A stretch of DNA of 64,000 bases from Flavobacteriaceae bacterium YJPT1-3 (GTDB lineage Bacteria; Bacteroidota; Bacteroidia; Flavobacteriales; Flavobacteriaceae), in assembly GCA_029866965.1 (NCBI GenBank), contig CP123444.1, positions 1,839,501-1,903,500 of the forward strand, read 5' to 3'. Under the pieces are notes generated by a model. That model was not told the origin of the DNA, did no database searches, and saw only the letters and a program-made list of their open reading frames with translations. The stretch's first letter is position 1; every line of letters begins with the position of its first letter. Positions 1 through 64,000 of the stretch are shown in pieces. The position numbers were made by a program, and so were the translations under genes.

Positions 1-300
1 ATGGAGGAGATCAGTCAGTTGGTCCATGGGGTGCGACGCATTGCGCTTTCGCGAAAGCGTAATACCGACAAGTCAGACAACAGTGCTTTTCAATCGCTGA
101 AAAGTATCTTCGAAAAATCACTGGCGGTCAATAAAGCCTTGTCCAAAGGACATGTCTTGACCTTTGAAGATCTGGAAGCCAAAAAGCCCAAAGGGTATGG
201 AATAGACGCGGCCGACTTCCAAGAGCTGCTGGGTAAAAAATTAAAGCGACCTTTACAGCAATGGGATTTTCTCAATAAAACCGATATCGAAGATGAGTAA
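1..300 (+). CDS. neuB: N-acetylneuraminate synthase family protein, C-terminal part (5' end outside window)
   Basis: NeuB-type enzymes condense an N-acetyl hexosamine such as ManNAc with phosphoenolpyruvate to give a nonulosonic acid. Only the last 99 residues are here and the frame is open at the window edge, so the ATG at base 1 is probably internal. What is visible fits the end of the barrel (VRRIALSRKR) and the small antifreeze-like SAF domain: KSLAVNKALSKGHVLTFEDL, then KPKGYGIDAADFQELLGKKL. The stop overlaps the neuC start by 8 nt and neuA follows, which supports the call. The exact sugar (Neu5Ac, legionaminic or related) cannot be read from this fragment. A copy of the window's recurrent palindrome encodes LSRKR here. 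Confidence 0.85.
   Translation: MEEISQLVHGVRRIALSRKRNTDKSDNSAFQSLKSIFEKSLAVNKALSKGHVLTFEDLEAKKPKGYGIDAADFQELLGKKLKRPLQQWDFLNKTDIEDE
44..59. repeat. Palindrome CGCTTTCGCGAAAGCG, copy in neuB
   Basis: Exact 16-bp palindrome, read as LSRK/R in the NeuB frame. One of nine exact copies of the 14-bp core in the window. Confidence 0.9.
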
Positions 301-1450
301 ACGCAAGATTTGCGCGGTCGTCACTGCCAGGCCTTCCTACAGTCGCATTAAAACGGCCCTTCACGCTATTCAGGAACATCCGGATTTGGAACTGCAGCTG
401 GTGGTGGCAGGCTCTGCTTTGCTAGATCGTTACGGCTCGGCAATCAATTTCATCGAAAAAGACGGTTTTACCATCACCGAGAAGGTGTTTATGGTACTGG
501 AAGGGGAGAACCCTACGGCCATGGCCAAGACCACCGGCCTTGGAGTCATGGAGCTGGCCAACGTATTCTACAACTTAAAACCGGATGCGGTCATCACCAT
601 CGCCGATCGGTTTGAAACCATCGCGACCTCGATTGCAGCCGCCTATCAGAATATCCCCCTGGTTCATATTCAAGGTGGAGAAGTCACCGGAAATATTGAC
701 GAAAAAGTACGGCACGCCAATACCAAATTCGCCGATCTGCATTTGGTTGCCAGTGAAGACGCGCGAAATCGTATTCTTAAAATGGGTGAAGAACCCAATG
801 CGGTGATTAACACCGGTTGCCCATCCATTGATCTGGCTCGATCAGTGTTGAACAAGCCCGAGCTTAACTTTGATCCTATCGAAAAATATGGGGGAGTGGG
901 GCCCAATCTGGATTGGAGATCAGGCTATATGGTGGTCATGCAGCATCCGGAAACCAATCGCTACGATCAGGCCCGATCCGACGTGCTAACCACCCTTCGG
1001 GCCGTACACGAATACGGAAAACCGGCCTTTTGGTTTTGGCCCAATGTGGATGCAGGGGCTGATGGCACTTCCAACGGGATCCGTTCCTATCGCGAACTGC
1101 AACAACCGCAGAATATCCATTTCTTTAAGAATATGGAGCCCGAAGACTTTCTTCGTTTGCTTAAAAACGCAGCCTGCCTGGTTGGGAATTCCAGTGTGGG
1201 GATTCGTGAATGTTCGTACCTGGGTGTTCCGGTCGTGAATATCGGGAATCGACAGCATCGTCGAGTGCGTGGAAAGAACGTTCTGGATGTTGGCTACGAG
1301 CAGCAAGCCCTCAAAGAAGCCATAGCCAAGCAATGGAATAATCAGAACGATTTGCAGGAGCATCTGTATGGAGATGGAGAATCCGGTGGGCGCATTGCTG
1401 ACATCTTAGCCACCCAACCATTACACTTTTTTAAAACCATTACCTACTAA
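293..1450 (+). CDS. neuC: UDP-N-acetylglucosamine 2-epimerase, hydrolysing (NeuC/LegG type)
   Basis: It releases UDP and epimerises the sugar to give ManNAc or a diacetamido analogue, the substrate of NeuB. The 385-residue length is usual for the family. The N-terminal TARPSYSRIK, the middle HIQGGEVTGNIDEKVRH and the C-terminal VGNSSVGIRECSYLGVPVVN with NRQHRRVRGKNV are the family's GT-B-like nucleotide-sugar signatures. The start overlaps neuB and the stop overlaps the neuA ATG by one base, so translation is probably coupled. I cannot tell NeuC from LegG (UDP-diacetylbacillosamine substrate) from the motifs alone. The second epimerase in the cluster (wecB) is the non-hydrolysing kind. Confidence 0.9.
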   Translation: MSKRKICAVVTARPSYSRIKTALHAIQEHPDLELQLVVAGSALLDRYGSAINFIEKDGFTITEKVFMVLEGENPTAMAKTTGLGVMELANVFYNLKPDAVITIADRFETIATSIAAAYQNIPLVHIQGGEVTGNIDEKVRHANTKFADLHLVASEDARNRILKMGEEPNAVINTGCPSIDLARSVLNKPELNFDPIEKYGGVGPNLDWRSGYMVVMQHPETNRYDQARSDVLTTLRAVHEYGKPAFWFWPNVDAGADGTSNGIRSYRELQQPQNIHFFKNMEPEDFLRLLKNAACLVGNSSVGIRECSYLGVPVVNIGNRQHRRVRGKNVLDVGYEQQALKEAIAKQWNNQNDLQEHLYGDGESGGRIADILATQPLHFFKTITY

Positions 1451-2145
1451 TGCGCATTCTGGGACTTATACCGGCGCGATCGGGAAGTAAAGGGATTCCC
1501 GGCAAGAACACCAAAATTTTAAACGGTAAACCCTTGGTCCAATACACCGTTGAGTCGGCTTTGGCAGCAACTTCTTTAACCAAAGTGATATTAAGTACTG
1601 ATGATCCTCAGTATATGGACTTAGGCAAGTCGCTTGGGGTTGAGGTGCCTTTTCAGCGACCAAGAGAACTAGCCCAAGACCATACGCCTACGCTACCCGT
1701 CATTCAACACGCCCTGCAGTATTTGCACGAGCAAGGGGAACAATTTGATGCCGTTTGCCTGCTACAGCTCACTACTCCTTTTCGGCCAAAGGGTTTTATC
1801 GATCGCGCTATTAAGAAATTTGAAGCCGGCGCTTACGATGCACTAGTGTCCGTGCTTCCGGTGCCCGATTCCTACAATCCGCATTGGGTGTTTGAAGAGC
1901 GTAATGGCGAATTGGAACTGGCTACCGGAGATTCAGAAATCATTCCGCGCAGACAAGATCTGCCCCCTGCTTATCATCGAGATGGATCCCTCTATTTGAC
2001 CCGAACGGAAGTCTTGCTGGAACAAAATAGCCTTTATGGACAACGATTAGGATTTCTCGAAAGTGATCCCGAATGGTATGTCAATATTGATACTCCGGCA
2101 GATTGGGAAAAAGCGGAGCGAATGGCTCAAAAAATCGAAGATTAA
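1450..2145 (+). CDS. neuA: CMP-nonulosonic acid (acylneuraminate) cytidylyltransferase
   Basis: It activates the NeuB product with CTP to the CMP-sugar used by sialyltransferase-like enzymes. The 231 residues carry the hallmark N-terminal IPARSGSKGIPGKN, LLQLTTPFRPKGFIDRAI in the middle, and the NIDTPADW motif near the C-terminus where an Asp helps bind Mg2+. The length suits the single-domain bacterial form without the extra esterase domain. It ends with TAA directly abutting the next ATG. With neuB and neuC it makes a complete route to a CMP-nonulosonate for the polysaccharide made by this cluster. Confidence 0.92.
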   Translation: MRILGLIPARSGSKGIPGKNTKILNGKPLVQYTVESALAATSLTKVILSTDDPQYMDLGKSLGVEVPFQRPRELAQDHTPTLPVIQHALQYLHEQGEQFDAVCLLQLTTPFRPKGFIDRAIKKFEAGAYDALVSVLPVPDSYNPHWVFEERNGELELATGDSEIIPRRQDLPPAYHRDGSLYLTRTEVLLEQNSLYGQRLGFLESDPEWYVNIDTPADWEKAERMAQKIED

Positions 2146-3858
2146 ATGTGTGGTATTGCCGGTATAGTAGGTTCAGGTGATCATACAGCAATGCCGGGGA
2201 TGTTGAAATCCATCGCTCATAGAGGCCCTGATTTTAGCGCCATCTATGAGGACCAAGGATTTTGTACACTCGGTCATAATCGATTATCTATCATCGATCT
2301 CAGTGCTGCAGCGAACCAGCCTTTTTCAGATCCGAATGGGCGCTATACCCTGGTCTTTAATGGGGAGATTTACAATTATATCGAGCTCAGAAATCAACTC
2401 CAATCGCAATACGAATTCAGAACCCAATCCGATACCGAAGTGCTTTTAGCTGCCTATATGGTTCACGGTAAAGACCTTTTGACTAAACTACGAGGCATGT
2501 TTGCCTTTGCGATTTGGGACGCTCAGGAAAAGAGTTTATTTGCAGCAAGAGATCCTTTTGGGGTCAAGCCTTTTTATTTTTCCAGAACGAATACCGATTT
2601 TGTTTTTGCTAGTGAGATCAAGGGGTTGTTCGCTGCTGGAGTGCCCAAGAAATTAAATACTTCTGTTTGGGCTAATTTCTATGCTTCAGGCAGCTATGGG
2701 GCGCCTCAGGAGACTTTTTACGAGTCCATTTTTCAGTTGCCCGGAGGCCACTATCTGGAATTACGAGGAGGAAAACTCCATCAGTCCCAGTGGTATGATT
2801 TTGTTAATCGCGTAAATCAAATCCAGCCGGTAGCCAGTTTTCAAGAAGCTTCCGTACATTATGAAGAGCTCCTCAAAGAAAGCGTCGCGCTACGATTTAG
2901 AGCTGATGTTCCCGTGGGCTTTAATCTGAGTGGCGGGGTCGATAGCTCTGCACTGCTCGCCTACGTCAATGACCGTCCGGACGCTCAGGCCATTGAGGCC
3001 TTTACTTTCTATACGGGAGACGAGCGCTACGACGAACTGTATTGGGTGGAGCAAATGATCGAGCGAACCGGAAATCCATTGAACAAAGTGCTGCTAAGCC
3101 CTGAAGATGCTGAGAAAAGCGCTCAATCCATGGCTGATCAACAAGATGAGCCCTTCGGCGGCATACCTACTTTAGCTTATGCGAAAATTTTTCAGGCAGC
3201 GTCCCGCAAGGGGATCAAGGTCTTGCTGGACGGTCAGGGTATGGATGAGCAATGGGCCGGATACGACTATTATTTTAAGCAAGGCGGGCAGCTCATTCAG
3301 GGAGTTACTCAGTCCGGAAGTCCGTTTAAAAAGGAAGTGCTTTCCGCTGCTATGCAAAAACTAATTGCTCCGTTAGACCCTCCTCAACCCTTTGACAACC
3401 GTTTACAGAATCTCCAGTATCGGGATTTGTTTTATACCAAGATTCCAAGAGCATTGCGCTTCAATGACCGCGTGTCCATGGCCTCTAGTACGGAGCTTCG
3501 AGAACCCTTTTTAGATCATCAATTGGTGGAATATGCCTTTGCCCAACCCGAAGCTTACAAACGCAAGGGGGTCATCAATAAATTTCTTTTGCGATTATTA
3601 ATTGAGCAAAAGGTAGGTTCAACCATCAGTTATGCGCCTAAAAGACCGCTGCAGACTCCCCAACGAGAATGGCTGGCCGGTCCTTTAAAACCCTGGGTAG
3701 CAAGCAAAATAAAGGGCCTCAAACACAGCCCCGTAGAAGAATGGTTTGACCATGAGAAATTGCAAAAATACTGGAAGGAATATCAGGAAGGAGATCAACA
3801 GTTCAGCTTTCACATCTGGCAATGGTTGAATACCGCGCTTCTGCTTGAGCAAGATTAA
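2146..3858 (+). CDS. asnB: Asparagine synthase (glutamine-hydrolysing) family amidotransferase
   Basis: The 570-residue protein has an N-terminal class II glutaminase domain starting MCGIAGIVG with Cys2 as nucleophile. A C-terminal synthetase domain has the ATP-pyrophosphatase loop LSGGVDSSALL near residue 262. Both halves look intact, so it should hydrolyse glutamine and transfer ammonia to an adenylated carboxylate. AsnB can make asparagine, but family members inside O-antigen or capsule clusters often amidate uronic or nonulosonic acid carboxylates. Its position directly after neuA, with no gap, suggests such a sugar-modifying role; that is inference. Confidence 0.85.
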   Translation: MCGIAGIVGSGDHTAMPGMLKSIAHRGPDFSAIYEDQGFCTLGHNRLSIIDLSAAANQPFSDPNGRYTLVFNGEIYNYIELRNQLQSQYEFRTQSDTEVLLAAYMVHGKDLLTKLRGMFAFAIWDAQEKSLFAARDPFGVKPFYFSRTNTDFVFASEIKGLFAAGVPKKLNTSVWANFYASGSYGAPQETFYESIFQLPGGHYLELRGGKLHQSQWYDFVNRVNQIQPVASFQEASVHYEELLKESVALRFRADVPVGFNLSGGVDSSALLAYVNDRPDAQAIEAFTFYTGDERYDELYWVEQMIERTGNPLNKVLLSPEDAEKSAQSMADQQDEPFGGIPTLAYAKIFQAASRKGIKVLLDGQGMDEQWAGYDYYFKQGGQLIQGVTQSGSPFKKEVLSAAMQKLIAPLDPPQPFDNRLQNLQYRDLFYTKIPRALRFNDRVSMASSTELREPFLDHQLVEYAFAQPEAYKRKGVINKFLLRLLIEQKVGSTISYAPKRPLQTPQREWLAGPLKPWVASKIKGLKHSPVEEWFDHEKLQKYWKEYQEGDQQFSFHIWQWLNTALLLEQD

Positions 3859-3890
3859 GGGTTTCTCTATATTGCGCATGGAGATTAAGC

Positions 3891-5357
3891 ATGAAGACAA
3901 CATCCCCTAAGACAAAAACACTTGGCCTGGTCATCACCGATGGCGTAGGCTATCGCAATTTTGTGCTGAGTCGGTTTCCCGAACAAGTGCCTCATTCTTT
4001 TGATAAAATCGTGGTCTTTTCAGGTCTTCCAGCGTCCGTATATAAAGGTCTAAATCCTACTCATTTCCAGATTGTTGAATTACCGGTCTATAGAGAGCGT
4101 AAGCACAACTGGTTCTTGCGCAAACTGAAAGAGATCGCACATTTAAAAAAACACCGCAAACATGCCGGAATTCGGGACGGACTCCGTTTTAACTACAGAA
4201 GCGGTTGGCGCCCCAATGATGTGCTGGTCAAAACGGTCTATGCCATCACTTCCCTGTTTCATTCAGAAGCTGCCATTTTATTCTATGAGAGCTTGCAAAA
4301 TCGGGCCTTTTCGCGACAGCAAACGGTAAAAACCTATGGACGTCTTCTGGATCAACATCCGGTGGATTTACTGTTCTTTACCCATCAACGACCCCCTTTC
4401 ATTGCAGCTGTTGCCGCTCAGGCTAAGCAGCGCAAGATCAAGACGGCCAGTTTTATATTTTCCTGGGACAATCTCTCCAGCAAAGGCCGCATGGCGACTA
4501 CCTTCGATCAATACCTGGTTTGGAGTGACCTGATGAAAGAGGAACTCCTGGAGTTTTATCCGAGAACGAGTCCCGAGGCTGTGTTTGTGGTGGGAACTCC
4601 GCAATTTGAGCCTTATGTCATGGAGCGATATACGCTTTCGCGAAATCGAGCTGGTGAGATTCATTCCCAACGGGAAAGCGGAGCGTTAAAGGAGTTTCTC
4701 GAGCGATTCTCCCTAGATGGTAACAATAAAATCATCTGCTACAGCTGTGCTGACGCCAGCATTGGCGGCAACGATGTTCATGTCATCAGCAAACTGATGG
4801 AAGGGGTGAGACGGGGGCATCTGGGAGCGGTTGAAGTCCTCGTCCGTACCTCTCCTGCAGAAGGGGAAGAGCGTTTTGCAAAATTGAAGCAGGAGTTCCC
4901 GGAACTAAAATGGAACCATCCCTACTGGGAGTTGAGTCGGGAAGGGCATCCCGAACCCTGGTCACAGCGTATTCCTACGGAAGAGGACCTGACCAATCTA
5001 AGAGCGGTATTGACCTATTCCGATATCAATGTGAATATGCTGTCGACCATGAGCCTCGATTTTATGATCTTTGAAAAACCGGTCGTGAATACGGCTTTCG
5101 GGAATGAAGAAAACGGTCTCTACAACGATCAGCGCTTTTTGGAATATGCGCATTATAAACGCGTTTTGGAGTATCAGGCGGTTCGTCTGGCCAAGAATGA
5201 ACAGGAGTTGATCACCCATTTAAAAACGTATTTAAAAGATCCGAAGACTGATCATGAACAACGCGAAGCCTTATTGAAAAGGCAACTGGGGCAACCCCTG
5301 GAGCAGATCAGTAAGAAAATAGTAGAAAGCTTAGCACAAATAGTGAAACGTACATGA
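3891..5357 (+). CDS. Unassigned GT-B-like protein of the polysaccharide cluster
   Basis: I do not recognise a named family. The 488 residues have no signal peptide. The layout recalls a GT-B fold: an N-terminal alpha/beta part (LGLVITDGVGYRNFVL), a middle DLLFFTHQRPPFIAAVAAQA and FIFSWDNLSSKGRMATTFDQYLVWS, and a C-terminal half with NMLSTMSLDFMIFEKPVVN. That last motif resembles the donor-binding segment of CDP-glycerol transferase-like and surface carbohydrate enzymes. It sits between asnB and wecB and overlaps wecB by 4 nt, so a role in the same glycan is likely. Since neuBCA are present but no recognised sialyltransferase is, this is a candidate for using the CMP-sugar; that is speculative. 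Confidence 0.6.
   Translation: MKTTSPKTKTLGLVITDGVGYRNFVLSRFPEQVPHSFDKIVVFSGLPASVYKGLNPTHFQIVELPVYRERKHNWFLRKLKEIAHLKKHRKHAGIRDGLRFNYRSGWRPNDVLVKTVYAITSLFHSEAAILFYESLQNRAFSRQQTVKTYGRLLDQHPVDLLFFTHQRPPFIAAVAAQAKQRKIKTASFIFSWDNLSSKGRMATTFDQYLVWSDLMKEELLEFYPRTSPEAVFVVGTPQFEPYVMERYTLSRNRAGEIHSQRESGALKEFLERFSLDGNNKIICYSCADASIGGNDVHVISKLMEGVRRGHLGAVEVLVRTSPAEGEERFAKLKQEFPELKWNHPYWELSREGHPEPWSQRIPTEEDLTNLRAVLTYSDINVNMLSTMSLDFMIFEKPVVNTAFGNEENGLYNDQRFLEYAHYKRVLEYQAVRLAKNEQELITHLKTYLKDPKTDHEQREALLKRQLGQPLEQISKKIVESLAQIVKRT
4634..4645. repeat. Degenerate palindrome copy, GCTTTCGCGAAA
   Basis: Core TTTCGCGAAA exact; right arm TC instead of GC. Lies in the unassigned GT-B-like gene (LSRNR). Confidence 0.6.
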
Positions 5358-6472
5358 GCAGAATAAACGTCTTAGCGATCTTTGGAACCCGCCCGGAAGC
5401 CATCAAAATGGCTCCGGTGGTGTTGGCCTTGCTGGCTGATGATCGCTTCGAGGTAAAGGTTTGTGTGACTGCTCAGCATCGGGAAATGCTGGATCAGGTC
5501 TTGGACTTTTTTCAGATTACACCCGATTACGATCTGGCCATCATGGAACCCGGCCAGCAATTGGAGGAGCTGACGGCCAGGATGCTTTTGGCCCTCAAGC
5601 CTGTTCTGAAACGGGAAAAAACGGATTGGGTATTGGTGCATGGAGATACCACCACTTGTTTCGTCGCTGCCCTGGCAGCCTTTTATCAGCAGATCAAAGT
5701 GGCCCATGTGGAAGCCGGATTGCGTACTCACGATCTCTATTCGCCTTTTCCGGAAGAGGCCAACCGCCAGTTGGTGAGTTTATTAGCAGCCCTGCATTTA
5801 GCCCCAACTCAGCAAGCCGCGGAAAATCTGTACCGGGAAGGTAAGCCACAGGGTCGAGTGGTAGTCACCGGAAATACGGTGGTAGATGCCCTTTTCCTGG
5901 GCCTCGACCGAATTGAGGAAGACTTTGTTGAACTCGAGTCCTTTAAAGATTTTCTGGACCCTGACAAAAAATTGATCCTAGTCACCGGACACCGCAGAGA
6001 GAATTTTGGGAAGCCCCAACAAGAAGTGCTGGAGAGCTTGAAAGTGCTGGCCGACCGACCGGATACCCAATTGATCTTTCCCGTACATTTAAATCCAATG
6101 GTGCAGCATCCTGTAGAGGAGCTCCTGGGTAATCATAAGCACATCCTCTTGTGCGATCCCGTGCCCTATGAGGTTTTTCTTTGGTTGATGAAACGGAGTC
6201 ATTTGATCATTACTGACAGCGGGGGTATTCAGGAAGAGGCACCTTCCTTAAAGAAGCCGGTCTTGGTGACGCGGTCGGTTACTGAGCGTAAAGAAGCCTT
6301 AGAATCCGGAGCTGTGCAATTGGTAGGAACGGATCAACAAGCCATTGTTCAGTCCGCTAAACGCCTTCTGGAAGATCCTATCTACTATGCAAAGATTACG
6401 GAGCATCCCAATCCTTACGGAGATGGACAGGCTGCCAAACGCATACTAAACGCCTTGCTTGATTTTGAATAA
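5354..6472 (+). CDS. wecB: UDP-N-acetylglucosamine 2-epimerase (non-hydrolysing)
   Basis: It interconverts UDP-GlcNAc and UDP-ManNAc in the cytoplasm, feeding ManNAc or ManNAcA units into surface glycans. The 372-residue protein has the family signatures FGTRPEAIKMAPVV near the N-terminus, VHGDTTTCFVAALAAF, VAHVEAGLRT, TGHRRENFG, and SDSGG-like TDSGGIQEEAPSLKKPVL followed by the TER motif near the C-terminus. ATG overlaps the preceding stop in the pattern ATGA. Having both this and the hydrolysing epimerase suggests the glycan holds ManNAc-derived residues as well as a nonulosonate. Confidence 0.92.
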   Translation: MSRINVLAIFGTRPEAIKMAPVVLALLADDRFEVKVCVTAQHREMLDQVLDFFQITPDYDLAIMEPGQQLEELTARMLLALKPVLKREKTDWVLVHGDTTTCFVAALAAFYQQIKVAHVEAGLRTHDLYSPFPEEANRQLVSLLAALHLAPTQQAAENLYREGKPQGRVVVTGNTVVDALFLGLDRIEEDFVELESFKDFLDPDKKLILVTGHRRENFGKPQQEVLESLKVLADRPDTQLIFPVHLNPMVQHPVEELLGNHKHILLCDPVPYEVFLWLMKRSHLIITDSGGIQEEAPSLKKPVLVTRSVTERKEALESGAVQLVGTDQQAIVQSAKRLLEDPIYYAKITEHPNPYGDGQAAKRILNALLDFE

Positions 6473-7565
6473 GTCCAAAATCCATATCGTCGTGGTCTGT
6501 AATTATGTGTTGCGGGAGGATCGCATAGGCGGCATGGACCGCTTTTTTGTGGCCTATAACGCTTTTGCAAGAGCCCAAGGGTTTCAGATCAGTTGGTATT
6601 TTAAAGGGGATGGGAACTTTCCTTTTTATCAGGGGCTCGAGCTGCACTGTACCAACAGTCAGGAAGTAGAACAGTTCTTCCTGGAGGAGTTGAAAAAAGG
6701 TCAATCCTATACTCATCTCATTACGCATTTCACGAGCTTATGTTCGTCCTTTTACAAAAAAGTACGCAAGCTTTCAGCTATCTCGTATATCCAAGTGGTG
6801 GATCACAATCCCCGACCATTGGATGGATTTCCATTGAAAAAGAGACTGAAAAATCGAATAAAATCAATCCTCTATTCCCGATATATCGATCAATTTATCG
6901 GGGTGTCAAACTATACAGTCGACTGTATTCTAGAAGATCTCGGAGGACGGGTAAAGCATAAAACCACCCGGGTGTATAACGGCATCGACACCTCCGTTTT
7001 TAATAAACGGGAAGTCGTAGGTCGGCATCCGGAACACGCCAAAATGAAATTCGTAGTGGTCTCCCATTTGCGCAAGTCCAAAGGCATTCAAGATTTGCTT
7101 CATGCCCTGGCGCAGCTGGATCAGGATGTACGGAGGCAGTTGCTAGTCACTGTTTATGGCGAAGGGCCTTACGAGCACGTGCTTAAGGGATTGGCCGCAT
7201 CTCTGCGTCTTGATGATCAGGTCAAATTCAAAGGGAGCATCGGGCATATCAATGAAGTGCTGGCTGCCTATGATTATCTCATTCAACCCACCTATATGGA
7301 GTGTTTTAGTCTATCGATACTCGAGAGTCTTTCTGCCAATGTGCCGGTCATCACTACCACAGTGGGAGGCAATGCAGAGGTCATTAAGGATGGGATCAAT
7401 GGCTATTTATTCAGCCCTAAAGAGGTTTCAGCCCTCACTAAAATATTAGAAGAACTCGTCTTGGGTCAACGAGCCATAACGCAACCCACCGCGCCGCTTA
7501 TTGAAACTGATTTCAATCTAAAACAAATGGTTGAAGATCACTTTAAACTAGTATCATGCACTTAG
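6459..7565 (+). CDS. Glycosyltransferase family 4 protein
   Basis: This is a GT-B fold glycosyltransferase acting in the cytoplasm or on the inner membrane face. The C-terminal half has the GT4 E-x7-E region PTYMECFSLSILESLSANVP followed by VGGNAEVIKDGINGYLF, and VVSHLRKSKGIQDLLHAL before it marks the donor domain. It has no ATG near the N-terminus: the likely start is TTG at 6459 or TTG at 6465, both overlapping the end of wecB. The acceptor and donor cannot be predicted. It overlaps the next gene by 10 nt. Confidence 0.88.
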   Translation: MILNKSKIHIVVVCNYVLREDRIGGMDRFFVAYNAFARAQGFQISWYFKGDGNFPFYQGLELHCTNSQEVEQFFLEELKKGQSYTHLITHFTSLCSSFYKKVRKLSAISYIQVVDHNPRPLDGFPLKKRLKNRIKSILYSRYIDQFIGVSNYTVDCILEDLGGRVKHKTTRVYNGIDTSVFNKREVVGRHPEHAKMKFVVVSHLRKSKGIQDLLHALAQLDQDVRRQLLVTVYGEGPYEHVLKGLAASLRLDDQVKFKGSIGHINEVLAAYDYLIQPTYMECFSLSILESLSANVPVITTTVGGNAEVIKDGINGYLFSPKEVSALTKILEELVLGQRAITQPTAPLIETDFNLKQMVEDHFKLVSCT

Positions 7566-8707
7566 GCTTCATCAGTCCGGAATATCCCCATCCCAAGGTG
7601 AAACGCAATGCCGGGATCGGCAGCGCGGTGGCTCAACTGACTCAGGCGCTAGTCGCACAAGGGGTTGAGGTTTCCGTTTTTATCTACGGACAAACCGAAG
7701 ATCAAGTGCTTGAAGCATCCGGGGTGAAGTTACATCTGATCGCTCAGCGCAAGTACATGGTGGGCGGTTGGTACTTATACCGTAAATTTTTGCAACGGTA
7801 CGTTAATAAACGTGTGTTATTGGAAAAAATTGATGCTTTGGAAGCCCCGGATTGGACGGGGATTACTGCTTTTGCTAGATTCAAATGTCCTTTGGTCATC
7901 CGTTTGCACGGAAGCGATGCTTACTTCTGTCATCTGGACGGGCGTTCCCAAAAGAAAAAGAACCGCTGGTTTGAAAAGAACGCACTGGAAGGAGCAGATG
8001 CGATCTTGTCCGTAAGTCAATTCTGTGCGCAGCTAACCCAAGACATTTTTGGTATCGAGAGATCCATTACTGTCATTCCGAACGGCGTGGAACTCCCGGA
8101 GCAGATTCATACGGAAGCGAACCAATCTGCGCCTCTACTTTTTTATTTTGGGAGCATCATCCGTAAAAAAGGCGTGTTGGAATTGCCCGGGATTTTGGAT
8201 AAGGTGCTGCAGGACCATCCCGATTGTCAGATGGTACTTGCCGGTAAAGACACCACCGATGTCCAAACCGGAAAGAGCACCCTGGAACTATTAAATGACC
8301 TGTGGACTCCAAAAGCCAAATCTCAGGTAGAATACCTGGGTATGCTGAACAAAGAGGAAGTACACTCCTGGTTAAGGAAAGCGACCGTGGTCCTTTTGCC
8401 CAGTTATGCCGAGGCGATGCCCATGGCCTGGTTGGAGGCCATGGCTGAAGGAAAAGCCCTGGTGACTTCCGATATTGGCTGGGCTGCTGAGGTGATGGAA
8501 CAGGGCGTTACCGGTTATATGGCCCCGCCTCAAGATCATGCTCAATGGGCACGTTCTATCAACACGCTCTTAGATGACGCTGAGCTTAGAAAAGAAATGG
8601 GGATTGCCGCCCGAGAACAGATTAAAACGCATTTTGAAATTACCCAGGTGGCTCAAAAAAGTAAGGAATACTACCAATCTTTGATCGCATCCCATGAAAG
8701 AGTATAG
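7556..8707 (+). CDS. Glycosyltransferase family 4 protein
   Basis: The 383-residue GT-B protein starts with MHLGFISPEYPHPKVKRNAGIGSAV, a typical N-terminal acceptor-domain opening with a glycine-rich turn. It has FYFGSIIRKKGVLELP at the start of the donor domain and PSYAEAMPMAWLEAMAEGKA as the E-x7-E donor site. Vegetative-style motifs such as VIPNGVELP sit between the two domains. It is in the same run of overlapping genes, sharing 10 nt with the gene before and 14 nt with the one after, so it belongs to the polysaccharide operon. Linkage specificity is unknown. Confidence 0.88.
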   Translation: MHLGFISPEYPHPKVKRNAGIGSAVAQLTQALVAQGVEVSVFIYGQTEDQVLEASGVKLHLIAQRKYMVGGWYLYRKFLQRYVNKRVLLEKIDALEAPDWTGITAFARFKCPLVIRLHGSDAYFCHLDGRSQKKKNRWFEKNALEGADAILSVSQFCAQLTQDIFGIERSITVIPNGVELPEQIHTEANQSAPLLFYFGSIIRKKGVLELPGILDKVLQDHPDCQMVLAGKDTTDVQTGKSTLELLNDLWTPKAKSQVEYLGMLNKEEVHSWLRKATVVLLPSYAEAMPMAWLEAMAEGKALVTSDIGWAAEVMEQGVTGYMAPPQDHAQWARSINTLLDDAELRKEMGIAAREQIKTHFEITQVAQKSKEYYQSLIASHERV

Positions 8708-10226
8708 AACTGCCAATGGCGAAATTTTGCTTTATCTGGGCGATCCTAAGTTCAGCCTGTTGGACGCGCTGGCTGAAGGTCCCGGCGATCTGTGGCACAG
8801 CGGTCTCGATCAAGGGTACAAAAACGCTTTTAAAGAAATCATCTACCAAACCGCGACTTTTTGGTGGTACCTCAATGATTTTGAGGACCTGGATGAGTGT
8901 ATCAGTTGGCGCCCCAATCCAAACGCCTTTGTGATCAGAAAGTCAGCTTGGGTACACATGAACGGACTCGATGAAAACTTTGGGTCAAAGGATTTGCAAG
9001 TGTTGGATCTAGCCTATCAGATGCTCCGTGATTGTGGGGGTATTCCATTATATGTGAAAGGCTTATTCCCGGAAGCTAATCACCAAGTGAACATTACCGC
9101 AATTGATCGATACGGCTTCTATTTGAAGCACTTCAAAAAGCATCACAGCTGGTACATGCTATTGCGTCAAAATCCCTTAAAGTGGCTTTCAGAATGGTGG
9201 GCTTTAAACAGGGCGAAACGAGGACACCAGGGGAAGAAAATAACGGAGCCTATACCGCCGAGACCGCTTCGAGCAATTGAAGGACAACCTAAAGTGAGTG
9301 CCATTATCCCCACTATGGGTCGGCAGGATTTTGTCCTCAAGTTATTGGACGACTTAAGCAAACAATCTTGGCTTCCTTATGAGGTCGTCGTAGTGGATGC
9401 CACACCGGAGAAGGATAGAGACCAAACGCTCTATGCGTCTTTCAGTGCTCCTTTCCATTTTAAATACTACTGGCAGACCTCCAAGGGAAGCTGTCGGGCC
9501 AGGAATGAGGCCATCGCACAATGCGAAGGAGATTACGTCCTTTTCTTCGATGACGATGTACGCGTGCCTCCCACCCTTATTGAAAATCACCTCAAAGTCA
9601 TTCAAACCTATCGGGCTGCAGGAAATAATGGTCTGGACATTCGGGCGAAGCGACCTACTGATGATTTGGACGATCTTAAGCACTATCTGGATGAAGAGCC
9701 TTTATATCAAACGAAAATTGGAGCGACTCAAAGTTTTAGCAATGCCAATTCCTTCGTGGCCAAAAGCTGGGTAGATCGCTTGCATGGCAATGATATCAAT
9801 TACGACGGAGGATATGGAGAAGATGGAGACTTCGGGATACGCCTGGTGCGATCCGGCGCTGTGGTATTATTTAATTCATTCGCTACCAATCTGCATCTCA
9901 AGCCACCAGCAGGAGGCTATCGCTGGTGGGGTGAGCAGGCTAAAGTAACCGGCAAGAAAAGAAAGAAGCAACCCTGGGAAATGGACCATCCGGTAGGCAA
10001 TCTTACCCCGGTACCCAGTCCCACGGTGATGTATCAGATTATGAAATTTCACAGTCAAGAAGAAGTCAACGAATACAAGTGGAAGTATTTCTTCATCTAT
10101 TTATTCAAGAGTAAGCAGGGCAGTATTTTTAAACGTTTTTTGAGGTTGCCGAAACGCCTTCGCCAATTCAAATTATCCCAATTTTACGCGAACCAATTAC
10201 TCCGACTAGGAATGAGATATGAGTGA
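8694..10226 (+). CDS. Two-module glycosyltransferase family 2 protein
   Basis: Residues about 195-420 form a complete GT2 (GT-A) domain: KVSAIIPTMGRQDFVLKLLD, then the acidic metal site FFDDDVRVP, then the acceptor-side GGYGEDGDFGIRLVRSG. The first about 170 residues look like only the acceptor half of a second GT2 domain (NAFVIRKSAWVHMNGLDENFGSKDLQVLDLAYQMLRDCGG) and lack a nucleotide-binding DXD part. This N-terminal module is therefore likely non-catalytic or a remnant. The C-terminus has a basic, aromatic stretch that may sit at the membrane. ATG at 8694 overlaps the previous gene. Confidence 0.85.
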   Translation: MKEYRTANGEILLYLGDPKFSLLDALAEGPGDLWHSGLDQGYKNAFKEIIYQTATFWWYLNDFEDLDECISWRPNPNAFVIRKSAWVHMNGLDENFGSKDLQVLDLAYQMLRDCGGIPLYVKGLFPEANHQVNITAIDRYGFYLKHFKKHHSWYMLLRQNPLKWLSEWWALNRAKRGHQGKKITEPIPPRPLRAIEGQPKVSAIIPTMGRQDFVLKLLDDLSKQSWLPYEVVVVDATPEKDRDQTLYASFSAPFHFKYYWQTSKGSCRARNEAIAQCEGDYVLFFDDDVRVPPTLIENHLKVIQTYRAAGNNGLDIRAKRPTDDLDDLKHYLDEEPLYQTKIGATQSFSNANSFVAKSWVDRLHGNDINYDGGYGEDGDFGIRLVRSGAVVLFNSFATNLHLKPPAGGYRWWGEQAKVTGKKRKKQPWEMDHPVGNLTPVPSPTVMYQIMKFHSQEEVNEYKWKYFFIYLFKSKQGSIFKRFLRLPKRLRQFKLSQFYANQLLRLGMRYE

Positions 10227-11223
10227 TCCCAGGTCTTTTTCATTGATTGTTTGCACCTATCGCCGGCCTCAGGTGATTCTCAATCTTTTGGATTCTGTCG
10301 CTATTCAAAGCCGTAGTCCTCATGAAATTATTATTGTAGATGGTTCTGAGGAGGATAGCACCGAAAAAGCACTAAAGGATAAGAATTATGATGATCTTCG
10401 CTATTTTCGGGTAGATGCGGCCCATCTCGGACTCACCAGACAACGGAATTTCGGAATTCGGCAGGTGGCTTCTGAGGTGGACATCGTCTGCTTTTTGGAC
10501 GATGACGTGGTATTGCAGGAGGGTTATTTTGAGCAATTGATAACGACCTATGACAAACACCCGGAGGCTTTAGGAGTTGGAGGGTATATCACAAATGATG
10601 TGGTCTGGACTAAGAGCCGGAGCGAGAAAGGAATTGATGATTACTGTTATGACGGATACTGTCGAAAAGACGGGAGTCGATTCATGTTACGTAAACGTTT
10701 AGGCCTGGCTCCTGATCGACCACCGGCTCATTTTCCTGAATTTGGACACGGACGATCCGTGGCCTTCTTACCACCCTCAGGTAAAATTTATCCCGCAGAA
10801 CAAATCATGGGCGGAGTGAGTTCCTTTCCAAAGAAGGTACTCGATCAGCATCAATTTTCTACCTATTTTGAAGGCTATGGACTCTATGAAGATGCCGAGT
10901 TTACCTTGCGACTCTCTAAAATTGGGAAGTTGTATGTGAATACAGCGGCTACGCTAAAACACTTCCATGACAGTTCCGGGCGTCCTAATCAATACCGCTA
11001 TGGCAAAATGGTGATCCGGAACGGTTGGTATGTCTGGCGGGTCAAGTATCCCAATCCATCGTTAAAAGCACGTTTGAAATGGCACGCCACGGCCGGACTG
11101 CTGACCGCTATCCGGTACCTGAACGTAGTGACCACTTCGGAGCGCAAAAAAGCATTCACCGAAGCCTTGGGGCGCACCGTTGGTTGGTGCAGCTTATGGT
11201 TCAATCCACCCCGACCGTCATGA
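10219..11223 (+). CDS. Glycosyltransferase family 2 protein
   Basis: The 334-residue GT-A enzyme opens with FSLIVCTYRRPQVILNLLDS, has HEIIIVDGSEEDST for nucleotide binding and CFLDDDVVLQEGYFEQLI as the DXD metal site. GYGLYEDAEFTLRLSKIGK is the acceptor-side acidic motif. It resembles the second module of the preceding gene, which suggests an old duplication. ATG overlaps the previous stop by 8 nt, and its own TGA overlaps the next ATG (ATGA at 11220). The sugar added is unknown. Confidence 0.88.
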   Translation: MSDPRSFSLIVCTYRRPQVILNLLDSVAIQSRSPHEIIIVDGSEEDSTEKALKDKNYDDLRYFRVDAAHLGLTRQRNFGIRQVASEVDIVCFLDDDVVLQEGYFEQLITTYDKHPEALGVGGYITNDVVWTKSRSEKGIDDYCYDGYCRKDGSRFMLRKRLGLAPDRPPAHFPEFGHGRSVAFLPPSGKIYPAEQIMGGVSSFPKKVLDQHQFSTYFEGYGLYEDAEFTLRLSKIGKLYVNTAATLKHFHDSSGRPNQYRYGKMVIRNGWYVWRVKYPNPSLKARLKWHATAGLLTAIRYLNVVTTSERKKAFTEALGRTVGWCSLWFNPPRPS

Positions 11224-12329
11224 GATTTGTAATCATTTCCCATACTCCCCATTGCAAACAGCAAGGTCAAATAATGGCTTACGGACCCTACGTCAAAGAA
11301 ATGAATCTCTGGATCGATGGCGTGGAGGAGGTGCTTGTTGTCGCACCCCTTCAGTCTCATGCACCTGCACTGGCGCAGGCGTATGTTCACGATCAGATTA
11401 AAATCCTTCCAATTCCGGCCATTGCTCTAGTTAGCTTGCGCGAAAGCATAAAAGCGCTAGTCAACGCACCCAGAATACTCTACCACATCTATCAGGCTAT
11501 GAAGCAAGCCGATCATATTCACCTGCGCTGTCCGGGTAATATTGGACTTCTGGGATGTATGGTTCAGCTGCTCTTTCCAAAGACTAGAAAAACGGCTAAG
11601 TATGCAGGGAATTGGGATCCCCTGGCCAAGCAACCGCGAAGTTATAAGTTCCAAAAATGGATCTTGTCCAATACGCTACTCACCAAGAACATGAAGGTAC
11701 TCGTGTACGGGGAGTGGCCCGATCAAAGTGAGAATATCCATCCTTTTTTTACCGCTTCTTACAGACGGTCTGAGATCCCAAAGCAAGATCTTCCTTCTCG
11801 ATCTACGCCCTATCGTTTGCTTTTTGTCGGTAGCCTGGTACCGGGAAAGCAACCGTCTTATGCACTCGAGCTCACTAAGACCATGATTGATCAGGACATA
11901 GATGTTCAGTTGGATATGTACGGCGACGGACCGCCACGAGCAGCACTAGAAGCATACACAAGGGAGTTGAACCTGGAGGAGTCGGTTACTTTTCATGGAA
12001 ATCAATCGGCTGAAGTTTTAAAAACGGCTTACCAGCAAAGTCACTTCCTCATTCTTCCTTCCCGTTCTGAAGGCTGGCCTAAAGTGGTAGCCGAAGCCCT
12101 ATTTTGGGGCTGTATCCCTGCGGTGACCCCCATATCCTGTGTGCCTTGGATGCTCAAGCAAGGAGAACGCGGCATACTCCTGAGTCTTGATTTGCGAAAG
12201 GATGCTGAGCAGCTGATAAGGGTGTTGAAAAACCCTGAACAGCAGAAAGAACTAGCCAAAGCAGCCAGCAATTGGTCCAGACAGTATACCTTAGACCAGT
12301 TCCAGGAACAAATACGTAAATTGAGGTGA
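11220..12329 (+). CDS. Glycosyltransferase family 4-like protein
   Basis: The reading frame is open further upstream, but the ATG at 11220 overlaps the stop of the previous gene as ATGA and gives a sensible N-terminus (MRFVIISHTPHCKQQGQIMA). That makes a 369-residue protein. The donor domain holds LLFVGSLVPGKQPSYALEL, YGDGPPRAALEAYTREL and PSRSEGWPKVVAEALFWGC, the GT4 E-x7-E site. The N-terminal domain lacks the usual glycine-rich loop pattern of the neighbours. It continues the glycosyltransferase operon, with its TGA inside the next gene's TGATG. Confidence 0.85.
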   Translation: MRFVIISHTPHCKQQGQIMAYGPYVKEMNLWIDGVEEVLVVAPLQSHAPALAQAYVHDQIKILPIPAIALVSLRESIKALVNAPRILYHIYQAMKQADHIHLRCPGNIGLLGCMVQLLFPKTRKTAKYAGNWDPLAKQPRSYKFQKWILSNTLLTKNMKVLVYGEWPDQSENIHPFFTASYRRSEIPKQDLPSRSTPYRLLFVGSLVPGKQPSYALELTKTMIDQDIDVQLDMYGDGPPRAALEAYTRELNLEESVTFHGNQSAEVLKTAYQQSHFLILPSRSEGWPKVVAEALFWGCIPAVTPISCVPWMLKQGERGILLSLDLRKDAEQLIRVLKNPEQQKELAKAASNWSRQYTLDQFQEQIRKLR

Positions 12330-13405
12330 TGCGTGTCATTCAACTGATCGATTCTTTAGCCTTAGGCGGAGCAGAACGCGTGGCAGTCAATTTCGCCAAT
12401 GCCTTGGCTGATCAGGGCTATTCCAGTTTTCTGTGCACAAGCAGGAAGGAGGGCCCTTTGAAAAAGGCCCTTCATCAGGACGTAGGCTATCTCTACCTGA
12501 ATCGAAAATCAACACTAGATCGAGCAGCGCTCAGAAGACTTCATGAATTCGTCCAATCGAATGATATTGAAATCATTCATGCACACACCACGAGCTTTTT
12601 TCTGGCCTATGCGCTCTCCCGATGGAACCCCCAACTGAATTTGATTTGGCATGTCCATCACGGAGGATATCAGCACTCCCGATCGCCTAAACAGCTGCTT
12701 CATCGCTGGCTAAGCAAACGATTTGAAACTATCATTACCGTCAATGAAGAATTAAAGCAGTGGGCAGAATCCCGACTGGGTCACCATAAGGTCTATTACT
12801 TGCCCAATTTTGCGTCACATTCTGAGGAATCATTGACCTTAGAGACCCTGGAGGGTGAAGCGGGTAAACGCCTGGTATGTGTCGCCAACTGGAGACCGGA
12901 GAAAAATCATAGCTTACTTTTTAAAGCTTTGGATCAAGTATTGGTAGAATACCCGGATTGGACCCTGCACCTTTTTGGAAATAGGCCGGATACCGCTTAC
13001 GCGAAAGTGCTTAGCGACATGCTCCAGTCGAATAATCGACTTCAAGAAGGCATTATTGACCATGGGGCCGTTCCTGGCGTATCACATCATCTGCATCAAT
13101 TTGATCTGGCCGTGCTCTCCTCTTTCTCCGAAGGCCTGCCCATGACCCTGCTGGAATACGGTCTAGCTGGCTTACCTGTGGTCTGTACGAATGTTGGTCA
13201 ATGTGCTGAGGTGTTGGGAGATAGCGGACAGCTTGTTCCTTCAGATGATGTGGATGCTATGCAGCAGGCGCTAATTCGTTATATTGCCGATCCCGAGCTA
13301 CGGAAGCAACATGGAGCAGCTTTGCGGCAGCGCATTCAATCGCAGTACGAAGCTCAGAAGATCATGGGACAACTCGTTGACATCTATGAGCAAATTATCG
13401 CCTAA
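12329..13405 (+). CDS. Glycosyltransferase family 4 protein
   Basis: MRVIQLIDSLALGGAERVAVNFANAL is a textbook GT4 opening with the GGAE loop. EIIHAHTTSFFLAYALSRW, CVANWRPEKNHSLLFKAL and SSFSEGLPMTLLEYGLAGLP (E-x7-E) complete the fold. Start: ATG at 12329 overlaps the previous TGA (TGATG); a GTG at 12326 is also in frame. The length of 358 residues is normal. The stop at 13405 overlaps the start of the polymerase-like gene by 20 nt. Confidence 0.9.
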   Translation: MRVIQLIDSLALGGAERVAVNFANALADQGYSSFLCTSRKEGPLKKALHQDVGYLYLNRKSTLDRAALRRLHEFVQSNDIEIIHAHTTSFFLAYALSRWNPQLNLIWHVHHGGYQHSRSPKQLLHRWLSKRFETIITVNEELKQWAESRLGHHKVYYLPNFASHSEESLTLETLEGEAGKRLVCVANWRPEKNHSLLFKALDQVLVEYPDWTLHLFGNRPDTAYAKVLSDMLQSNNRLQEGIIDHGAVPGVSHHLHQFDLAVLSSFSEGLPMTLLEYGLAGLPVVCTNVGQCAEVLGDSGQLVPSDDVDAMQQALIRYIADPELRKQHGAALRQRIQSQYEAQKIMGQLVDIYEQIIA

Positions 13406-14759
13406 ATATCACCAACTCTACGTGCAGATCATTCTCCTGCACGCAGCAATCGGTTTTGCGATTTATCTGTTCCGTCCATTAGGTTTGCTCTACTTTGTAG
13501 GAGCCATTGTCTTCTTCCTTTACAAGATCTTTAAGCGTGGAAATCGCAACAATGAGGCCTTGATTGCAGCGGCCTATATGACCGGTGCAGAGGTCTTTTT
13601 CCGAATGACCACCTCAGGAATTCCCTATGAGACCGGGAAATATTCTGTGATCTGTTTCTTGCTCATCGGACTCTTCTTTAGCGGCAGCAGCAGGAAATCT
13701 GCTCCCTATTGGTTGTACCTGCTCATTCTTATCCCTGGAATTATTGTTTCGGCGGTCAATCTCAACTACAGTACCGATGTACGCAATGCCATTATCTTTA
13801 ATCTCAGCGGTCCTTTCTGTCTGGGTATAGCAGCCCTATACTGTTTTCATCGTCGCATTACGGTGCGCCAGTATCGCTTTGTGCTTTGGTCCTTGCTCTT
13901 TCCCATTGTGACCATGACGGTCTATCTTTTTTTCTATACCCCGGATACGCGGGAAGTGCTTAGCGGAACGGCGTCTAATTTTGCACTCTCCGGAGGGTTT
14001 GGTCCTAACCAGGTGGCCACCGTGATTGGCATTGGAATGTTCGTGCTTTTTGTCGAACTCTTTTCGAACAGCAGGACCAAACTCCTGTTCTTTCTCAATT
14101 TGGGATTATTGCTTTTCTTGAGCTATCGGGCGATCATTACCTTTTCCCGCGGGGGAGTCGTCACCGCCGTGATCATGTCGGTCATTTTTGTGTATTTATT
14201 CTTCAATCGGGTTAATGCTATAAGAAAGGCAAAAATATCCTTTTCCCTGATCCTGATCGGGATCGCTATTGCCGGATTATGGACCTACTCTTCCTACCGG
14301 ACTATGGGCCTGATCGATAAGCGCTACGCCAATCAGGACGCTGCAGGTCGGGTGAAGGAGAGTATAAGTACCGGACGGGAAGAACTGATCAGTTCAGAGC
14401 TTACCTTTTTTGTCGAAAATCCGGTGACCGGAATTGGGGTAGGGAAGACTAGGGAATACCGCATGGAGAAATACGGCATATTGGCCGCTTCGCATAACGA
14501 AGTCAGCCGCTTGCTTTCTGAACATGGAATTTTAGGCCTGCTCGCGCTCTTTTTACTCATTTTAGTTCCGCTAATCTTTAGAATACAAAACCGAAAAAAC
14601 ATCCTTTTCTACTCCTTTTTAGCCTTTTGGTTCCTGACCATTAATCACTCATCCATGCGTATTGCGGCTCCAGCCTTTTTGTATGCCTTGGCTCTGATGA
14701 ATCTCGTTACCGATGAAAAAACTACTGTACGTAGGCAACCGGCTCTCGCAAAAGGGTAA
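13386..14759 (+). CDS. O-antigen ligase/polymerase-like membrane protein (Wzy/WaaL family)
   Basis: This is a polytopic inner-membrane protein of about 457 residues with roughly ten or more hydrophobic segments, for example LLYFVGAIVFFLYKIF, YLLILIPGIIVSAV and FSLILIGIAIAGLW. A large hydrophilic loop near residues 320-360 (DAAGRVKESISTGREELISS, NPVTGIGVGKTREYR, then SHNEVSRLLSEHGILGLLAL) is typical of the Wzy_C/O-antigen ligase family. In a glycan cluster it probably polymerises repeat units or ligates them to a carrier in the periplasm. The frame extends upstream; ATG at 13386 is chosen because it follows the previous gene closely. The 3' end overlaps the next gene by 47 nt. Confidence 0.85.
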   Translation: MSKLSPKYHQLYVQIILLHAAIGFAIYLFRPLGLLYFVGAIVFFLYKIFKRGNRNNEALIAAAYMTGAEVFFRMTTSGIPYETGKYSVICFLLIGLFFSGSSRKSAPYWLYLLILIPGIIVSAVNLNYSTDVRNAIIFNLSGPFCLGIAALYCFHRRITVRQYRFVLWSLLFPIVTMTVYLFFYTPDTREVLSGTASNFALSGGFGPNQVATVIGIGMFVLFVELFSNSRTKLLFFLNLGLLLFLSYRAIITFSRGGVVTAVIMSVIFVYLFFNRVNAIRKAKISFSLILIGIAIAGLWTYSSYRTMGLIDKRYANQDAAGRVKESISTGREELISSELTFFVENPVTGIGVGKTREYRMEKYGILAASHNEVSRLLSEHGILGLLALFLLILVPLIFRIQNRKNILFYSFLAFWFLTINHSSMRIAAPAFLYALALMNLVTDEKTTVRRQPALAKG

Positions 14760-15723
14760 AACGGTCACCAGTATCGAGACCCTGGGTAACCTTTTGGAAC
14801 AGGAAGGGTATACGGTGTATAAGACCAGCAGTAGGTCTAACAAAGTCTTACGCCTTCTGGATATGCTGTACACCACTTTTAATCGGCGAAATGACGTAGA
14901 CTATGTGTTGATCGATACCTACAGCACCTTAAATTTTTGGTACGCCTATGCCGTGGGCCGGCTCTGTCAAGTCCTCAGCCTGCCCTATATCCCTATTCTG
15001 CGAGGCGGGGACTTGCCCAAACGCCTACATACACACCCCAAAGCGTGTCAGCGCCTCTTTAAGAATGCCCAGATCAATGTTTCTCCTTCGCCTTATTTGA
15101 TGGAGGTCTTTAGGCAAGCCGGTATCTCTAATTTGAAGTTGATTCCCAATACCCTGGAATTGGACCGGTATCCCTTTCGCCAACGAGCGGAAATCCGACC
15201 TAAAATTTTATGGGTACGTGCCTTTGATGCCATCTACAATCCCATGATGGCTCTGGAGGTTCTTCAGTTTCTTTTGAAGTCGAATCCAAAAGCAGAACTT
15301 TGTATGGTAGGGCCCGATAAAGACGGTTCTCTAGGGGCGTGTCAAGCTTTCGCAATAGAACATCAACTCCCGGTCACCTTTACCGGGAAGCTCGAAAAGG
15401 CAGCCTGGATCGATATGGCTGCCGACTATGATATATTTCTCAATACCACCACGATTGACAATACTCCCGTTAGCGTGATGGAGGCCATGGCGCTGGGTTT
15501 ACCCGTGGTCAGTACCCGGGTGGGCGGCATTCCGTATCTGCTCACCGAAAATGAAACGGCATTGCTGGTGCCATCCGGAGACGTGTTTGCCTGTAGTCAG
15601 GCCATCCGACAATTGCTGGACGACCCCAAAAAGGCCCAGCAAATAGCATCAAATGCCAGAGGACTAGTGGCTACCATGGACTGGCAGACGGTAAAAAGCC
15701 AATGGTTTGAGCTTTTCAATTGA
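14713..15723 (+). CDS. Glycosyltransferase family 4 protein
   Basis: MKKLLYVGNRLSQKGKTVTSIETLG fits the N-terminal Rossmann domain with a short glycine loop. The C-terminal half has KILWVRAFDAIYNPMMALEVL, LCMVGPDKDGSLGACQAFA, and NTTTIDNTPVSVMEAMALGLP with VGGIPYLL, where the first Glu of the E-x7-E donor motif appears as Asp (ID/ME). Length 336. The start lies inside the polymerase-like gene, a long 47-nt overlap. It is the last dedicated glycosyltransferase before the initiating sugar transferase. Confidence 0.85.
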   Translation: MKKLLYVGNRLSQKGKTVTSIETLGNLLEQEGYTVYKTSSRSNKVLRLLDMLYTTFNRRNDVDYVLIDTYSTLNFWYAYAVGRLCQVLSLPYIPILRGGDLPKRLHTHPKACQRLFKNAQINVSPSPYLMEVFRQAGISNLKLIPNTLELDRYPFRQRAEIRPKILWVRAFDAIYNPMMALEVLQFLLKSNPKAELCMVGPDKDGSLGACQAFAIEHQLPVTFTGKLEKAAWIDMAADYDIFLNTTTIDNTPVSVMEAMALGLPVVSTRVGGIPYLLTENETALLVPSGDVFACSQAIRQLLDDPKKAQQIASNARGLVATMDWQTVKSQWFELFN

Positions 15724-15757
15724 ATTGTGATATATTAGCCCAAACTCCTAAAATAGC

Positions 15758-17149
15758 ATGCCCAAAGACTCGGCCATACACTTTGAGATTTCTGAGCGCA
15801 AGGTATTGTTGCGGATCATGGATATTGTCTTGGTCTTGAGCCTGGTAGAAGTCTTCGGATTGGTTTTTCAGTTTGATTACCTGAAATTGACTCAGGAAAA
15901 TTGGTATTGGGGGGCGTTACTGGCCGCTTATCTTACCCTGTTCGCTTCTATTTTTGAATTGTACGATCTGCAGAAAGCCTCTAATCTATTGGTTACCTTC
16001 CAAAACACCATTTTGACCGCCTCGGTGACGGTGCTCTTCTACCTTTTCACCCCATTTCTTACGCCGGTACTGCCCGAAAATCGAATTCAGATACTCTTCC
16101 TTTTTCTGGCCATAATCGCGGGTATCATGCTTTGGCGCTTTGCCTATGTCACTTTGATCAGCGCGCCACGATTCAATAAAAAAGTAATGGTGGTAGGTGA
16201 TTCTTTTGATATTAACCTGATCGCAGAAACACTGGAAAAGGCGGATCCCAATTATCGAATTGTGGGTTATGTAAATACAGACAGCCGCCATCAGGCTGCA
16301 CCGGTGGTCACCGACCTAGAGGCCTATCCGGTAGAGAATTTAGGCGAAACCGTTATGCAGGGCGGAGTCTCTGAAATTGTGGTCGCCAGTGGCTTTGATG
16401 GGGTTTCCATGGAGCTCTACAACGAACTTATCCAACTTTTAGAGAAGGGATTTCCAATACGGGAATACGCTCAGGTCTATGAAGAGTTGAATCAACGGGT
16501 GCCGGTGCAAAACATCGATCGGGATTTTTATCGCTATTTCCCATTCAGTCGCAGTAACAAGAACCGTTTCTATCTATTTGTACATCGTTTTTTTGATCTG
16601 CTTTACGGATTGCTGGGTATTCTGGTTTTACTGGTACTAGCCCCGATGCTCTGGCTGCTGAATCTCGTGGCCAATCGCGGGTCTTTTTTCTTCATTCAAG
16701 ACCGGGTGGGGAAAAATGGAAAGGTGTTCCGATTGATCAAACTGCGCACTATGATTAGGGATGCGGAAAGCGGTGGAGCCAAATATGCACAGAAGAACGA
16801 CAAGCGTATCACCCCCTTTGGACGCATTCTTCGACGCACTCGATTGGACGAACTGCCCCAGTTCATCAATATTATCAAAGGGGATATGAGCTTGATCGGA
16901 CCGCGTCCGGAGCGCCCTCAATTTGTCAGGGAGTTAACCGAGCTCGTGCCTTTCTATGAGACGCGCCACATCGTAAAGCCGGGCCTGACCGGATGGGCCC
17001 AGGTACGCGGGCGTTATGGATCTTCTCACGACGATGCCTTGGAAAAATTGCAGTACGATCTCTTCTATATAAAGCATCGTAATCTCTTCCTCGATCTGAA
17101 TATCATACTCAAAACCTTTACGACCGTCATTTTCTTTCGGGGGCAGTAA
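15758..17149 (+). CDS. Polyprenyl-phosphate sugar-1-phosphate transferase (initiating exopolysaccharide glycosyltransferase)
   Basis: It loads the first sugar-phosphate onto undecaprenyl phosphate. The 463 residues have four N-terminal membrane helices (about residues 20-140), a CoA-binding-like Rossmann domain (KKVMVVGDSFDINLIAETL), a fifth membrane segment (LLYGLLGILVLLVLAPMLWL) and the C-terminal catalytic domain. The catalytic domain carries the signatures KLRTMIRDAE, RRTRLDELPQFINIIKGDMSLIGPRPERP and KPGLTGWAQVRGRY. This layout matches the WcaJ/WbaP-like family. It is the last gene of the cluster and its 3' end overlaps the convergent DUF4105 gene by 23 nt. Confidence 0.92.
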   Translation: MPKDSAIHFEISERKVLLRIMDIVLVLSLVEVFGLVFQFDYLKLTQENWYWGALLAAYLTLFASIFELYDLQKASNLLVTFQNTILTASVTVLFYLFTPFLTPVLPENRIQILFLFLAIIAGIMLWRFAYVTLISAPRFNKKVMVVGDSFDINLIAETLEKADPNYRIVGYVNTDSRHQAAPVVTDLEAYPVENLGETVMQGGVSEIVVASGFDGVSMELYNELIQLLEKGFPIREYAQVYEELNQRVPVQNIDRDFYRYFPFSRSNKNRFYLFVHRFFDLLYGLLGILVLLVLAPMLWLLNLVANRGSFFFIQDRVGKNGKVFRLIKLRTMIRDAESGGAKYAQKNDKRITPFGRILRRTRLDELPQFINIIKGDMSLIGPRPERPQFVRELTELVPFYETRHIVKPGLTGWAQVRGRYGSSHDDALEKLQYDLFYIKHRNLFLDLNIILKTFTTVIFFRGQ

Positions 17150-18356
17150 GCGGATGTCTTCGAAAATACCGCAATAGGTAGAAGTATCGAATGGCCAAAG
17201 CTATGTAGAATGGAAGCAAGGCCAGTGCAAACTGCTGTACTCCAACCACCCAATGAAAGACCATCAAGGCCAGAAGGATAAGCAGGAATTTCAAATAGGC
17301 AATGAACTGCACGAAGGGTTCTTTCTTAGCCGCTACCGGAGCCATGAACAGATTGAGTACAAAGGCCCAGAGCAAGGTATAATTCAGTTGTGTGGCCATA
17401 TGATCGGTGGCAAACCAAAGCAACACCACGCCCAGTCCGATCAAACCGGTGAATACAAAAAGGCAAGTGTCTAGTGTGCGGTTGCGGGTATCCTGTTGGT
17501 TGTCTTTCCAGGTCAGGTAGCCGATGAGTAGGGAGATCAACAGAAAAACCAAAAATGGACTGGTCAGCCAAAAGCCCCGGGGCGCTTTATCAGGGCCCTC
17601 ATTTAAGGTTGTGGTTTCCTGCACTAAGGGCTGCACTCCCTGAGGCGTTTGCAGATCCGCTTTCGCGAAAGCGTTAAAGACATAGTCCGGCAGGAATAAT
17701 TCCTCCAGCGGAGTAGTGGTTCGATCGGCTACAGAGCCCAACGCAATATCCATCCCTACGCGACCCCAGGTATTCCAATAGGAATTCTCATAGATCAGCG
17801 CTCTAAAGGTCTTGTCGGCCTCTTGCTCCTCCAAATTCCACTGAATCTGATCGCCGGCCACTTTGTAAAGCACCTCTCCGATTTTGGTCGCACAGTTGTC
17901 ATAGAAAAAATCGTAGGCATAGGCTCGATTCTCGGGTCGGGCATTGACTTGCAAAAATTGAAAAAGATCGTTGACCTCCTGACTATTCAAAGCCAATACT
18001 TGTTCTTTGATCCAGCGATTTTGAGCTTTGTAATTACGTACGAAATCCTCAAACCGATTGACGCCCAAAAGATACGGCAGCTTTCCCCGAGCAAATTTCA
18101 GATAGAAATTGGGCGTATCAAAATCGTAGACACCATAATTGTAGACCACATCAATTCCTCTGCGTGTATCTTCAATGCGGATGGCAGAATGTCCAAAGGC
18201 GTCAACCAGGCTACTTCCAGGTCCCATGGTGAGTATGCTGGCTTTCGCATCTGAGCTCAGCTGTAAGGTACTATCAGCGCTTGCGTATGTCGATGCCTGG
18301 AAGAGCAGAGAAAAGGCAAAAAGAAGAAAGCAGAGTAAGTAGTTATTTCTAGTCAT
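17127..18356 (-). CDS. DUF4105 (Lnb N-terminal periplasmic) membrane protein
   Basis: The 409-residue protein has a signal peptide (LLCFLLFAFSLLFQASTYA) and a periplasmic DUF4105 domain with conserved GPGSSLVDAFGHSAIRI, YNYGVYDFDTPNFYLKFARG and YDFFYDNCATKIGEVL (Cys in a family motif). About four C-terminal membrane helices follow from residue 270. The function is unknown; the N-terminal fold is related to NlpC/P60-like proteins by family annotation, but I see no proof of catalysis. It starts 5 nt after the stop of the PorV-like gene, so they are probably one transcript. An exact copy of the recurrent palindrome encodes AFAKA in the linker. Confidence 0.85.
   Translation of the reverse strand: MTRNNYLLCFLLFAFSLLFQASTYASADSTLQLSSDAKASILTMGPGSSLVDAFGHSAIRIEDTRRGIDVVYNYGVYDFDTPNFYLKFARGKLPYLLGVNRFEDFVRNYKAQNRWIKEQVLALNSQEVNDLFQFLQVNARPENRAYAYDFFYDNCATKIGEVLYKVAGDQIQWNLEEQEADKTFRALIYENSYWNTWGRVGMDIALGSVADRTTTPLEELFLPDYVFNAFAKADLQTPQGVQPLVQETTTLNEGPDKAPRGFWLTSPFLVFLLISLLIGYLTWKDNQQDTRNRTLDTCLFVFTGLIGLGVVLLWFATDHMATQLNYTLLWAFVLNLFMAPVAAKKEPFVQFIAYLKFLLILLALMVFHWVVGVQQFALALLPFYIALAIRYFYLLRYFRRHPLTAPERK
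17658..17673. repeat. Palindrome copy in the DUF4105 gene
   Basis: CGCTTTCGCGAAAGCG, exact, read as AFAKA. Confidence 0.9.
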
Positions 18357-18360
18357 AGGC

Positions 18361-19428
18361 TTATCGGAATAGCTCCCAATCTAATTTTAGGGAGAAAATA
18401 TTGGAGTAGATGGCTGCACTTTGATCACCAATATCGGTGAGGGCGTAATCTACAGAAATTCCTTTGTATTTAAATCCCACCCCAAGGTTGGGCTGAAAGC
18501 CCACCGAATCTGAACCGTCTAGCTGAGTGATGTTCTGAAAATTGCCCACTCCGGCTCTCAAAAAAACCAGATCGTTATAGCCAAATTCAAACCCTGCTGC
18601 CGGTGTCATACTGGCTACGCTGGAGGAAAAAAGATCATTGGTTTCAGCAAAGCGGAACAGCAGATCCACTTCGGCTTTGATGGAATAGTCATAGCGAATC
18701 AACCAGGAACGGGCGATTCCCAGCTGTAATTTCGGAATGGTGATCTCGCTTTTTTCCGGTAGCTCCTGATTCTGTCCGGCCACGGCATCCCGAATGGTCG
18801 CAAATTCATCTTCATTGATCGTCCAGGCATTTACGGTAGTGGTGATGTCTCTGGCCATGACACCCAGGGTCCAATCGTTGAAATCGTATTGTAGCCCCAG
18901 GTCGAGTCCGAAGCCCCAGGAATTGGCAAAATCTCCAATAATACGTCGAACCACTTTGGCATTGGCACCCAGACGCAATCCATTAGCGGGAAGTTGGCGG
19001 GCATAGGAAAGCGTAAAGGCCCAGTCGGCGGTCGAAAATAAGCTGATCCGGTTGTAATCGATATTCCCATCGGCATCGATCAATTGGGTGGTATTGAGAA
19101 TATCATCCACGCCAAAGCGAATCACTGAAAAGGCGACCGCGCTTTGATCGTCGAGCGGTTTCGCGAAAGCGGCATAATCGTAATTGGCAATGTTGGCAAA
19201 ATAGGAGGCATGCATGGCAGCAGCCTGATTGTCCTCCAACTCAAGCAAACCCGCCGGATTCCAATAGCCTGAGTTGACATCGCCGGTTCCCGCCACCACG
19301 GCATTGGCCATACCTAAAGCGGCTGCATCCACCCCGATGTTCAGGAACTCGTTGGAGTACTTCCGAACACTTTGAGCATAAAGCGAGGAAGTAAGCAAGA
19401 AGAGTAGGGAAACGTAGATTTTGAACAC
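18361..19428 (-). CDS. PorV/PorQ-like (UPF0164) outer-membrane beta-barrel protein
   Basis: The 355-residue protein starts with a signal peptide (MFKIYVSLLFLLTSSLYAQ). The mature start GVDAAALGMANAVVAGTGDVNSGYWNPAGLL is the marker of the PorV/UPF0164, FadL-related family. Alternating hydrophobic strands follow, and it ends with an aromatic residue pattern LKLDWELFR typical of barrels. PorV itself shuttles type IX secretion substrates; other members have unknown roles. This one lies away from known T9SS genes, so I call only the family. Upstream 19445-19452 reads CATCTTTG on this strand, one base off the -7 consensus. Confidence 0.82.
   Translation of the reverse strand: MFKIYVSLLFLLTSSLYAQSVRKYSNEFLNIGVDAAALGMANAVVAGTGDVNSGYWNPAGLLELEDNQAAAMHASYFANIANYDYAAFAKPLDDQSAVAFSVIRFGVDDILNTTQLIDADGNIDYNRISLFSTADWAFTLSYARQLPANGLRLGANAKVVRRIIGDFANSWGFGLDLGLQYDFNDWTLGVMARDITTTVNAWTINEDEFATIRDAVAGQNQELPEKSEITIPKLQLGIARSWLIRYDYSIKAEVDLLFRFAETNDLFSSSVASMTPAAGFEFGYNDLVFLRAGVGNFQNITQLDGSDSVGFQPNLGVGFKYKGISVDYALTDIGDQSAAIYSNIFSLKLDWELFR
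19159..19170. repeat. Degenerate palindrome copy in the PorV-like gene
   Basis: TTTCGCGAAA core exact with one arm changed (GG for GC); read as AFAKP. Confidence 0.6.
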
Positions 19429-19550
19429 CAGCTGTGCTTTGGGGCAAAGATGCCCAATTCTTGTAAAATAGTAAACTTTATTTCCCGCTCCTTATTGCGT
19501 TTTCAGCCCTGCAATACCCTACACTTTCTTATTTTTACGAAAAACCATTC

Positions 19551-20306
19551 ATGAAGCTAACCCAATTTGTTCCCAATGCGTTTACCCTGGCCAATTTGAG
19601 CTGCGGGGTGATCGCCACTGTCCTGGCGGTGAATGGCGATCTGGTCACGGCCGCCTTCTTTGTTTTTGCGGGTATTTTTTTCGATTTTTTTGATGGTTTC
19701 TTTGCGCGCATCCTTAAAGCGGAGAGTGAGGTAGGTCTGCAACTGGATTCTTTAGCTGATTTGGTGACCAGCGGACTCGCACCTAGCCTGGTGTTGGTAC
19801 AATTATTCCGCCAGGCTGAAGGTTGGACGCGTTCTCCGGAGCTCAATATCACCGATCTTATGCACAGTGGTACCTGGATGCCCTGGCTGGGTTTTTTGGT
19901 CGTTTTAGCTTCGGCCTACCGCCTCGCGAAATTCAATGTGGATACCCGACAAACCACTTCCTTTATTGGTCTTCCCACTCCGGCAAACGCTTTATTGATC
20001 TTAAGTTTGCCCTTGATGCTGCATTATCAATACGCTCCCTGGATGGATGATGTGCTGCTTAATCTCTGGTTTTTAGCCGGATTATCCCTATTGAGTGCCG
20101 TTTTGCTCAACGCAGAAATTGCTCTTTTTGCATTAAAATTTAAGCACTGGGCTTTTCGCGGCAATGAGGTGCGTTACCTGTTTTTGATAGGGGCGGGAGT
20201 ACTGCTACTTGCCTTGCAGTACCAGGCGATTCCTGTGATCATATTGGCTTACGTACTGGTGTCTTTACTGACAAACAGCAAGGAAACTGCTGAGATCGCT
20301 AAGTAA
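19551..20306 (+). CDS. pssA: CDP-diacylglycerol-serine O-phosphatidyltransferase
   Basis: It makes phosphatidylserine from CDP-diacylglycerol and serine in the inner membrane. The CDP-alcohol phosphotransferase signature is intact near residue 45: [20 protein letters not shown], then LAD, giving D-G-x2-A-R-x8-G-x3-D-x3-D. Several membrane helices follow, and 251 residues is normal. It complements psd and cdsA at 32515-33958. A box TATTTTTA lies at 19530-19537, 13 nt before the ATG. Its stop overlaps the convergent lptB stop by 8 nt. Confidence 0.93.
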
Positions 20307-21039
20307 ATAACTTCTTTTTGCGCAGTTCGAAGTTCTGCCCTAAATAGACTTTTCGCACCATTTCATCTTCCGCTAATTCTTCAGGGATTCCGTGCTTGAG
20401 GATACTTCCTTCAAACATCAAATAGGTGCGATCAGTAATGGCCAGCGTTTCCTGTACGTTATGGTCGGTGATCAGGATACCGATATTCTTATTCTTCAAT
20501 TGAGCCACGATCCGCTGAATGTCTTCTACAGCCACAGGATCAACGCCTGCAAAAGGCTCATCCAATAAGATAAAGTTGGGGTTGGTGGCTAGAGCTCGAG
20601 CAATCTCCGTTCGTCGGCGTTCGCCGCCTGATAGGAGGTCTCCCCGGTTTTTGCGAATGTGCCCCAGACTGAATTCCTCAATGAGCGATTCCATCTTGGC
20701 TTCCTGCTCTTTTTTGCTGAGGTCGGTCAGCTGCAAGACACTTAGAATGTTGTCTTCAATGCTCAGTTTACGAAAGACGGAAGCTTCCTGGGCCAAATAA
20801 CCAATACCGTTTTGTGCTCGCTTGTACATGGGATAGGAGGTGATGTCGGTATTGTCCAGAAAGATTTTACCGCCATTGGGTTTGATCAATCCCACGATCA
20901 TGTAGAAGGAAGTAGTCTTGCCCGCTCCGTTGGGTCCCAGCAGTCCTACGATCTCTCCTTGATTGACTTCAATGGAAATATCTTTGACCACCTTGCGGCC
21001 TTTGTAGGATTTGACGAGATGTTGAGCGCTCAATTTCAT
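20299..21039 (-). CDS. lptB: LPS export ABC transporter ATP-binding protein
   Basis: This is the cytoplasmic ATPase that powers lipopolysaccharide extraction with LptFG. It has Walker A GPNGAGKT near residue 36, the signature [16 protein letters not shown], Walker [14 protein letters not shown], the switch His in [11 protein letters not shown], and [12 protein letters not shown] at the end, typical of LptB. Length 246. It is the last gene of a minus-strand run kdsD-tatC-AhpD-like-lptB; kdsD makes a Kdo precursor, so two steps of LPS assembly share the operon. Confidence 0.94.
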
Positions 21040-21063
21040 AGCGGCAAGTTACGAAGAAGCGGC

Positions 21064-21417
21064 TTACTGAGGTTGCTGCTGCTCCAGTTCTTCCCAAAAC
21101 TCATAGGCGCGTCTTAGGTGAGGAATCACAATGGTCCCTCCAATTAAGGTCCCTATGCTCAGGGTTTCCATCACTTCTTCCTTGGTCACCCCTTCTTGGT
21201 AACAGCTTTCCAAATGATACTTAACGCAATCGTCGCAACGCAAGACCGTGGAGGCCACCAGGCCTAGAAGTTCTTTAGTCTTGACGTCTAAGGCGCCCGC
21301 CGAAAAGGCATTCGTATCCAGATTGAAAATGCGTTTGATGATCTTATTGTTATCGGCCATCAATTTTTCATTCATGCGGGACCGATACGCATTGAACTCT
21401 TCAACAGCATTGCTCAT
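21064..21417 (-). CDS. Carboxymuconolactone decarboxylase / AhpD-like family protein
   Basis: The small 117-residue helical protein has the AhpD-like core motif RCDDCVKYHLESCYQEG, with a C-x2-C pair followed by His that in AhpD acts as a thiol redox site. GVTKEEVMETLSIGTLIGGTI is the second conserved helix. It may handle peroxide or disulfide reduction; the substrate is unknown. It lies 2 nt after the stop of tatC and 24 nt before lptB, so it is likely co-transcribed with both. Confidence 0.85.
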   Translation of the reverse strand: MSNAVEEFNAYRSRMNEKLMADNNKIIKRIFNLDTNAFSAGALDVKTKELLGLVASTVLRCDDCVKYHLESCYQEGVTKEEVMETLSIGTLIGGTIVIPHLRRAYEFWEELEQQQPQ

Positions 21418-21419
21418 GA

Positions 21420-22268
21420 TTAGGCTTTTGGAGATTTATTTTTCATTCGTCGCAATTTTCGGGCTTCTTTACGCACCACCCAGGCCGAGATCCAAATACT
21501 CACTTCGTACAAGATCAGGATGGGGACCGCCACGATGATCTGGGTCGAGATGTCCGGGGGAGTGATGATGGCTGCAAAGATGAGCACCAGAACCAAAGCG
21601 TACTTGCGGTACTTTCTCAAAAACTGAGGAGTTACCAGTCCGATTTTAGTCAGAAAGTAAATAATGATGGGGAGTTCAAAGATAAATCCCGAAGCGATCA
21701 CTGAGGCCCTTAAAAGGCCGATGTAATTCCCAATGTCAAATTCATTCTCCACCAGATCACTCACCGTAAAGGTGGCCAGGAAATTGATGGATAGCGGCGC
21801 GATCACGTAATAGCCAAACAGTACTCCCATAAAGAAGAGCAAGGAGGAGATCACGATAAACCCGCGAGCGGTTCTGCGCTCATTGTCATACATGCCCGGT
21901 GAAACGAATTTCCAGAATTCATAGATGACGTAGGGAAAAGCCACCACAAAACCAGCCGTAATGGAGGTCCAAATAGCAGCGCTAAACTGCCCGGCCATGG
22001 TCCTACTCTGAATGATAAAGGGCATCTGGTCAATGCAACCCTTGTCGAATCCAAAAAAGCTGGAAATATTGCACAAGGCGCGATAAGAGACGAAATCAGC
22101 TTCTGAAGGCGCAAAAATAATATCGGTAAAAATAAAGCCCTTAAAAATGAAAGCGACGGTAGCAATGATGACTACGGCCAGCGTAGACCGGATCAAATGC
22201 CATCGCAATTCTTCCAAATGGTCCAGAAAGGACATTTCTTTGACGGGTTCCTGCTGCGCTTTGGCCAT
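21420..22268 (-). CDS. tatC: Twin-arginine translocase subunit TatC
   Basis: This is the inner-membrane receptor of the Tat pathway for folded proteins. The N-terminus has MSFLDHLEELRWHLIRS, the conserved cytoplasmic TatC opening with the Glu pair. Six membrane helices follow, including VAFPYVIYEFWKFVSPGMYDNERR (F-x2-YE-x2-F-x2-P-G motif) and PPDISTQIIVAVPILILYEVS. Length 282 is slightly long for the family because of an extended first periplasmic loop (residues about 48-80). The start overlaps the kdsD stop at one base. No tatA is seen in the window. Confidence 0.94.
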   Translation of the reverse strand: MAKAQQEPVKEMSFLDHLEELRWHLIRSTLAVVIIATVAFIFKGFIFTDIIFAPSEADFVSYRALCNISSFFGFDKGCIDQMPFIIQSRTMAGQFSAAIWTSITAGFVVAFPYVIYEFWKFVSPGMYDNERRTARGFIVISSLLFFMGVLFGYYVIAPLSINFLATFTVSDLVENEFDIGNYIGLLRASVIASGFIFELPIIIYFLTKIGLVTPQFLRKYRKYALVLVLIFAAIITPPDISTQIIVAVPILILYEVSIWISAWVVRKEARKLRRMKNKSPKA

Positions 22269-23236
22269 TAGAGTATTCCTTCTTTAATCAGATTTTGAAT
22301 ATGCACCACACCGGCAAAGTGACCCTCACTATTTTCTACTAAAAGCTGTGAGATCTTGTATTCTTCCATCAGATCCAAAGCTTCTACGGCCATGGCGTCT
22401 TCCGCGATACGCTTGGGTTGGGGTGACATGATGTCTTTGGCCGTTAAAGCAGAGAGGTCATCGTGCTGGGCCAGCATCCGTCTGATATCACCATCGGTGA
22501 TGACGCCTTGAATCTGTTCACCGTCCAGAACGGCAACAACGCCCAGTAATTTCTCAGTGATCTCTACGATTACTTTTTTAACCGAACTGTCTAAGGCAAC
22601 GGCCGGTCGTGCGTTCATAGCCGCCAGATCAGACACGCGCAGGTACAATTTTTTACCCAGGGCACCTCCGGGATGGTATTTAGCAAAGTCTTTGGCGCTA
22701 AATCCTCGCAGATCGAGCAGGGCCACTGCCAAAGCATCTCCCATAACCAATTGTACCGTAGTACTGGTGGTAGGGGCCAGGCCATTGGGACAAGCTTCTT
22801 CTTCGGTTTTTGCGTGCAACACATGGGTCGCTTCTTGAGCCAGGTAGGAGCTCTTATTAGCAGTCAAGGCGATGATCACATTATCTCGTCCTTTGATTAA
22901 GGGGACGAGTACTTTGATCTCCGGTGTATTTCCACTCTTGGAAAGACAAATGACTACGTCGTCCTGCTGAATAATGCCCAGATCTCCATGAATGGCATCA
23001 GCGGCATGCATAAAAATAGCCGGAGTGCCCGTAGAATTTAAGGTGGCTACAATTTTATTGGCAATGATGGCACTTTTCCCAACGCCGGTGAGTATGACCC
23101 TGCCTTTAGAATGGTAGATGGCTTCAACCGCTTTCGCGAAAGCGTCATCCAATACATTTTCTAATTCAGCTACCGCTTTTTGTTCGATGTTGATCGTGCG
23201 TCGTGCACTGGCTAAAATAGTGGCTCTGGTATTCAA
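22268..23236 (-). CDS. kdsD: Arabinose-5-phosphate isomerase (SIS + tandem CBS)
   Basis: It converts ribulose 5-phosphate to arabinose 5-phosphate, the first step to Kdo for LPS. An N-terminal SIS domain (GRVILTGVGKSAIIANKIVA, FMHAADAIHGDLGII, SKSGNTPE) is followed by two CBS domains (VITDGDIRRML and DIMSPQPKRIAEDA). The frame runs up to ATG 23323, but those first 29 residues do not look like the family. I prefer TTG at 23236, preceded by AGGA four bases before it and downstream of a -7 box at 23293-23300. The alternative start would overlap the recQ ATG on the other strand. It carries a copy of the recurrent palindrome (AFAKA). Confidence 0.9.
   Translation of the reverse strand: MNTRATILASARRTINIEQKAVAELENVLDDAFAKAVEAIYHSKGRVILTGVGKSAIIANKIVATLNSTGTPAIFMHAADAIHGDLGIIQQDDVVICLSKSGNTPEIKVLVPLIKGRDNVIIALTANKSSYLAQEATHVLHAKTEEEACPNGLAPTTSTTVQLVMGDALAVALLDLRGFSAKDFAKYHPGGALGKKLYLRVSDLAAMNARPAVALDSSVKKVIVEITEKLLGVVAVLDGEQIQGVITDGDIRRMLAQHDDLSALTAKDIMSPQPKRIAEDAMAVEALDLMEEYKISQLLVENSEGHFAGVVHIQNLIKEGIL
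23129..23144. repeat. Palindrome copy in kdsD
   Basis: CGCTTTCGCGAAAGCG, exact, read as AFAKA. Confidence 0.9.
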
Positions 23237-23254
23237 AAAATCCTTCGTTAGCGG

Positions 23255-23285
23255 TTTGGTTACCCTAAAGATTTTGCTATCTTTA
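23255..23285 (+). promoter_or_regulatory. Bacteroidota-type promoter for recQ
   Basis: TTTG at 23255-23258, 19 bp, then TATCTTTA at 23278-23285, close to the TTTG/TAnnTTTG consensus. The predicted start of transcription lies about 30 nt before the recQ ATG. It sits inside the N-terminal extension of the kdsD frame. Confidence 0.6.
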
Positions 23286-23292
23286 GAAGAAG

Positions 23293-23300
23293 CAAATGTA
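23293..23300 (-). promoter_or_regulatory. Putative -7 box for kdsD operon
   Basis: Reads TACATTTG on the minus strand, a perfect TAnnTTTG match. No clear -33 TTTG is seen. If used, transcription begins near 23288, downstream of ATG 23323, which supports the TTG start at 23236. Confidence 0.45.
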
Positions 23301-23321
23301 GCTAAAATTGTAGAAGATTTC

Positions 23322-25517
23322 ATGGATTTGGGGCAATTAGACTTGCGGGCATCATTAAAAAAATACTTTGGCTTTAATCAGTTTAAAGGCCTTCAGGAGG
23401 AGGTTATAAAAAGTATCGTTTCCGGTAAGAATACCTTTGTGATCATGCCCACCGGAGGAGGAAAATCGCTATGCTATCAACTGCCGGCACTCATTCAGGA
23501 AGGTACGGCCATTGTCGTATCACCACTCATCGCTTTAATGAAGAATCAGGTGGACGCCCTGCGCGGGGTATCCAGTGAAGATGGTATTGCTCATGTATTG
23601 AATTCTTCGCTGACCAAAACGGAAGTGGCCCGGGTAAAAAAAGACATCCTTGATGGAGTCACCAAGTTACTTTACGTGGCTCCGGAATCCCTCACCAAAG
23701 AAGAATATGCCGATTTTCTATCTGCAGTACCCATTTCTTTTATGGCGGTTGATGAGGCCCACTGCATCAGTGAATGGGGGCATGACTTCAGACCGGAATA
23801 CCGCAACCTCAAAAGCATTCTTAAACGCATAGGCGATAATATTCCCATCATCGCCGTAACCGCAACGGCTACACCAAAAGTACAGGAAGACATCCTGAAA
23901 AACCTGGGCATGCCGGATGCGAATACCTTTAAAGCCTCCTTCAACCGACCCAATCTTTATTACGAGATCCGTCCCAAGACCAAAAATGTGGATGCCGATA
24001 TCATCCGCTTTGTTAAACAAAATGAAGGTAAAAGTGGCATCATATACTGTTTAAGCCGTAAGCGGGTGGAAGAACTGGCCCAGGTCCTGCAGGTCAATGG
24101 AATCAAAGCCGTGCCCTACCATGCCGGTCTGGATGCCAAAACACGGGTGAGTCATCAGGATAAATTCCTGATGGAAGACGCCGATGTGGTCGTTGCCACC
24201 ATCGCTTTTGGAATGGGCATCGATAAACCCGATGTGCGGTTTGTCATCCATCACGATATTCCAAAAAGCATCGAAAGCTATTATCAGGAAACAGGCCGTG
24301 CAGGCCGCGATGGCGGTGAAGGGCATTGCCTGGCATTCTATTCCTATAAAGACATTGAAAAACTGGAGAAGTTCATGAGCGGTAAGCCGGTGGCCGAGCA
24401 GGAGATTGGTCATGCTTTACTGCAAGAAGTGGTAGCCTACGCAGAAACTTCCATATCCCGACGCAAATTCATACTGCATTACTTTGGAGAAGAATTTGAC
24501 AACAAAACCGGAGAGGGAGGCGACATGGATGACAATATGCGCTATCCCAAAACCAAGAAAGAAGCTACTGACGAAGCGATCAAACTCATGAAAGTGATCG
24601 AAAGCACACAAGAGATCTATAAGTCAAAAGAAATCGTCAAAACGCTGGTAGGGAAAACCAACGCGATCATCAAGTCGCATAAGACTAATGAGCAGGATTA
24701 TTTTGGGAGTGGTGAGGAACACGACAGTGCGTATTGGATGGCCCTACTCCGACAATTATTGGTTGCTGGGTACCTGCAAAAAGATATAGAGACCTACGGG
24801 GTGATTAAACTGACCAAAAGGGGTCGGGAATTCATCAAGAATCCCACCCCCTTTATGATGACTGAAGATCATCGTTTTGACGGAGAGCCGGCAGCCGCGA
24901 ACTCAGCAGCGGCCAAGGGTGGGGGGACCGACAAAATACTTTTGGGTTTATTGAAGGAATTGCGCAAAAGCGTGGGTAAGAAAAAAGGAGTACCGCCCTA
25001 TGTTGTTTTTCAGGACCCTTCTCTGGAAGATATGGCGATCAAATATCCCATCACCATCGAAGAACTGTCTAATGTGCATGGGGTGGGAGAGGGCAAGGCG
25101 AAAAAATACGGCAAAGAATTCATCGAGTTGATCGCTAAATATGTAGAAGAAAATGACGTCTTCCGTCCGGAAGATGTAGTGGTCAAAAGTACCGGGTCGA
25201 ATAGCGGACTGAAATTATACATCATTCAAAATGTCGATCGCAAGCTTCCTCTTGACGATATAGCAGCGGCCAAAGGACTGGAAATGCCCAGCTTCGTTAG
25301 CGAAATGGAAGCGATTGTCTATAGTGGAACCAAGCTCAATATCGATTATTGGATCGATGAGATCTTAGATGAAGATCAGCAAGAAGAATTGCATGAGTAC
25401 TTCCTGGAAGCAGAAAGCGATAAAATTGAGCAAGCCCTCGAAGAATTTGATGGAGATTATGAAGACGAAGAACTCCGACTGTATCGCATCAAATTCATCA
25501 GCGAAGTCGCTAATTGA
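23322..25517 (+). CDS. recQ: ATP-dependent DNA helicase RecQ
   Basis: This is a 3'-5' helicase for recombination and fork repair. At 731 residues it has Walker A PTGGGKSLCYQLPAL near residue 45, the DEAH box VDEAHCISEWGHDFRPEY near 143, QETGRAGRDGG (motif VI), a winged-helix region and an HRDC domain (about 565-640, GVPPYVVFQDPSLEDMA), then an acidic tail. The RecQ zinc-binding cysteines are missing: where CRR...CGNCDNC is usual, it has SRRKFILHYFGEEFDNKTGE and GGDMDDN. The start at 23322 is supported by a promoter at 23255-23285; the longer frame upstream is antisense to kdsD. Confidence 0.94.
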   Translation: MDLGQLDLRASLKKYFGFNQFKGLQEEVIKSIVSGKNTFVIMPTGGGKSLCYQLPALIQEGTAIVVSPLIALMKNQVDALRGVSSEDGIAHVLNSSLTKTEVARVKKDILDGVTKLLYVAPESLTKEEYADFLSAVPISFMAVDEAHCISEWGHDFRPEYRNLKSILKRIGDNIPIIAVTATATPKVQEDILKNLGMPDANTFKASFNRPNLYYEIRPKTKNVDADIIRFVKQNEGKSGIIYCLSRKRVEELAQVLQVNGIKAVPYHAGLDAKTRVSHQDKFLMEDADVVVATIAFGMGIDKPDVRFVIHHDIPKSIESYYQETGRAGRDGGEGHCLAFYSYKDIEKLEKFMSGKPVAEQEIGHALLQEVVAYAETSISRRKFILHYFGEEFDNKTGEGGDMDDNMRYPKTKKEATDEAIKLMKVIESTQEIYKSKEIVKTLVGKTNAIIKSHKTNEQDYFGSGEEHDSAYWMALLRQLLVAGYLQKDIETYGVIKLTKRGREFIKNPTPFMMTEDHRFDGEPAAANSAAAKGGGTDKILLGLLKELRKSVGKKKGVPPYVVFQDPSLEDMAIKYPITIEELSNVHGVGEGKAKKYGKEFIELIAKYVEENDVFRPEDVVVKSTGSNSGLKLYIIQNVDRKLPLDDIAAAKGLEMPSFVSEMEAIVYSGTKLNIDYWIDEILDEDQQEELHEYFLEAESDKIEQALEEFDGDYEDEELRLYRIKFISEVAN

Positions 25518-25600
25518 TCGTTTCAAATCCTTTGTGATACCCCTCTCGAAGTCGCTTTAAAAGACTGCTGTAACAGACTTCCTTTCTTTTCAACTTGTAG

Positions 25601-25608
25601 TACCTTTG
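25601..25608 (+). promoter_or_regulatory. Putative -7 box for the immunophilin gene
   Basis: TACCTTTG matches TAnnTTTG and lies 23 nt before the ATG at 25632. The -33 element is weak (TTTC). Confidence 0.45.
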
Positions 25609-25631
25609 CACCTCATTAAAAAACAAGCACT

Positions 25632-26567
25632 ATGCAAGACGGTATCTATGCAAAATTTCATACCGAAAAAGGAGAAATACTCGTCAAATTAGCCCACGAA
25701 AAAACCCCGGGTACCGTGGGGAATTTCGTAGCCCTGGCGGAAGGGAATCTGGAAAATAGCGTAAAACCTCAAGGAGAGCCTTACTACAACGGACTCAAAT
25801 TTCACCGGGTAATACCTGACTTTATGATTCAGGGTGGGTGCCCACAAGGGACAGGTACCGGAAATCCAGGTTATCAGTTTGACGACGAGATCCATCCGGA
25901 TCTGAAACACGACGAGCCCGGAAAATTGAGTATGGCCAATGCCGGCCCGGGTACCAATGGAAGTCAATTCTTCATTACTCATGTGGCTACGCCCTGGTTG
26001 GACGGGAAGCATACCGTATTTGGAGAAGTGATTGAAGGTCAGGATGTGGTTGATGCCATTGCTCAAGGGGACCATATGAAAGAAGTCGAGATCATTCGCG
26101 AAGGCAAAGAAGCCGAAGCATGGAACGCCGTGGAAGCATTCAGAAGTTTTGAAGGTAGTCGGGCTAAACGACTGGAAGAAGAAAAAGCCAAGCAAGCCGC
26201 CGAATTAGAAAGCGTGGCTGCTGGTTTTGAGAAGACCGACAGCGGACTGCGATATACCATCATTCAAAAAGGAGATAGCGATAAAAAGCCTCAAAAAGGA
26301 GATACGGTCTCTGTGCACTACAAGGGTCAATTGATTGACGGAACGGTCTTTGACTCGTCCTACAAACGCAATGCCCCCATCGATTTTCAAATTGGAGTCG
26401 GTCAGGTCATTCCCGGTTGGGACGAAGGGATTGGATTGTTGACCGTGGGCGATAAAGCCCGACTCGTCATTCCATCCAATCTAGCCTACGGAAGTCAAGG
26501 TGCCGGTGGAGTCATTCCGCCCAACGCCAGTCTGATTTTTGACGTAGAACTGGTCGCGGTTAAGTAA
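25632..26567 (+). CDS. Dual-domain peptidyl-prolyl isomerase (cyclophilin + FKBP)
   Basis: It catalyses prolyl cis-trans isomerisation and probably acts as a folding helper in the cytoplasm, since no signal peptide is seen. Residues 1-150 are a cyclophilin domain ([14 protein letters not shown] with the catalytic Arg, [25 protein letters not shown]). Residues about 155-205 form a charged helical linker ([19 protein letters not shown]). Residues 205-311 are an FKBP domain ([48 protein letters not shown]). Both active sites look intact. This is a dual-family immunophilin arrangement. A terminator follows at 26586-26616. Confidence 0.93.
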
Positions 26568-26585
26568 TAACCATAGAAATTGTAG

Positions 26586-26616
26586 AAAAAGCACATCGGA
26601 AAGGATGTGCTTTTTT
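26586..26616. terminator. Bidirectional intrinsic terminator
   Basis: A 12-bp stem AAAAAGCACATC / GATGTGCTTTTT with a 6-nt loop, flanked by A and T runs on both sides. It lies between the convergent immunophilin and murB genes and can serve both. Confidence 0.85.
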
Positions 26617-27634
26617 ATTCAACAATGTTCACTTCCGGTTGGATGGTGATTCCAAACTGCTCTTCGACCTTTTTTTGGATCTTCATGGCCAATTGCCAGA
26701 GGTCATCTCCGGTGGCTTTGCCGTGATTGACGAGAACTAAAGCTTGTTTGTCATGCACCCCCGCATCGCCAAAACGCTTGCCTTTAAATCCAGCCTTTTC
26801 GATCAGCCATCCGGCAGGCACCTTGATCGTATCAGAACCAATGGGATAGTAAGGAGCGTCCGGGTAGTGTGCTCTCAGTTGTTTAAAGGCCTCGGCGGAA
26901 ATCAACGGATTCTTAAAAAAGCTTCCGCTATTTCCGATCTTTTTAGGATCGGGTAGTTTGGACTGACGGATGGCGATTACTGCTTCGGAAATGTCCTGAA
27001 TACGAGGCTGAGCAATGCCACGTTCCTCCAGGGTTTGTTGAATGGCTCCGTATTCGGTGTGTAGTTGATGCTGCTTTCGCGAAAGCTTAAAATCAACCGA
27101 TACAATGACGTATTGATCTTTTAATTCATTCTTAAATACAGATTCCCGATATCCAAATTGACAGTCTTCTAAGCTAAACGTACGTAATTCCTGTGTCTCT
27201 CGATGCACGGCTTCGCATTGAACGAAGGTATCCTTGAGTTCCACTCCATAGGCACCAATATTCTGTACGGGTGCTGTACCCGTATTTCCGGGGATCAAAG
27301 ATAAATTTTCCAATCCGCCATAATCGTGAGCCATGCAATATAGGACCAATTCGTGCCAGTTTTCACCGGCCATGACACGCAGTTTGATGCTCTCCTCCAT
27401 TTCTTCAAGAGTCTCGATGCCTTTGATCGCGATGTGAATGACCAAACAGTCCAGATCGTTTTTGATGAGCATATTGCTGCCGCCGCCCAGTATGAATTTT
27501 TGAGGATACTCCTCTAAGGCCAGCGCTTCTTGAAGTTCTGCAACGCTTTTTACCGAAATAAAATGCGCTGCTGTAGCCGCAATACCGAAGGTATTATAAG
27601 GAGCCAGTGAAACGTTGTGCCTAATGTTCATCAA
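26615..27634 (-). CDS. murB: UDP-N-acetylmuramate dehydrogenase
   Basis: This is the FAD enzyme that reduces enolpyruvyl-UDP-GlcNAc with NADPH to UDP-MurNAc in peptidoglycan synthesis. At 339 residues it is a type I MurB: FILGGGSNMLI for FAD binding, SLIPGNTGTAPVQNIGAYGVE, the type I segment FGYRESVFK, then IGNSGSFFKNP with the catalytic Ser and C-terminal IQPEVNIVE with the catalytic Glu. Its start overlaps the aminotransferase stop by 4 nt. A copy of the recurrent palindrome encodes LSRK just after the YRESVFK motif. Confidence 0.95.
   Translation of the reverse strand: MMNIRHNVSLAPYNTFGIAATAAHFISVKSVAELQEALALEEYPQKFILGGGSNMLIKNDLDCLVIHIAIKGIETLEEMEESIKLRVMAGENWHELVLYCMAHDYGGLENLSLIPGNTGTAPVQNIGAYGVELKDTFVQCEAVHRETQELRTFSLEDCQFGYRESVFKNELKDQYVIVSVDFKLSRKQHQLHTEYGAIQQTLEERGIAQPRIQDISEAVIAIRQSKLPDPKKIGNSGSFFKNPLISAEAFKQLRAHYPDAPYYPIGSDTIKVPAGWLIEKAGFKGKRFGDAGVHDKQALVLVNHGKATGDDLWQLAMKIQKKVEEQFGITIQPEVNIVE
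27073..27086. repeat. Palindrome copy in murB
   Basis: GCTTTCGCGAAAGC, exact 14 bp, read as LSRKQ. Confidence 0.9.
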
Positions 27635-28821
27635 TCGGTGTATTCAGCCAAGGCCTCCTTGAGTAGTTCTACCGCTTCGATCAAATCTTCTTTTTTCAAT
27701 ACATAGGCTATTCGAACCTCATTAAGTCCCATGCCCGGTGTCGAGTAGAATCCCGCTGCCGGAGCGACCATGATGGTTCGTCCGTTCCGGCTAAAGTCTT
27801 CGAGTAACCACTGCGCAAAATGCTCAGAATTCTTCACAGGGAGCTGCACTACACAATAGAAAGCGCCTTTAGGTTCAGCCACCTGAACACCGGGAATGTC
27901 TTTTAAGCCATTGATCAAGGTGTTACGACGATCGACATACTCTTCAATAACTTCCTCAAAGTAGGAGTCTGGAGTATCTAAGGCGGCTTCGCTGGCGATC
28001 TGAGCAAAGGTTGGCGGACTCAAACGAGCCTGGGCAAATTTCATTGCCGTGGCCATAAATTCCTTATTTCGGCTAACCACACATCCAATACGCGCCCCGC
28101 ACATGCTGAACCGTTTGGAAACCGAATCGATCATGATGGCATGCTGCTCGAGTCCTTTTTGGTTCAGTACGGAGTGATGAGTATGTCCGTCATAGGCGAA
28201 TTCCCGATATACTTCATCGGCAATGAGGAACAGGTCGTGTTTCTTGACTAATTCAGCCAGCTGGTCCATTTCTTCCTGACTGTATAAATAACCGGTAGGA
28301 TTACCGGGATTACAGATCACGATGGCCTTGGTATTGGAAGTGATCGCGTTCTCGAACTGTGCGATGGGCGGCAGTGAAAAGTTAGTTTCCAAAGTAGACA
28401 CAATAGGCACAACTGTTACTCCGGAAGCCGTGGCAAAGCCGTTGTAGTTGGCATAAAAGGGCTCTGGGATAATGATCTCATCTCCGGGATCGGTGACACT
28501 ACCCATAGCAAACATCAATGCTTCCGAACCCCCAGTAGAGACGATAATTTCCTCCGCTGTGACCGCAATGCCGTTTTTTTGATAGTAGGCGGCCAGCTTT
28601 TCACGATACGAGGGGAAGCCTGCCGAATGACTGTATTCCAGCACTTCCAGCGTGTTATTCTTTACAGCATCCAGAGCGACTTGTGGAGTCTTGATGTCCG
28701 GTTGACCGATGTTGAGTTGATGAATTTTAATTCCGCGTGCTGCGGCCGCCTCTGCGTAAGGCACCAGTTTGCGGATGGGAGAAGAAGGCATGGATCGCCC
28801 TTTCTGAGAAATTGTAGGCAT
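27631..28821 (-). CDS. Pyridoxal-phosphate aminotransferase, class I (aspartate aminotransferase-like)
   Basis: The 396-residue fold-type I enzyme has QLNIGQPDIKTP near the N-terminus, VICNPGNPTGYLYS, LIADEVYREFAYD, and the lysine motif SVSKRFSMCGARIGCVV, in which the Lys after SVS forms the Schiff base. RIAYVLKKEDL near the end carries the substrate-carboxylate Arg. Members transaminate aspartate, tyrosine or similar; I cannot assign the substrate. It is upstream of murB in the same transcript. Upstream 28844-28851 reads CACCTTTG on this strand, one base off the -7 box. Confidence 0.9.
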   Translation of the reverse strand: MPTISQKGRSMPSSPIRKLVPYAEAAAARGIKIHQLNIGQPDIKTPQVALDAVKNNTLEVLEYSHSAGFPSYREKLAAYYQKNGIAVTAEEIIVSTGGSEALMFAMGSVTDPGDEIIIPEPFYANYNGFATASGVTVVPIVSTLETNFSLPPIAQFENAITSNTKAIVICNPGNPTGYLYSQEEMDQLAELVKKHDLFLIADEVYREFAYDGHTHHSVLNQKGLEQHAIMIDSVSKRFSMCGARIGCVVSRNKEFMATAMKFAQARLSPPTFAQIASEAALDTPDSYFEEVIEEYVDRRNTLINGLKDIPGVQVAEPKGAFYCVVQLPVKNSEHFAQWLLEDFSRNGRTIMVAPAAGFYSTPGMGLNEVRIAYVLKKEDLIEAVELLKEALAEYTD

Positions 28822-28933
28822 TGATATTCATTTTTAGCGTGCTGCAAAGGTGCGAAAATAACTTTGGAAAATCATGCAGATTGGGTAGGCTATGTATGGA
28901 AATTCTGGCTCCTGAAAACGGATAGAGCGCATA

Positions 28934-28963
28934 AAAAAAGCGCTGTATGAACAGCGCTTTCGG
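28934..28963 (-). terminator. Intrinsic terminator of the DUF1573 gene
   Basis: Minus-strand stem AAAGCGCTGT / ACAGCGCTTT with a 4-nt loop, followed by a run of seven T. It lies 22 nt after the DUF1573 stop. Confidence 0.85.
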
Positions 28964-28984
28964 TTTATGAGTGGGAAGAAGATT

Positions 28985-29383
28985 TTATCCTTCTGTTTTT
29001 TCTGAATCTTGTGGAAGCACTCTTCCTTTGATTTTGAGGCTTACCGGCTCATCGGAAGCGTTGCTATACACACTGATCACCTTACGGATAAGTCCGGGAC
29101 GTTTGGTGTCGTACTTCACTTCGATCACTCCACTTTCACCGGGTTGAATGGGACCTTCTGGTTTTTTAGGTACCGTACAACCACAGGTAGAATACGTCTT
29201 GGTGATTACAAGCGGCTCACTTCCGGTATTGGTGAATTCAAATTTACGCACTCCATCACTTCCGTAGGCTACTTCGCCGTAGTCAACAACGTCAGTTTTG
29301 AAGGTAATTTCAGCTTTTTTTTCCTGTGCCTGAACAGCCAGCCCGAAGGTAGCCACAAGCATAATAAGCATGAATTTTTTCAT
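28985..29383 (-). CDS. DUF1573 domain secreted protein
   Basis: The 132-residue protein begins MKKFMLIMLVATFGLAVQAQ, a signal peptide. A single Ig-like DUF1573 domain follows: VVDYGEVAYGSDGVRKFEFTN, TKTYSTCGCTVP with a CGC motif, then VKYDTKRPGLIRKVISVYSN. The frame extends to 29437, but ATG 29383 gives the signal peptide and lies 25 nt after a good promoter. DUF1573 proteins are common in Bacteroidota; their function is unknown, possibly in the envelope. Confidence 0.88.
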   Translation of the reverse strand: MKKFMLIMLVATFGLAVQAQEKKAEITFKTDVVDYGEVAYGSDGVRKFEFTNTGSEPLVITKTYSTCGCTVPKKPEGPIQPGESGVIEVKYDTKRPGLIRKVISVYSNASDEPVSLKIKGRVLPQDSEKTEG

Positions 29384-29407
29384 AGTTTTTACTTTAAAAG
29401 CGAATAT

Positions 29408-29438
29408 CAAAGATACACCGATTTTGACCTTAGGCAAA
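29408..29438 (-). promoter_or_regulatory. Bacteroidota-type promoter for the DUF1573 gene
   Basis: On the minus strand TTTG (29438-29435), 19 bp, TATCTTTG (29415-29408), an exact match to the consensus, 25 nt before the chosen ATG. Confidence 0.75.
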
Positions 29439-29568
29439 AAAAAGGGGGTATTAAATTGATTAAATAGCTGTTAATGAAGGAGTTAAATAGTTAATTTTAA
29501 CGTTTCGAATTCCCGTATGGAGCGTAAATTGAAAAAGCCAATCGCTTCCAAAATCACGGGCTTATCCC

Positions 29569-29576
29569 TACTTTTG
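29569..29576 (+). promoter_or_regulatory. Putative -7 box for valS
   Basis: TACTTTTG matches TAnnTTTG, 28 nt before the valS ATG. No convincing -33 TTTG upstream. Confidence 0.5.
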
Positions 29577-29604
29577 CACTTTTCATGCCACAAAACAGCG
29601 ATTC

Positions 29605-32238
29605 ATGAGCATTCCTTCTCAATACGAGGCCTCTCAGATAGAAGATAAATGGTATTCTTACTGGATGGAGCACGGGTATTTTCACTCGGCACCTAATGAA
29701 CAGGAGCCTTATACCATCGTCATTCCGCCACCCAATGTCACCGGAGTACTGCACATGGGCCATATGCTCAATAACACCATACAGGATGTATTGATTCGAA
29801 GAGCACGTCTTAAAGGACTGAACGCCTGCTGGGTGCCGGGAATGGACCATGCGTCTATCGCTACTGAAGCCAAGGTGGTCAATAAGCTGAAGGAAGAAGG
29901 CATAGAGAAGAAAGACCTGACCCGGGAGGAATTTTTGGAACACGCCATGGCGTGGACCGATAAGTACGGTGGGGTTATTTTGGAGCAGCTTAAGAAACTA
30001 GGGGCGTCCTGCGATTGGGACCGAACCAAGTTTACCATGGATGACGATCTCTATGAATCGGTGATCGATAGTTTTATTGATCTGTACCATAAAGGCTTAA
30101 TCTATCGCGGCTTCCGCATGATTAATTGGGATCCGGAGGCCAAAACAACCCTTTCGGATGAAGAGGTGATCTATGAGGAACGTCAGGGACTGCTCTATTA
30201 CCTCAAGTATAGTATTGCTGATTCTGACGATCATCTGACCATAGCGACCACACGTCCGGAGACTATCTTTGGGGATACGGCTATTTGTATCCATCCGGAA
30301 GATGAACGATTCACCCATTTGCATGGTAAAAAGGCCATCGTACCCATCGCGGAGCGCGAAATTCCAATCATCCTCGACCCGTATGTAGATATGGAATTTG
30401 GTACGGGTTGTCTAAAAGTGACCCCGGCTCACGATGAGAATGATAAGATGCTTGGGGATAAGCATGGTTTGGAGGTCATTGATATTTTTAATGATGATGC
30501 CAGCCTGAACGCCTACGGTTTACATTACGCAGGGCAAGATCGCTTTGTGGTTCGAAAGGCCATTAAAAAAGAGTTGGAAGACTCCGGTCAATTGCTCAAG
30601 ACAGAAAATTACATCAATAAGGTGGGAACTTCGGAACGAACGAAAGCGGTCATTGAACCCAAGCTTTCTGATCAGTGGTTCCTCAAAATGGAAGAGTTGG
30701 CAAAACCTGCCTTAAAAGCAGTTCTAGAGACTCAGGAGGTTAAACTCTTCCCGAAAAAGTTTGAGAATACCTACCGTCACTGGATGGAGAATGTGCGCGA
30801 TTGGAATATTTCCCGTCAATTGTGGTGGGGTCAGCAAATACCGGCCTATTATTACGGTCCCGGATCGGAGGATTTTGTCGTGGCCAAAAGTCTTGAGGAG
30901 GCGGTAGCTTTCGCGAAAGCGAAGTCGGGCAACGCCCAACTCAGTGCAGAAGACCTGAGACAAGACGAGGATGTACTGGACACCTGGTTCAGTTCGTGGC
31001 TATGGCCCATCAGCGTTTTTGACGGAATTCGCAATCCTGAGAATGAAGAATTTAAGTACTACTATCCGACCAATGATCTGGTAACCGGACCTGATATTCT
31101 GTTTTTCTGGGTGGCCCGTATGATCGTGGCTGGCTATGAATATACCGGGCAGCGGCCCTTTGAAAATGTATACCTCACCGGTCTGGTGCGGGACAAACAG
31201 CGTCGTAAAATGTCTAAGTCTCTGGGTAATTCTCCGGATGCATTGGGATTGATCAAAGACTACGGAGCTGATGGAGTACGTGTTGGCTTACTGCTTAGTT
31301 CGGCAGCAGGAAATGATCTTTTGTTTGATGAAGAGCTGTGCCAACAAGGGAAGGGATTTGTTAATAAGATCTGGAACGCCTTCCGACTCATTAAAGGTTG
31401 GGAAGTGACTGCTGATCAACAACAGCCGGAGGCTGCACGAATCGGTCTGGACTGGTATCGATCGCGCTTTGCAGCAGCGGTGCGCGAGATTGAGGATCAT
31501 TATTCCAAATACCGGATGAGCGATGCCTTGATGACCACCTATAAATTGGTCTGGGATGATTTCTGTAGCTGGTTATTGGAAATCGTGAAACCGGCCTATC
31601 AGCAACCCATTGATCAGGTGACTTTCGACGCCGTTATTTCGGCACTGGAAGATCTGATGCGATTAATCCATCCCTTTACGCCTTTTATTTCCGAAGAGAT
31701 TTGGCAGCAAATAAGTCCGCGAAGTCCAAAAGAAGCCCTGATCGTGAATCATTGGCCAGAGGCAGGCGATCCGGATGAATCACTTTTAAACGAATTTGAC
31801 TTTGCCAGCCAGGTCATCAGTGGGGTGCGTACGATTAGAAAGGCGAAGAATATTGCGTTTAAAGATGCTATTGATCTATTTCTGATCAATGCCGAAGGGA
31901 TGGACGAAACCTTTGATCCCATCATCAAAAAGTTAGGGAATATAGATACGCTGCAGACCACGCAAGAGGAGGTGGATGGAGCTTTGTCTTTTCGGGTGAA
32001 AAGCAACGAATATTTTATACCACTGGCTGGAGCTGTAGACCTGGAAGCGGAACGGGCGAAGATTGAAGAGGAATTGGCCTATACCCAAGGTTTTCTAAAC
32101 TCGGTCAATAGAAAACTGTCCAATGAGCGATTTGTCAATAATGCGCCGGAGCAGGTGGTGAAGATCGAAAAACAGAAGCAGGCTGATGCGCAGGCGACCA
32201 TCGAGACTCTGGAGAAACGATTGGCCGGTCTGAGCTAA
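29605..32238 (+). CDS. valS: Valine-tRNA ligase
   Basis: A class I aminoacyl-tRNA synthetase that charges tRNA-Val and edits threonine. The 877 residues hold PPPNVTGVLHMGHML (HIGH signature) near residue 50, the CP1 editing domain with TTRPETIFGDTAICIHP and FGTGCLKVTPAHDEND, the RRKMSKSLGN signature near 535, an anticodon domain, and a C-terminal coiled coil (LEAERAKIEEELAYTQGFLN) that is standard for ValS. A palindrome copy gives AFAKA near residue 434. The stop overlaps the convergent acyl-CoA-binding protein gene by 4 nt. Confidence 0.97.
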   Translation: MSIPSQYEASQIEDKWYSYWMEHGYFHSAPNEQEPYTIVIPPPNVTGVLHMGHMLNNTIQDVLIRRARLKGLNACWVPGMDHASIATEAKVVNKLKEEGIEKKDLTREEFLEHAMAWTDKYGGVILEQLKKLGASCDWDRTKFTMDDDLYESVIDSFIDLYHKGLIYRGFRMINWDPEAKTTLSDEEVIYEERQGLLYYLKYSIADSDDHLTIATTRPETIFGDTAICIHPEDERFTHLHGKKAIVPIAEREIPIILDPYVDMEFGTGCLKVTPAHDENDKMLGDKHGLEVIDIFNDDASLNAYGLHYAGQDRFVVRKAIKKELEDSGQLLKTENYINKVGTSERTKAVIEPKLSDQWFLKMEELAKPALKAVLETQEVKLFPKKFENTYRHWMENVRDWNISRQLWWGQQIPAYYYGPGSEDFVVAKSLEEAVAFAKAKSGNAQLSAEDLRQDEDVLDTWFSSWLWPISVFDGIRNPENEEFKYYYPTNDLVTGPDILFFWVARMIVAGYEYTGQRPFENVYLTGLVRDKQRRKMSKSLGNSPDALGLIKDYGADGVRVGLLLSSAAGNDLLFDEELCQQGKGFVNKIWNAFRLIKGWEVTADQQQPEAARIGLDWYRSRFAAAVREIEDHYSKYRMSDALMTTYKLVWDDFCSWLLEIVKPAYQQPIDQVTFDAVISALEDLMRLIHPFTPFISEEIWQQISPRSPKEALIVNHWPEAGDPDESLLNEFDFASQVISGVRTIRKAKNIAFKDAIDLFLINAEGMDETFDPIIKKLGNIDTLQTTQEEVDGALSFRVKSNEYFIPLAGAVDLEAERAKIEEELAYTQGFLNSVNRKLSNERFVNNAPEQVVKIEKQKQADAQATIETLEKRLAGLS
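30907..30920. repeat. Palindrome copy in valS
   Basis: GCTTTCGCGAAAGC, exact 14 bp, read as AFAKA. Confidence 0.9.
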
Positions 32239-32507
32239 GATTGTTCTTTTAGAAACCGTTCAGAAGCATCGATATAGGCACGTTTGGCCTCATCAGGTGT
32301 CATGTGCTTTACCTGCCTCCAGGCGTTGTATTTAAAAGCACTACGCAGATCATTCTCTTCCAGATTAGCGGAAAGCATATTTTCTTGAGTGGCTTGTTTG
32401 TAATAGGCGTAGAAATGAAGCAGCACATCGGGAGGGAAGGTGAGTGGAGAATTACTGACTTTGTCCACCGCGTCTTGGAATGCCTGATCTAAATCTACGC
32501 CTTCCAT
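32235..32507 (-). CDS. Acyl-CoA-binding protein (ACBP)
   Basis: This 90-residue four-helix protein binds long-chain acyl-CoA esters in the cytosol. It has the ACBP signature HFYAYYKQATQEN (Y-x2-YKQAT) and AFKYNAWRQVKHMTPDEAKRAYIDA, the usual KW-x2-W...A-Y region in varied form. ACBP is best known in eukaryotes and scattered in bacteria. The frame runs to a TTG at 32528, but ATG 32507 is 8 nt after the psd stop. It is the last gene of LUD-cdsA-psd-ACBP, which suggests a link to phospholipid synthesis. Confidence 0.9.
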   Translation of the reverse strand: MEGVDLDQAFQDAVDKVSNSPLTFPPDVLLHFYAYYKQATQENMLSANLEENDLRSAFKYNAWRQVKHMTPDEAKRAYIDASERFLKEQS

Positions 32508-32514
32508 AGTACAT

Positions 32515-33174
32515 TTACTTATGTGCAATCGTCGTGAGAGCGCCTTTAACCTTATCTTTTAACTGTACGTCTATTTTCGCGTCCAGCGGTAGAAAAACAT
32601 CGAGTCGGGATCCAAATTTGATAAAGCCGCTGTCATCACCTTGAACAGCCTCGTCTCCTTCTTCTGCATAATTGACGATACGCCGAGCTACGGCTCCGGC
32701 GACCTGTCTGAATAGTACATCTCCAAACTCTTTGGTACGGACCACCACCGTAGTCCGCTCATTATCTGTAGAAGACTTAGGATGCCAGGCCACTAAAAAT
32801 TTTCCCGGGTGGTATTTACTGTAGACCACTTCGCCACCCACGGGATAACGGGTTACATGTACATTAAGCGGCGACATAAAAATAGAGATCTGAAGACGCT
32901 TGTCATTAAAATACTCGTGCTCTTCCACCTCTTCAATGACGACCACCTTGCCATCGACCGGTGCCAGCACCTGGTGATGATTGATGCGAGCCTCTCGCTT
33001 CGGATTTCGAAAGAACCAAAGCACTAGAAATACGAGCAGAAGGGTGAGGATACCCAGGGTATAAACCACGATCCGATTATCAGTAGCCTTATCCACTAGC
33101 AATAGGAGTCCCGCCGAAAGGACGATGCTCAAGATGATGGTTTGGTAGCCTTCTTTATGAAACATAATGGGCAA
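32515..33174 (-). CDS. psd: Phosphatidylserine decarboxylase
   Basis: It makes phosphatidylethanolamine from phosphatidylserine. The short 219-residue family form has two N-terminal membrane segments (IILSIVLSAGLLLLVDKA and VVYTLGILTLLLVFLVLWF). APVDGKVVVIEEV and FMSPLNVHVTRYPVGG follow. The self-cleavage site is in FIKFGSRLDVFLP, where cleavage between Gly and Ser gives the pyruvoyl group. It overlaps the 3' end of cdsA by 20 nt. Confidence 0.94.
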   Translation of the reverse strand: MPIMFHKEGYQTIILSIVLSAGLLLLVDKATDNRIVVYTLGILTLLLVFLVLWFFRNPKREARINHHQVLAPVDGKVVVIEEVEEHEYFNDKRLQISIFMSPLNVHVTRYPVGGEVVYSKYHPGKFLVAWHPKSSTDNERTTVVVRTKEFGDVLFRQVAGAVARRIVNYAEEGDEAVQGDDSGFIKFGSRLDVFLPLDAKIDVQLKDKVKGALTTIAHK

Positions 33175-33958
33175 TTAAGAGGGTTAAATAAATAAAAGGA
33201 CTCGCAAAGAGCAAACTATCCAGTCGGTCGTATAATCCTCCGTGGCCGGGAAGAAAGATACCGCTATCTTTTACATGGGCTTCCCTTTTGAATTTGGATT
33301 CGATCAAATCGCCAAGGGTGCCAAAACAGCTCACAATAATGGACAAAACCAACCAGACGGTCAAATCTAAGGTATCGGTAAATTTAACGATAAAATAGCT
33401 GCCCAGCATAGCGAACAACAAGCCACCTAAAAATCCTTCGATGGTTTTCTTAGGAGAGACGCTCGCGAAGAGCTTTCGTTTTCCAATGGACTTCCCCACT
33501 AAAAAAGCGAAGGAGTCGTTAATCCAAATTAATGCAAAAATACCGGCTACGATCTCCGGATTGAAGTTGTCCTGGTAGGAGGGAATAAGCGTTAAAAACA
33601 CAAAGCCGCCAACCATATAAAATAACGTAAGGATGAGTTTGTAGGATCGCGTGAGTCGACGGACTTTAAGCCGGATCAAATTCCTAATCAAATACAGGCT
33701 GGTTAACAAGGTGAGAGCGAGATAAATGTAGGTGGCTATTCGGTTCACTTTATAGTAACTAAAGATCACCAGACCTGCGATCAGTAAGAGGTAGGGATGC
33801 CAAAACCGATAACTGATCAGTCGGAGATACTCCGAAAGGCACACGAGGCCTAAAAATAAGAATAAGAGTAAAAAGGTGTTTTCGGAAGAAAAAATGCAAA
33901 AGAGCAATACCGAAATATAAAGAAGCCCGGAAAGGCCCCTTTTTATGAGTTCACGCAT
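33155..33958 (-). CDS. cdsA: Phosphatidate cytidylyltransferase
   Basis: The integral membrane enzyme makes CDP-diacylglycerol from phosphatidate and CTP. The 267-residue protein has about seven membrane helices. The C-terminal signature is complete: SKFKREAHVKDSGIFLPGHG then GLYDRLDSLLFASP, the K-R-x3-K-D-x6-PGHGG-x2-DR-x-D pattern. GKRKLFASVSPKKTIEG in the middle is also conserved. It feeds pssA and, through it, psd, which directly follows. It starts 1 nt after the LUD-domain gene stop. Confidence 0.95.
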   Translation of the reverse strand: MRELIKRGLSGLLYISVLLFCIFSSENTFLLLFLFLGLVCLSEYLRLISYRFWHPYLLLIAGLVIFSYYKVNRIATYIYLALTLLTSLYLIRNLIRLKVRRLTRSYKLILTLFYMVGGFVFLTLIPSYQDNFNPEIVAGIFALIWINDSFAFLVGKSIGKRKLFASVSPKKTIEGFLGGLLFAMLGSYFIVKFTDTLDLTVWLVLSIIVSCFGTLGDLIESKFKREAHVKDSGIFLPGHGGLYDRLDSLLFASPFIYLTLLIAHYVS

Positions 33959-33959
33959 A

Positions 33960-34574
33960 CTACAGGTCTTCGAGAAGCAGCAAATATAGATTTTTAGAAC
34001 TACTTCCGTAGGTCATGAAGTCTTTACTGCCTTCGTGATTTTCAAAATTTTTGATGGTGGTAATATTGGTTGGGATTTTGGAAGAATTACGCCATTTAAT
34101 GGCGCGAAGTCCTTCACCAATATTGTTGATGATCTGACTGGTTGTTGCGTATAGGATGAGATCTTGAGGCAGCTCGTGAAGTTTTTTCTCTTTAATTTGA
34201 TTGCTCGAAATTAACACAGATCCATCGTCGGCCACTAAATTCTCACAGGTGGATAAAAAGAATTTAGCTTCTGGACTTCGCCCGAATTTCAAATTGAAGC
34301 CATCAAATTTCTTTTGAAGCTGATTGTCCAGACAGTAAACCTCACTTTCATACCAATCATTTTCCAGCAAAATGTTGTCGAAACTTTCTAAAACTTCATC
34401 AAAGTCCAGGCAATACAGAAATTTACCTCCATTAAGGATGAAATTCTTAGTGAACCGCTCGTCTGCCGGAGCTTGAATATCTGGCATGTATTTGCTGCGT
34501 TCAGTACGTTGAGATTCGCTACTGTCGCTATCTACAGGATCTTTTTGACCAAATAATTTTTTGAAAATACCCAT
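33960..34574 (-). CDS. LUD-like domain protein next to ftsH
   Basis: This 204-residue soluble protein has no signal peptide or membrane segment. MGIFKKLFGQKDP at the N-terminus is basic. The core LSTCENLVADDGSVLISSNQ and LPQDLILYATTSQIINNIGEGLRAI resembles the LutC/YkgG-like LUD (DUF162) fold, seen elsewhere in lactate utilisation proteins. Here no lutA or lutB partner is present. It heads the cdsA-psd-ACBP run, separated from ftsH by a terminator, with TATATTTA at 34620-34613 as a possible -7 box. I do not know its role. Confidence 0.7.
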   Translation of the reverse strand: MGIFKKLFGQKDPVDSDSSESQRTERSKYMPDIQAPADERFTKNFILNGGKFLYCLDFDEVLESFDNILLENDWYESEVYCLDNQLQKKFDGFNLKFGRSPEAKFFLSTCENLVADDGSVLISSNQIKEKKLHELPQDLILYATTSQIINNIGEGLRAIKWRNSSKIPTNITTIKNFENHEGSKDFMTYGSSSKNLYLLLLEDL

Positions 34575-34623
34575 AAAAGGATTTCAGATCGATCTGCTAT
34601 TTGCCTTAATCGTAAATATAAAA

Positions 34624-34651
34624 AAACTCCATGCAACTAACGTTGCATAGA
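34624..34651 (-). terminator. Intrinsic terminator of rsfS-ftsH
   Basis: Minus-strand stem CTCTATGCAAC / GTTGCATGGAG (11 bp with one G-U pair), GTTA loop, then seven T. It lies 30 nt after the ftsH stop. Confidence 0.85.
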
Positions 34652-34681
34652 GCTCTTTTATTGGGCTTAATCGTAGCTGCT

Positions 34682-36637
34682 TTAAGAGTCTACAGGGACG
34701 GTTTCCGGTTCTTCTTCTTTTTTTCCGAACGGTCGTTCTCCGAAGATCTCTTCCAGGTTATCTTTAAAGATCACTTCTTTCTCCAGCAGTAATTCTGCCA
34801 ATTGAGTAAGCTTATCCTTATTCTCTTCTAGAATCTTGATGGCTCGTTGATATTGAGCTTCAATCAGTTTTGAAATTTCTTTATCGATAAGTTCGGCGGT
34901 CTTTTCCGAATAGGGTTTGTTGAAGTTGTATTCCGACTGGCCGCTAGAATCATAATAGGTGAGATTCCCGATCTCATCATTAAGACCGTAAACGGTGACC
35001 ATCATTCGGGCTTGCTTGGTCACTTTTTCAAGATCGCTTAGCGCACCCGTAGAGATTTTATCAAAAATCACTTTTTCCGCAGCGCGACCTCCAAGGGCTG
35101 CACACATTTCATCCAGCATTTGCTCGGGACGTACGATCAAACGTTCTTCCGGCAGGTACCAGGCAGCACCTAAGGATCGACCTCGAGGTACGATGGTTAC
35201 TTTGACCAGAGGAGCAGCATGTTCCAACATCCAGCTCGCTGTGGCGTGCCCTGCTTCGTGAAAGGCAATGGCGCGCTTCTCTTCTGGAGTTATGATTTTA
35301 TTTTTCTTCTCTAATCCTCCAACAATACGGTCTACGGCGTCTAAGAAGTCTTGTTTTCCAACAGCCTTATTCCCTTTACGTGCAGCGATCAATGCTGCTT
35401 CGTTACACACATTGGCAATATCAGCTCCTGAAAATCCGGGAGTTTGTTTTGCCAGGAAGTCAACGTCCAGTTCATCGGCCACCTTCTTTAAAGGACGTAA
35501 ATGCACTTCAAAAATCTCTTTGCGTTCGCGCACATCGGGGAGGTCTACATAAATCTGTCGATCAAAACGACCGGCCCGCATGAGTGCTTTATCCAGTACA
35601 TCGGCCCGGTTGGTGGCGGCCAACACAATCACATTGGTGTTGGTTCCAAAACCATCCATTTCTGTAAGTAACTGGTTTAAGGTATTCTCCCGCTCGTCGT
35701 TCGATCCCGAGAAATTACTTTTACCACGAGCCCGACCAATGGCATCGATCTCGTCAATAAAGATGATGGCCGGTGATTTCTCTTTCGCTTGTTTGAACAG
35801 GTCACGTACGCGCGACGCTCCAACACCCACGAACATTTCTACAAAGTCGGATCCCGATAAAGAAAAGAAAGGCACTTTCGCTTCTCCGGCAACGGCCTTA
35901 GCCAAAAGGGTCTTACCCGTACCTGGAGGTCCCACTAATAAGGCACCTTTGGGTATTTTTCCACCCAAACTGGTATATTTTTCAGGATTTTTCAGGAAGT
36001 CGACGATCTCTTGAATCTCCTCCTTGGCTCCTTCCAGTCCCGCAACATCCTTAAATGAAGTTTTTACATCCGCTTTTTCATCAAACAGTTTAGCTTTTGA
36101 TTTACCAATATTAAAGATCTGCCCTCCGGCACCTCCGCTGCCCCCGGCAGACATGCGTCGCATGATGAAAATCCAAATTCCAATGATCACCGCAAAAGGA
36201 ATTAGCGAGATCAATATTTCTCCAAAGAAATTACTTTCGGTGGTATAGACGATTTGAGTATCCAGATTTTCGCGCTGGCGGATTTCGGTGATCTCGTTCT
36301 CGAAATTTTGAAGATCTCCAAATTCAAATTTGTAATCGGCCGCTGAGGCTGAGGTAGGCAGGAATCCCTTACTCCGGGTTTTTGCATGCACCTCTTTAGT
36401 TTTAGCCTCCTGGGTTAGATAAACCTTAGCTGTATTTTTATTGACGATTTCCACCTTTTGGATATCGCCGCTCTCCAGGTATTGTTTGAATTGGTATACG
36501 GTGGTTTTCGGAGAATCCGTAAAACTACTGCTACCACTAAAGAAATTTAACCCCAGGAACACCAGAATGATCGCTGCGTAAATCCAATACGCACTGAATT
36601 TGGGTTTCTTAGGACTCGTTTTTTTATCGTTTGACAT
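34682..36637 (-). CDS. ftsH: ATP-dependent zinc metalloprotease FtsH
   Basis: A membrane-anchored AAA+ protease that degrades membrane and regulatory proteins. The 651 residues have a first membrane helix ([18 protein letters not shown]), a periplasmic loop, a second helix ([19 protein letters not shown]), and a Gly-rich linker. The AAA domain has Walker [19 protein letters not shown] and Walker [16 protein letters not shown]. The protease domain has the zinc site [10 protein letters not shown] near residue 457. The C-terminus is rich in Glu. It follows rsfS by 24 nt. Confidence 0.97.
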
Positions 36638-36661
36638 GTATTCTTTTTTCTTAGCTTTTTT

Positions 36662-37033
36662 TTAAAAATTCGTCTCAATGCTGGTCACCTTAGCGTCACC
36701 CCAGAGACTTTCAATATCGTAGTATTCGCGAATGTGTTTTTGAAAAACATGCACGACAATGTTCACATAATCGATCAGCACCCATTCTGAATTTTCCAGG
36801 CCTTCTACATGCCAGGGTTTATCCTGTAGTGCTTTGCTGACGGTTTTTTGAACTGAATTTACAATGGCAGAAACTTGGGTATTAGAGGTACCGTTGCAGA
36901 TGATGAAATAATCACAAACCATATTGTCCAATTCTCTCAAATCCAGTATGTCGATGTCCTGTCCCTTTACCTCCTCAATGCCCTCGATAACTTTAGCAAT
37001 CAATTGGTCTGCGTTCGTTTCCTTTTTCGCCAT
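36662..37033 (-). CDS. rsfS: Ribosome silencing factor RsfS
   Basis: It binds ribosomal protein uL14 and blocks subunit joining when nutrients are short. The 123-residue protein has the family core DIDILDLRELDNMVCDYFII, CNGTSNTQVSAIVNSVQ, and WVLIDYVNIVVHVFQKHIREYYDIESLWGD (split here over conserved helices). The frame continues upstream, but ATG 37033 gives the normal length. TAAATTTG at 37059-37052 on this strand is a likely -7 box. It is co-oriented with ftsH directly downstream, an arrangement that fits growth and stress control. Confidence 0.93.
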   Translation of the reverse strand: MAKKETNADQLIAKVIEGIEEVKGQDIDILDLRELDNMVCDYFIICNGTSNTQVSAIVNSVQKTVSKALQDKPWHVEGLENSEWVLIDYVNIVVHVFQKHIREYYDIESLWGDAKVTSIETNF

Positions 37034-37051
37034 TAAATCTTTTACTTTATA

Positions 37052-37059
37052 CAAATTTA
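37052..37059 (-). promoter_or_regulatory. Putative -7 box for rsfS-ftsH
   Basis: Reads TAAATTTG on the minus strand, 18 nt before the rsfS ATG; no clear -33 element at the usual distance. Confidence 0.45.
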
Positions 37060-37113
37060 TCACAATTTGCCCGAATCGCGCTTTGACGGGCAAAGTTTTA
37101 CGTCCAATTTCCA

Positions 37114-37845
37114 ATGCATATTGTCAAACTTGATGCCATAGATAGCACCAATTCTTATTTGCGACGAAAGAGTCGCGCTAAAGAGTTGAAAGAGGATACC
37201 CTGGTCTGGGCTCAAGAACAAACGGCCGGGCGGGGTCAGATGGGTACCCACTGGTTTAGTCAAGCCGGCCAAAACCTGACGTTTAGCGTCTTTAGAAAGG
37301 TTACCCGCATCCAAAGTGGTCAGCAATTCTACATCACAATGGCGACCTCCCTGGCCATCGCCGAAACCCTGGAAAAACTTCAAATTGAAGCGGTGAGTGT
37401 CAAATGGCCAAACGACATATTGGCAGGTAAACAGAAAATATGCGGTATTCTCATTGAAAGTGTAATCAAGAAAGGCCGACTGGAGGCTGTGATCTTAGGA
37501 ATTGGACTGAATGTAAATCAAACCGATTTTGATCGGGTAGCGCAAGCGACTTCCATCAAGAAAGAGACTGGAATACACTTTGCTCTGGAAGACATTCTTC
37601 AACAGATGATCAGTCAGTTTCATCACTACGTCGATCTACTCACACAAGGCGAGCTGGCGATGATTAAAAGTGAATACGAAGAAAAACTGTTCTTGAGAGA
37701 TAGACCGGCCACCTTTGAACACCCAGATGGTTCCCGTTTTGTCGGTATCATTCAAGGCGTTAGTGAACAAGGTCGCTTGCAGATCCTGCTTGAGGATGAT
37801 CGAAAGCAGGAATTTGATATGAAAGCGATCAAACTGTTGTACTAG
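37114..37845 (+). CDS. birA: Biotin-[acetyl-CoA-carboxylase] ligase
   Basis: It makes biotinyl-AMP and attaches biotin to the carboxyl carrier protein. At 243 residues it is the monofunctional form without the DNA-binding domain. It has AIDSTNSYLRRK near the N-terminus, the biotin loop QEQTAGRGQMGTHWFS, VSVKWPNDILAGKQKICGIL and a small C-terminal SH3-like domain. It is divergent from rsfS with 80 bp between them and ends with a 4-nt overlap with the SRPBCC gene. Confidence 0.94.
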   Translation: MHIVKLDAIDSTNSYLRRKSRAKELKEDTLVWAQEQTAGRGQMGTHWFSQAGQNLTFSVFRKVTRIQSGQQFYITMATSLAIAETLEKLQIEAVSVKWPNDILAGKQKICGILIESVIKKGRLEAVILGIGLNVNQTDFDRVAQATSIKKETGIHFALEDILQQMISQFHHYVDLLTQGELAMIKSEYEEKLFLRDRPATFEHPDGSRFVGIIQGVSEQGRLQILLEDDRKQEFDMKAIKLLY

Positions 37846-38234
37846 ATGCCTTGTAAATTGGTGACCAGAGTCTCTAAAAATTTCTTGATAGGAGCTTTGA
37901 TCATCATCGACATCATCGCATTGAATTCTCCTTCAAAATGCATCTGCACTTGAGATTCTTGAGTTCCAACCGCTTCGATTTCCGCCATGAGCGTAAACGG
38001 AATCTTATCACTGGCCGCTCCATAAATGACCTGCTGATGGGGAGTAGCGTCTTTGAGGTCCAAGATGATCTCCGGCATGCCTTTTAAAGCAAAAACAAAA
38101 CGATTTTCAGCAAGCACTTCAAATTTAGAAATGGTCTCGGGCATCAACTGTTCGAAGTTCTTGACGTCCGTCAGGAAATAATATACTTCTTCTTGTGATT
38201 TTTGAATGTTTTTCTGAGGACTCTCTAATTGCAT
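37842..38234 (-). CDS. SRPBCC (START-like) superfamily small protein
   Basis: The 130-residue protein fits the helix-grip fold: QKSQEEVYYFLTDVKNFEQLMP at the N-terminus, central beta strands, and a long C-terminal helix (MMSMMIKAPIKKFLETLVTNL). Such proteins bind hydrophobic ligands or act in lipid or coenzyme Q handling; no ligand can be named. It lies downstream of pyrE on the same strand with its own -7 box TACTTTTG at 38304-38297. Confidence 0.78.
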   Translation of the reverse strand: MQLESPQKNIQKSQEEVYYFLTDVKNFEQLMPETISKFEVLAENRFVFALKGMPEIILDLKDATPHQQVIYGAASDKIPFTLMAEIEAVGTQESQVQMHFEGEFNAMMSMMIKAPIKKFLETLVTNLQGI

Positions 38235-38296
38235 AGGATAAGATTAAATACATCTCAACGTACCCGATTTAGGCACGGTTCATTAAAATTTATGGG

Positions 38297-38304
38297 CAAA
38301 AGTA
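38297..38304 (-). promoter_or_regulatory. Putative -7 box for the SRPBCC gene
   Basis: Minus strand reads TACTTTTG, overlapping the downstream edge of pyrE's stop region, 62 nt before the SRPBCC ATG. The -33 part is unclear. Confidence 0.4.
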
Positions 38305-38306
38305 CA

Positions 38307-38948
38307 TTAAGCGTTCCAATTGGCAGGGTCCAATCGCCAGGCTTCTAAGGTATGTTGTTCGATTTCTGAAATGTAGTTGGTGTGCGCAGCGATCTCAAGC
38401 AAATGGGTATAGTCGCTCAGGGTGTGCAGTTCAACATCTTTTTCTTTAAAATTTTCTTCCGCTTTCGCGAAACCATAAGTAAAGAGGGCCAGCATGCCTT
38501 TAATTTGAGCTCCGGCGTCCTTCAGGGCCTCTACAGCCTGCAAGCTGCTATTTCCGGTACTGATGAGGTCTTCGATCACGACCACGGTCTGTCCCTTTTC
38601 GAAATGCCCCTCGATCTTATTCTGTCGCCCGTGCTTTTTGGCCTCTGGTCTGACATAGACGAAAGGTAGGCTGAGGTAGTCTGCTACCAGCATTCCAATC
38701 CCGATCGCACCGGTGGCTACACCGGCTATGACATCCGGTTTACCATAAAGCTCCTCCAGTTGATGTGCTAACTGCTCTCTGAGATATCGGCGTATCTGAG
38801 GGTAGGATAGGGTGATGCGATTGTCGCAATAAATAGGTGATTTCCATCCCGAAGCCCAGGTAAAAGGCTCTTGCGGTTGTAATTTTATTGCGTTTATTTG
38901 CAAAAGCAACTCGGCGGTTTTGCGCGCCGTTTCTTTATTTAAAACCAT
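38307..38948 (-). CDS. pyrE: Orotate phosphoribosyltransferase
   Basis: It joins orotate and PRPP to orotidine 5'-phosphate in pyrimidine synthesis. The 213-residue product has FTWASGWKSPIYCDNR for orotate binding, VIAGVATGAIGIGMLVAD, YVRPEAKKHGRQNKIEG (catalytic loop) and the PRPP motif TVVVIEDLISTGNSSLQA. The frame is open to 39101, but ATG 38948 (MVLNKETARK) gives the normal size. Only 7 nt separate it from the divergent Nudix ATG. A minus-strand box TACATTTG at 38960-38953 ends 4 nt before the ATG, so its mRNA may be leaderless. Confidence 0.94.
   Translation of the reverse strand: MVLNKETARKTAELLLQINAIKLQPQEPFTWASGWKSPIYCDNRITLSYPQIRRYLREQLAHQLEELYGKPDVIAGVATGAIGIGMLVADYLSLPFVYVRPEAKKHGRQNKIEGHFEKGQTVVVIEDLISTGNSSLQAVEALKDAGAQIKGMLALFTYGFAKAEENFKEKDVELHTLSDYTHLLEIAAHTNYISEIEQHTLEAWRLDPANWNA
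38461..38472. repeat. Degenerate palindrome copy in pyrE
   Basis: GCTTTCGCGAAA then CC; core exact, read as FAKAE. Confidence 0.6.
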
Positions 38949-38952
38949 ACAG

Positions 38953-38960
38953 CAAATGTA
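38953..38960 (-). promoter_or_regulatory. Putative -7 box for pyrE (leaderless)
   Basis: TACATTTG on the minus strand, a perfect TAnnTTTG, ending 4 nt before the pyrE ATG. It overlaps the first codons of the Nudix gene. No -33 TTTG is seen at 19 bp. Confidence 0.4.
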
Positions 38961-39579
38961 TAAAGTTTTTGTAAATGATGTTCCCATCATTTTATCTACG
39001 ACTAAGGAGATTGGCGCAGCGTATACATCCATCCCTATTAAAAAAGCTAATCTGAAGCGTTTGATTAAAAAGGTGGCCAAAGGAGAGCTCAAATACCTCA
39101 ATCTTTTTCATTCCAAAGAAAAAAAGTTACTCAAGCATCTCAAAAAGAAACTCCCTGTGACCGTGGCCGGTGGGGGATTGGTTAAGAATAGCAAGAATGA
39201 GATACTCTTTATTTATCGCAATAAGAAATGGGATTTACCAAAAGGGAAAATCGAGAAGGGAGAGACCATAGAAGAATGTGCCTTGCGAGAAGTCAAGGAA
39301 GAAACACAGGTGCAGGGATTAGAATTGGGTCCCTTGATCGAGATCACCTACCATATTTTTAAGCGGAACAATAAATTCAAGCTCAAGGAAACGCACTGGT
39401 TTCAAATGTATAGCGATTACGAGGGTGACTTGGTGCCACAACGTGGAGAAGGTATCAAGAAAGTAAAATGGAAAAACTTTCAGAAAAGCCAGAAGGCGCT
39501 TCGAAAATCTTACGAGAATATCAAGTTGTTGTTCCCCAAAGAATACCTACTCCAACATCCGGAAGACCGGGTAGCGTAA
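38956..39579 (+). CDS. Nudix hydrolase family protein
   Basis: The 207-residue protein has a Nudix box in the second half: GKIEKGETIEECALREVKEE then TQV, i.e. G-x5-E-x7-R-E-V-x-E-E with Gln where Gly is common. The first about 70 residues (MYKVFVNDVPIILSTTKEI, then a Lys-rich stretch) form an extra N-terminal domain. Substrate could be a nucleoside diphosphate derivative but is unknown. The start at 38956 matches the M of MYKVFVND; an upstream in-frame codon at 38920 would run into pyrE. Its 3' end overlaps the convergent M14 gene by 33 nt. Confidence 0.88.
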   Translation: MYKVFVNDVPIILSTTKEIGAAYTSIPIKKANLKRLIKKVAKGELKYLNLFHSKEKKLLKHLKKKLPVTVAGGGLVKNSKNEILFIYRNKKWDLPKGKIEKGETIEECALREVKEETQVQGLELGPLIEITYHIFKRNNKFKLKETHWFQMYSDYEGDLVPQRGEGIKKVKWKNFQKSQKALRKSYENIKLLFPKEYLLQHPEDRVA

Positions 39580-41316
39580 ATGGGCCTGCTCGTAATAGGG
39601 TGATTTTTTGTGGATCCAATCCAATTGGGCGTATAGATTACCACTAAAGGCAGCATCCTGATCTTTTTTTCGCTCAAATTCCTGCTTGATCTTGGGGTTT
39701 TGCTCCAAAAATTCCAGAGCAAGATCTTCCCATACATAGGGACTATAGCCCTCTTTTTGCTGCAGTATGGTATCGAAAAAATTCCAGTTAAAAAAACTGT
39801 CCATAGCTTCCGGCTCCAGCGTTTCCAGCAGGTAGCGAATGCCGGGCTGATCGGTATAGACGATGCGATCTCCAGCGCGTAGGGCTACCGATTCCAAGTG
39901 GCGCTCCACCCGGGTCGCATAATGCGCAAAGTGGCCCTCATAAGCACGATTGCGGGTCTTATAATCAACTATACGACTGACCTCGAGGGTCAGTATCGTG
40001 TCTTTTGAGATTCTGTCCATCTCGATTTCATTATCAGACAGTCGTTGTAACACCTGCCACCAGCCTTGTGGAATGACGTAGGCTTTTGGGATCAAAACAC
40101 TGTCTGTCACTTTAAAGAAGTTATAATAGTTTATCGGCTTGGTAAAGGGTTTTGTCCTATCATATTTTAAACGTTGTTGGCCGGTGATTGGACTGGTTAG
40201 GTATTCGCCCTCGTATCCCTTGAATTGCAGTATGGTCGTTTGGCTGCTGTCTATAGCAAATTGAGTGGGGTAGTAGTTCGCTTTCGCGCCTTGCCTTCCG
40301 GCAGGGAGGAAAACAGAATCGGTCATTTTGCGCTTTTGACGGATCTCAGTCCCTTGTAGCTCGGCTACTGTAATCGCACTTTTCATCAATTCATAAGTGC
40401 CTGCTACGCGTTTAGGATAGGGTTTGAGCATGTGGGTTTCGACCATCAGGCCCAAAGTATTCCAAAGACTGGTGTAGCCCGTAGAATAGCGAGGATAATC
40501 CATGAACTGAGAGAAACCGGATTCCGGAGTACGATTGAAAACGTTCACATAAGGCGTGATGTCCCAATCCTTACGCTGGAGGTCGGCTTCCAGAGCCGGT
40601 TGAAAAACGGTATGGAGATAGTCGCCTAGCTCGCCGCCTAGTTTATTGTGTTGGCTAAAGAGATGGGTCAGTGTGTACTGGTAGTCAGCGCCATTACTCA
40701 CGTGATTATCGATAAAAATGTCCGGATCGATCATGTGATAGATTTCCGCGAAAGCGCGCGCATTTTTAGTGTCTGCCTTGATAAAATCCCGATTGAGATC
40801 GTAGTTACGGGCGTTTCCGCGAAAGCCATAAGCCTCCGGGCCGTTCTGATTGGTGCGAGAGTTGGTATTTCGATTGAGCGCCCCACCTATATTATAGACG
40901 GCGATAGCGCTGATCCAGACCTTATTAGGCGCAGGGATGGTACCGTTGGCCAGGTCCCTAAAGAGCATCATGGTAGCGTCAATGCCATCAGGTTCTCCGG
41001 GATGAATACCGTTATTGATCAGAATCCGGGTCACCTCGAGCTTATCGGCAAATTCGCTGTCAAAGGTGCGGTTGGGATTGAAGGTTATCAGGTGCAGCGG
41101 CAATCCGCTGTCGGTGCGTCCCACGGTATAGGTCTTTATGGAGGTGTAGGCTTCGTCTAAATCTTCATAAAATTGAATGATCTCTTCGTAGGTGGCTGTT
41201 TGTTGACCATCACTTTTTTCAAAAGTTGTGGTGAAATCAAAATCTTCCGGTGTTTTATCGCTGCCGGAACAGGCGCTTAAACTAACGAGGATAAGAAGCA
41301 AGAAAAGAATACGCAT
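39547..41316 (-). CDS. M14 family zinc carboxypeptidase lipoprotein
   Basis: The 589-residue protein has a lipoprotein signal (MRILFLLLILVSLSACSGSD, lipobox SAC). The M14 domain has NNGIHPGEPDGIDATMML, where H and E bind zinc, RNYDLNRDFIKADTKNARAF, and DNHVSNGADYQYT for the third His. It is expected to cut C-terminal residues of peptides outside the inner membrane. Around residue 340 a short stretch LPAGRQGAKA interrupts the sequence; the DNA there looks like a small repeat-type insertion in frame. It may form a transcript of its own. Confidence 0.88.
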   Translation of the reverse strand: MRILFLLLILVSLSACSGSDKTPEDFDFTTTFEKSDGQQTATYEEIIQFYEDLDEAYTSIKTYTVGRTDSGLPLHLITFNPNRTFDSEFADKLEVTRILINNGIHPGEPDGIDATMMLFRDLANGTIPAPNKVWISAIAVYNIGGALNRNTNSRTNQNGPEAYGFRGNARNYDLNRDFIKADTKNARAFAEIYHMIDPDIFIDNHVSNGADYQYTLTHLFSQHNKLGGELGDYLHTVFQPALEADLQRKDWDITPYVNVFNRTPESGFSQFMDYPRYSTGYTSLWNTLGLMVETHMLKPYPKRVAGTYELMKSAITVAELQGTEIRQKRKMTDSVFLPAGRQGAKANYYPTQFAIDSSQTTILQFKGYEGEYLTSPITGQQRLKYDRTKPFTKPINYYNFFKVTDSVLIPKAYVIPQGWWQVLQRLSDNEIEMDRISKDTILTLEVSRIVDYKTRNRAYEGHFAHYATRVERHLESVALRAGDRIVYTDQPGIRYLLETLEPEAMDSFFNWNFFDTILQQKEGYSPYVWEDLALEFLEQNPKIKQEFERKKDQDAAFSGNLYAQLDWIHKKSPYYEQAHLRYPVFRMLE

Positions 41317-41348
41317 AAGAAAGATTTAGTTACTAAAGTAAGGCATTT

Positions 41349-42014
41349 TTAGAAGTGTTCCCGGTACTGCAGCACCCGAAAATCAAGAGCCGTAAATGCA
41401 GGATCTTTAGATTTTAGGTCTTGAAACTCTTTCATACTTCCTACGGCCCGGTTGGCGGCCCCGGAAGGCGCAGTCAGTGATACGGTTTGGATTTCGCCGT
41501 GTGGCAGCTTCAGTTTATGAATTCTCGGAGTGTTGGCGTCGACCACTTCTAATGAAAAAGGGTACTCTTTTAGGTGACGCCTAAAAAAATACTCCGGTCC
41601 ATTCTTACTGTTGCCACCGGTAAAGAGCAGTGTTTTGATTTGGGGATGGGTTAAAAGTACCTGAACGACATCGCGTAGTTCGACCTGTTGCATCCCCAGA
41701 TCAGACGCGTCGATCTTAGTCCGTCGTGCGCTGGCAACGATATCGCAAATACCAATATTCCTTTGTCGGAGAAACTTCTTGCGTTGCTTCACCGCTTTCT
41801 CAGTATTCTCATAAGTCAAGCCCAGGTCGAAGATACGATCCATAATGGGCCAGAGTTGGCCGTCAATACTTCCGTAACAAAAGTCAACATCACCGGGTTT
41901 TAAGACTCCGGTGGTGAATCGAGGCGGGGGAAGGGTGCCCACAATCAATTTAGTGGCTCCGTTTAGATTGAAGGGAGCATAGGGATGGGTATGATGGAAG
42001 TCTGCATTTTTCAA
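41349..42014 (-). CDS. Uracil-DNA glycosylase superfamily-like protein
   Basis: The 221-residue protein lacks a signal peptide. LIVGTLPPPRF near the N-terminus, FCYGSIDGQLWPIMDRIFDL, RNIGICDIVASARR, TLLFTGGNSKNGPEYF and SLTAPSGAANRAVGS form the outline of a UDG-like alpha/beta fold, with SPS replaced by APSGAAN. Whether it has glycosylase activity is unknown. The frame is longer, but a TTG at 42014 overlaps the previous stop as TTGA, typical coupling, so I start there. It follows a small glycosyltransferase gene. Confidence 0.7.
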   Translation of the reverse strand: MKNADFHHTHPYAPFNLNGATKLIVGTLPPPRFTTGVLKPGDVDFCYGSIDGQLWPIMDRIFDLGLTYENTEKAVKQRKKFLRQRNIGICDIVASARRTKIDASDLGMQQVELRDVVQVLLTHPQIKTLLFTGGNSKNGPEYFFRRHLKEYPFSLEVVDANTPRIHKLKLPHGEIQTVSLTAPSGAANRAVGSMKEFQDLKSKDPAFTALDFRVLQYREHF

Positions 42015-42841
42015 GACAGATCGAGTACAGACTTTAACTGAAAATGATCGATCAGGCGCTCCCACTGTTTCCGATTCAGATCTTCTTTGATGTTGGTCTT
42101 TTTCAGGGCGATACTTTGAGTGCCAGCAATGGGTATAGGATCCGTACAGTTGGCTTGTGACGGAATGGACAGGGTACCGTGGAGCAAGGCCATGGTTTTA
42201 AACCAGAGATCATCGCTTTTAGGTGCCAGTTGTAAAAATAAGGATACATCCTGCACCCGTTGATCAAGAGCATGTGGCGGATAGAGGATACAGAACGCCC
42301 CAACCGGCATGAAAAGTTTTGGATTATCCGGCAGGCTGTTTACAAATGGCCATCTTTTGTAGGGTAGCCAGCCTCCTCGTCCATCCGGGCGCATACTTCG
42401 GCCATGATGTCCAATAACAACTTCAGGCGTGTTCAAATGCGCTTGATACAGCTTTGGGATGTAATCGGCCGGATAGATCAAGTCATCATCACAGGTAATG
42501 ATGATCTCGTTTGGAAATGCCGCTAAGCTATGGATCAGTTTGCGGTGGGAAAAGGTATATTCTGAAAAACGAATCTCAAAAACCTCTCCTTGCAATCGCT
42601 CTAAGGCTCCAGGGATTCGTCCTTCATAGTCTTGATGCAACCAAAGCACGATCTTCTTCGGTTGCCGATTCTGCAGCAGCAGGCTTTTTATCGTAAGGGG
42701 AAGTGTACTTAGCCGAGACGGAATCGTGGTCAAGGAAACAATCACAGGAAGTTGATCGTTTCGCTTTTGGAGTTTCTTGCCAGAGGTGAGGAGCAGACGT
42801 GCGCTGTGGTAAAGGGATTTGGGTAATTCTGCTAATTTCAT
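42011..42841 (-). CDS. Glycosyltransferase-like protein (GT-A, family 2-like)
   Basis: At 276 residues it has VIVSLTTIPSRLSTLPLTIKS and NRQPKKIVLWLHQDYEG near the N-terminus and the metal motif IITCDDDLIYPADYIPKL around residue 118. KSDDLWFKTMALLHG is a late acidic motif. No membrane segment is obvious. Family and substrate are unclear; the TIPSR start resembles glycosyltransferases that modify envelope glycans. It is away from the main cluster. The stop overlaps the next gene (TTGA). A box TATCTTTA at 42876-42869 lies upstream. Confidence 0.78.
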   Translation of the reverse strand: MKLAELPKSLYHSARLLLTSGKKLQKRNDQLPVIVSLTTIPSRLSTLPLTIKSLLLQNRQPKKIVLWLHQDYEGRIPGALERLQGEVFEIRFSEYTFSHRKLIHSLAAFPNEIIITCDDDLIYPADYIPKLYQAHLNTPEVVIGHHGRSMRPDGRGGWLPYKRWPFVNSLPDNPKLFMPVGAFCILYPPHALDQRVQDVSLFLQLAPKSDDLWFKTMALLHGTLSIPSQANCTDPIPIAGTQSIALKKTNIKEDLNRKQWERLIDHFQLKSVLDLS

Positions 42842-42880
42842 CAGGGATCGATCGGCCTTGGTCTGGGGTAAAGATACCTA

Positions 42881-42912
42881 TTTGTTCAAACCCGGTCTAA
42901 TGACTAACTTTA
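42881..42912 (+). promoter_or_regulatory. Bacteroidota-type promoter for THX gene
   Basis: TTTG at 42881-42884, 20 bp, TAACTTTA at 42905-42912, then the ATG at 42933. It shares the intergenic region with the divergent glycosyltransferase gene. Confidence 0.65.
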
Positions 42913-42932
42913 GAAAAACCAAAACACAAATC

Positions 42933-43193
42933 ATGGGAAAAGGAGATCGAAAAACGAAACGCGGAAAGATACACGCAGGAACCTACGGAGCGCGTAGAAA
43001 ACGCAAGCGATCAACCGCTGTGGCCTCTGCTCCGGCAAAAAAACAAACCAAGAAAGTGGTAGAACCAACGGTAGAAGATAAACCGAAAGCCAAAAAAACA
43101 GCCACAAAAACCAAGGCCAAAGCGACTACTAAGAAGGCTACGACTAAAAAGAAAACGACTAAGACCAAAGCCAAATCAGAAGAGGAAGAGTGA
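42933..43193 (+). CDS. 30S ribosomal protein THX with Lys/Thr/Ala-rich tail
   Basis: The first 26 residues (MGKGDRKTKRGKIHAGTYGA and RRKRKR) are the THX signature, a small basic protein of the 30S subunit head. Thermus-type THX ends about there. This one goes on for about 60 residues of low-complexity KKTATKTKAKATTKKATT-type sequence, ending in an acidic SEEEE. The tail resembles the C-terminus of histone H1-like proteins and could touch rRNA or DNA; this is inference. A frame extends upstream to 42819, but ATG 42933 gives the conserved start and sits 20 nt after the promoter. Confidence 0.9.
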   Translation: MGKGDRKTKRGKIHAGTYGARRKRKRSTAVASAPAKKQTKKVVEPTVEDKPKAKKTATKTKAKATTKKATTKKKTTKTKAKSEEEE

Positions 43194-43209
43194 GCCTTCT
43201 CGTGAGAAG

Positions 43210-43974
43210 CTATCGGGTGAATACGTATTCGTGCTTCTTTGGATTTGAATGCTGTTCACTATATCGATAATCATCGTAATCAAAGCCCTTGAGTTCCTCA
43301 AGGGTTTTTACGTTTTTATCTAAAACATAACGCACCATGGAACCGCGCGCCTTTTTTGCGTAAAAGCTGATTACCTTGAGCTTTCCGTTCTTATAGTCCT
43401 TAAAGACCGGAGTGATGACCGGGACTTTAAGTTGATCCGGTTGAATCGCTTTGAAATATTCATTGCTGGCCAGATTGATGAATAGTTCATCGTCTTCCAA
43501 CTCCTCGTTTAAATAGGCAGTCAACCGATTACCCCAAAACTCGTAGAGGTCTTCATTGCGCTCCAGCTTCAACTTGGTCCCCATTTCCAGACGGTAGGGT
43601 TGCATCAGGTCTAATGGGCGCAAAATCCCATACATCCCCGAGAGGATACGCAGAGTATCCTGAAGTCGGTCTAAGTGATCGGTTGGAATGGAGTACGCAT
43701 CAATACCATCGTAAACATCGCCTGCAAAGGTGTAGATCGCTGGTCGTGCATTTTGTTTATCGAAGGGAGTTTCAAATTCTTTATAGCGCTGGTAATTGAG
43801 ATCCGCTAACTTATCACTAATACTCATAAGCTCGCTCAGCTCCTCTTTCGTCTTACGTTCTAGTTTGCGATTGATCTGGGCAGCATCCTCCAAAAAGGCA
43901 GGCTGAGTTCCCCGCCGGGTGGGTAGGGAAGCTTCAAGTTCTAAAGTCTTGGCCGGAGAAACAACAATTTTCAT
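43210..43974 (-). CDS. yaaA: YaaA family peroxide stress protein
   Basis: The 254-residue protein matches the YaaA (DUF328/UPF0246) family: [15 protein letters not shown] at the N-terminus, [41 protein letters not shown], and [20 protein letters not shown]. coli YaaA lowers free iron during peroxide stress and binds DNA; the same role is likely but not proven here. It is convergent with the THX gene, 16 nt apart. TAACTTTA at 43998-43991 may be its -7 box. Confidence 0.93.
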
Positions 43975-44088
43975 GGTTACAATTTTTGGATAAAGTTAAG
44001 GCCTGCCGCTCAACCGGTCTGGGGTTAGAAATTGTTTTTGTTTATTGATTAATAGTCACCAATTAGCCTTATCTGATGGACTTGTTGA

Positions 44089-45129
44089 TCATTCTTTCTG
44101 ATGCTGGGCGTAGGACCGCCATTTCTCGATACATGCGGTCATGTCTTCGGGTACCGGAGCTTCAAAGCGCTTGTACTCACCCGTTCTGGGATGTTCGAAA
44201 CCTAAAGTACGGGCATGTAGCGCCTGGCGTGGAAGTATCTTAAAGCAGTTATCGACAAACTGTTTGTATTTGGTGAAGTGCGTTCCTTTCAGAATGGCAT
44301 CGCCTCCGTAACGCTCATCATTGAAAAGCGTATGACCCATGTGCTTCATGTGCACGCGGATCTGATGCGTACGTCCGGTTTCCAGCGTGCAGGAGATTAG
44401 CGTAACATAACCCAGACGTTCTAAAACCTTGTAATGAGTGACTGCCGGCTTGCCGCGTTCTTCATCTTCCCCTTCAAAGACCGTGTTTTGCAGACGATTT
44501 TTTGGATGCCGACCTATATGGCCTTCCACGGTACCGGATTCTTCCTTTACGTTACCCCAAACCAGGGCTACGTATTCTCGCTCTGTTGATTTGTCGAAGA
44601 ATTGCTTGGAGAGATGCGTCATGGCTTCCTCCGTTTTGGCAATGACCAATAATCCACTGGTGTCTTTATCGATACGATGCACCAGACCGGGTCGGTTACT
44701 GCTGTTGTTGGGCAGGTGCTCAAAGTGATGGATCAGGCCATTGATTAAAGTTCCACTGTAGTTGCCATGGCCTGGATGTACTACCAATCCAGGTGGTTTG
44801 TTCACCACCAGCAAATCATCATCCTCATAAACAATATCCAGATCCATAGGCTCCGGAACCAACAAATATTCGTGGGGTGGATGTTCAAAAAGTACTTTGA
44901 CTACATCGGTTGCCTTGACCTTATGGTTGGATTTGACGATTTCGCCATTGACGTAAATGTTTCCGGCCTTGGCCGCCTTTTGAATTTTGTTGCGTGTGGC
45001 ATTTTCAATGAAATTCATCAAAAATTTATCCACCCTTAAGGGTTCTTGTCCTTTACCAGCTGTGAAACTATAGTGTTCGTAGAGTTCGTCGTCTCCTTCT
45101 TCAATCTCAATATCCCCGGGATCTGCCAT
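44089..45129 (-). CDS. rluD: RluA/RluD family pseudouridine synthase
   Basis: It converts uridine to pseudouridine in 23S rRNA (or tRNA). Length 346. An N-terminal S4 domain (LRVDKFLMNFIENATRNKIQKAAKAG, split) leads into the catalytic domain with RPGLVHRIDKDTSGLLVIAKT, in which the Asp of the HR-x-DKDTSG motif is the nucleophile, then LETGRTHQIRVHMKHMGHTL. The start shares one base with the stop of the PASTA gene. rluD-PASTA-ddl-coaD is a recurrent neighbourhood in flavobacteria as far as I recall. Confidence 0.93.
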   Translation of the reverse strand: MADPGDIEIEEGDDELYEHYSFTAGKGQEPLRVDKFLMNFIENATRNKIQKAAKAGNIYVNGEIVKSNHKVKATDVVKVLFEHPPHEYLLVPEPMDLDIVYEDDDLLVVNKPPGLVVHPGHGNYSGTLINGLIHHFEHLPNNSSNRPGLVHRIDKDTSGLLVIAKTEEAMTHLSKQFFDKSTEREYVALVWGNVKEESGTVEGHIGRHPKNRLQNTVFEGEDEERGKPAVTHYKVLERLGYVTLISCTLETGRTHQIRVHMKHMGHTLFNDERYGGDAILKGTHFTKYKQFVDNCFKILPRQALHARTLGFEHPRTGEYKRFEAPVPEDMTACIEKWRSYAQHQKE

Positions 45130-45725
45130 TAGTTTTCAGTGTCGTCAAGGTCTGATGAGGCTGCTGAGCTATAGCCTCTGCTGCCATCGCCCAAAACCAG
45201 ATCAATAACGGACGTTTTTTGTAGTTCGTCGCCGGCTTCTACCTTACGGCCTTCGTAACGCAGTTCCAGGACTTCATCTTTGGCAATGTAGGGTTTATAA
45301 GTGATCTTCCCGATCTGAAAACCTAAAGCTTGTAACGTAGGTTCTGCTTGTCTTCGTGTTTTCCCGACCACATCCGGAAGCGGTAATTTTCGATAGCCGG
45401 AAGGGTTAAGCACCAAATAAATCTTACGGTTCTCTTTGACAAATTTACCGGGGGCTGGCGTTTGTTCGATCACCGAGTATTTTGGATAGTCCGGATTGAA
45501 ATTAGCACTGTCCAAAACTACGTAGCGCAAATCTGCATTTTCCAATTCTTGTTGCACCAGATTCAAGGTCATGCGCGAGAGGTCAGGAACTGCAATCCGT
45601 TGGTCGTGATTGGTTGAACTCTTAAGCCAGAATAAGGAGATCACGATCAATACGATCAGGACTCCGGCGGCAATCAGCAATTGCTTGAGAAAAGCTTTGC
45701 TGCTAAGGAATTGAAAAATGCTCAT
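45129..45725 (-). CDS. PASTA domain membrane protein
   Basis: The 198-residue protein has a short cytoplasmic start, one membrane helix (LLIAAGVLIVLIVISLFWL) and two extracytoplasmic PASTA domains (about 43-110 and 115-182): IAVPDLSRMTLNLVQQELEN and LPDVVGKTRRQAEPTLQALG. PASTA domains bind peptidoglycan or its precursors. No kinase domain is present. It is divergent from ddl, which makes D-Ala-D-Ala, so a link with cell-wall synthesis is plausible. A minus-strand TATATTTG at 45751-45744 is a likely -7 box. Confidence 0.88.
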   Translation of the reverse strand: MSIFQFLSSKAFLKQLLIAAGVLIVLIVISLFWLKSSTNHDQRIAVPDLSRMTLNLVQQELENADLRYVVLDSANFNPDYPKYSVIEQTPAPGKFVKENRKIYLVLNPSGYRKLPLPDVVGKTRRQAEPTLQALGFQIGKITYKPYIAKDEVLELRYEGRKVEAGDELQKTSVIDLVLGDGSRGYSSAASSDLDDTEN

Positions 45726-45743
45726 TCAGGTGAAATTAAGTGG

Positions 45744-45751
45744 CAAATATA
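45744..45751 (-). promoter_or_regulatory. Putative -7 box for PASTA-rluD
   Basis: TATATTTG on the minus strand, 18 nt before the ATG of the PASTA gene. No clear -33 partner. Confidence 0.45.
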
Positions 45752-45766
45752 TAAAATGCGCTCCTC

Positions 45767-45797
45767 TTGTTCGCATCAGCTTTTACGCATACATTTG
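45767..45797 (+). promoter_or_regulatory. Bacteroidota-type promoter for ddl-coaD
   Basis: TTG at 45767-45769, 20 bp, TACATTTG at 45790-45797, 27 nt before the ddl ATG. Confidence 0.6.
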
Positions 45798-45824
45798 TTA
45801 ACGTATAAGTAGAGCAAAACATAT

Positions 45825-46820
45825 ATGTCCCGTAAAAACATTGCCATTGTCATGGGTGGTTATTCCAACGAGTATGACATCAGTCTACGGAGTGGGAACG
45901 TGGTTTACCAGCATTTGGATCGCAGTCGGTACAATCCGTATCGAGTCCTCATCAGCAAGGAGGGATGGTATGGACTGGACGATCAGGATCAAAAATTAGC
46001 ATTAAATCGCTCTGATTTCTCGCTAAGCCTGCCTGAGGGCCCCCTGTATTTTGATGCCGTTTTTAATGCTATTCACGGTACCCCCGGTGAAGACGGGATT
46101 TTACAGGCCTATCTGGAATTGATTGACCTGCCTCAGACCAGTTGTGATTTTTATCGGGCAGCACTTACGTTCAATAAGCGCGATTGTATCAGTATACTCA
46201 AGCCGTATGGCATACCTGTGGCTCGCAACCATTTCTTGAACCAGGGTCAGGAATACGATGTAGAAAAGATCATCGAGCGGGTGGGCTTACCCTGTTTTGT
46301 CAAGGCCAATAAAGCGGGAAGCAGTTACGGGATCACCAAGGTCAAGCGTCACGATGAAATGGATGCGGCTATTGCTCACGCTTTCGCGGAAGACGATGAA
46401 GTCATCATAGAATCGTTCCTCTCTGGTACCGAGGTTTCTGTAGGCGTGATCCGCTATGAAGGCAAGCCTAAGGTATTGCCCATTACCGAGATCGTTTCTG
46501 AAAATGAATTTTTTGATTTTGCGGCCAAGTATGAAGGAAAATCACAGGAGATCACGCCGGCACGCATCAGTGAATCCCAGCAGGAATTGGTGGAGACTTT
46601 GGCACTTAAAGTATATGAAGTCTTGAAAATGACCGGATTTACGCGTAGCGAGTATATCTTTCATAATGGAGCCCCTCATTTCATAGAGATCAATACCACA
46701 CCGGGCTTAAGCGAGGCCAGTATCTTGCCTCAGCAAGCGGCAGCGGCCGGGATCGAACTTCCTGAACTCTTCGCCAGTGCTATCGAAGACTGCCTGGAAC
46801 GGGCGGCAGCTGACAAATAA
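45825..46820 (+). CDS. ddl: D-alanine-D-alanine ligase
   Basis: An ATP-grasp enzyme that makes the D-Ala-D-Ala end of the peptidoglycan stem. Its 331 residues include IAIVMGGYSNEYDISLRSGN at the N-terminus, FNAIHGTPGEDGILQAYLEL, CFVKANKAGSSYGITKVK (ATP binding), and EINTTPGLSEASILPQQA (metal and phosphate site). All key regions look intact. It leads the pair ddl-coaD and is divergent from the PASTA gene. Confidence 0.95.
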   Translation: MSRKNIAIVMGGYSNEYDISLRSGNVVYQHLDRSRYNPYRVLISKEGWYGLDDQDQKLALNRSDFSLSLPEGPLYFDAVFNAIHGTPGEDGILQAYLELIDLPQTSCDFYRAALTFNKRDCISILKPYGIPVARNHFLNQGQEYDVEKIIERVGLPCFVKANKAGSSYGITKVKRHDEMDAAIAHAFAEDDEVIIESFLSGTEVSVGVIRYEGKPKVLPITEIVSENEFFDFAAKYEGKSQEITPARISESQQELVETLALKVYEVLKMTGFTRSEYIFHNGAPHFIEINTTPGLSEASILPQQAAAAGIELPELFASAIEDCLERAAADK

Positions 46821-46824
46821 TCGT

Positions 46825-46832
46825 TATCTTTA
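46825..46832 (+). promoter_or_regulatory. Possible -7 box directly before coaD
   Basis: TATCTTTA, 6 nt before the coaD ATG. No TTTG at the -33 position. If active, the coaD message would have almost no leader; otherwise coaD is read with ddl (18-nt gap). Confidence 0.25.
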
Positions 46833-46838
46833 AGTTCT

Positions 46839-47297
46839 ATGAAAATTGCAGTTTTTCCGGGAAGTTTTGATCCGGTCACTTTAGGTCATTACGATATTAT
46901 CGAGCGGGGACTCACCCTTTTTGACAAGATCATTCTTGCCATTGGTAAAAATGCCGAGAAAAAATACATGTTCTCCTTAGAACAACGCCGGAAATTCCTG
47001 GAGGAGACCTTTAAAGGAGAAGCGAAGATCGAGGTCATGACCTATCGCGGACTGACGGTTGACTTCTGTGAAGCTCAAGGTGCCGGATTTATTCTAAGAG
47101 GATTACGAAATCCGGCCGATTTTGAATTTGAAAAAGCCATTGCCCATACGAACCGGAAACTCGCACAGATCGAAACGGTCTTTCTGCTGACCTCCTCCGG
47201 TAAAAGTTATATCTCTTCGTCCATTGTGCGTGATGTCATTCGCAACCAAGGGGATTATACCGTTTTGGTGCCCGACGCTGTTCGGGTAGAAGAGTAG
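46839..47297 (+). CDS. coaD: Pantetheine-phosphate adenylyltransferase
   Basis: It makes dephospho-CoA from 4'-phosphopantetheine and ATP. At 152 residues it is the normal size. The nucleotidylyltransferase motif FPGSFDPVTLGHYDIIERGL is at the N-terminus and SYISSSIVRDVIRNQGD, carrying the ISSS-x-VR motif, is near the C-terminus; ILRGLRNPADFEFE lies between. It ends one base before the convergent TonB receptor gene. Confidence 0.96.
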   Translation: MKIAVFPGSFDPVTLGHYDIIERGLTLFDKIILAIGKNAEKKYMFSLEQRRKFLEETFKGEAKIEVMTYRGLTVDFCEAQGAGFILRGLRNPADFEFEKAIAHTNRKLAQIETVFLLTSSGKSYISSSIVRDVIRNQGDYTVLVPDAVRVEE

Positions 47298-49382
47298 TTA
47301 CCACATATAGTTAAGCCGTATTCCTCCATAATAATTTCTCGGATTACCTGGGTAAAAGTACCGAGGTGCATTACCGCCAAATCCCCTGGCATTAGGTAAG
47401 ATCTGAGCAGCGTATCGGGTGTCGGTCAAATTGTTCACACCAGCATACAGCCTGACGTTCCAATGGTCTAGAATAGTGAACGTATGGCTTCCTTGCAGTT
47501 GAAGCAGGTTGTAAGCTTCTGAATATAAGTTATTCTCATCGTTAAGCGGGATCTCATCTACATGCTGGCCATTAAGGTCCAGTCTCCAGTGTTTGCGATA
47601 GGTCAAAGCGAGTCCGCCGCTACCCACCCATAAAGGGACACCGGTAAGATCATTGCCGGAAAAATCGATGCCATCATCCTGGAAGTCCTCAAACTGATAG
47701 GCATTTACAGCAGCATTAAGGTAGGGTTCAATAACCCAGTCTGTTCCCAATTGCTGCAGAAACTGAAACTGTAATTCCACCCCATCATGACGAGTAGCTC
47801 CGGCGTTGATCCCTACAAAACGATCTTCCGCGATGCGATCGGCTACCAGTAAATTGTCAATCGCGATTCGGTAGACAGCCAACTCGGTGTGCAATCGGCC
47901 GTTGAGCCAGTCGCCTTTAAAACCCAGTTCATAATTGACCCCGGTTTCAGGCCGTATATCGGTATTGATTTCCCCATCCGGAGTCAAGGTTTCGGCCACC
48001 GTAGGCACAGAAAATCCACTGCTCACCGTAGCATACAGGAACCGTTGCGGGAGTAGCTCATAGGAGAGTCCTATTCGGGGAGACCACTGGTTGGCATAGC
48101 GATAGTCGCCGGAACGATCTTCAGCGCCTGTTCGCGTACCATCCTTCAGGCGATAAAAGGTAGTATTAAAACTGAGTCCGGCATCCAAAAGCCAATCTTC
48201 GGCAAAGTTCCAGGAGCCTTGCAGAAACACATCCAGGTAACGTCGATCTTCCTCCAGGGCATCCAATTGATCTCCCTGCACACTGCCGTTACCGGCATTG
48301 TCTTCGTAATTGTTCTCAAACAATTGCAGCGTGTAGCGCTCGTCAAAATAAGTAAATCCTGCGGTCAGATCAAGAGTTCCGGTTTCCGTTTCAATACGTT
48401 TGCGAAGTACATTCCGTAGACCCCAGGAAGCCTCCTCATCGTCCAAAATATCAAAGGGTCTGGGTTCATAGCCGTCCCGGTAATTGGTGAAGACACTAAG
48501 CGTGAATTTCCAGTCAGCACCCAGATCATAACGCCAGGAAAGACCTGCCTGTACTTTGTCATACGACTCAAATCCCCGGGCTTGTGCCCAGTTGAAGGCG
48601 GCTCGTTCCGGATTCATTGCAAAGTCTTCTGCGTTAAGGGAGCTGGGAATGAAGGCCTTCAATTGGGTGTAATTCCCAAAAAAATGGAGTTGGTGACGTT
48701 CGTTCAAGTTCGCTTTCGCGAAAGCGGTCACCCCCTCACGATTGTAACCGCTATTTGCCCGGTAGCCATCAGCATTTAAGCGATTGTAACTGACCCTCAA
48801 GCCGTAGGATTCATCGGCCCAGGCCGCGGAAGCCAGTGTGCGCACGGTATTGAACGAGCTCAACTGGGTGGTCAGAGATGCCTCTGTTCGTTGAGGGGTC
48901 CTGGCTTGTAGCAGGATGGCCCCTCCCAATCCGGCTCCGTAAATGCTGGAGTTGGGTCCTTTGATCAGGGTGACCGACTCAATAAGACCGGGATCAATAT
49001 CTTCTAAACTGGTAGTTCCTTCGCCGGTGGTGATGGGTATGCCTTCAAAAAAGGCCTTGATCCTGTTGGTCGAGAACGGACTGCGAGCCCCAATACCACG
49101 GATCACTATACGAGCCGTGTTAAGCGCACCCTGTTGCATAAAAACGCCAGGGGTACGATTTAAGGCAGGAGCCAGGCTCGTTTGATCGTATTGCTGCAGT
49201 AGCTCAGGTTCAATACGATTTATGGCCGCGGGCAAGGCATCCAGTTGGATGGCTTTTTGAACGGAACCCTGAAGTAAGACTTCCTGCAAAACCAGGCTCG
49301 TACTTAGCGAATCTGTGGCGGGAATTTGAGCGTAGCTGACCCCGCTGAGCAGGCCGATTAAAAGGAAGGTAAAGCGCTTCAC
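47298..49382 (-). CDS. TonB-dependent outer-membrane receptor
   Basis: The about 694-residue receptor opens with a signal peptide (VKRFTFLLIGLLSGVSYAQ) from a GTG start at 49382; the frame continues to a TTG at 49406. The plug domain (TPGVFMQQGALNTARIVIRG, RSPFSTNRIKAFFEGIPITT, VTLIKGPNSSIYGAGLGGAIL) is followed by a 22-strand-type barrel with many Tyr/Trp-rich strands, ending NYYGGIRLNYMW with the terminal aromatic. No carboxypeptidase-like N-domain and no SusD partner is present, so it resembles siderophore or metal receptors (FecA-like) more than glycan SusC. The ligand is unknown. A palindrome copy encodes AFAKA. Confidence 0.9.
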   Translation of the reverse strand: MKRFTFLLIGLLSGVSYAQIPATDSLSTSLVLQEVLLQGSVQKAIQLDALPAAINRIEPELLQQYDQTSLAPALNRTPGVFMQQGALNTARIVIRGIGARSPFSTNRIKAFFEGIPITTGEGTTSLEDIDPGLIESVTLIKGPNSSIYGAGLGGAILLQARTPQRTEASLTTQLSSFNTVRTLASAAWADESYGLRVSYNRLNADGYRANSGYNREGVTAFAKANLNERHQLHFFGNYTQLKAFIPSSLNAEDFAMNPERAAFNWAQARGFESYDKVQAGLSWRYDLGADWKFTLSVFTNYRDGYEPRPFDILDDEEASWGLRNVLRKRIETETGTLDLTAGFTYFDERYTLQLFENNYEDNAGNGSVQGDQLDALEEDRRYLDVFLQGSWNFAEDWLLDAGLSFNTTFYRLKDGTRTGAEDRSGDYRYANQWSPRIGLSYELLPQRFLYATVSSGFSVPTVAETLTPDGEINTDIRPETGVNYELGFKGDWLNGRLHTELAVYRIAIDNLLVADRIAEDRFVGINAGATRHDGVELQFQFLQQLGTDWVIEPYLNAAVNAYQFEDFQDDGIDFSGNDLTGVPLWVGSGGLALTYRKHWRLDLNGQHVDEIPLNDENNLYSEAYNLLQLQGSHTFTILDHWNVRLYAGVNNLTDTRYAAQILPNARGFGGNAPRYFYPGNPRNYYGGIRLNYMW
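48711..48726. repeat. Palindrome copy in the TonB receptor gene
   Basis: CGCTTTCGCGAAAGCG, exact, read as AFAKA in a loop of the barrel. Confidence 0.9.
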
Positions 49383-49451
49383 GTTATTTTTTGGTCCAAG
49401 GTACAAAGTCCGTGATCGCCAAGCCCAGTCAACTATGGAATTAGCGAAATT

Positions 49452-51044
49452 TTAGGAAAGTGCCTTCGCCATGACGTGATAGCGTGGGTCGTCAACATCC
49501 TTTTCAATGACCGCTGCTAATTTAGGGGAAGCCTTGATCATGAGCTCCTGGCATTCTTCGCTCAGGTGTTTGATCTTCAGTTTTTTACCAGCAGCCTGGT
49601 AGCGCTCGGTTAGTGCAAATAGCGCTTCGAGGGCCGAGTGATCACTTACACGAGACTCGATAAAATCGATCTCCACCCGTTCCGGGTCGTTGTGCACATC
49701 AAACTTGCTGTTGAAGGTCTGAATGCTCCCAAAGAACAAAGGTCCCCAAATCTCGTAGACCTTGGTGCCGTCTTCCCGGGTGTGTTTGCGCGCCCGAATA
49801 CGCTGGGCACTTTGCCAGGCAAATACCAGGGCGCTTACGATCACTCCCGCGATTACGGCAATCGCCAGATCAAAAATGACGGTAAGTGATGAAACCAAAA
49901 TAAGTACAAAGGCATCCGTACGGGGAATTTTAGGTAGGATCCGAAAGCTGGACCAGGCGAAGGTGCCAATGACCACCATAAACATAACACCCACCAGGGC
50001 TGCGATGGGGATGCGTTCGATCAGGCTACTGGCAAAAAGAATGAATAACAACAAGGTTACTGCCGCCGAAATGCCCGACAGACGACCGCGACCGCCTGAT
50101 TTAATATTGATGATCGACTGTCCGATCATGGCGCAACCTCCCATACCGCCAAAGAGTCCGGTGACGATATTGGCACCCCCTTGTGCCAAGCACTCCCGAT
50201 TGGAATTACCGCGGGTTTCTGTAAGTTCATCAATGAGGTTGAGCGTCATCAGGGATTCGATCAAGCCAATGGCTGCCAGGATTAATGCATAGGGTCCAAT
50301 GAATTTTAGAGTTTCCCAGTTAAGGGGAACTTTATTGAAGATGTCTGTCTGGAATTGGGGAAGTCCGCCTTTGAGGCCTTCACCGCCTCCGTCTCTGATA
50401 AAACTTCCCACCGTAGCTACATCCAGATTGGCGATGATAGCGATGGCAGCTACCACAATGATGGCTACCAGGGCTTCAGGTAATTTTTTCGTGATCTTGG
50501 GTAAGCCCCACATGATGAGCATGGTTAAGCCAACCAAACCGAGCATCAGTAAGAGAGCGGTGCCTTCGATCCAGGTTTTTTCATCTCCGGTTCCGGTTTT
50601 GAACATGCCTAACTGAGACAGGAAAATAACGATGGCCAGACCGTTGACAAAGCCCATCATCACCGGGTGGGGAATGAGTCTGACGAATTTGCCTAGCTTA
50701 AAGAGTCCCGCCAGCATTTGAATGATCCCCATCAGAATGACCGTGGCAAACAGGTAGTACAACCCCAGTTGTTCGCCGGGATCTCCTAAGTCATTTCCTT
50801 CAGCAACTAAACTGACCATGACTACGGCCAGGGCTCCTGTAGCTCCGGAGATCATTCCGGGTCGGCCACCAAAGGCCGCCGTGATCAGTCCGATCATAAA
50901 AGCAGCATAGAGGCCAACCAGCGGGTCAACTCCGGCGACAAAGGCGAAGGCTACAGCTTCAGGCACCAAAGCCAGGGCTACGGTGAGACCACTGAGTAGG
51001 TCGTTCTTTGCATTGGCAGCACGTTTACGGATAAATTCGGTCAT
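49452..51044 (-). CDS. SulP family anion transporter (STAS domain)
   Basis: The 530-residue inner-membrane protein has about 12 membrane helices. Family motifs are LTVALALVPEAVAFAFVAGV, PVMMGFVNGLAIVIFLSQLG, and NRECLAQGGANIVTGLFGGM with GGCAMIGQSIINIKSGGRGR. A C-terminal STAS domain starts near residue 430 (FFGSIQTFNSKFDVHNDPE, then VSDHSALEALFALTERYQAA). SulP members move sulfate, bicarbonate or dicarboxylates, often with Na+; the substrate cannot be fixed. TACTTTTG at 51074-51067 is a good -7 box. It is the downstream partner of a small gene separated by a terminator. Confidence 0.92.
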   Translation of the reverse strand: MTEFIRKRAANAKNDLLSGLTVALALVPEAVAFAFVAGVDPLVGLYAAFMIGLITAAFGGRPGMISGATGALAVVMVSLVAEGNDLGDPGEQLGLYYLFATVILMGIIQMLAGLFKLGKFVRLIPHPVMMGFVNGLAIVIFLSQLGMFKTGTGDEKTWIEGTALLLMLGLVGLTMLIMWGLPKITKKLPEALVAIIVVAAIAIIANLDVATVGSFIRDGGGEGLKGGLPQFQTDIFNKVPLNWETLKFIGPYALILAAIGLIESLMTLNLIDELTETRGNSNRECLAQGGANIVTGLFGGMGGCAMIGQSIINIKSGGRGRLSGISAAVTLLLFILFASSLIERIPIAALVGVMFMVVIGTFAWSSFRILPKIPRTDAFVLILVSSLTVIFDLAIAVIAGVIVSALVFAWQSAQRIRARKHTREDGTKVYEIWGPLFFGSIQTFNSKFDVHNDPERVEIDFIESRVSDHSALEALFALTERYQAAGKKLKIKHLSEECQELMIKASPKLAAVIEKDVDDPRYHVMAKALS

Positions 51045-51066
51045 GGGGTCGTTTTTTGAGAAGCCG

Positions 51067-51074
51067 CAAAAGTA
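51067..51074 (-). promoter_or_regulatory. Putative -7 box for the SulP gene
   Basis: TACTTTTG on the minus strand, 22 nt before the ATG at 51044. Confidence 0.45.
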
Positions 51075-51165
51075 CAGTATTTTTTAGGATGCTCTAGTCT
51101 AAGTGGAGGCTTACCGCCGAAAACGTTGTCGCAAACTCCATTGAAAAATTCATGCAAACCAACAA

Positions 51166-51190
51166 AAAAACCGCCCTAAAGGCGGTTTTT
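51166..51190 (-). terminator. Intrinsic terminator after the 45-residue gene
   Basis: Minus-strand stem AAAACCGCC / GGCGGTTTT with a 5-nt loop and a T-rich run on both sides. It is 28 nt after the small gene's stop and isolates it from the SulP gene. Confidence 0.85.
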
Positions 51191-51217
51191 AGCTCTTTTT
51201 CAAAGCATTTTTAAGCG

Positions 51218-51355
51218 TTACTCTTTATTTTGTTGCTCTTTGATGGTCTTATCGTCAACATCAAAATCATTGGTATTGATATTGCGTTCTCCGATCTCGC
51301 CTAAAGGCTTATCTTTTTTACTACGTTCTAATTTTTGATCTTCTATCTTTCCCAT
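51218..51355 (-). CDS. 45-residue acidic/basic small protein of unknown function
   Basis: An ATG at 51355 opens a 45-residue frame ending TAA at 51218. The product MGKIEDQKLERSKKDKPLGE continues with IGERNINTNDFDVDDKTIKE and ends QQNKE. It is highly charged, has no Cys, Trp or membrane segment, and may be unstructured. Support for it being real: it fills the gap between trpA and the SulP gene, has a strong terminator right after it, and shows balanced coding-like codons. I recognise no family. No clear promoter box was found upstream, where the DNA is very AT-rich. Confidence 0.65.
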   Translation of the reverse strand: MGKIEDQKLERSKKDKPLGEIGERNINTNDFDVDDKTIKEQQNKE

Positions 51356-51452
51356 AATGTTTAATTTAAATCTACATAGAAAATACAAAGCATAACTCTT
51401 AAATACTGTGAACAGCCTGCTAAGATTGGGTTAAAGTCACTAATATGGTCAC

Positions 51453-52214
51453 TTAGCGTATCGTTTTTACAAACTGTTCTACGCTTTCCGCTCCATGTTC
51501 TGTCAGATGTTTAATAAAAGCAGAACCAATGATCGCCCCTTTGGCGTAACGCGTCGCTTTCTGAAAAGTCTCCGCATTGCTGATCCCAAAGCCAACGATC
51601 TGCGGATTATTGAGATCCATTCTGGCGATGCGTTCAAAATAGGTTTGTTGCTCGCCTCCAAATCCGGATTGAGCCCCCGTGGTGCTGGCACTACTCACCA
51701 TATAGATAAACGCATCAGAAGCGGCATCCAGTTGGCGAATACGTGCTTCTGAGGTCTGCGGAGTGATCAAAAATATGAACTTTAGTCCGTGACGTTCAAA
51801 GATCGATTGGTAGTGTTCCTGATACTCGGCCAACGGTAAATCAGGCATAATGATACCGTCTATACCTAGTTGCGCACATTGTTCACAAAAGCGCTCCACG
51901 CCGTATTGAAGCATAGGATTGAAATAGCCCATCACGATCAGCGGAATATGGATGATTTCGCGAATGCCTGCCAACTGATCAAAAAGCTTCTGAGTGCTCA
52001 TCCCGTTCTTTAATGCTTGCGTTGAGCTCTCCTGAATGGTGGGTCCATCGGCCAGGGGGTCACTAAAGGGCAATCCGATTTCTACCATATCGACTCCGCT
52101 CTCCTGGAGTTGTTTTAAGACCGGTACGGTATCTTCCAACTGGGGATAGCCGGCCGTAAAATAGATAGACAAGAGCTTTTGGTCTTCCGCTAATTTTTGA
52201 TTGATTCGGTTCAT
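51453..52214 (-). CDS. trpA: Tryptophan synthase alpha chain
   Basis: It cleaves indole-3-glycerol phosphate to indole, passed to TrpB. The 253-residue barrel has VDMVEIGLPFSDPLADGPTI with the catalytic Glu and Asp, IPLIVMGYFNPMLQYG, and QIVGFGISNAETFQKAT near the phosphate site. It is the last gene of the trp operon, 1 nt after trpB. No terminator hairpin is obvious after it. Confidence 0.96.
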   Translation of the reverse strand: MNRINQKLAEDQKLLSIYFTAGYPQLEDTVPVLKQLQESGVDMVEIGLPFSDPLADGPTIQESSTQALKNGMSTQKLFDQLAGIREIIHIPLIVMGYFNPMLQYGVERFCEQCAQLGIDGIIMPDLPLAEYQEHYQSIFERHGLKFIFLITPQTSEARIRQLDAASDAFIYMVSSASTTGAQSGFGGEQQTYFERIARMDLNNPQIVGFGISNAETFQKATRYAKGAIIGSAFIKHLTEHGAESVEQFVKTIR

Positions 52215-52215
52215 C

Positions 52216-53412
52216 TTATAAGTTAAAGTAATCGATATACGTATTTAGATCTTTGTCGCCACGTCCCGAGAGGTTGATCACCACCACCTCGTCCGCCTCA
52301 AATTTTCGGTCTTCAAAAATGGCCAACGCATGGCTGGTCTCGATCGCGGGAATGATCCCTTCCAGTTTACTGAGCATCAATCCGGCTTGCATGGCCGCTA
52401 CATCAGTAATGGAAATAAACTCCCCCCGACCGCTTCTGAATAAATGGGCATGCATGGGTCCAACGCCCGGGTAATCCAGTCCGGCAGAGATGGAATAAGG
52501 CTCTGTGATTTGTCCGTCTTCCGTTTGCATCAACAGCGTTTTGCTGCCATGAATGATCCCTTCCTTGCCCAGGGCAGAGGTAGCGGCGCTTTCACCGGTA
52601 GCGATGCCCTTTCCGGCCGCTTCTACGGCGATGATGCCTACTTCAGGCTGATCTAAAAAGTGATAGTAGAGTCCGGCAGCATTACTGCCCCCGCCTACAC
52701 AGGCCACCACATAATCCGGATTCTCCCGTCCTTCTACCTCAAGCAATTGCTTTTTGGTTTCAGCAGAGATGACGGCCTGGAAACGGGCCACCATATCCGG
52801 GTAGGGATGTGGGCCCACTACAGAACCAATAATGTAATGGGTGTCGACCGGATTATTGATCCAGTCGCGTATGGCTTCATTGGTCGCATCTTTGAGCGTT
52901 CGACTACCGGACATGGCCGGGCGCACGGTGGCCCCCAGCATTTTCATGCGGGCCACATTGGGAGCCTGGCGTTCAATATCGACAGCACCCATATAGACCA
53001 CGCATTCCATGCCCATAAGCGCGCAGACTGTGGCTGTCGCCACTCCATGTTGACCGGCACCGGTCTCCGCAATGATCCGATTTTTTCCCAACTTCTTGGC
53101 CATCAAGATCTGACCAATGGTGTTATTAACTTTATGCGCTCCCGTATGGCAAAGGTCTTCCCGTTTGAGGTAGATCTTTGTGCCGTATTTTTCACTCATC
53201 CGTTTTGCAAAATAGAGCGGGGTAGGCCTACCTACATAGTCCTTCAGTAGGGCTTGAAATTCTTTTTGAAAAGAATCGCTCTCCATGATGTCGATGTACT
53301 GCGTTCGCAATTCCTCCACATTGGGATACAACATCTCCGGGATATAGGCACCTCCAAAATCGCCGTAATAACCGCGATCGTCGGCTTGATAAGAAAGGGT
53401 TTTAGTACTCAT
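52216..53412 (-). CDS. trpB: Tryptophan synthase beta chain
   Basis: The PLP enzyme joins indole and serine to tryptophan. The 398-residue protein has [17 protein letters not shown], the PLP lysine in [15 protein letters not shown] near residue 90, [19 protein letters not shown], and the phosphate loop [15 protein letters not shown]. It overlaps trpF by 11 nt. It is the standard long-form TrpB1. Confidence 0.97.
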
Positions 53413-54040
53413 GTTCTCGTTCTTTTAATTTTTTTTGAAAGTTTTTTAGGGGTTCTATCGCTTTAAGACCGGGCGCCGATTCAAAGCGGCTGTTCACATC
53501 GATGACGGCGATGGGAAGCTCGGAGGCTAAAAGATCTTCAATGGCCGGCCATTGTTCCAGTCCGATCCCACCGCTCAACACAATAGGGGTAGTGGAGCTG
53601 TAGCCTCGCAGGACGCTCCAGTCAAATACTAGACCAGTACCCCCCGGTTGCTGTCCCTTGGTGTCGAATAAAAAAGCATCGACCAGGCCTTCATAAGGCT
53701 GTAGCCGATCGAAATCAAATTGATCGCGGATGGAAAAGACTTTCCAAATCTGAATATCTTCCGGGAGTTGCTGCCGAAGGCCTTGAACGAAATCCGCTGA
53801 TTCCGCTCCGTGTAATTGAATGACATGGAGGTTCAGGGACGTGTATTGGTCAAGAATGAATGCTGGGCTGGCATCTACAAAAACACCTACCCGTTGAATA
53901 CCGTCCGGAAGTGCAGGTAGGGATCGGGTGAAATTACGGGGAGACTTCTCATAAAAAATAAAACCCAGATAATCCGGACGCAAGGAAGCAACCTCCACTA
54001 CATTCTCACCCATTCCGCATATTTTGAGTTTTGGAATCAC
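53402..54040 (-). CDS. trpF: Phosphoribosylanthranilate isomerase
   Basis: It isomerises phosphoribosylanthranilate for the indole-glycerol phosphate synthase step. At 212 residues the barrel starts [20 protein letters not shown] with the catalytic Cys, has [44 protein letters not shown] with the catalytic Asp, and [12 protein letters not shown]. It overlaps trpC by 4 nt and trpB by 11 nt. Confidence 0.94.
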
Positions 54041-54831
54041 GCCGAAGTCATATCAAGTTGTTGAATGAACGTTTGGGCTGCTGCTCCCGGGTCCTCTGTT
54101 TTCATAAAATTCTCACCGATCAAAAATCCTTGATATCCGTAGCCTTGCAATTCTTGAATCGCCTGTACGGAGCTGATTCCACTTTCGGAAACCTTGACGA
54201 AGTCATCCGGTATTTGTTCAGCCAGACTTTTACTGATGTCCAGGCTCACTTCAAAGGTTTTTAGGTTTCTATTATTCACGCCCAGCATATCGACAGCGGG
54301 AATTTTACTTTTTTCAAGCTCTTCTTGATTGTGCACTTCGCAGAGCACATCCAGACCAAGCCGCATGGCAAACTCAGCGTATTCTTTGATCTGCTTTCGC
54401 GAAAGCGTGGCCGCGATTAAGAGGATCACATCGGCTCCGTAGGCTTTGGCTTCCAGAATTTGATAGGGGTCTACAATAAAGTCCTTGCGCAATAAGGGTA
54501 GACCACAGGCTGCCCGAGCCAGCAGGAGGTCATCCAGAGCACCTCCAAAATATTTGACATCGGTCAATACGGACATGCCAGACACTCCGGCCTGTTCGTA
54601 ACCACTGGCCACGTCCTGAACATTGAGTTTTTGATTGATGACTGCTTTGCTGGGGGAACGGCGCTTGTGTTCTGCGATGATTCCCGTATTGGAGCCACGG
54701 AGCAGGCCAGCCAAAGATGGGGATTCCCGATCGCAGAGCATCGACTGATCCAGCTGCGTCATGGGAATGAGCGATTTGCGCAATTCCACTTCCTTGATTT
54801 TATCGGCTACTATAGTGTCGAGTATGTTCAT
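54037..54831 (-). CDS. trpC: Indole-3-glycerol phosphate synthase
   Basis: It closes the indole ring. The 264-residue barrel has IIAEHKRRSPSKAVINQ with the catalytic Lys and phosphate contacts, SVLTDVKYFGGALDDLLLAR, LPLLRKDFIVDPYQILEAKA with catalytic Lys, ADVILLIAATLSRK, and MLGVNNRNLKTFEVSL. It is monofunctional, with trpF separate. It starts inside the trpD 3' end by 4 nt. An exact palindrome copy (LSRK) sits after the ILLIAA strand. Confidence 0.96.
   Translation of the reverse strand: MNILDTIVADKIKEVELRKSLIPMTQLDQSMLCDRESPSLAGLLRGSNTGIIAEHKRRSPSKAVINQKLNVQDVASGYEQAGVSGMSVLTDVKYFGGALDDLLLARAACGLPLLRKDFIVDPYQILEAKAYGADVILLIAATLSRKQIKEYAEFAMRLGLDVLCEVHNQEELEKSKIPAVDMLGVNNRNLKTFEVSLDISKSLAEQIPDDFVKVSESGISSVQAIQELQGYGYQGFLIGENFMKTEDPGAAAQTFIQQLDMTSA
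54393..54406. repeat. Palindrome copy in trpC
   Basis: GCTTTCGCGAAAGC, exact, read as LSRKQ. Confidence 0.9.
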
Positions 54832-55850
54832 GAGGCCTGCAATTTACTGAGCTTTTGTAAGGTATTCAGGGCTTGAAGTGCTTTCCCTTGCTGCAGCGAT
54901 CGCTGCGCTTTTTGAAACCCTTGCTGCACATTGCATCCGGTGGCCGTGGCGATGGCCATGCCCGCATTCGCGCAAACCACATGTTCTTGGGCTTCACTCC
55001 CTTCACCGCGAATCACTTGCATAAAGATCTGAGCCGCTTCTTCCACGGTCTCCCCCCCGTAAATTTGATCCTGACGGATGGTTGATACACCGAAATCTTT
55101 CGGATGGAGCATGGCTTCCCGCTGATTGGAGATGGTCTTGGTAGCACCGGTAAGCGAGATTTCGTCGTAACCGTCCAAAGCATGCAAAATGGTAAAATTC
55201 TTATCTCCCTTTTGATAGAGATAGCCGTACATGCGCGCCAATTCGAGATTGAACACGCCGACCAATTGATTTTTCGGAAAAGCCGGATTGACCATAGGTC
55301 CAAGCATATTGAAAAAGGTCTTGACTCCCAGTTCTCTTCTGATGGGTCCCACATTCTTCATGGCCGGATGGAAGAGTGGAGCATGTAAGACACAGATTCC
55401 GCTTTCCGCGATACAGCGTTCCAAGAAATCAGCCTCATTGCTGAAGCGTACGCCCAGGTGTTCCAGAACATTGCTGCTTCCACTTACCGAGGATACCCCA
55501 TAGTTACCGTGTTTGGCTACCGGGACGCCGGCCCCGGCGGTGATGAAGCTGGCCAGGGTAGAGACGTTAAAGGTATTTTTCCCGTCCCCACCGGTACCAC
55601 AGAGATCAATGGGTTGGTAGGAGGAGAGATTGACCGAAATGCAGAGATCAAGCAAGGCGTCGCGAAAGCCCTCTAACTCTTCTACCGTAATGCTCCGCAT
55701 CATGTATACGGTCAGGAATGAAGCGATCTGACTGGCGTTGTATTGGCCTTCAGAAATATTGACCAAGATGCTTCGGGCTTCCTGCTTATCGAGTATTTCG
55801 TGATTGATCAGACGATTGAGAATTTCTTTCATGCTTAAGCGCTTATCCAA
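54828..55850 (-). CDS. trpD: Anthranilate phosphoribosyltransferase
   Basis: It transfers phosphoribose from PRPP to anthranilate. The 340 residues include IDLCGTGGDGKNTFNVSTLA (PRPP loop), GVPVAKHGNYGVSSVSGSSN, and the anthranilate-binding segment FHPAMKNVGPIRRELGVKTF. It is monofunctional, separate from trpG. The start overlaps trpG's 3' end by 16 nt. Confidence 0.96.
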   Translation of the reverse strand: MDKRLSMKEILNRLINHEILDKQEARSILVNISEGQYNASQIASFLTVYMMRSITVEELEGFRDALLDLCISVNLSSYQPIDLCGTGGDGKNTFNVSTLASFITAGAGVPVAKHGNYGVSSVSGSSNVLEHLGVRFSNEADFLERCIAESGICVLHAPLFHPAMKNVGPIRRELGVKTFFNMLGPMVNPAFPKNQLVGVFNLELARMYGYLYQKGDKNFTILHALDGYDEISLTGATKTISNQREAMLHPKDFGVSTIRQDQIYGGETVEEAAQIFMQVIRGEGSEAQEHVVCANAGMAIATATGCNVQQGFQKAQRSLQQGKALQALNTLQKLSKLQAS

Positions 55851-56419
55851 TTTTTTAACATGGTTTTTCCATCAGGAGTGAGCACAGATTCCGGGTGGAA
55901 CTGAACCCCACGTACGTCGTATTCTTTGTGACGAAGGGCCATGATCTGGCCGGATTCGTCTACAGCCGTCACTTCCAATGATTCCGGAAATCCTTCCGGA
56001 TCGACCACCCAGGAGTGATAGCGCCCAACCGCTACAGTTTCCTGCAGTCCTTCGAAAAGGGATGGGTCATTTTGGGTGATGCGAATGTTGGTGGCCACCC
56101 CGTGAAATACTTCTGTGAGGTTGATCAATGACCCGCCATAAACCTCACCTATGGCTTGTTGCCCGAGGCATACGCCCAAAATGGACTTCTCCTTGCCGTA
56201 GCGTTCGATGATGGGCTTGAGTAATCCGGCTTCTTCAGGAATACCCGGCCCCGGGGATAGTAAAATTTTATCGTAGGCGGCAACCTCGTCCAGCTGGAGC
56301 TGATCATTGCGTTTAACGGTCACTTCACAATTTAATTCTTCGAGATAATGCACCAGGTTGTAGACAAAACTGTCGTAGTTGTCGATCACCAGGACTTTTA
56401 TTCTTTGATCGGTTTTCAT
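55835..56419 (-). CDS. trpG: Anthranilate synthase glutaminase subunit
   Basis: It supplies ammonia to TrpE. This 194-residue class I glutaminase has LVIDNYDSFVYNLVHYL, LLSPGPGIPEEAG, the nucleophile in SILGVCLGQQAIGEVYGG near residue 80, and the His-Glu pair in VRGVQFHPESVLTP. It overlaps trpE by 4 nt and trpD by 16 nt. The family also serves as PabA; here the operon points to tryptophan. Confidence 0.95.
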   Translation of the reverse strand: MKTDQRIKVLVIDNYDSFVYNLVHYLEELNCEVTVKRNDQLQLDEVAAYDKILLSPGPGIPEEAGLLKPIIERYGKEKSILGVCLGQQAIGEVYGGSLINLTEVFHGVATNIRITQNDPSLFEGLQETVAVGRYHSWVVDPEGFPESLEVTAVDESGQIMALRHKEYDVRGVQFHPESVLTPDGKTMLKNWISA

Positions 56420-57813
56420 AAGGCTTCGGCCAGTTCCAGGGCTTTGGTCAAGGCGCCCAATTTGTTATATACTTCTTGTAATTCTTTTTCAGGTTCGCTA
56501 TCGGTAACGATGCCCGCGCCGGCCTGATAATGCAACTGATGATCTTTACTCAAAAAGGAGCGGATGATGATGGCGTGATTGAAGTTGCCGGTAAAATCCA
56601 TAAAACCGATGGCCCCTCCGTAAAAATCCCGATTCACCGTTTCATACTGCTCCAGCAGCTGCATCGCACGATGCTTAGGAGCCCCACTAAGAGTGCCTGC
56701 CGGAAAGGTATCGGCCACCACCTGCATGGTGGGTGTTTTGGCGTGCTTTTTAGCCGTGACTTTACTGACCAGATGAATCACATGGGAAAAAAATTGTACC
56801 TCCCGATAGGTTTCTACAGTGACTTCGCTTCCGTGTCTGGAGAGGTCATTACGGGCCAGATCGACCAGCATGACGTGCTCACTATTCTCCTTAGGATCGG
56901 CGCTGAGTTGTTTGGCCAATGATGCGTCCTGCTCATCGTTACCCGTGCGTTTAAAGGTGCCTGCAATGGGATGAATTTCTGCTCGTCCTTCTTTCACGAT
57001 CAGTTGAGCTTCCGGTGAACTTCCAAAAATTTTAAAATTACCGTAGTCAAAGTAGAAGAGGTACGGGGAAGGGTTTACACTGCGCAGGGCCCGGTAGACA
57101 TTGAATTCATCTCCGGTAAAATGTTGCGAGAAACGCTTGCTGGGTACGATCTGAAAGACGTCGCCCCTTTGGCAATGCTTTTTACATTGCTCCACCAGCT
57201 CTTTAAAGTCGTCGTCAGAAAGATTACTACTGGGCTCACCTTTGCGCTGGAAATTGTATTCCGCAAAATTCTTGGTGGCTAAGATCTGTTCCAATTGGGG
57301 GAGATTATTGTCTCCGGTGGTATTGTGACAAAAGAGGTGTACTTCATTATTAAAATGATTGAAGGCGATCACATTTTGATATACAGCATAATACAAATCG
57401 GGGATCTGCAAATCACCGTCCTTTTTAGTGAGCTCAATGGCCTCAAAATAGCGTACGGCATCGTAAGCCATATAGCCAAAGAGTCCGTTGTTGACAAAGC
57501 GATGGGTCTGAGATTCCGAAGTGAACGCTTTCGCGAAAGCGTCTAAAACAGAAGGAACATCTGTAGTTTCCGTGATCGTGATGGTCTCTGTCTTTCCATC
57601 GGGAAACTGCTGTACGATCTGCTCATTAGCGACCTGAATGCTGGCAATTGGATTGCAGCAGAGGTAGCTGAAGGTATTATCGTTAGCTCGGTAGTCACTA
57701 CTTTCGAGCAATAGGCTGTTCGGGAATTTATCCCTTAAGCGCAGATAGACCGACACCGGAGTGATGGTATCGGCAAGCAGGCGTTTGTGATGTGTTTTTA
57801 ATACGTACTGCAT
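56416..57813 (-). CDS. trpE: Anthranilate synthase component I
   Basis: It makes anthranilate from chorismate. At 465 residues it has the N-terminal regulatory part with LLLESSDYR, where the LLES segment marks the tryptophan-feedback site. The chorismate-binding half follows: CQRGDVFQIVPSKRFSQHF, PSPYLFYFDYGNFKIFGSSPE, HPIAGTFKRTGNDEQD, DLARNDLSRHGS, and FPAGTLSGAPKHRAMQLL. It is first in the trp operon and read through the attenuator described at 57836-57868. A palindrome copy gives AFAKA near residue 92. Confidence 0.97.
   Translation of the reverse strand: MQYVLKTHHKRLLADTITPVSVYLRLRDKFPNSLLLESSDYRANDNTFSYLCCNPIASIQVANEQIVQQFPDGKTETITITETTDVPSVLDAFAKAFTSESQTHRFVNNGLFGYMAYDAVRYFEAIELTKKDGDLQIPDLYYAVYQNVIAFNHFNNEVHLFCHNTTGDNNLPQLEQILATKNFAEYNFQRKGEPSSNLSDDDFKELVEQCKKHCQRGDVFQIVPSKRFSQHFTGDEFNVYRALRSVNPSPYLFYFDYGNFKIFGSSPEAQLIVKEGRAEIHPIAGTFKRTGNDEQDASLAKQLSADPKENSEHVMLVDLARNDLSRHGSEVTVETYREVQFFSHVIHLVSKVTAKKHAKTPTMQVVADTFPAGTLSGAPKHRAMQLLEQYETVNRDFYGGAIGFMDFTGNFNHAIIIRSFLSKDHQLHYQAGAGIVTDSEPEKELQEVYNKLGALTKALELAEAL
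57525..57542. repeat. Palindrome copy in trpE
   Basis: ACGCTTTCGCGAAAGCGT, exact 18 bp, read as AFAKA. Confidence 0.9.
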
Positions 57814-57835
57814 CTGTGGTTCTTAGCGTTAAAAA

Positions 57836-57868
57836 GAAAAAGGCTTGTCGTGAAGACAAGCCTTTTTT
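57836..57868 (-). terminator. trp attenuator terminator
   Basis: Minus-strand stem AAAAAGGCTTGTC (57867-57855), loop TTCAC, arm GACAAGCCTTTTT (57849-57837) followed by CTTTTT. It is a strong intrinsic terminator placed before trpE, 25 nt after the leader peptide stop. Its loop and the start of its second arm (TTCACGAC, 57854-57847) are the exact complement of GTCGTGAA at 57900-57893, the leader's stop-codon region. Confidence 0.85.
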
Positions 57869-57893
57869 CATATGTTGAATACAAGGGGTCAGT

Positions 57894-57950
57894 TCACGAC
57901 GTTTGACGTTGTGTACTCCACCACCAGGTATTTTTGTTTCCATTACTCAT
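57894..57950 (-). CDS. trpL: trp leader peptide with three consecutive Trp codons
   Basis: An 18-residue frame MSNGNKNTWWWSTQRQTS ends in TGA at 57896-57894. The three TGG codons lie at 57926-57918. A terminator hairpin follows and then trpE. The stop-codon region GTCGTGAA (57900-57893) can pair over 8 bp with the terminator loop and second arm. Expected working: with ample Trp-tRNA the ribosome reaches the stop and covers this strand, so the terminator forms. When it stalls on the Trp codons the strand is free and can block the terminator. This is the classical ribosome-mediated logic, inferred here from sequence only. Confidence 0.8.
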   Translation of the reverse strand: MSNGNKNTWWWSTQRQTS

Positions 57951-57957
57951 TGGAGTT

Positions 57958-57965
57958 CAAATATA
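57958..57965 (-). promoter_or_regulatory. Putative -7 box of the trp operon
   Basis: TATATTTG on the minus strand, ending 7 nt before the trpL ATG, so transcription would begin about 3-5 nt before the leader peptide. A -33 TTTG is not clear. Confidence 0.5.
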
Positions 57966-58001
57966 GGAACGATTTTTAAGTTGCGGAAACATTTCCAGGA
58001 A

Positions 58002-58571
58002 TTATTGAAATTTTAGGTTGACGGTCAATTCGAAGTCATCATAGATGGTGTTATCCCCTAAGTTATCGAAGAAACTTCCTGACCCATAGCGTACATTGAA
58101 TTTGGTACGATCTACTTCGAAAGCAGCAGTAGCAGTGTTCCCGTTCATATTCAATTCAAAGGCGATAGGTTCTGTAGTCCCCTTAATGGTTAGCTCCCCA
58201 TTGACGTAATAGCCGTTATCCGTCTTTGTACCATTTTTGATGACCAGCGTAGCGGTGGGGTGATTGGCAATACCAAAGAAATCATCAGAGGTCAAATGGC
58301 CTTCTAATTTAGCTTTACTGTCTCCTTTTAGGTCAGTCACTTCGAGGGAAGTCATGTCGACGACAAATTTTCCGCCGGTGATCTGATCGCCTTCCATCTC
58401 GAGATAGCCTTCAGAGAACTGAAGGGTACCCGTGTGCTTTCCGGTAATTTTTTTTCCAACCCAGTCAATCTGACTGGCTGAGGTGTCAATGGTCTTTTTC
58501 ATAGTTGTGGTGAATGAGGCAGTGGCCAGTGCCAGTGCCAGGATGAATACTGATTTAATTGTTGTTTTCAT
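58002..58571 (-). CDS. YceI family periplasmic lipid-binding protein
   Basis: The 189-residue protein has an N-terminal signal peptide (SVFILALALATASFTTT) and the YceI lipocalin-like barrel: TIDTSASQIDWVGKKITGKH, GKFVVDMTSLEVTDLKGD, DDFFGIANHPTATLVI, LTIKGTTEPIAF. YceI proteins bind polyisoprenoids in the periplasm and are often induced by stress. It is convergent in orientation with nothing; the upstream MarR gene lies on the same strand. A palindromic site at 58591-58602, 19 nt before its ATG, matches the one before the MarR gene. Confidence 0.93.
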   Translation of the reverse strand: MKTTIKSVFILALALATASFTTTMKKTIDTSASQIDWVGKKITGKHTGTLQFSEGYLEMEGDQITGGKFVVDMTSLEVTDLKGDSKAKLEGHLTSDDFFGIANHPTATLVIKNGTKTDNGYYVNGELTIKGTTEPIAFELNMNGNTATAAFEVDRTKFNVRYGSGSFFDNLGDNTIYDDFELTVNLKFQ

Positions 58572-58590
58572 GATGTTTCAGTTTTAATAG

Positions 58591-58602
58591 TTGTATATAC
58601 AA
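58591..58602. promoter_or_regulatory. Putative MarR operator before YceI gene
   Basis: TTGTATATACAA, a perfect 12-bp palindrome. The same 12 bases form the core of the palindrome upstream of the MarR gene at 59087-59098. Confidence 0.65.
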
Positions 58603-58621
58603 GAGTTAATTCAAAAAAATT

Positions 58622-59071
58622 TTAGATTCTCATCTTATTAAGTAGGGCGTTGAGCTGTTCAATCTGCTGTTGATTGAGCCGCTGCACTACCTTTTGCTCG
58701 GCTTTCTCTACTTCCAAGTCTACCTGCTTAAGCAACTGCAGTCCCTTGGACGTAATGGTGATCTCGACCTTTCTCCTGTTGGTCGGGCACACGATACGCT
58801 CGGTCAACTGCTTGGTGTTCAATTTATCCACCAGACGGGTGGTGTTGCTCATTTTGCTCACCATTCGTTCCTGAATGGTGCTGAGGTTGGCCGGTTTCCC
58901 TTGCTGTCCGCGTAAAATACGTAGTACGTTGAATTGCTGCAGGGAGAGATCGAAGGGTTTAAGCGCTTCGGTCAACAGATCACTCGCCCAACTGCTGGTG
59001 TAGAGCAGATTGATTGTGGTCTTCCGGGCAGCCGGAAGGGCTTGGGTCTTGATGATCTTTTCAATATTCAC
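58622..59071 (-). CDS. MarR family transcriptional regulator
   Basis: The 149-residue winged-helix repressor has SLQQFNVLRILRGQQGKPANLSTIQERMVS (helix-turn-helix entry, split), KMSNTTRLVDKLNTKQL as the recognition helix region, RIVCPTNRRKVEITITSKGLQLL as the wing, and C-terminal dimer helices. It likely controls itself and the YceI gene, because both have the same palindrome in front. Its inducer is unknown. Related factors sense phenolics or redox signals. Confidence 0.92.
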   Translation of the reverse strand: MNIEKIIKTQALPAARKTTINLLYTSSWASDLLTEALKPFDLSLQQFNVLRILRGQQGKPANLSTIQERMVSKMSNTTRLVDKLNTKQLTERIVCPTNRRKVEITITSKGLQLLKQVDLEVEKAEQKVVQRLNQQQIEQLNALLNKMRI

Positions 59072-59084
59072 TTGTTGCTACAAT

Positions 59085-59100
59085 ATTTGTATATACAAAT
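59085..59100. promoter_or_regulatory. Putative MarR autoregulatory operator
   Basis: ATTTGTATATACAAAT is a perfect 16-bp palindrome, 13 nt before the MarR ATG. It overlaps a minus-strand -7 box TACATTTG (59103-59096), so binding would block transcription. Confidence 0.7.
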
Positions 59101-59117
59101 GTATGTAAATTGAAACG

Positions 59118-59147
59118 TTTGTTCCTAATCTTTAACGATTATTTTTG
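59118..59147 (+). promoter_or_regulatory. Bacteroidota-type promoter for thioredoxin-like lipoprotein
   Basis: TTTG at 59118-59121, 18 bp, TATTTTTG at 59140-59147. The predicted leader is about 120 nt long before the ATG at 59275. Confidence 0.6.
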
Positions 59148-59274
59148 ATTTGGAAAGAGTAGGTGTGTTCAATGAAGACGCTACTATCGGTCTGGAACCC
59201 AAGAAAAACCCCTGATTTCTAATAGTTCTGTTAAATGATTTGCATTTTTCAGCTGTCTTTGTAAATTCCACCCG

Positions 59275-59808
59275 ATGAAAAGTGGAGTGATTTTGTTGCT
59301 CGTCTTACTGTTGGTAGGATGCAAGCAAGAAAAACAGGAGGGTGACAACCAAGATATAGCTGAAGCTCAAACGAGCTCTTCAGTGCCCATTTACAATTTT
59401 GACCAGTTAGAACCCCTCTTACAATTGGATGATGATACCGTGCATGTGGTCAATTTTTGGGCTACTTGGTGTAAACCGTGTATTAAAGAACTTCCGCAGT
59501 TCGAGGCTCTAAAATCTTCCTACAATAATCAAGAAGTAGATGTCTTACTGGTCAGCCTCGATTTTAAAGAACAACTTGAATCACAACTCCTTCCTTTCAT
59601 AAAAAAGAGAAATATTAAAAGTCCGGTAGTTTTTTTAGACGATCCTAAGGGCAATACCTGGATTCCCAAAGTGGATCCGGATTGGTCCGGTGCTATCCCA
59701 GCCACCATCATCTATAAAAACGATCGAGCTGTGTTTTTTGAGCGCTCTTTTGAAGAGGGCGAATTAGAGCAAGAAGTTTTAAAATTTATCAACAATGAAA
59801 GTACTTAA
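59275..59808 (+). CDS. TlpA/ResA-like thioredoxin-fold lipoprotein
   Basis: The 177-residue protein has a lipoprotein signal (MKSGVILLLVLLLVGCKQEK, lipobox VGC), then a thioredoxin fold with VNFWATWCKPCIKELPQFEA, the C-x2-C active site CKPC, near residue 63. NTWIPKVDPDWSGAIPATII holds the cis-Pro. It is probably exported to the periplasm to reduce disulfides. The 3' end overlaps the next redoxin gene by 14 nt, so both are one unit. Confidence 0.92.
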   Translation: MKSGVILLLVLLLVGCKQEKQEGDNQDIAEAQTSSSVPIYNFDQLEPLLQLDDDTVHVVNFWATWCKPCIKELPQFEALKSSYNNQEVDVLLVSLDFKEQLESQLLPFIKKRNIKSPVVFLDDPKGNTWIPKVDPDWSGAIPATIIYKNDRAVFFERSFEEGELEQEVLKFINNEST

Positions 59809-60421
59809 GATTTTAACTGCGGTAGCAGCACTGGTTGTGATCTCTGCATTTGCCGTGAATACGCTGGAAGTGATCGATCTCGATCCTGGTTACAGCGTAA
59901 ACGATACCGCCACTGATTTTAGTCTGAAGAATGTAGACGGAACCATGGTTTCCCTCGCTGATTTTGAGGAGGCTGAAGGATTTATTGTCATTTTTACCTG
60001 TAATACCTGTCCCTTTGCGGTGGCTAATGAAGACCGCATCATTGCTTTGGACAAGAAGTATAAAGATCAGGGTTACCCCGTCATTGCGATCAACCCCAAT
60101 AATCCGGAGGTACAACCCGGAGATAGTTTTGCGAAAATGCAAGAACGAGCCAAGGCCAAAGGATTTACTTTTCCCTACTTGTTAGACGAAGGTCAGAAGA
60201 TCTACCCCAAGTACGGAGCGACGAAAACACCACATGTATACGTGCTGCAAAAAGAGAATGGCAAGCATATCGTCAAGTACATAGGCGCTATTGACGACAG
60301 TGTACGTGATGCCAATCAGGTGGAACAACGATTTTTAGAACAGGCTGTAGACGCCTTGATTGCGGGTAAACCGGTACCCACAGCAACGACAAAAGCGATA
60401 GGGTGCTCCATCAAGGTATAG
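59795..60421 (+). CDS. Redoxin (AhpC/TSA-like) family protein with CNTC site
   Basis: The 208-residue protein has a signal-like N-terminus (ILTAVAALVVISAFAVN) and a thioredoxin-fold domain: ATDFSLKNVDGTMVSLADFE, then VIFTCNTCPFAVANEDRIIA with the C-x2-C motif CNTC, INPNNPEVQPGDSFAKM, and KYGATKTPHVYVL with the cis-Pro. Proteins with CNxCP in this position are common in Bacteroidota and are of unknown electron partner. A good terminator follows at 60449-60475. Confidence 0.9.
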   Translation: MKVLKILTAVAALVVISAFAVNTLEVIDLDPGYSVNDTATDFSLKNVDGTMVSLADFEEAEGFIVIFTCNTCPFAVANEDRIIALDKKYKDQGYPVIAINPNNPEVQPGDSFAKMQERAKAKGFTFPYLLDEGQKIYPKYGATKTPHVYVLQKENGKHIVKYIGAIDDSVRDANQVEQRFLEQAVDALIAGKPVPTATTKAIGCSIKV

Positions 60422-60448
60422 CATTTTAACAATCCAAATTAAAGATAT

Positions 60449-60475
60449 AAACCGCGACACCTTCGCGGTTTTTTT
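60449..60475 (+). terminator. Intrinsic terminator after the redoxin pair
   Basis: Stem AACCGCGA / TCGCGGTT with a 5-nt loop and a run of T after it, 28 nt after the redoxin stop. Confidence 0.9.
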
Positions 60476-60535
60476 GATGGTTTAATTCCTGCTTTTCGTG
60501 GGTAAAAGGTTTATTTTTACGGCAAAATTGAAGCG

Positions 60536-60850
60536 ATGAAAGACCTAAGTCAGCAGGAATGGAGTGATGCGGTGTCCAGCAATGCAGAGGCTGTGATTGT
60601 AGATGTACGAACGCCGGAGGAAGTAGAAGGTGGATACATCCCGAACGCTATTCATATCGATATCCAGCAGGGTCCCGGATTTTTGGATGAGGTCCAAAAA
60701 CTGGACGCCGCTAAGCCCACCTACGTCTATTGCCGTTCTGGAGCGCGAAGTACGCAGGCCTGTCAATTGATGGACCAACTGGGATTTGATGAAACCTACA
60801 ATCTGCAAGGAGGGATACTCGCCTGGCAGGGAGACCTAAAAACCGATTAA
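60536..60850 (+). CDS. Rhodanese-like protein (cytoplasmic)
   Basis: The 104-residue single-domain rhodanese has no signal peptide. DVRTPEEVEGGYIPNAIHID is the CH2A-type motif, and TYVYCRSGARSTQACQLM holds the catalytic Cys in the loop CRSGAR. It probably carries sulfur in the cytoplasm. It is followed 1 nt later by a second rhodanese with a lipoprotein signal. TATTTTTA at 60512-60519 may be its -7 box. Confidence 0.93.
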   Translation: MKDLSQQEWSDAVSSNAEAVIVDVRTPEEVEGGYIPNAIHIDIQQGPGFLDEVQKLDAAKPTYVYCRSGARSTQACQLMDQLGFDETYNLQGGILAWQGDLKTD

Positions 60851-60851
60851 A

Positions 60852-61250
60852 ATGAAAAGAATACTGGCAATGCTTTCGCTGTGTTTGATGATGTTTCTTC
60901 CGTACGGCTGCGAAGAGGCCAACGCCAAGGGCGTGGTAGAAGTGGTAAGCGCAGAAGAAATGAAGTCCATTACCATGATGGATGAGATCCAACTGATCGA
61001 TGTGCGTACGGAAGAAGAGTATGAAAGCGGTCATATTGAAGGGGCTGAAAACCTCGTCCTTGACGATAATTTTAGAGAAAAGATTCAGGAACTGGATAAG
61101 AGCAAGCCGGTAGCCGTTTACTGTTTAAAGGGTGGGCGAAGCGCTCGTTGCACGGAGATCATGAAGGCGGAAGGATTTACCAAGATCTATGATCTGGAAG
61201 GCGGACTTACCACCTGGAAAAAAGCTGATTTGCCGATAGTTAACGAGTAA
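60852..61250 (+). CDS. Rhodanese-like lipoprotein
   Basis: The 132-residue protein has a lipoprotein-type signal (MKRILAMLSLCLMMFLPYGC, Cys20 as lipid site) and one rhodanese domain: IDVRTEEEYESGHIEGAENL and KPVAVYCLKGGRSARCTEIM with catalytic Cys in the CLKGGR loop. It would act outside the inner membrane, in contrast to the paired cytoplasmic rhodanese. A terminator follows at 61274-61308. Confidence 0.92.
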   Translation: MKRILAMLSLCLMMFLPYGCEEANAKGVVEVVSAEEMKSITMMDEIQLIDVRTEEEYESGHIEGAENLVLDDNFREKIQELDKSKPVAVYCLKGGRSARCTEIMKAEGFTKIYDLEGGLTTWKKADLPIVNE

Positions 61251-61273
61251 ATAAGCTACTTTCTTTTGATATT

Positions 61274-61308
61274 AAAATGCCTGTTAATGTTCGTTAACAG
61301 GCATTTTT
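61274..61308 (+). terminator. Intrinsic terminator after the rhodanese pair
   Basis: Stem AAAATGCCTGTTAA / TTAACAGGCATTTT with a 6-nt loop and T run. It may work in both directions. Confidence 0.9.
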
Positions 61309-61310
61309 AG

Positions 61311-61337
61311 TTGACGCTATAATCTTAAATTGACGCT
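61311..61337. repeat. Direct repeat TTGACGCT upstream of the GH3 gene
   Basis: Two copies of TTGACGCT at 61311-61318 and 61330-61337, 19 nt apart start to start (near two helical turns). The second ends 12 nt before the GH3 ATG. It might be a regulator site; there is no direct support. Confidence 0.35.
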
Positions 61338-61349
61338 TAAAAGCAACTC

Positions 61350-62885
61350 ATGGCCATAATAGGATCTATCATCAAAGGGGTCATTGATTTGACTGATCAA
61401 TTGATCCCCGAAGCCAATCCGGTAGAAGAACAGCGTAAAGAGCTTCTAAAACTGTTGGAGCAAGCTCAGGATACGGAATTTGGTAAGCATTATCGATTCA
61501 AGCAATTATTGCAGGAGGAGGATCCACGATCCGCTTTCGCGAAAGCGGTACCTTATTTTGATTATCATCAGATGGAAGCCAAATGGTGGCATCGGGTGCA
61601 CGAAGGCGAAGCGGATATTTGCTGGCCGGGGGTGCCCAATTACTTTGCCCTCAGTTCAGGTACTACGGGCAAGAGCAGTAAACGGATTCCCGTCACCGAT
61701 GCGATGATCGCTGCCATACGAACAGCCGGGATCAAACAGGTGGGGGCGCTCGCCAATTTTGATCTGGATGCTGAATTCTTTGAGCGGGAATTTATGATGC
61801 TTGGCAGTTCCACCGATCTGGACAAGCGGGATGGTTTTCTGGAAGGAGAGATCAGCGGGATCAGTGCGAGTAATATTCCCTTCTGGTTTCGAGGGTACTA
61901 CAAGCCGGGAGAAGAAATCGCTCAAATTGACGATTGGGATGATCGGGTACAACGCATTGCAGAACGTGCGCCCGACTGGGATATTGGGGCCTTAAGTGGT
62001 ATTCCCAGTTGGATGGAGCTCATGCTGCAAAAAGTAATTGAATACCACGATCTGAAGCACATTCACGAGATCTGGCCCAATTTGGAGGTATATACTTCAG
62101 GCGGAGTGGCTTTTCCCCCTTATGAAAAGAGCTTCAATGAACTTTTGGGTAAACCCATCACCGTGATCGATACCTACCTGGCTTCTGAAGGGTTTATCGC
62201 CTTTCAGGCCCGACCGGAAACGGAAGCCATGAAACTGATCACCGACAATGGGATTTATTTTGAATTTGTTCCTTTCGAACCGGAGTATATACTTGAGGAT
62301 GGCAGTATTCGACAGGACGCTCCGGTGCTGACCTTAGCGGAGGTGAAGAAAGATCAGGATTACATTTTGATCATGTCTACGGTATCCGGAGCCTGGCGCT
62401 ATCTTATTGGAGATACCATCGCTTTTACCGATACCCAAAGAGCTGAAATCAAAATTACGGGGCGCACCAAATTTTTCTTAAATGTTGTGGGGTCGCAATT
62501 ATCAGTGAATAAGATGAACAAGGCTGTGCAGGAATTGGAAGAAGACTTTGATATCCCTATTCCTGAGTTTACGCTAGCTGCTAAACGCAATCCAGAGGAT
62601 GATGAATTTTATCACTATTGGTATTTAGGGACCAACGCTCAAGTAGACGAAGCCAAACTGGCCAAAGCCTTGGATAAGCGCCTACAGCAAGCGAATAAAA
62701 ATTATAAAGTAGCGCGGACTAAAGCCTTAAAGGGAGTGATCGTCAAGACGGTGGCACCGGAGATTTTTCACGAATGGAGCGGAGCCAATAAAAAGAAAGG
62801 AGGCCAGGTCAAAATGGAAAAGGTGATGGATGAAGAAAAATTTGCAGCTTGGGAAGCTTTCGTTAAGGATCATCAGCAGGCTTAG
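61350..62885 (+). CDS. GH3 family acyl-acid amido synthetase-like protein
   Basis: The 511-residue protein matches the GH3 (auxin-responsive) adenylating superfamily: ALSSGTTGKSSKRIPVTDAM as the ATP phosphate loop, LEVYTSGGVAFPPYEKSF, TYLASEGFIAFQARPE, and GAWRYLIGDTIAFTDTQRAE with the C-terminal hinge RTKFFLNVVGSQLS. In plants GH3 enzymes link jasmonate or auxin to amino acids. Bacterial members in Bacteroidota have no known substrate. An exact palindrome copy (18 bp) near residue 64 encodes AFAKA. It stands alone after a terminator. Confidence 0.92.
   Translation: MAIIGSIIKGVIDLTDQLIPEANPVEEQRKELLKLLEQAQDTEFGKHYRFKQLLQEEDPRSAFAKAVPYFDYHQMEAKWWHRVHEGEADICWPGVPNYFALSSGTTGKSSKRIPVTDAMIAAIRTAGIKQVGALANFDLDAEFFEREFMMLGSSTDLDKRDGFLEGEISGISASNIPFWFRGYYKPGEEIAQIDDWDDRVQRIAERAPDWDIGALSGIPSWMELMLQKVIEYHDLKHIHEIWPNLEVYTSGGVAFPPYEKSFNELLGKPITVIDTYLASEGFIAFQARPETEAMKLITDNGIYFEFVPFEPEYILEDGSIRQDAPVLTLAEVKKDQDYILIMSTVSGAWRYLIGDTIAFTDTQRAEIKITGRTKFFLNVVGSQLSVNKMNKAVQELEEDFDIPIPEFTLAAKRNPEDDEFYHYWYLGTNAQVDEAKLAKALDKRLQQANKNYKVARTKALKGVIVKTVAPEIFHEWSGANKKKGGQVKMEKVMDEEKFAAWEAFVKDHQQA
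61531..61548. repeat. Palindrome copy in the GH3 gene
   Basis: CCGCTTTCGCGAAAGCGG, exact 18 bp, read as AFAKA. Confidence 0.9.
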
Positions 62886-62940
62886 CGAATGTAGGTTGAA
62901 GCAAAATAGGCTTCGTTACAGTCGATGAAGCATACCAAGT

Positions 62941-63519
62941 TTAAACCAATACCTCGTCCAGTTCGTGCTCATTGATCAAATGCATGATCTCTTCCGGTGA
63001 CAAATACAATTTTCGCATCCTATTTTTGTACTGTTCCGAGATTTTAGCGTGATTCAATATGAAATCCTTCGTTTTTAAGATGTACGCTCCCATGCCGTGA
63101 GCTACGGCAAAGGTATCAGCAGCACGCTCCACTTCTTGAATGTGCGCATGGGAATACAAATATTTCAGTCCGAAAACAAGCATAGACCAGCTGCTTCGAT
63201 GACGGTAATCCATTACGTGTCCCAGCTCATGCCCAAGCCAGCCAATAAGCACGTCGGAGGGGATATCGGTCAGCGTAAAGGACTCCTCTTCAATTTGGAC
63301 CTTTCGGCTCATCAGAATGATATATCTCCTGTTTTTTCGTGATTTGAAGAAACTCGCCCAGGTGGGTTGCGCCTGCATGGTGGATTTCTTGATCTGATCT
63401 TTAAATTGAAAGGTAATGGGGGTATGTTTCAATTGCGGAAAATAGGAAAGCGCTTTTAAAGCTTCCTCTTCGATGACTTTGGGTATGGTCTTGTTCTCTA
63501 CGTCTTGGATCATGAACAA
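62941..63519 (-). CDS. Putative zinc metallopeptidase-like protein (HELGH)
   Basis: The 192-residue protein has no signal peptide or membrane segment. The motif WLGHELGHVMDYRHRS near residue 96 gives H-E-x2-H zinc ligands and IQEVERAADTFAVAHGMGAY carries a likely third Glu ligand, as in M48-type peptidases. FKSRKNRRYIILMSRKVQ precedes it. It is smaller than typical M48 proteases and lacks their membrane part. Its substrate is unknown. The annotated start MFMIQ could also be MIQ, two codons downstream. Confidence 0.82.
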   Translation of the reverse strand: MFMIQDVENKTIPKVIEEEALKALSYFPQLKHTPITFQFKDQIKKSTMQAQPTWASFFKSRKNRRYIILMSRKVQIEEESFTLTDIPSDVLIGWLGHELGHVMDYRHRSSWSMLVFGLKYLYSHAHIQEVERAADTFAVAHGMGAYILKTKDFILNHAKISEQYKNRMRKLYLSPEEIMHLINEHELDEVLV

Positions 63520-63604
63520 AAGGTAAGGACTGCATGCCTAATGTCTTGTTAAGGCCCTTATAAAACTGGCTAACAACATCCTTACACTCCCAGATAATTC
63601 TGAT

Positions 63605-63612
63605 TATATTTA
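63605..63612 (+). promoter_or_regulatory. Putative -7 box for the Dabb lipoprotein gene
   Basis: TATATTTA, 15 nt before the ATG at 63628; no clear -33 element. Confidence 0.35.
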
Positions 63613-63627
63613 CTCAAAACCGGAATT

Positions 63628-64000
63628 ATGCTACCGAGAAATTATTTCTACATCTCAATCTTTAGTCTGATACTACTAATTCTGACTAGCTGCGGTAAAA
63701 CGCCTTCCCGCGCTCTGGACAGCGGATTTGTGCATACGGTCTACTTCTGGTTACAGGATCCGGATAACCCGGAGGATCGTCAGGCTTTTGAGGCTTCCTT
63801 ACTGAAATTTATGGAAGCCAGTGGCCATGTGCAATCCTATATGCTAGGAACTCCACCAACGGCCACCCGTGAGGTCGTGCGCGATGATTTTACCTACAGT
63901 CTTACGGTACTCTTTGCTGATGCTGCAGCGCAGCAAGCCTACCAGGATGAAGAGGCGCATTTGCTGTTTATTGATGAATCAGAGTCGCTTTGGAAGAAGG
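63628..64000 (+). CDS. Dabb family (stress-responsive A/B barrel) lipoprotein, 3' end cut by the window
   Basis: An ATG at 63628 opens a frame that runs off the window after 124 codons. MLPRNYFYISIFSLILLILT followed by SCGK is a lipoprotein signal with lipobox TSC. The rest, GFVHTVYFWLQDPDNPEDRQ with FEASLLKFMEASGHVQSYML and FTYSLTVLFADAAAQQAYQD, fits a Dabb (DUF1393-like) ferredoxin-like barrel, starting with the typical HTVYFWL strand and ending near AHLLFIDE. Function unknown; the missing C-terminus is probably short. Confidence 0.8.
   Translation, partial: MLPRNYFYISIFSLILLILTSCGKTPSRALDSGFVHTVYFWLQDPDNPEDRQAFEASLLKFMEASGHVQSYMLGTPPTATREVVRDDFTYSLTVLFADAAAQQAYQDEEAHLLFIDESESLWKK

Follow-up and report, generated by a model that had tools for sequence, protein, structure and literature searches.

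The window analysed here, a stretch of 64,000 nucleotides from the single-contig 3.16 Mb genome of Flavobacteriaceae bacterium YJPT1-3, carries on its minus strand a seven-gene tryptophan operon in the order trpEGDCFBA. The operon and the region in front of trpE contain the following features, given with the evidence for each.

57958-57965, minus strand: -7 box TATATTTG, which fits the Bacteroidetes motif TAnnTTTG; the leader ATG lies 7 nt past its end
57894-57950, minus strand: leader ORF MSNGNKNTWWWSTQRQTS of 18 codons plus a TGA stop (sequence; conserved in relatives)
57918-57926, minus strand: three TGG (Trp) codons, at which the ribosome is proposed to stall (sequence; TGG runs in relatives)
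57893-57900, minus strand: putative antiterminator strand GTCGTGAA, which holds the leader stop (complementarity and conservation)
57883-57890, minus strand: GAC and CCTT after the stop, which may lengthen the antiterminator by pairing with the terminator 5′ arm (forced-antiterminator fold; suggestive only in relatives)
57878-57932, minus strand: predicted protector hairpin, in which the Trp-codon region and the antiterminator strand fold on themselves (folding; compare the RF01692 structure line)
57855-57972, minus strand: match to the Rfam covariance model RF01692 (Bacteroid-trp), 54.6 bits (cut-off 49)
57837-57867, minus strand: intrinsic terminator AAAAAGGCTTGTC-ttcac-GACAAGCCTTTTT, 13 bp, with T-rich sequence after it (sequence, folding, alignment)
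57847-57854, minus strand: putative antiterminator target TTCACGAC, i.e., the terminator loop and the first 3 nt of the 3′ arm (complementarity)
56416-57813, minus strand: trpE, the first gene of the operon, with its ATG at 57813
51453-56419, minus strand: trpG, trpD, trpC, trpF, trpB and trpA, in this order

On a minus-strand reading, the 18-codon leader, the three TGG codons at 57926-57918 and the terminator coordinates given by the initial annotation are correct, and the -7-like box that it reported corresponds to TATATTTG at 57965-57958, in agreement with TAnnTTTG, the -7 consensus of Bacteroidetes as given in PMC9723704. The leader begins with an ATG at 57950 and ends with a TGA at 57896-57894, while the terminator consists of a 5′ arm (57867-57855), a TTCAC loop (57854-57850) and a 3′ arm (57849-57837), with 23 nt between its stem and the trpE start. 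The eight-base strand containing the leader stop, GTCGTGAA (57900-57893), pairs perfectly with TTCACGAC (57854-57847), being, as had been pointed out, the exact complement of the loop and the beginning of the second arm. The region shows codons for the amino acid made by the operon within a short leader ORF (WWW, 18 codons) and an intrinsic terminator ahead of the first structural gene. Footprint geometry and conservation further point to an antiterminator that would exclude the terminator and for which a stalled ribosome and finished translation would have opposite effects, the terminator being the winner at equilibrium.

The attenuator belongs to a catalogued RNA family, Rfam RF01692 (Bacteroid-trp). 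It scores 54.6 bits against the curated cut-off of 49 with model positions 1-131 of 131 aligned, and the genomic context of the family, i.e., a location before trp genes of Bacteroidetes, is found here in that a complete operon follows. As in the family, the Trp codons lie in a short ORF before trpE of a Bacteroidetes genome, and the 3′ end of the model, matched over its full length, is the 5′ arm of the terminator. In contrast, the printed model stops at GGCUUGUC and excludes the terminator loop and the 3′ arm that hold the putative antiterminator target, and several of its pairs are non-standard in this sequence. The Bacteroid-trp RNA appears in the printed list of Weinberg et al. (2010; PMC2864571), and a 2019 paper on F. 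psychrophilum places a Bacteroid-trp element ahead of the trp operon of that species (PMC6414381). In 2010 leader-peptide systems were described as known only in Proteobacteria and Actinobacteria, with the exception of ermC (PMC2965389), and leader-peptide-like short ORFs are reported for Bacteroides thetaiotaomicron (PMC7366714). In their transcriptome study of F. psychrophilum, a species that probably belongs to this bacterial family too, Guerin et al. (2021; PMC9723704) describe strong clues, from which they propose that amino-acid operons are preceded by attenuators of the leader-peptide type; section 19 of that paper contains no strand-level mechanism for trp. Passages from the open-licence literature, those of PMC4833913 included and supplements being outside its scope, yielded neither a strand-level account of the Bacteroid-trp antiterminator nor an attenuation experiment in these bacteria.

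The E. coli trp attenuator (trpL; RF00513) is built from a Trp-codon leader and a protector, antiterminator and terminator logic, and the element described here shares both. It differs from trpL in that the stop codon lies inside the antiterminator strand, the 8-nt core would pair with the terminator loop plus the upper part of its 3′ arm and not with the 5′ arm, and the leader starts very near the -7 box. No match of RF00513 to the leader was obtained; its sole row in the window lies at 51161-51266, below the cut-off. At 51161-51266, about 190-290 nt past trpA, five sub-cut-off Rfam rows overlap, and this stretch is possibly a strong hairpin such as an operon terminator.

Folding of the leader RNA gave a z-score of -4.47, with none of 200 shuffles equally stable. 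In the free leader RNA, the protector hairpin together with the terminator (-36.0 kcal/mol) is predicted to be favored over the forced antiterminator (-23.9 kcal/mol). When the first Trp codon was treated as occupied by a ribosome, in a fold series that disregards RNA enclosed in the polymerase, the antiterminated fold was the most stable for RNA ends from the last base of the target through the 3′-arm GCC; with longer RNA the growing terminator overtakes it, finally by 4.6 kcal/mol. At equilibrium the terminator fold with a ribosome on the first, second or third Trp codon reaches -23.1, -21.8 or -20.8 kcal/mol, compared with an antiterminated fold at -18.5 kcal/mol, the margin on the second and third codons being 3.3 and 2.3 kcal/mol. 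Since the terminator is favored at equilibrium, the switch would need to be decided during transcription, by kinetic capture or pausing. In the antiterminated fold the post-stop GAC and CCTT are additionally paired with bases of the terminator 5′ arm. The pairing of a 47-nt stretch with the terminator was only modestly above chance in this single sequence (p ~0.02, 300 dinucleotide shuffles), and it becomes convincing because it is conserved.

Conservation was assessed in 81 trpE upstream regions, namely our own and those of the best 80 of 590 TrpE relatives, a set that leans to close relatives; among these best 80, the top TrpE identities (76-77%) belong to Leeuwenhoekiella, Aequorivita and Aureisphaera records, genera that we take to be Flavobacteriaceae. 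With the pairing search limited to stretches touching the terminator loop, a Trp-codon leader (TGGTGG), a loop-complementary strand and a terminator were all present in 77 of the 81 loci. The four remaining loci comprise three with short upstream sequence (L020, L076 and L092) and one, L026, without a leader. L026 is alone among these 80 relatives in having a full upstream stretch and yet no TGGTGG leader; within the 450 nt before its trpE lies an ORF that by eye looks like one for a GIY-YIG nuclease, as though the attenuator had been pushed aside by an insertion.

The TGG run has three codons in 73 of the 77 loci and two in the other four, and CGTGA is found in every one of the 77, 25-30 nt from the start of the TGG run and at 28 nt in 61 of them. 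A lack of conservation of the Trp codons or paired strands, named beforehand as one of two outcomes that would speak against an attenuator, was thus not seen. The leader stop, in contrast, ranges from 18 to 36 nt past the Trp codons over the 77 loci while the strand keeps its distance of 25-30 nt: the TGA lies inside the strand in 58, before it in 9 and after it in 10, and in the last group CGTGA is read through as sense codons (..C-GTG-A..). Since CGTGA is kept whether it is a stop, sense codons or post-stop sequence, the comparison suggests that the strand is constrained as RNA rather than as peptide, and since the place of the stop varies, the conserved trait is the spacing from the Trp codons and not the overlap with the stop. 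An antiterminator strand that includes the stop codon, which the initial annotation had made part of the design, is consequently the commonest layout but no requirement. The description of the leader as almost leaderless likewise fits this species and part of its relatives: the nearest TAnnTTTG ends 4-9 nt before the leader ATG in 33 of the 77 loci and 11-24 nt before it in 37, and the motif was not found before the leader in 7. The attenuator, whose compact design had been put forward as possibly typical of Flavobacteriia and of uncertain description status, belongs to a family already known as RF01692.

In E. coli, the ribosome footprint extends from -15 to +12 relative to the A-site codon. 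With this footprint, the TCGTGA-type strand would be free at every Trp-codon stall in all 77 loci, whereas a ribosome at the stop would cover six of its six nucleotides in 76 loci and five of six in one.

The seven-pair antiterminator is formed in 94.4% of 538 alignment cells, compared with at most 61.6% after sliding by 1-3 columns; 27 of 76 loci lack the outermost pair and 1 of 77 the one next to it, and two of 77 (L062 and L086) have a broken inner pair. No double-sided change was detected in the antiterminator of these close relatives, and the covariation score was equalled by 341 of 500 shuffles, as strand and target are near-invariant and hardly offer variation from which a signal could arise. 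RNAalifold on the same close-relative alignment recovered the terminator alone, in which 4 of 10 pairs show double-sided changes, and did not recover the protector hairpin. For the extension onto the 5′ arm, the mean z over 74 of the 77 loci (three with an altered loop excluded) was -1.3, with 94.6% of values below 0 and 69% below -1 (60 shuffles each, on sequences that are related to one another). The antiterminator may thus extend past 8 nt via GAC and CCTT on the terminator 5′ arm.

We extended the comparison to the class Bacteroidia. The TrpE family model TIGR00564 hit 159 of the 198 class genomes sampled at E up to 1e-60, and a TrpE call was made at 371 bits or more, a threshold of our own setting, which gave 64 genomes and 63 upstream regions read; G165, whose leader had already been seen as L011, and a second match in G011 were excluded. 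A leader with close Trp codons and a following terminator was present in 44 of the 63 trpE upstream regions and not detected in 19. Within the last 460 nt, to which the controls apply (the count of 44 being based on longer regions), the combination occurred in 40 of 63; the reverse strand gave 0 of 63, and each of 10 shuffles likewise gave none. The loci with leader plus terminator span 23 of the 29 family labels present.

In all, 51 regions with leader and terminator were available, 44 of them from the 63 genomes; dropping 8 that were duplicates or already-counted Flavobacteriaceae left 43 distant loci for the pairing analysis, of which 3 came from RF01692 matches. Here the search was not confined to stretches touching the loop, and L152 gave no pairing, so that positions were counted for 42. 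The results showed that the best pairing strand begins 20-30 nt past the first Trp codon in 33 of these 42 loci, where about 21% would be expected, and in 77 of 77 of the near set; in the other 9 distant loci it lies outside this interval. Taken singly, 23 of the 43 distant loci had a pairing p of 0.05 or less on shuffles and 20 were above. The strand and its target differ by family, as in GAACAGC/GCTGTTC, CGGGGTTCT/AGAACCCCG and GTCGTAAG/CTTGCGGC. For 40 loci from 23 families (L160 swapped for the window, three loci without a family label left out), the mean score of a strand with its cognate terminator was 9.67, compared with 7.16 (sd 0.39) across families, and none of 20,000 permutations reached the cognate mean. 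Base composition shared within a genome could lift cognate scores somewhat. The region used, 20-37 nt past the first Trp codon, was picked after the positions were known and was the same for cognate and permuted pairs; 6 of the 40 loci scored under the mean of other families' terminators. Covariation of strand and target, which the initial annotation had proposed to look for, shows no signal among the near-invariant close relatives and a strong one by permutation between families.

On the target side, 24 of the 40 loci have the 5′ arm, alone or together with the loop, as partner of the strand, 12 have the 3′ arm, alone or together with the loop, and 3 have both; 1 has no target. In L148 and L116 the stop lies 48-51 nt past the first Trp codon, where a ribosome at the stop would overshoot the strand. 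Under strict filters, RF01692 gave a match at E up to 0.001 in 15 of 295 genomes of the class, and 11 of these, including a few from other families, came up to its cut-off; among the loci tested directly, 7 of 20 reached the cut-off and 0 of the 8 from other families. As the score stays below the cut-off at many loci, the family model captures only part of the class-wide attenuators. Taken together, these data would fit an ancestral, Bacteroidia-wide Trp attenuation far larger than RF01692, a joint reading that we consider about equally likely to hold or to fail. Its invariant would be the spacing between Trp codons and strand, about one ribosome footprint, with the strand rewritten together with the terminator family by family. 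The target would not be fixed: for the majority of the Flavobacteriaceae examined, and for some others, it would be the loop with the 3′ arm, and for most of the remaining loci the 5′ arm. The Flavobacteriaceae form would be a kinetic invasion of the terminator loop.

Several other explanations of the region in front of trpE were weighed. A chance origin was rejected on the basis of the fold z-score, the conservation in 77 of 81 loci and the zero counts in the shuffled and reverse-strand controls. The hairpin could instead be the mere terminator of a same-strand YceI-like gene upstream, whose end at 58002 is 134 nt ahead of the hairpin, the W-rich ORF being accidental; however, leader, spacing and complementarity recur together in 77 of 81 loci, shuffled and reverse-strand regions lack the leader plus terminator, and a -7 box stands between the YceI-like gene and the leader, which makes this account highly unlikely. 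A structured leader followed by a terminator ahead of trpE would also be expected of an RNA or protein switch that senses Trp directly (a T-box, a TRAP-like site or a riboswitch). We give such a sensor almost no credence, since no T-box or riboswitch family is among the 12 Rfam rows up to E = 5 and the conserved trait is an in-frame run of Trp codons, for which a translation-free sensor would have no need. It is also conceivable, if improbable, that the leader acts in trans as well, through its peptide or a short terminated RNA that regulates other genes, as reported for peTrpL of S. meliloti (PMC7298713); termination would indeed yield a discrete short RNA, but the residues past WWW vary among relatives.

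The region is thus very probably a ribosome-mediated transcription attenuator of the trp operon, which is also how the initial annotation had read it and which the conservation of leader, strand and terminator in 77 of 81 loci favors. From the parts, their spacing and their conservation, visible in the sequence and its comparison, we infer stalling, a kinetic race and read-through as follows. Transcription would probably start a few bases ahead of the leader ATG, judging from the -7 box. With ample charged tRNA-Trp, the ribosome would reach the stop and hide GTCGTGAA, and the terminator would form. When Trp is scarce, the ribosome would stall at one of the three Trp codons, open the protector hairpin and leave GTCGTGAA free; the free strand would then grab TTCACGAC as it exits the polymerase, before the terminator stem closes, and with TTCACGAC captured the polymerase would continue into trpE. 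If there is no translation, the protector hairpin would keep the strand and the terminator would again form.

Other amino-acid genes of this genome were found to carry leader candidates. A second attenuator candidate lies at hisG (L161), where a leader with three His codons, MRTTNTHHHLLPNAQAR, spans 149 to 95 nt upstream of the profile match; by eye a TAATTTTG box immediately precedes this leader, a terminator follows it, and its strand pairing is weak. A third candidate, the Phe/Tyr-rich MSTTFYFHGSVYFFFYQEETGLL, lies on the reverse strand 170 to 98 nt before the prephenate dehydratase match (L166), where CGGGACTT near the stop complements, with one G-U pair, AAGTCTCG of the following terminator. 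Structured 5′ elements are likewise described at pheA and hisG of F. psychrophilum (PMC9723704), and this genome has candidates at both. In addition, a short Thr/Ile leader-like ORF, MNRYRLLLSVSIFTPLTLGITPLG, lies 132 to 57 nt upstream of an aspartokinase match (L163, a thrA candidate); the scan found no terminator after it. No leader was seen before ilvD of this genome.

The attenuator is ordinary in kind, and what is added here is modest new detail, i.e., the spacing rule, the dispensable overlap with the stop and the wider reach within the class. Translation in these bacteria is described as independent of a Shine-Dalgarno sequence (PMC9723704), and the loci collected here provide a set of attenuators of fixed geometry in bacteria that translate without reliance on it. 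The spacing rule, with CGTGA at 25-30 nt in 77 of 77 loci, is for Bacteroidota a simple ruler of where the ribosome stands with respect to a nascent RNA switch, and it would permit annotation of the family past the current Rfam model.
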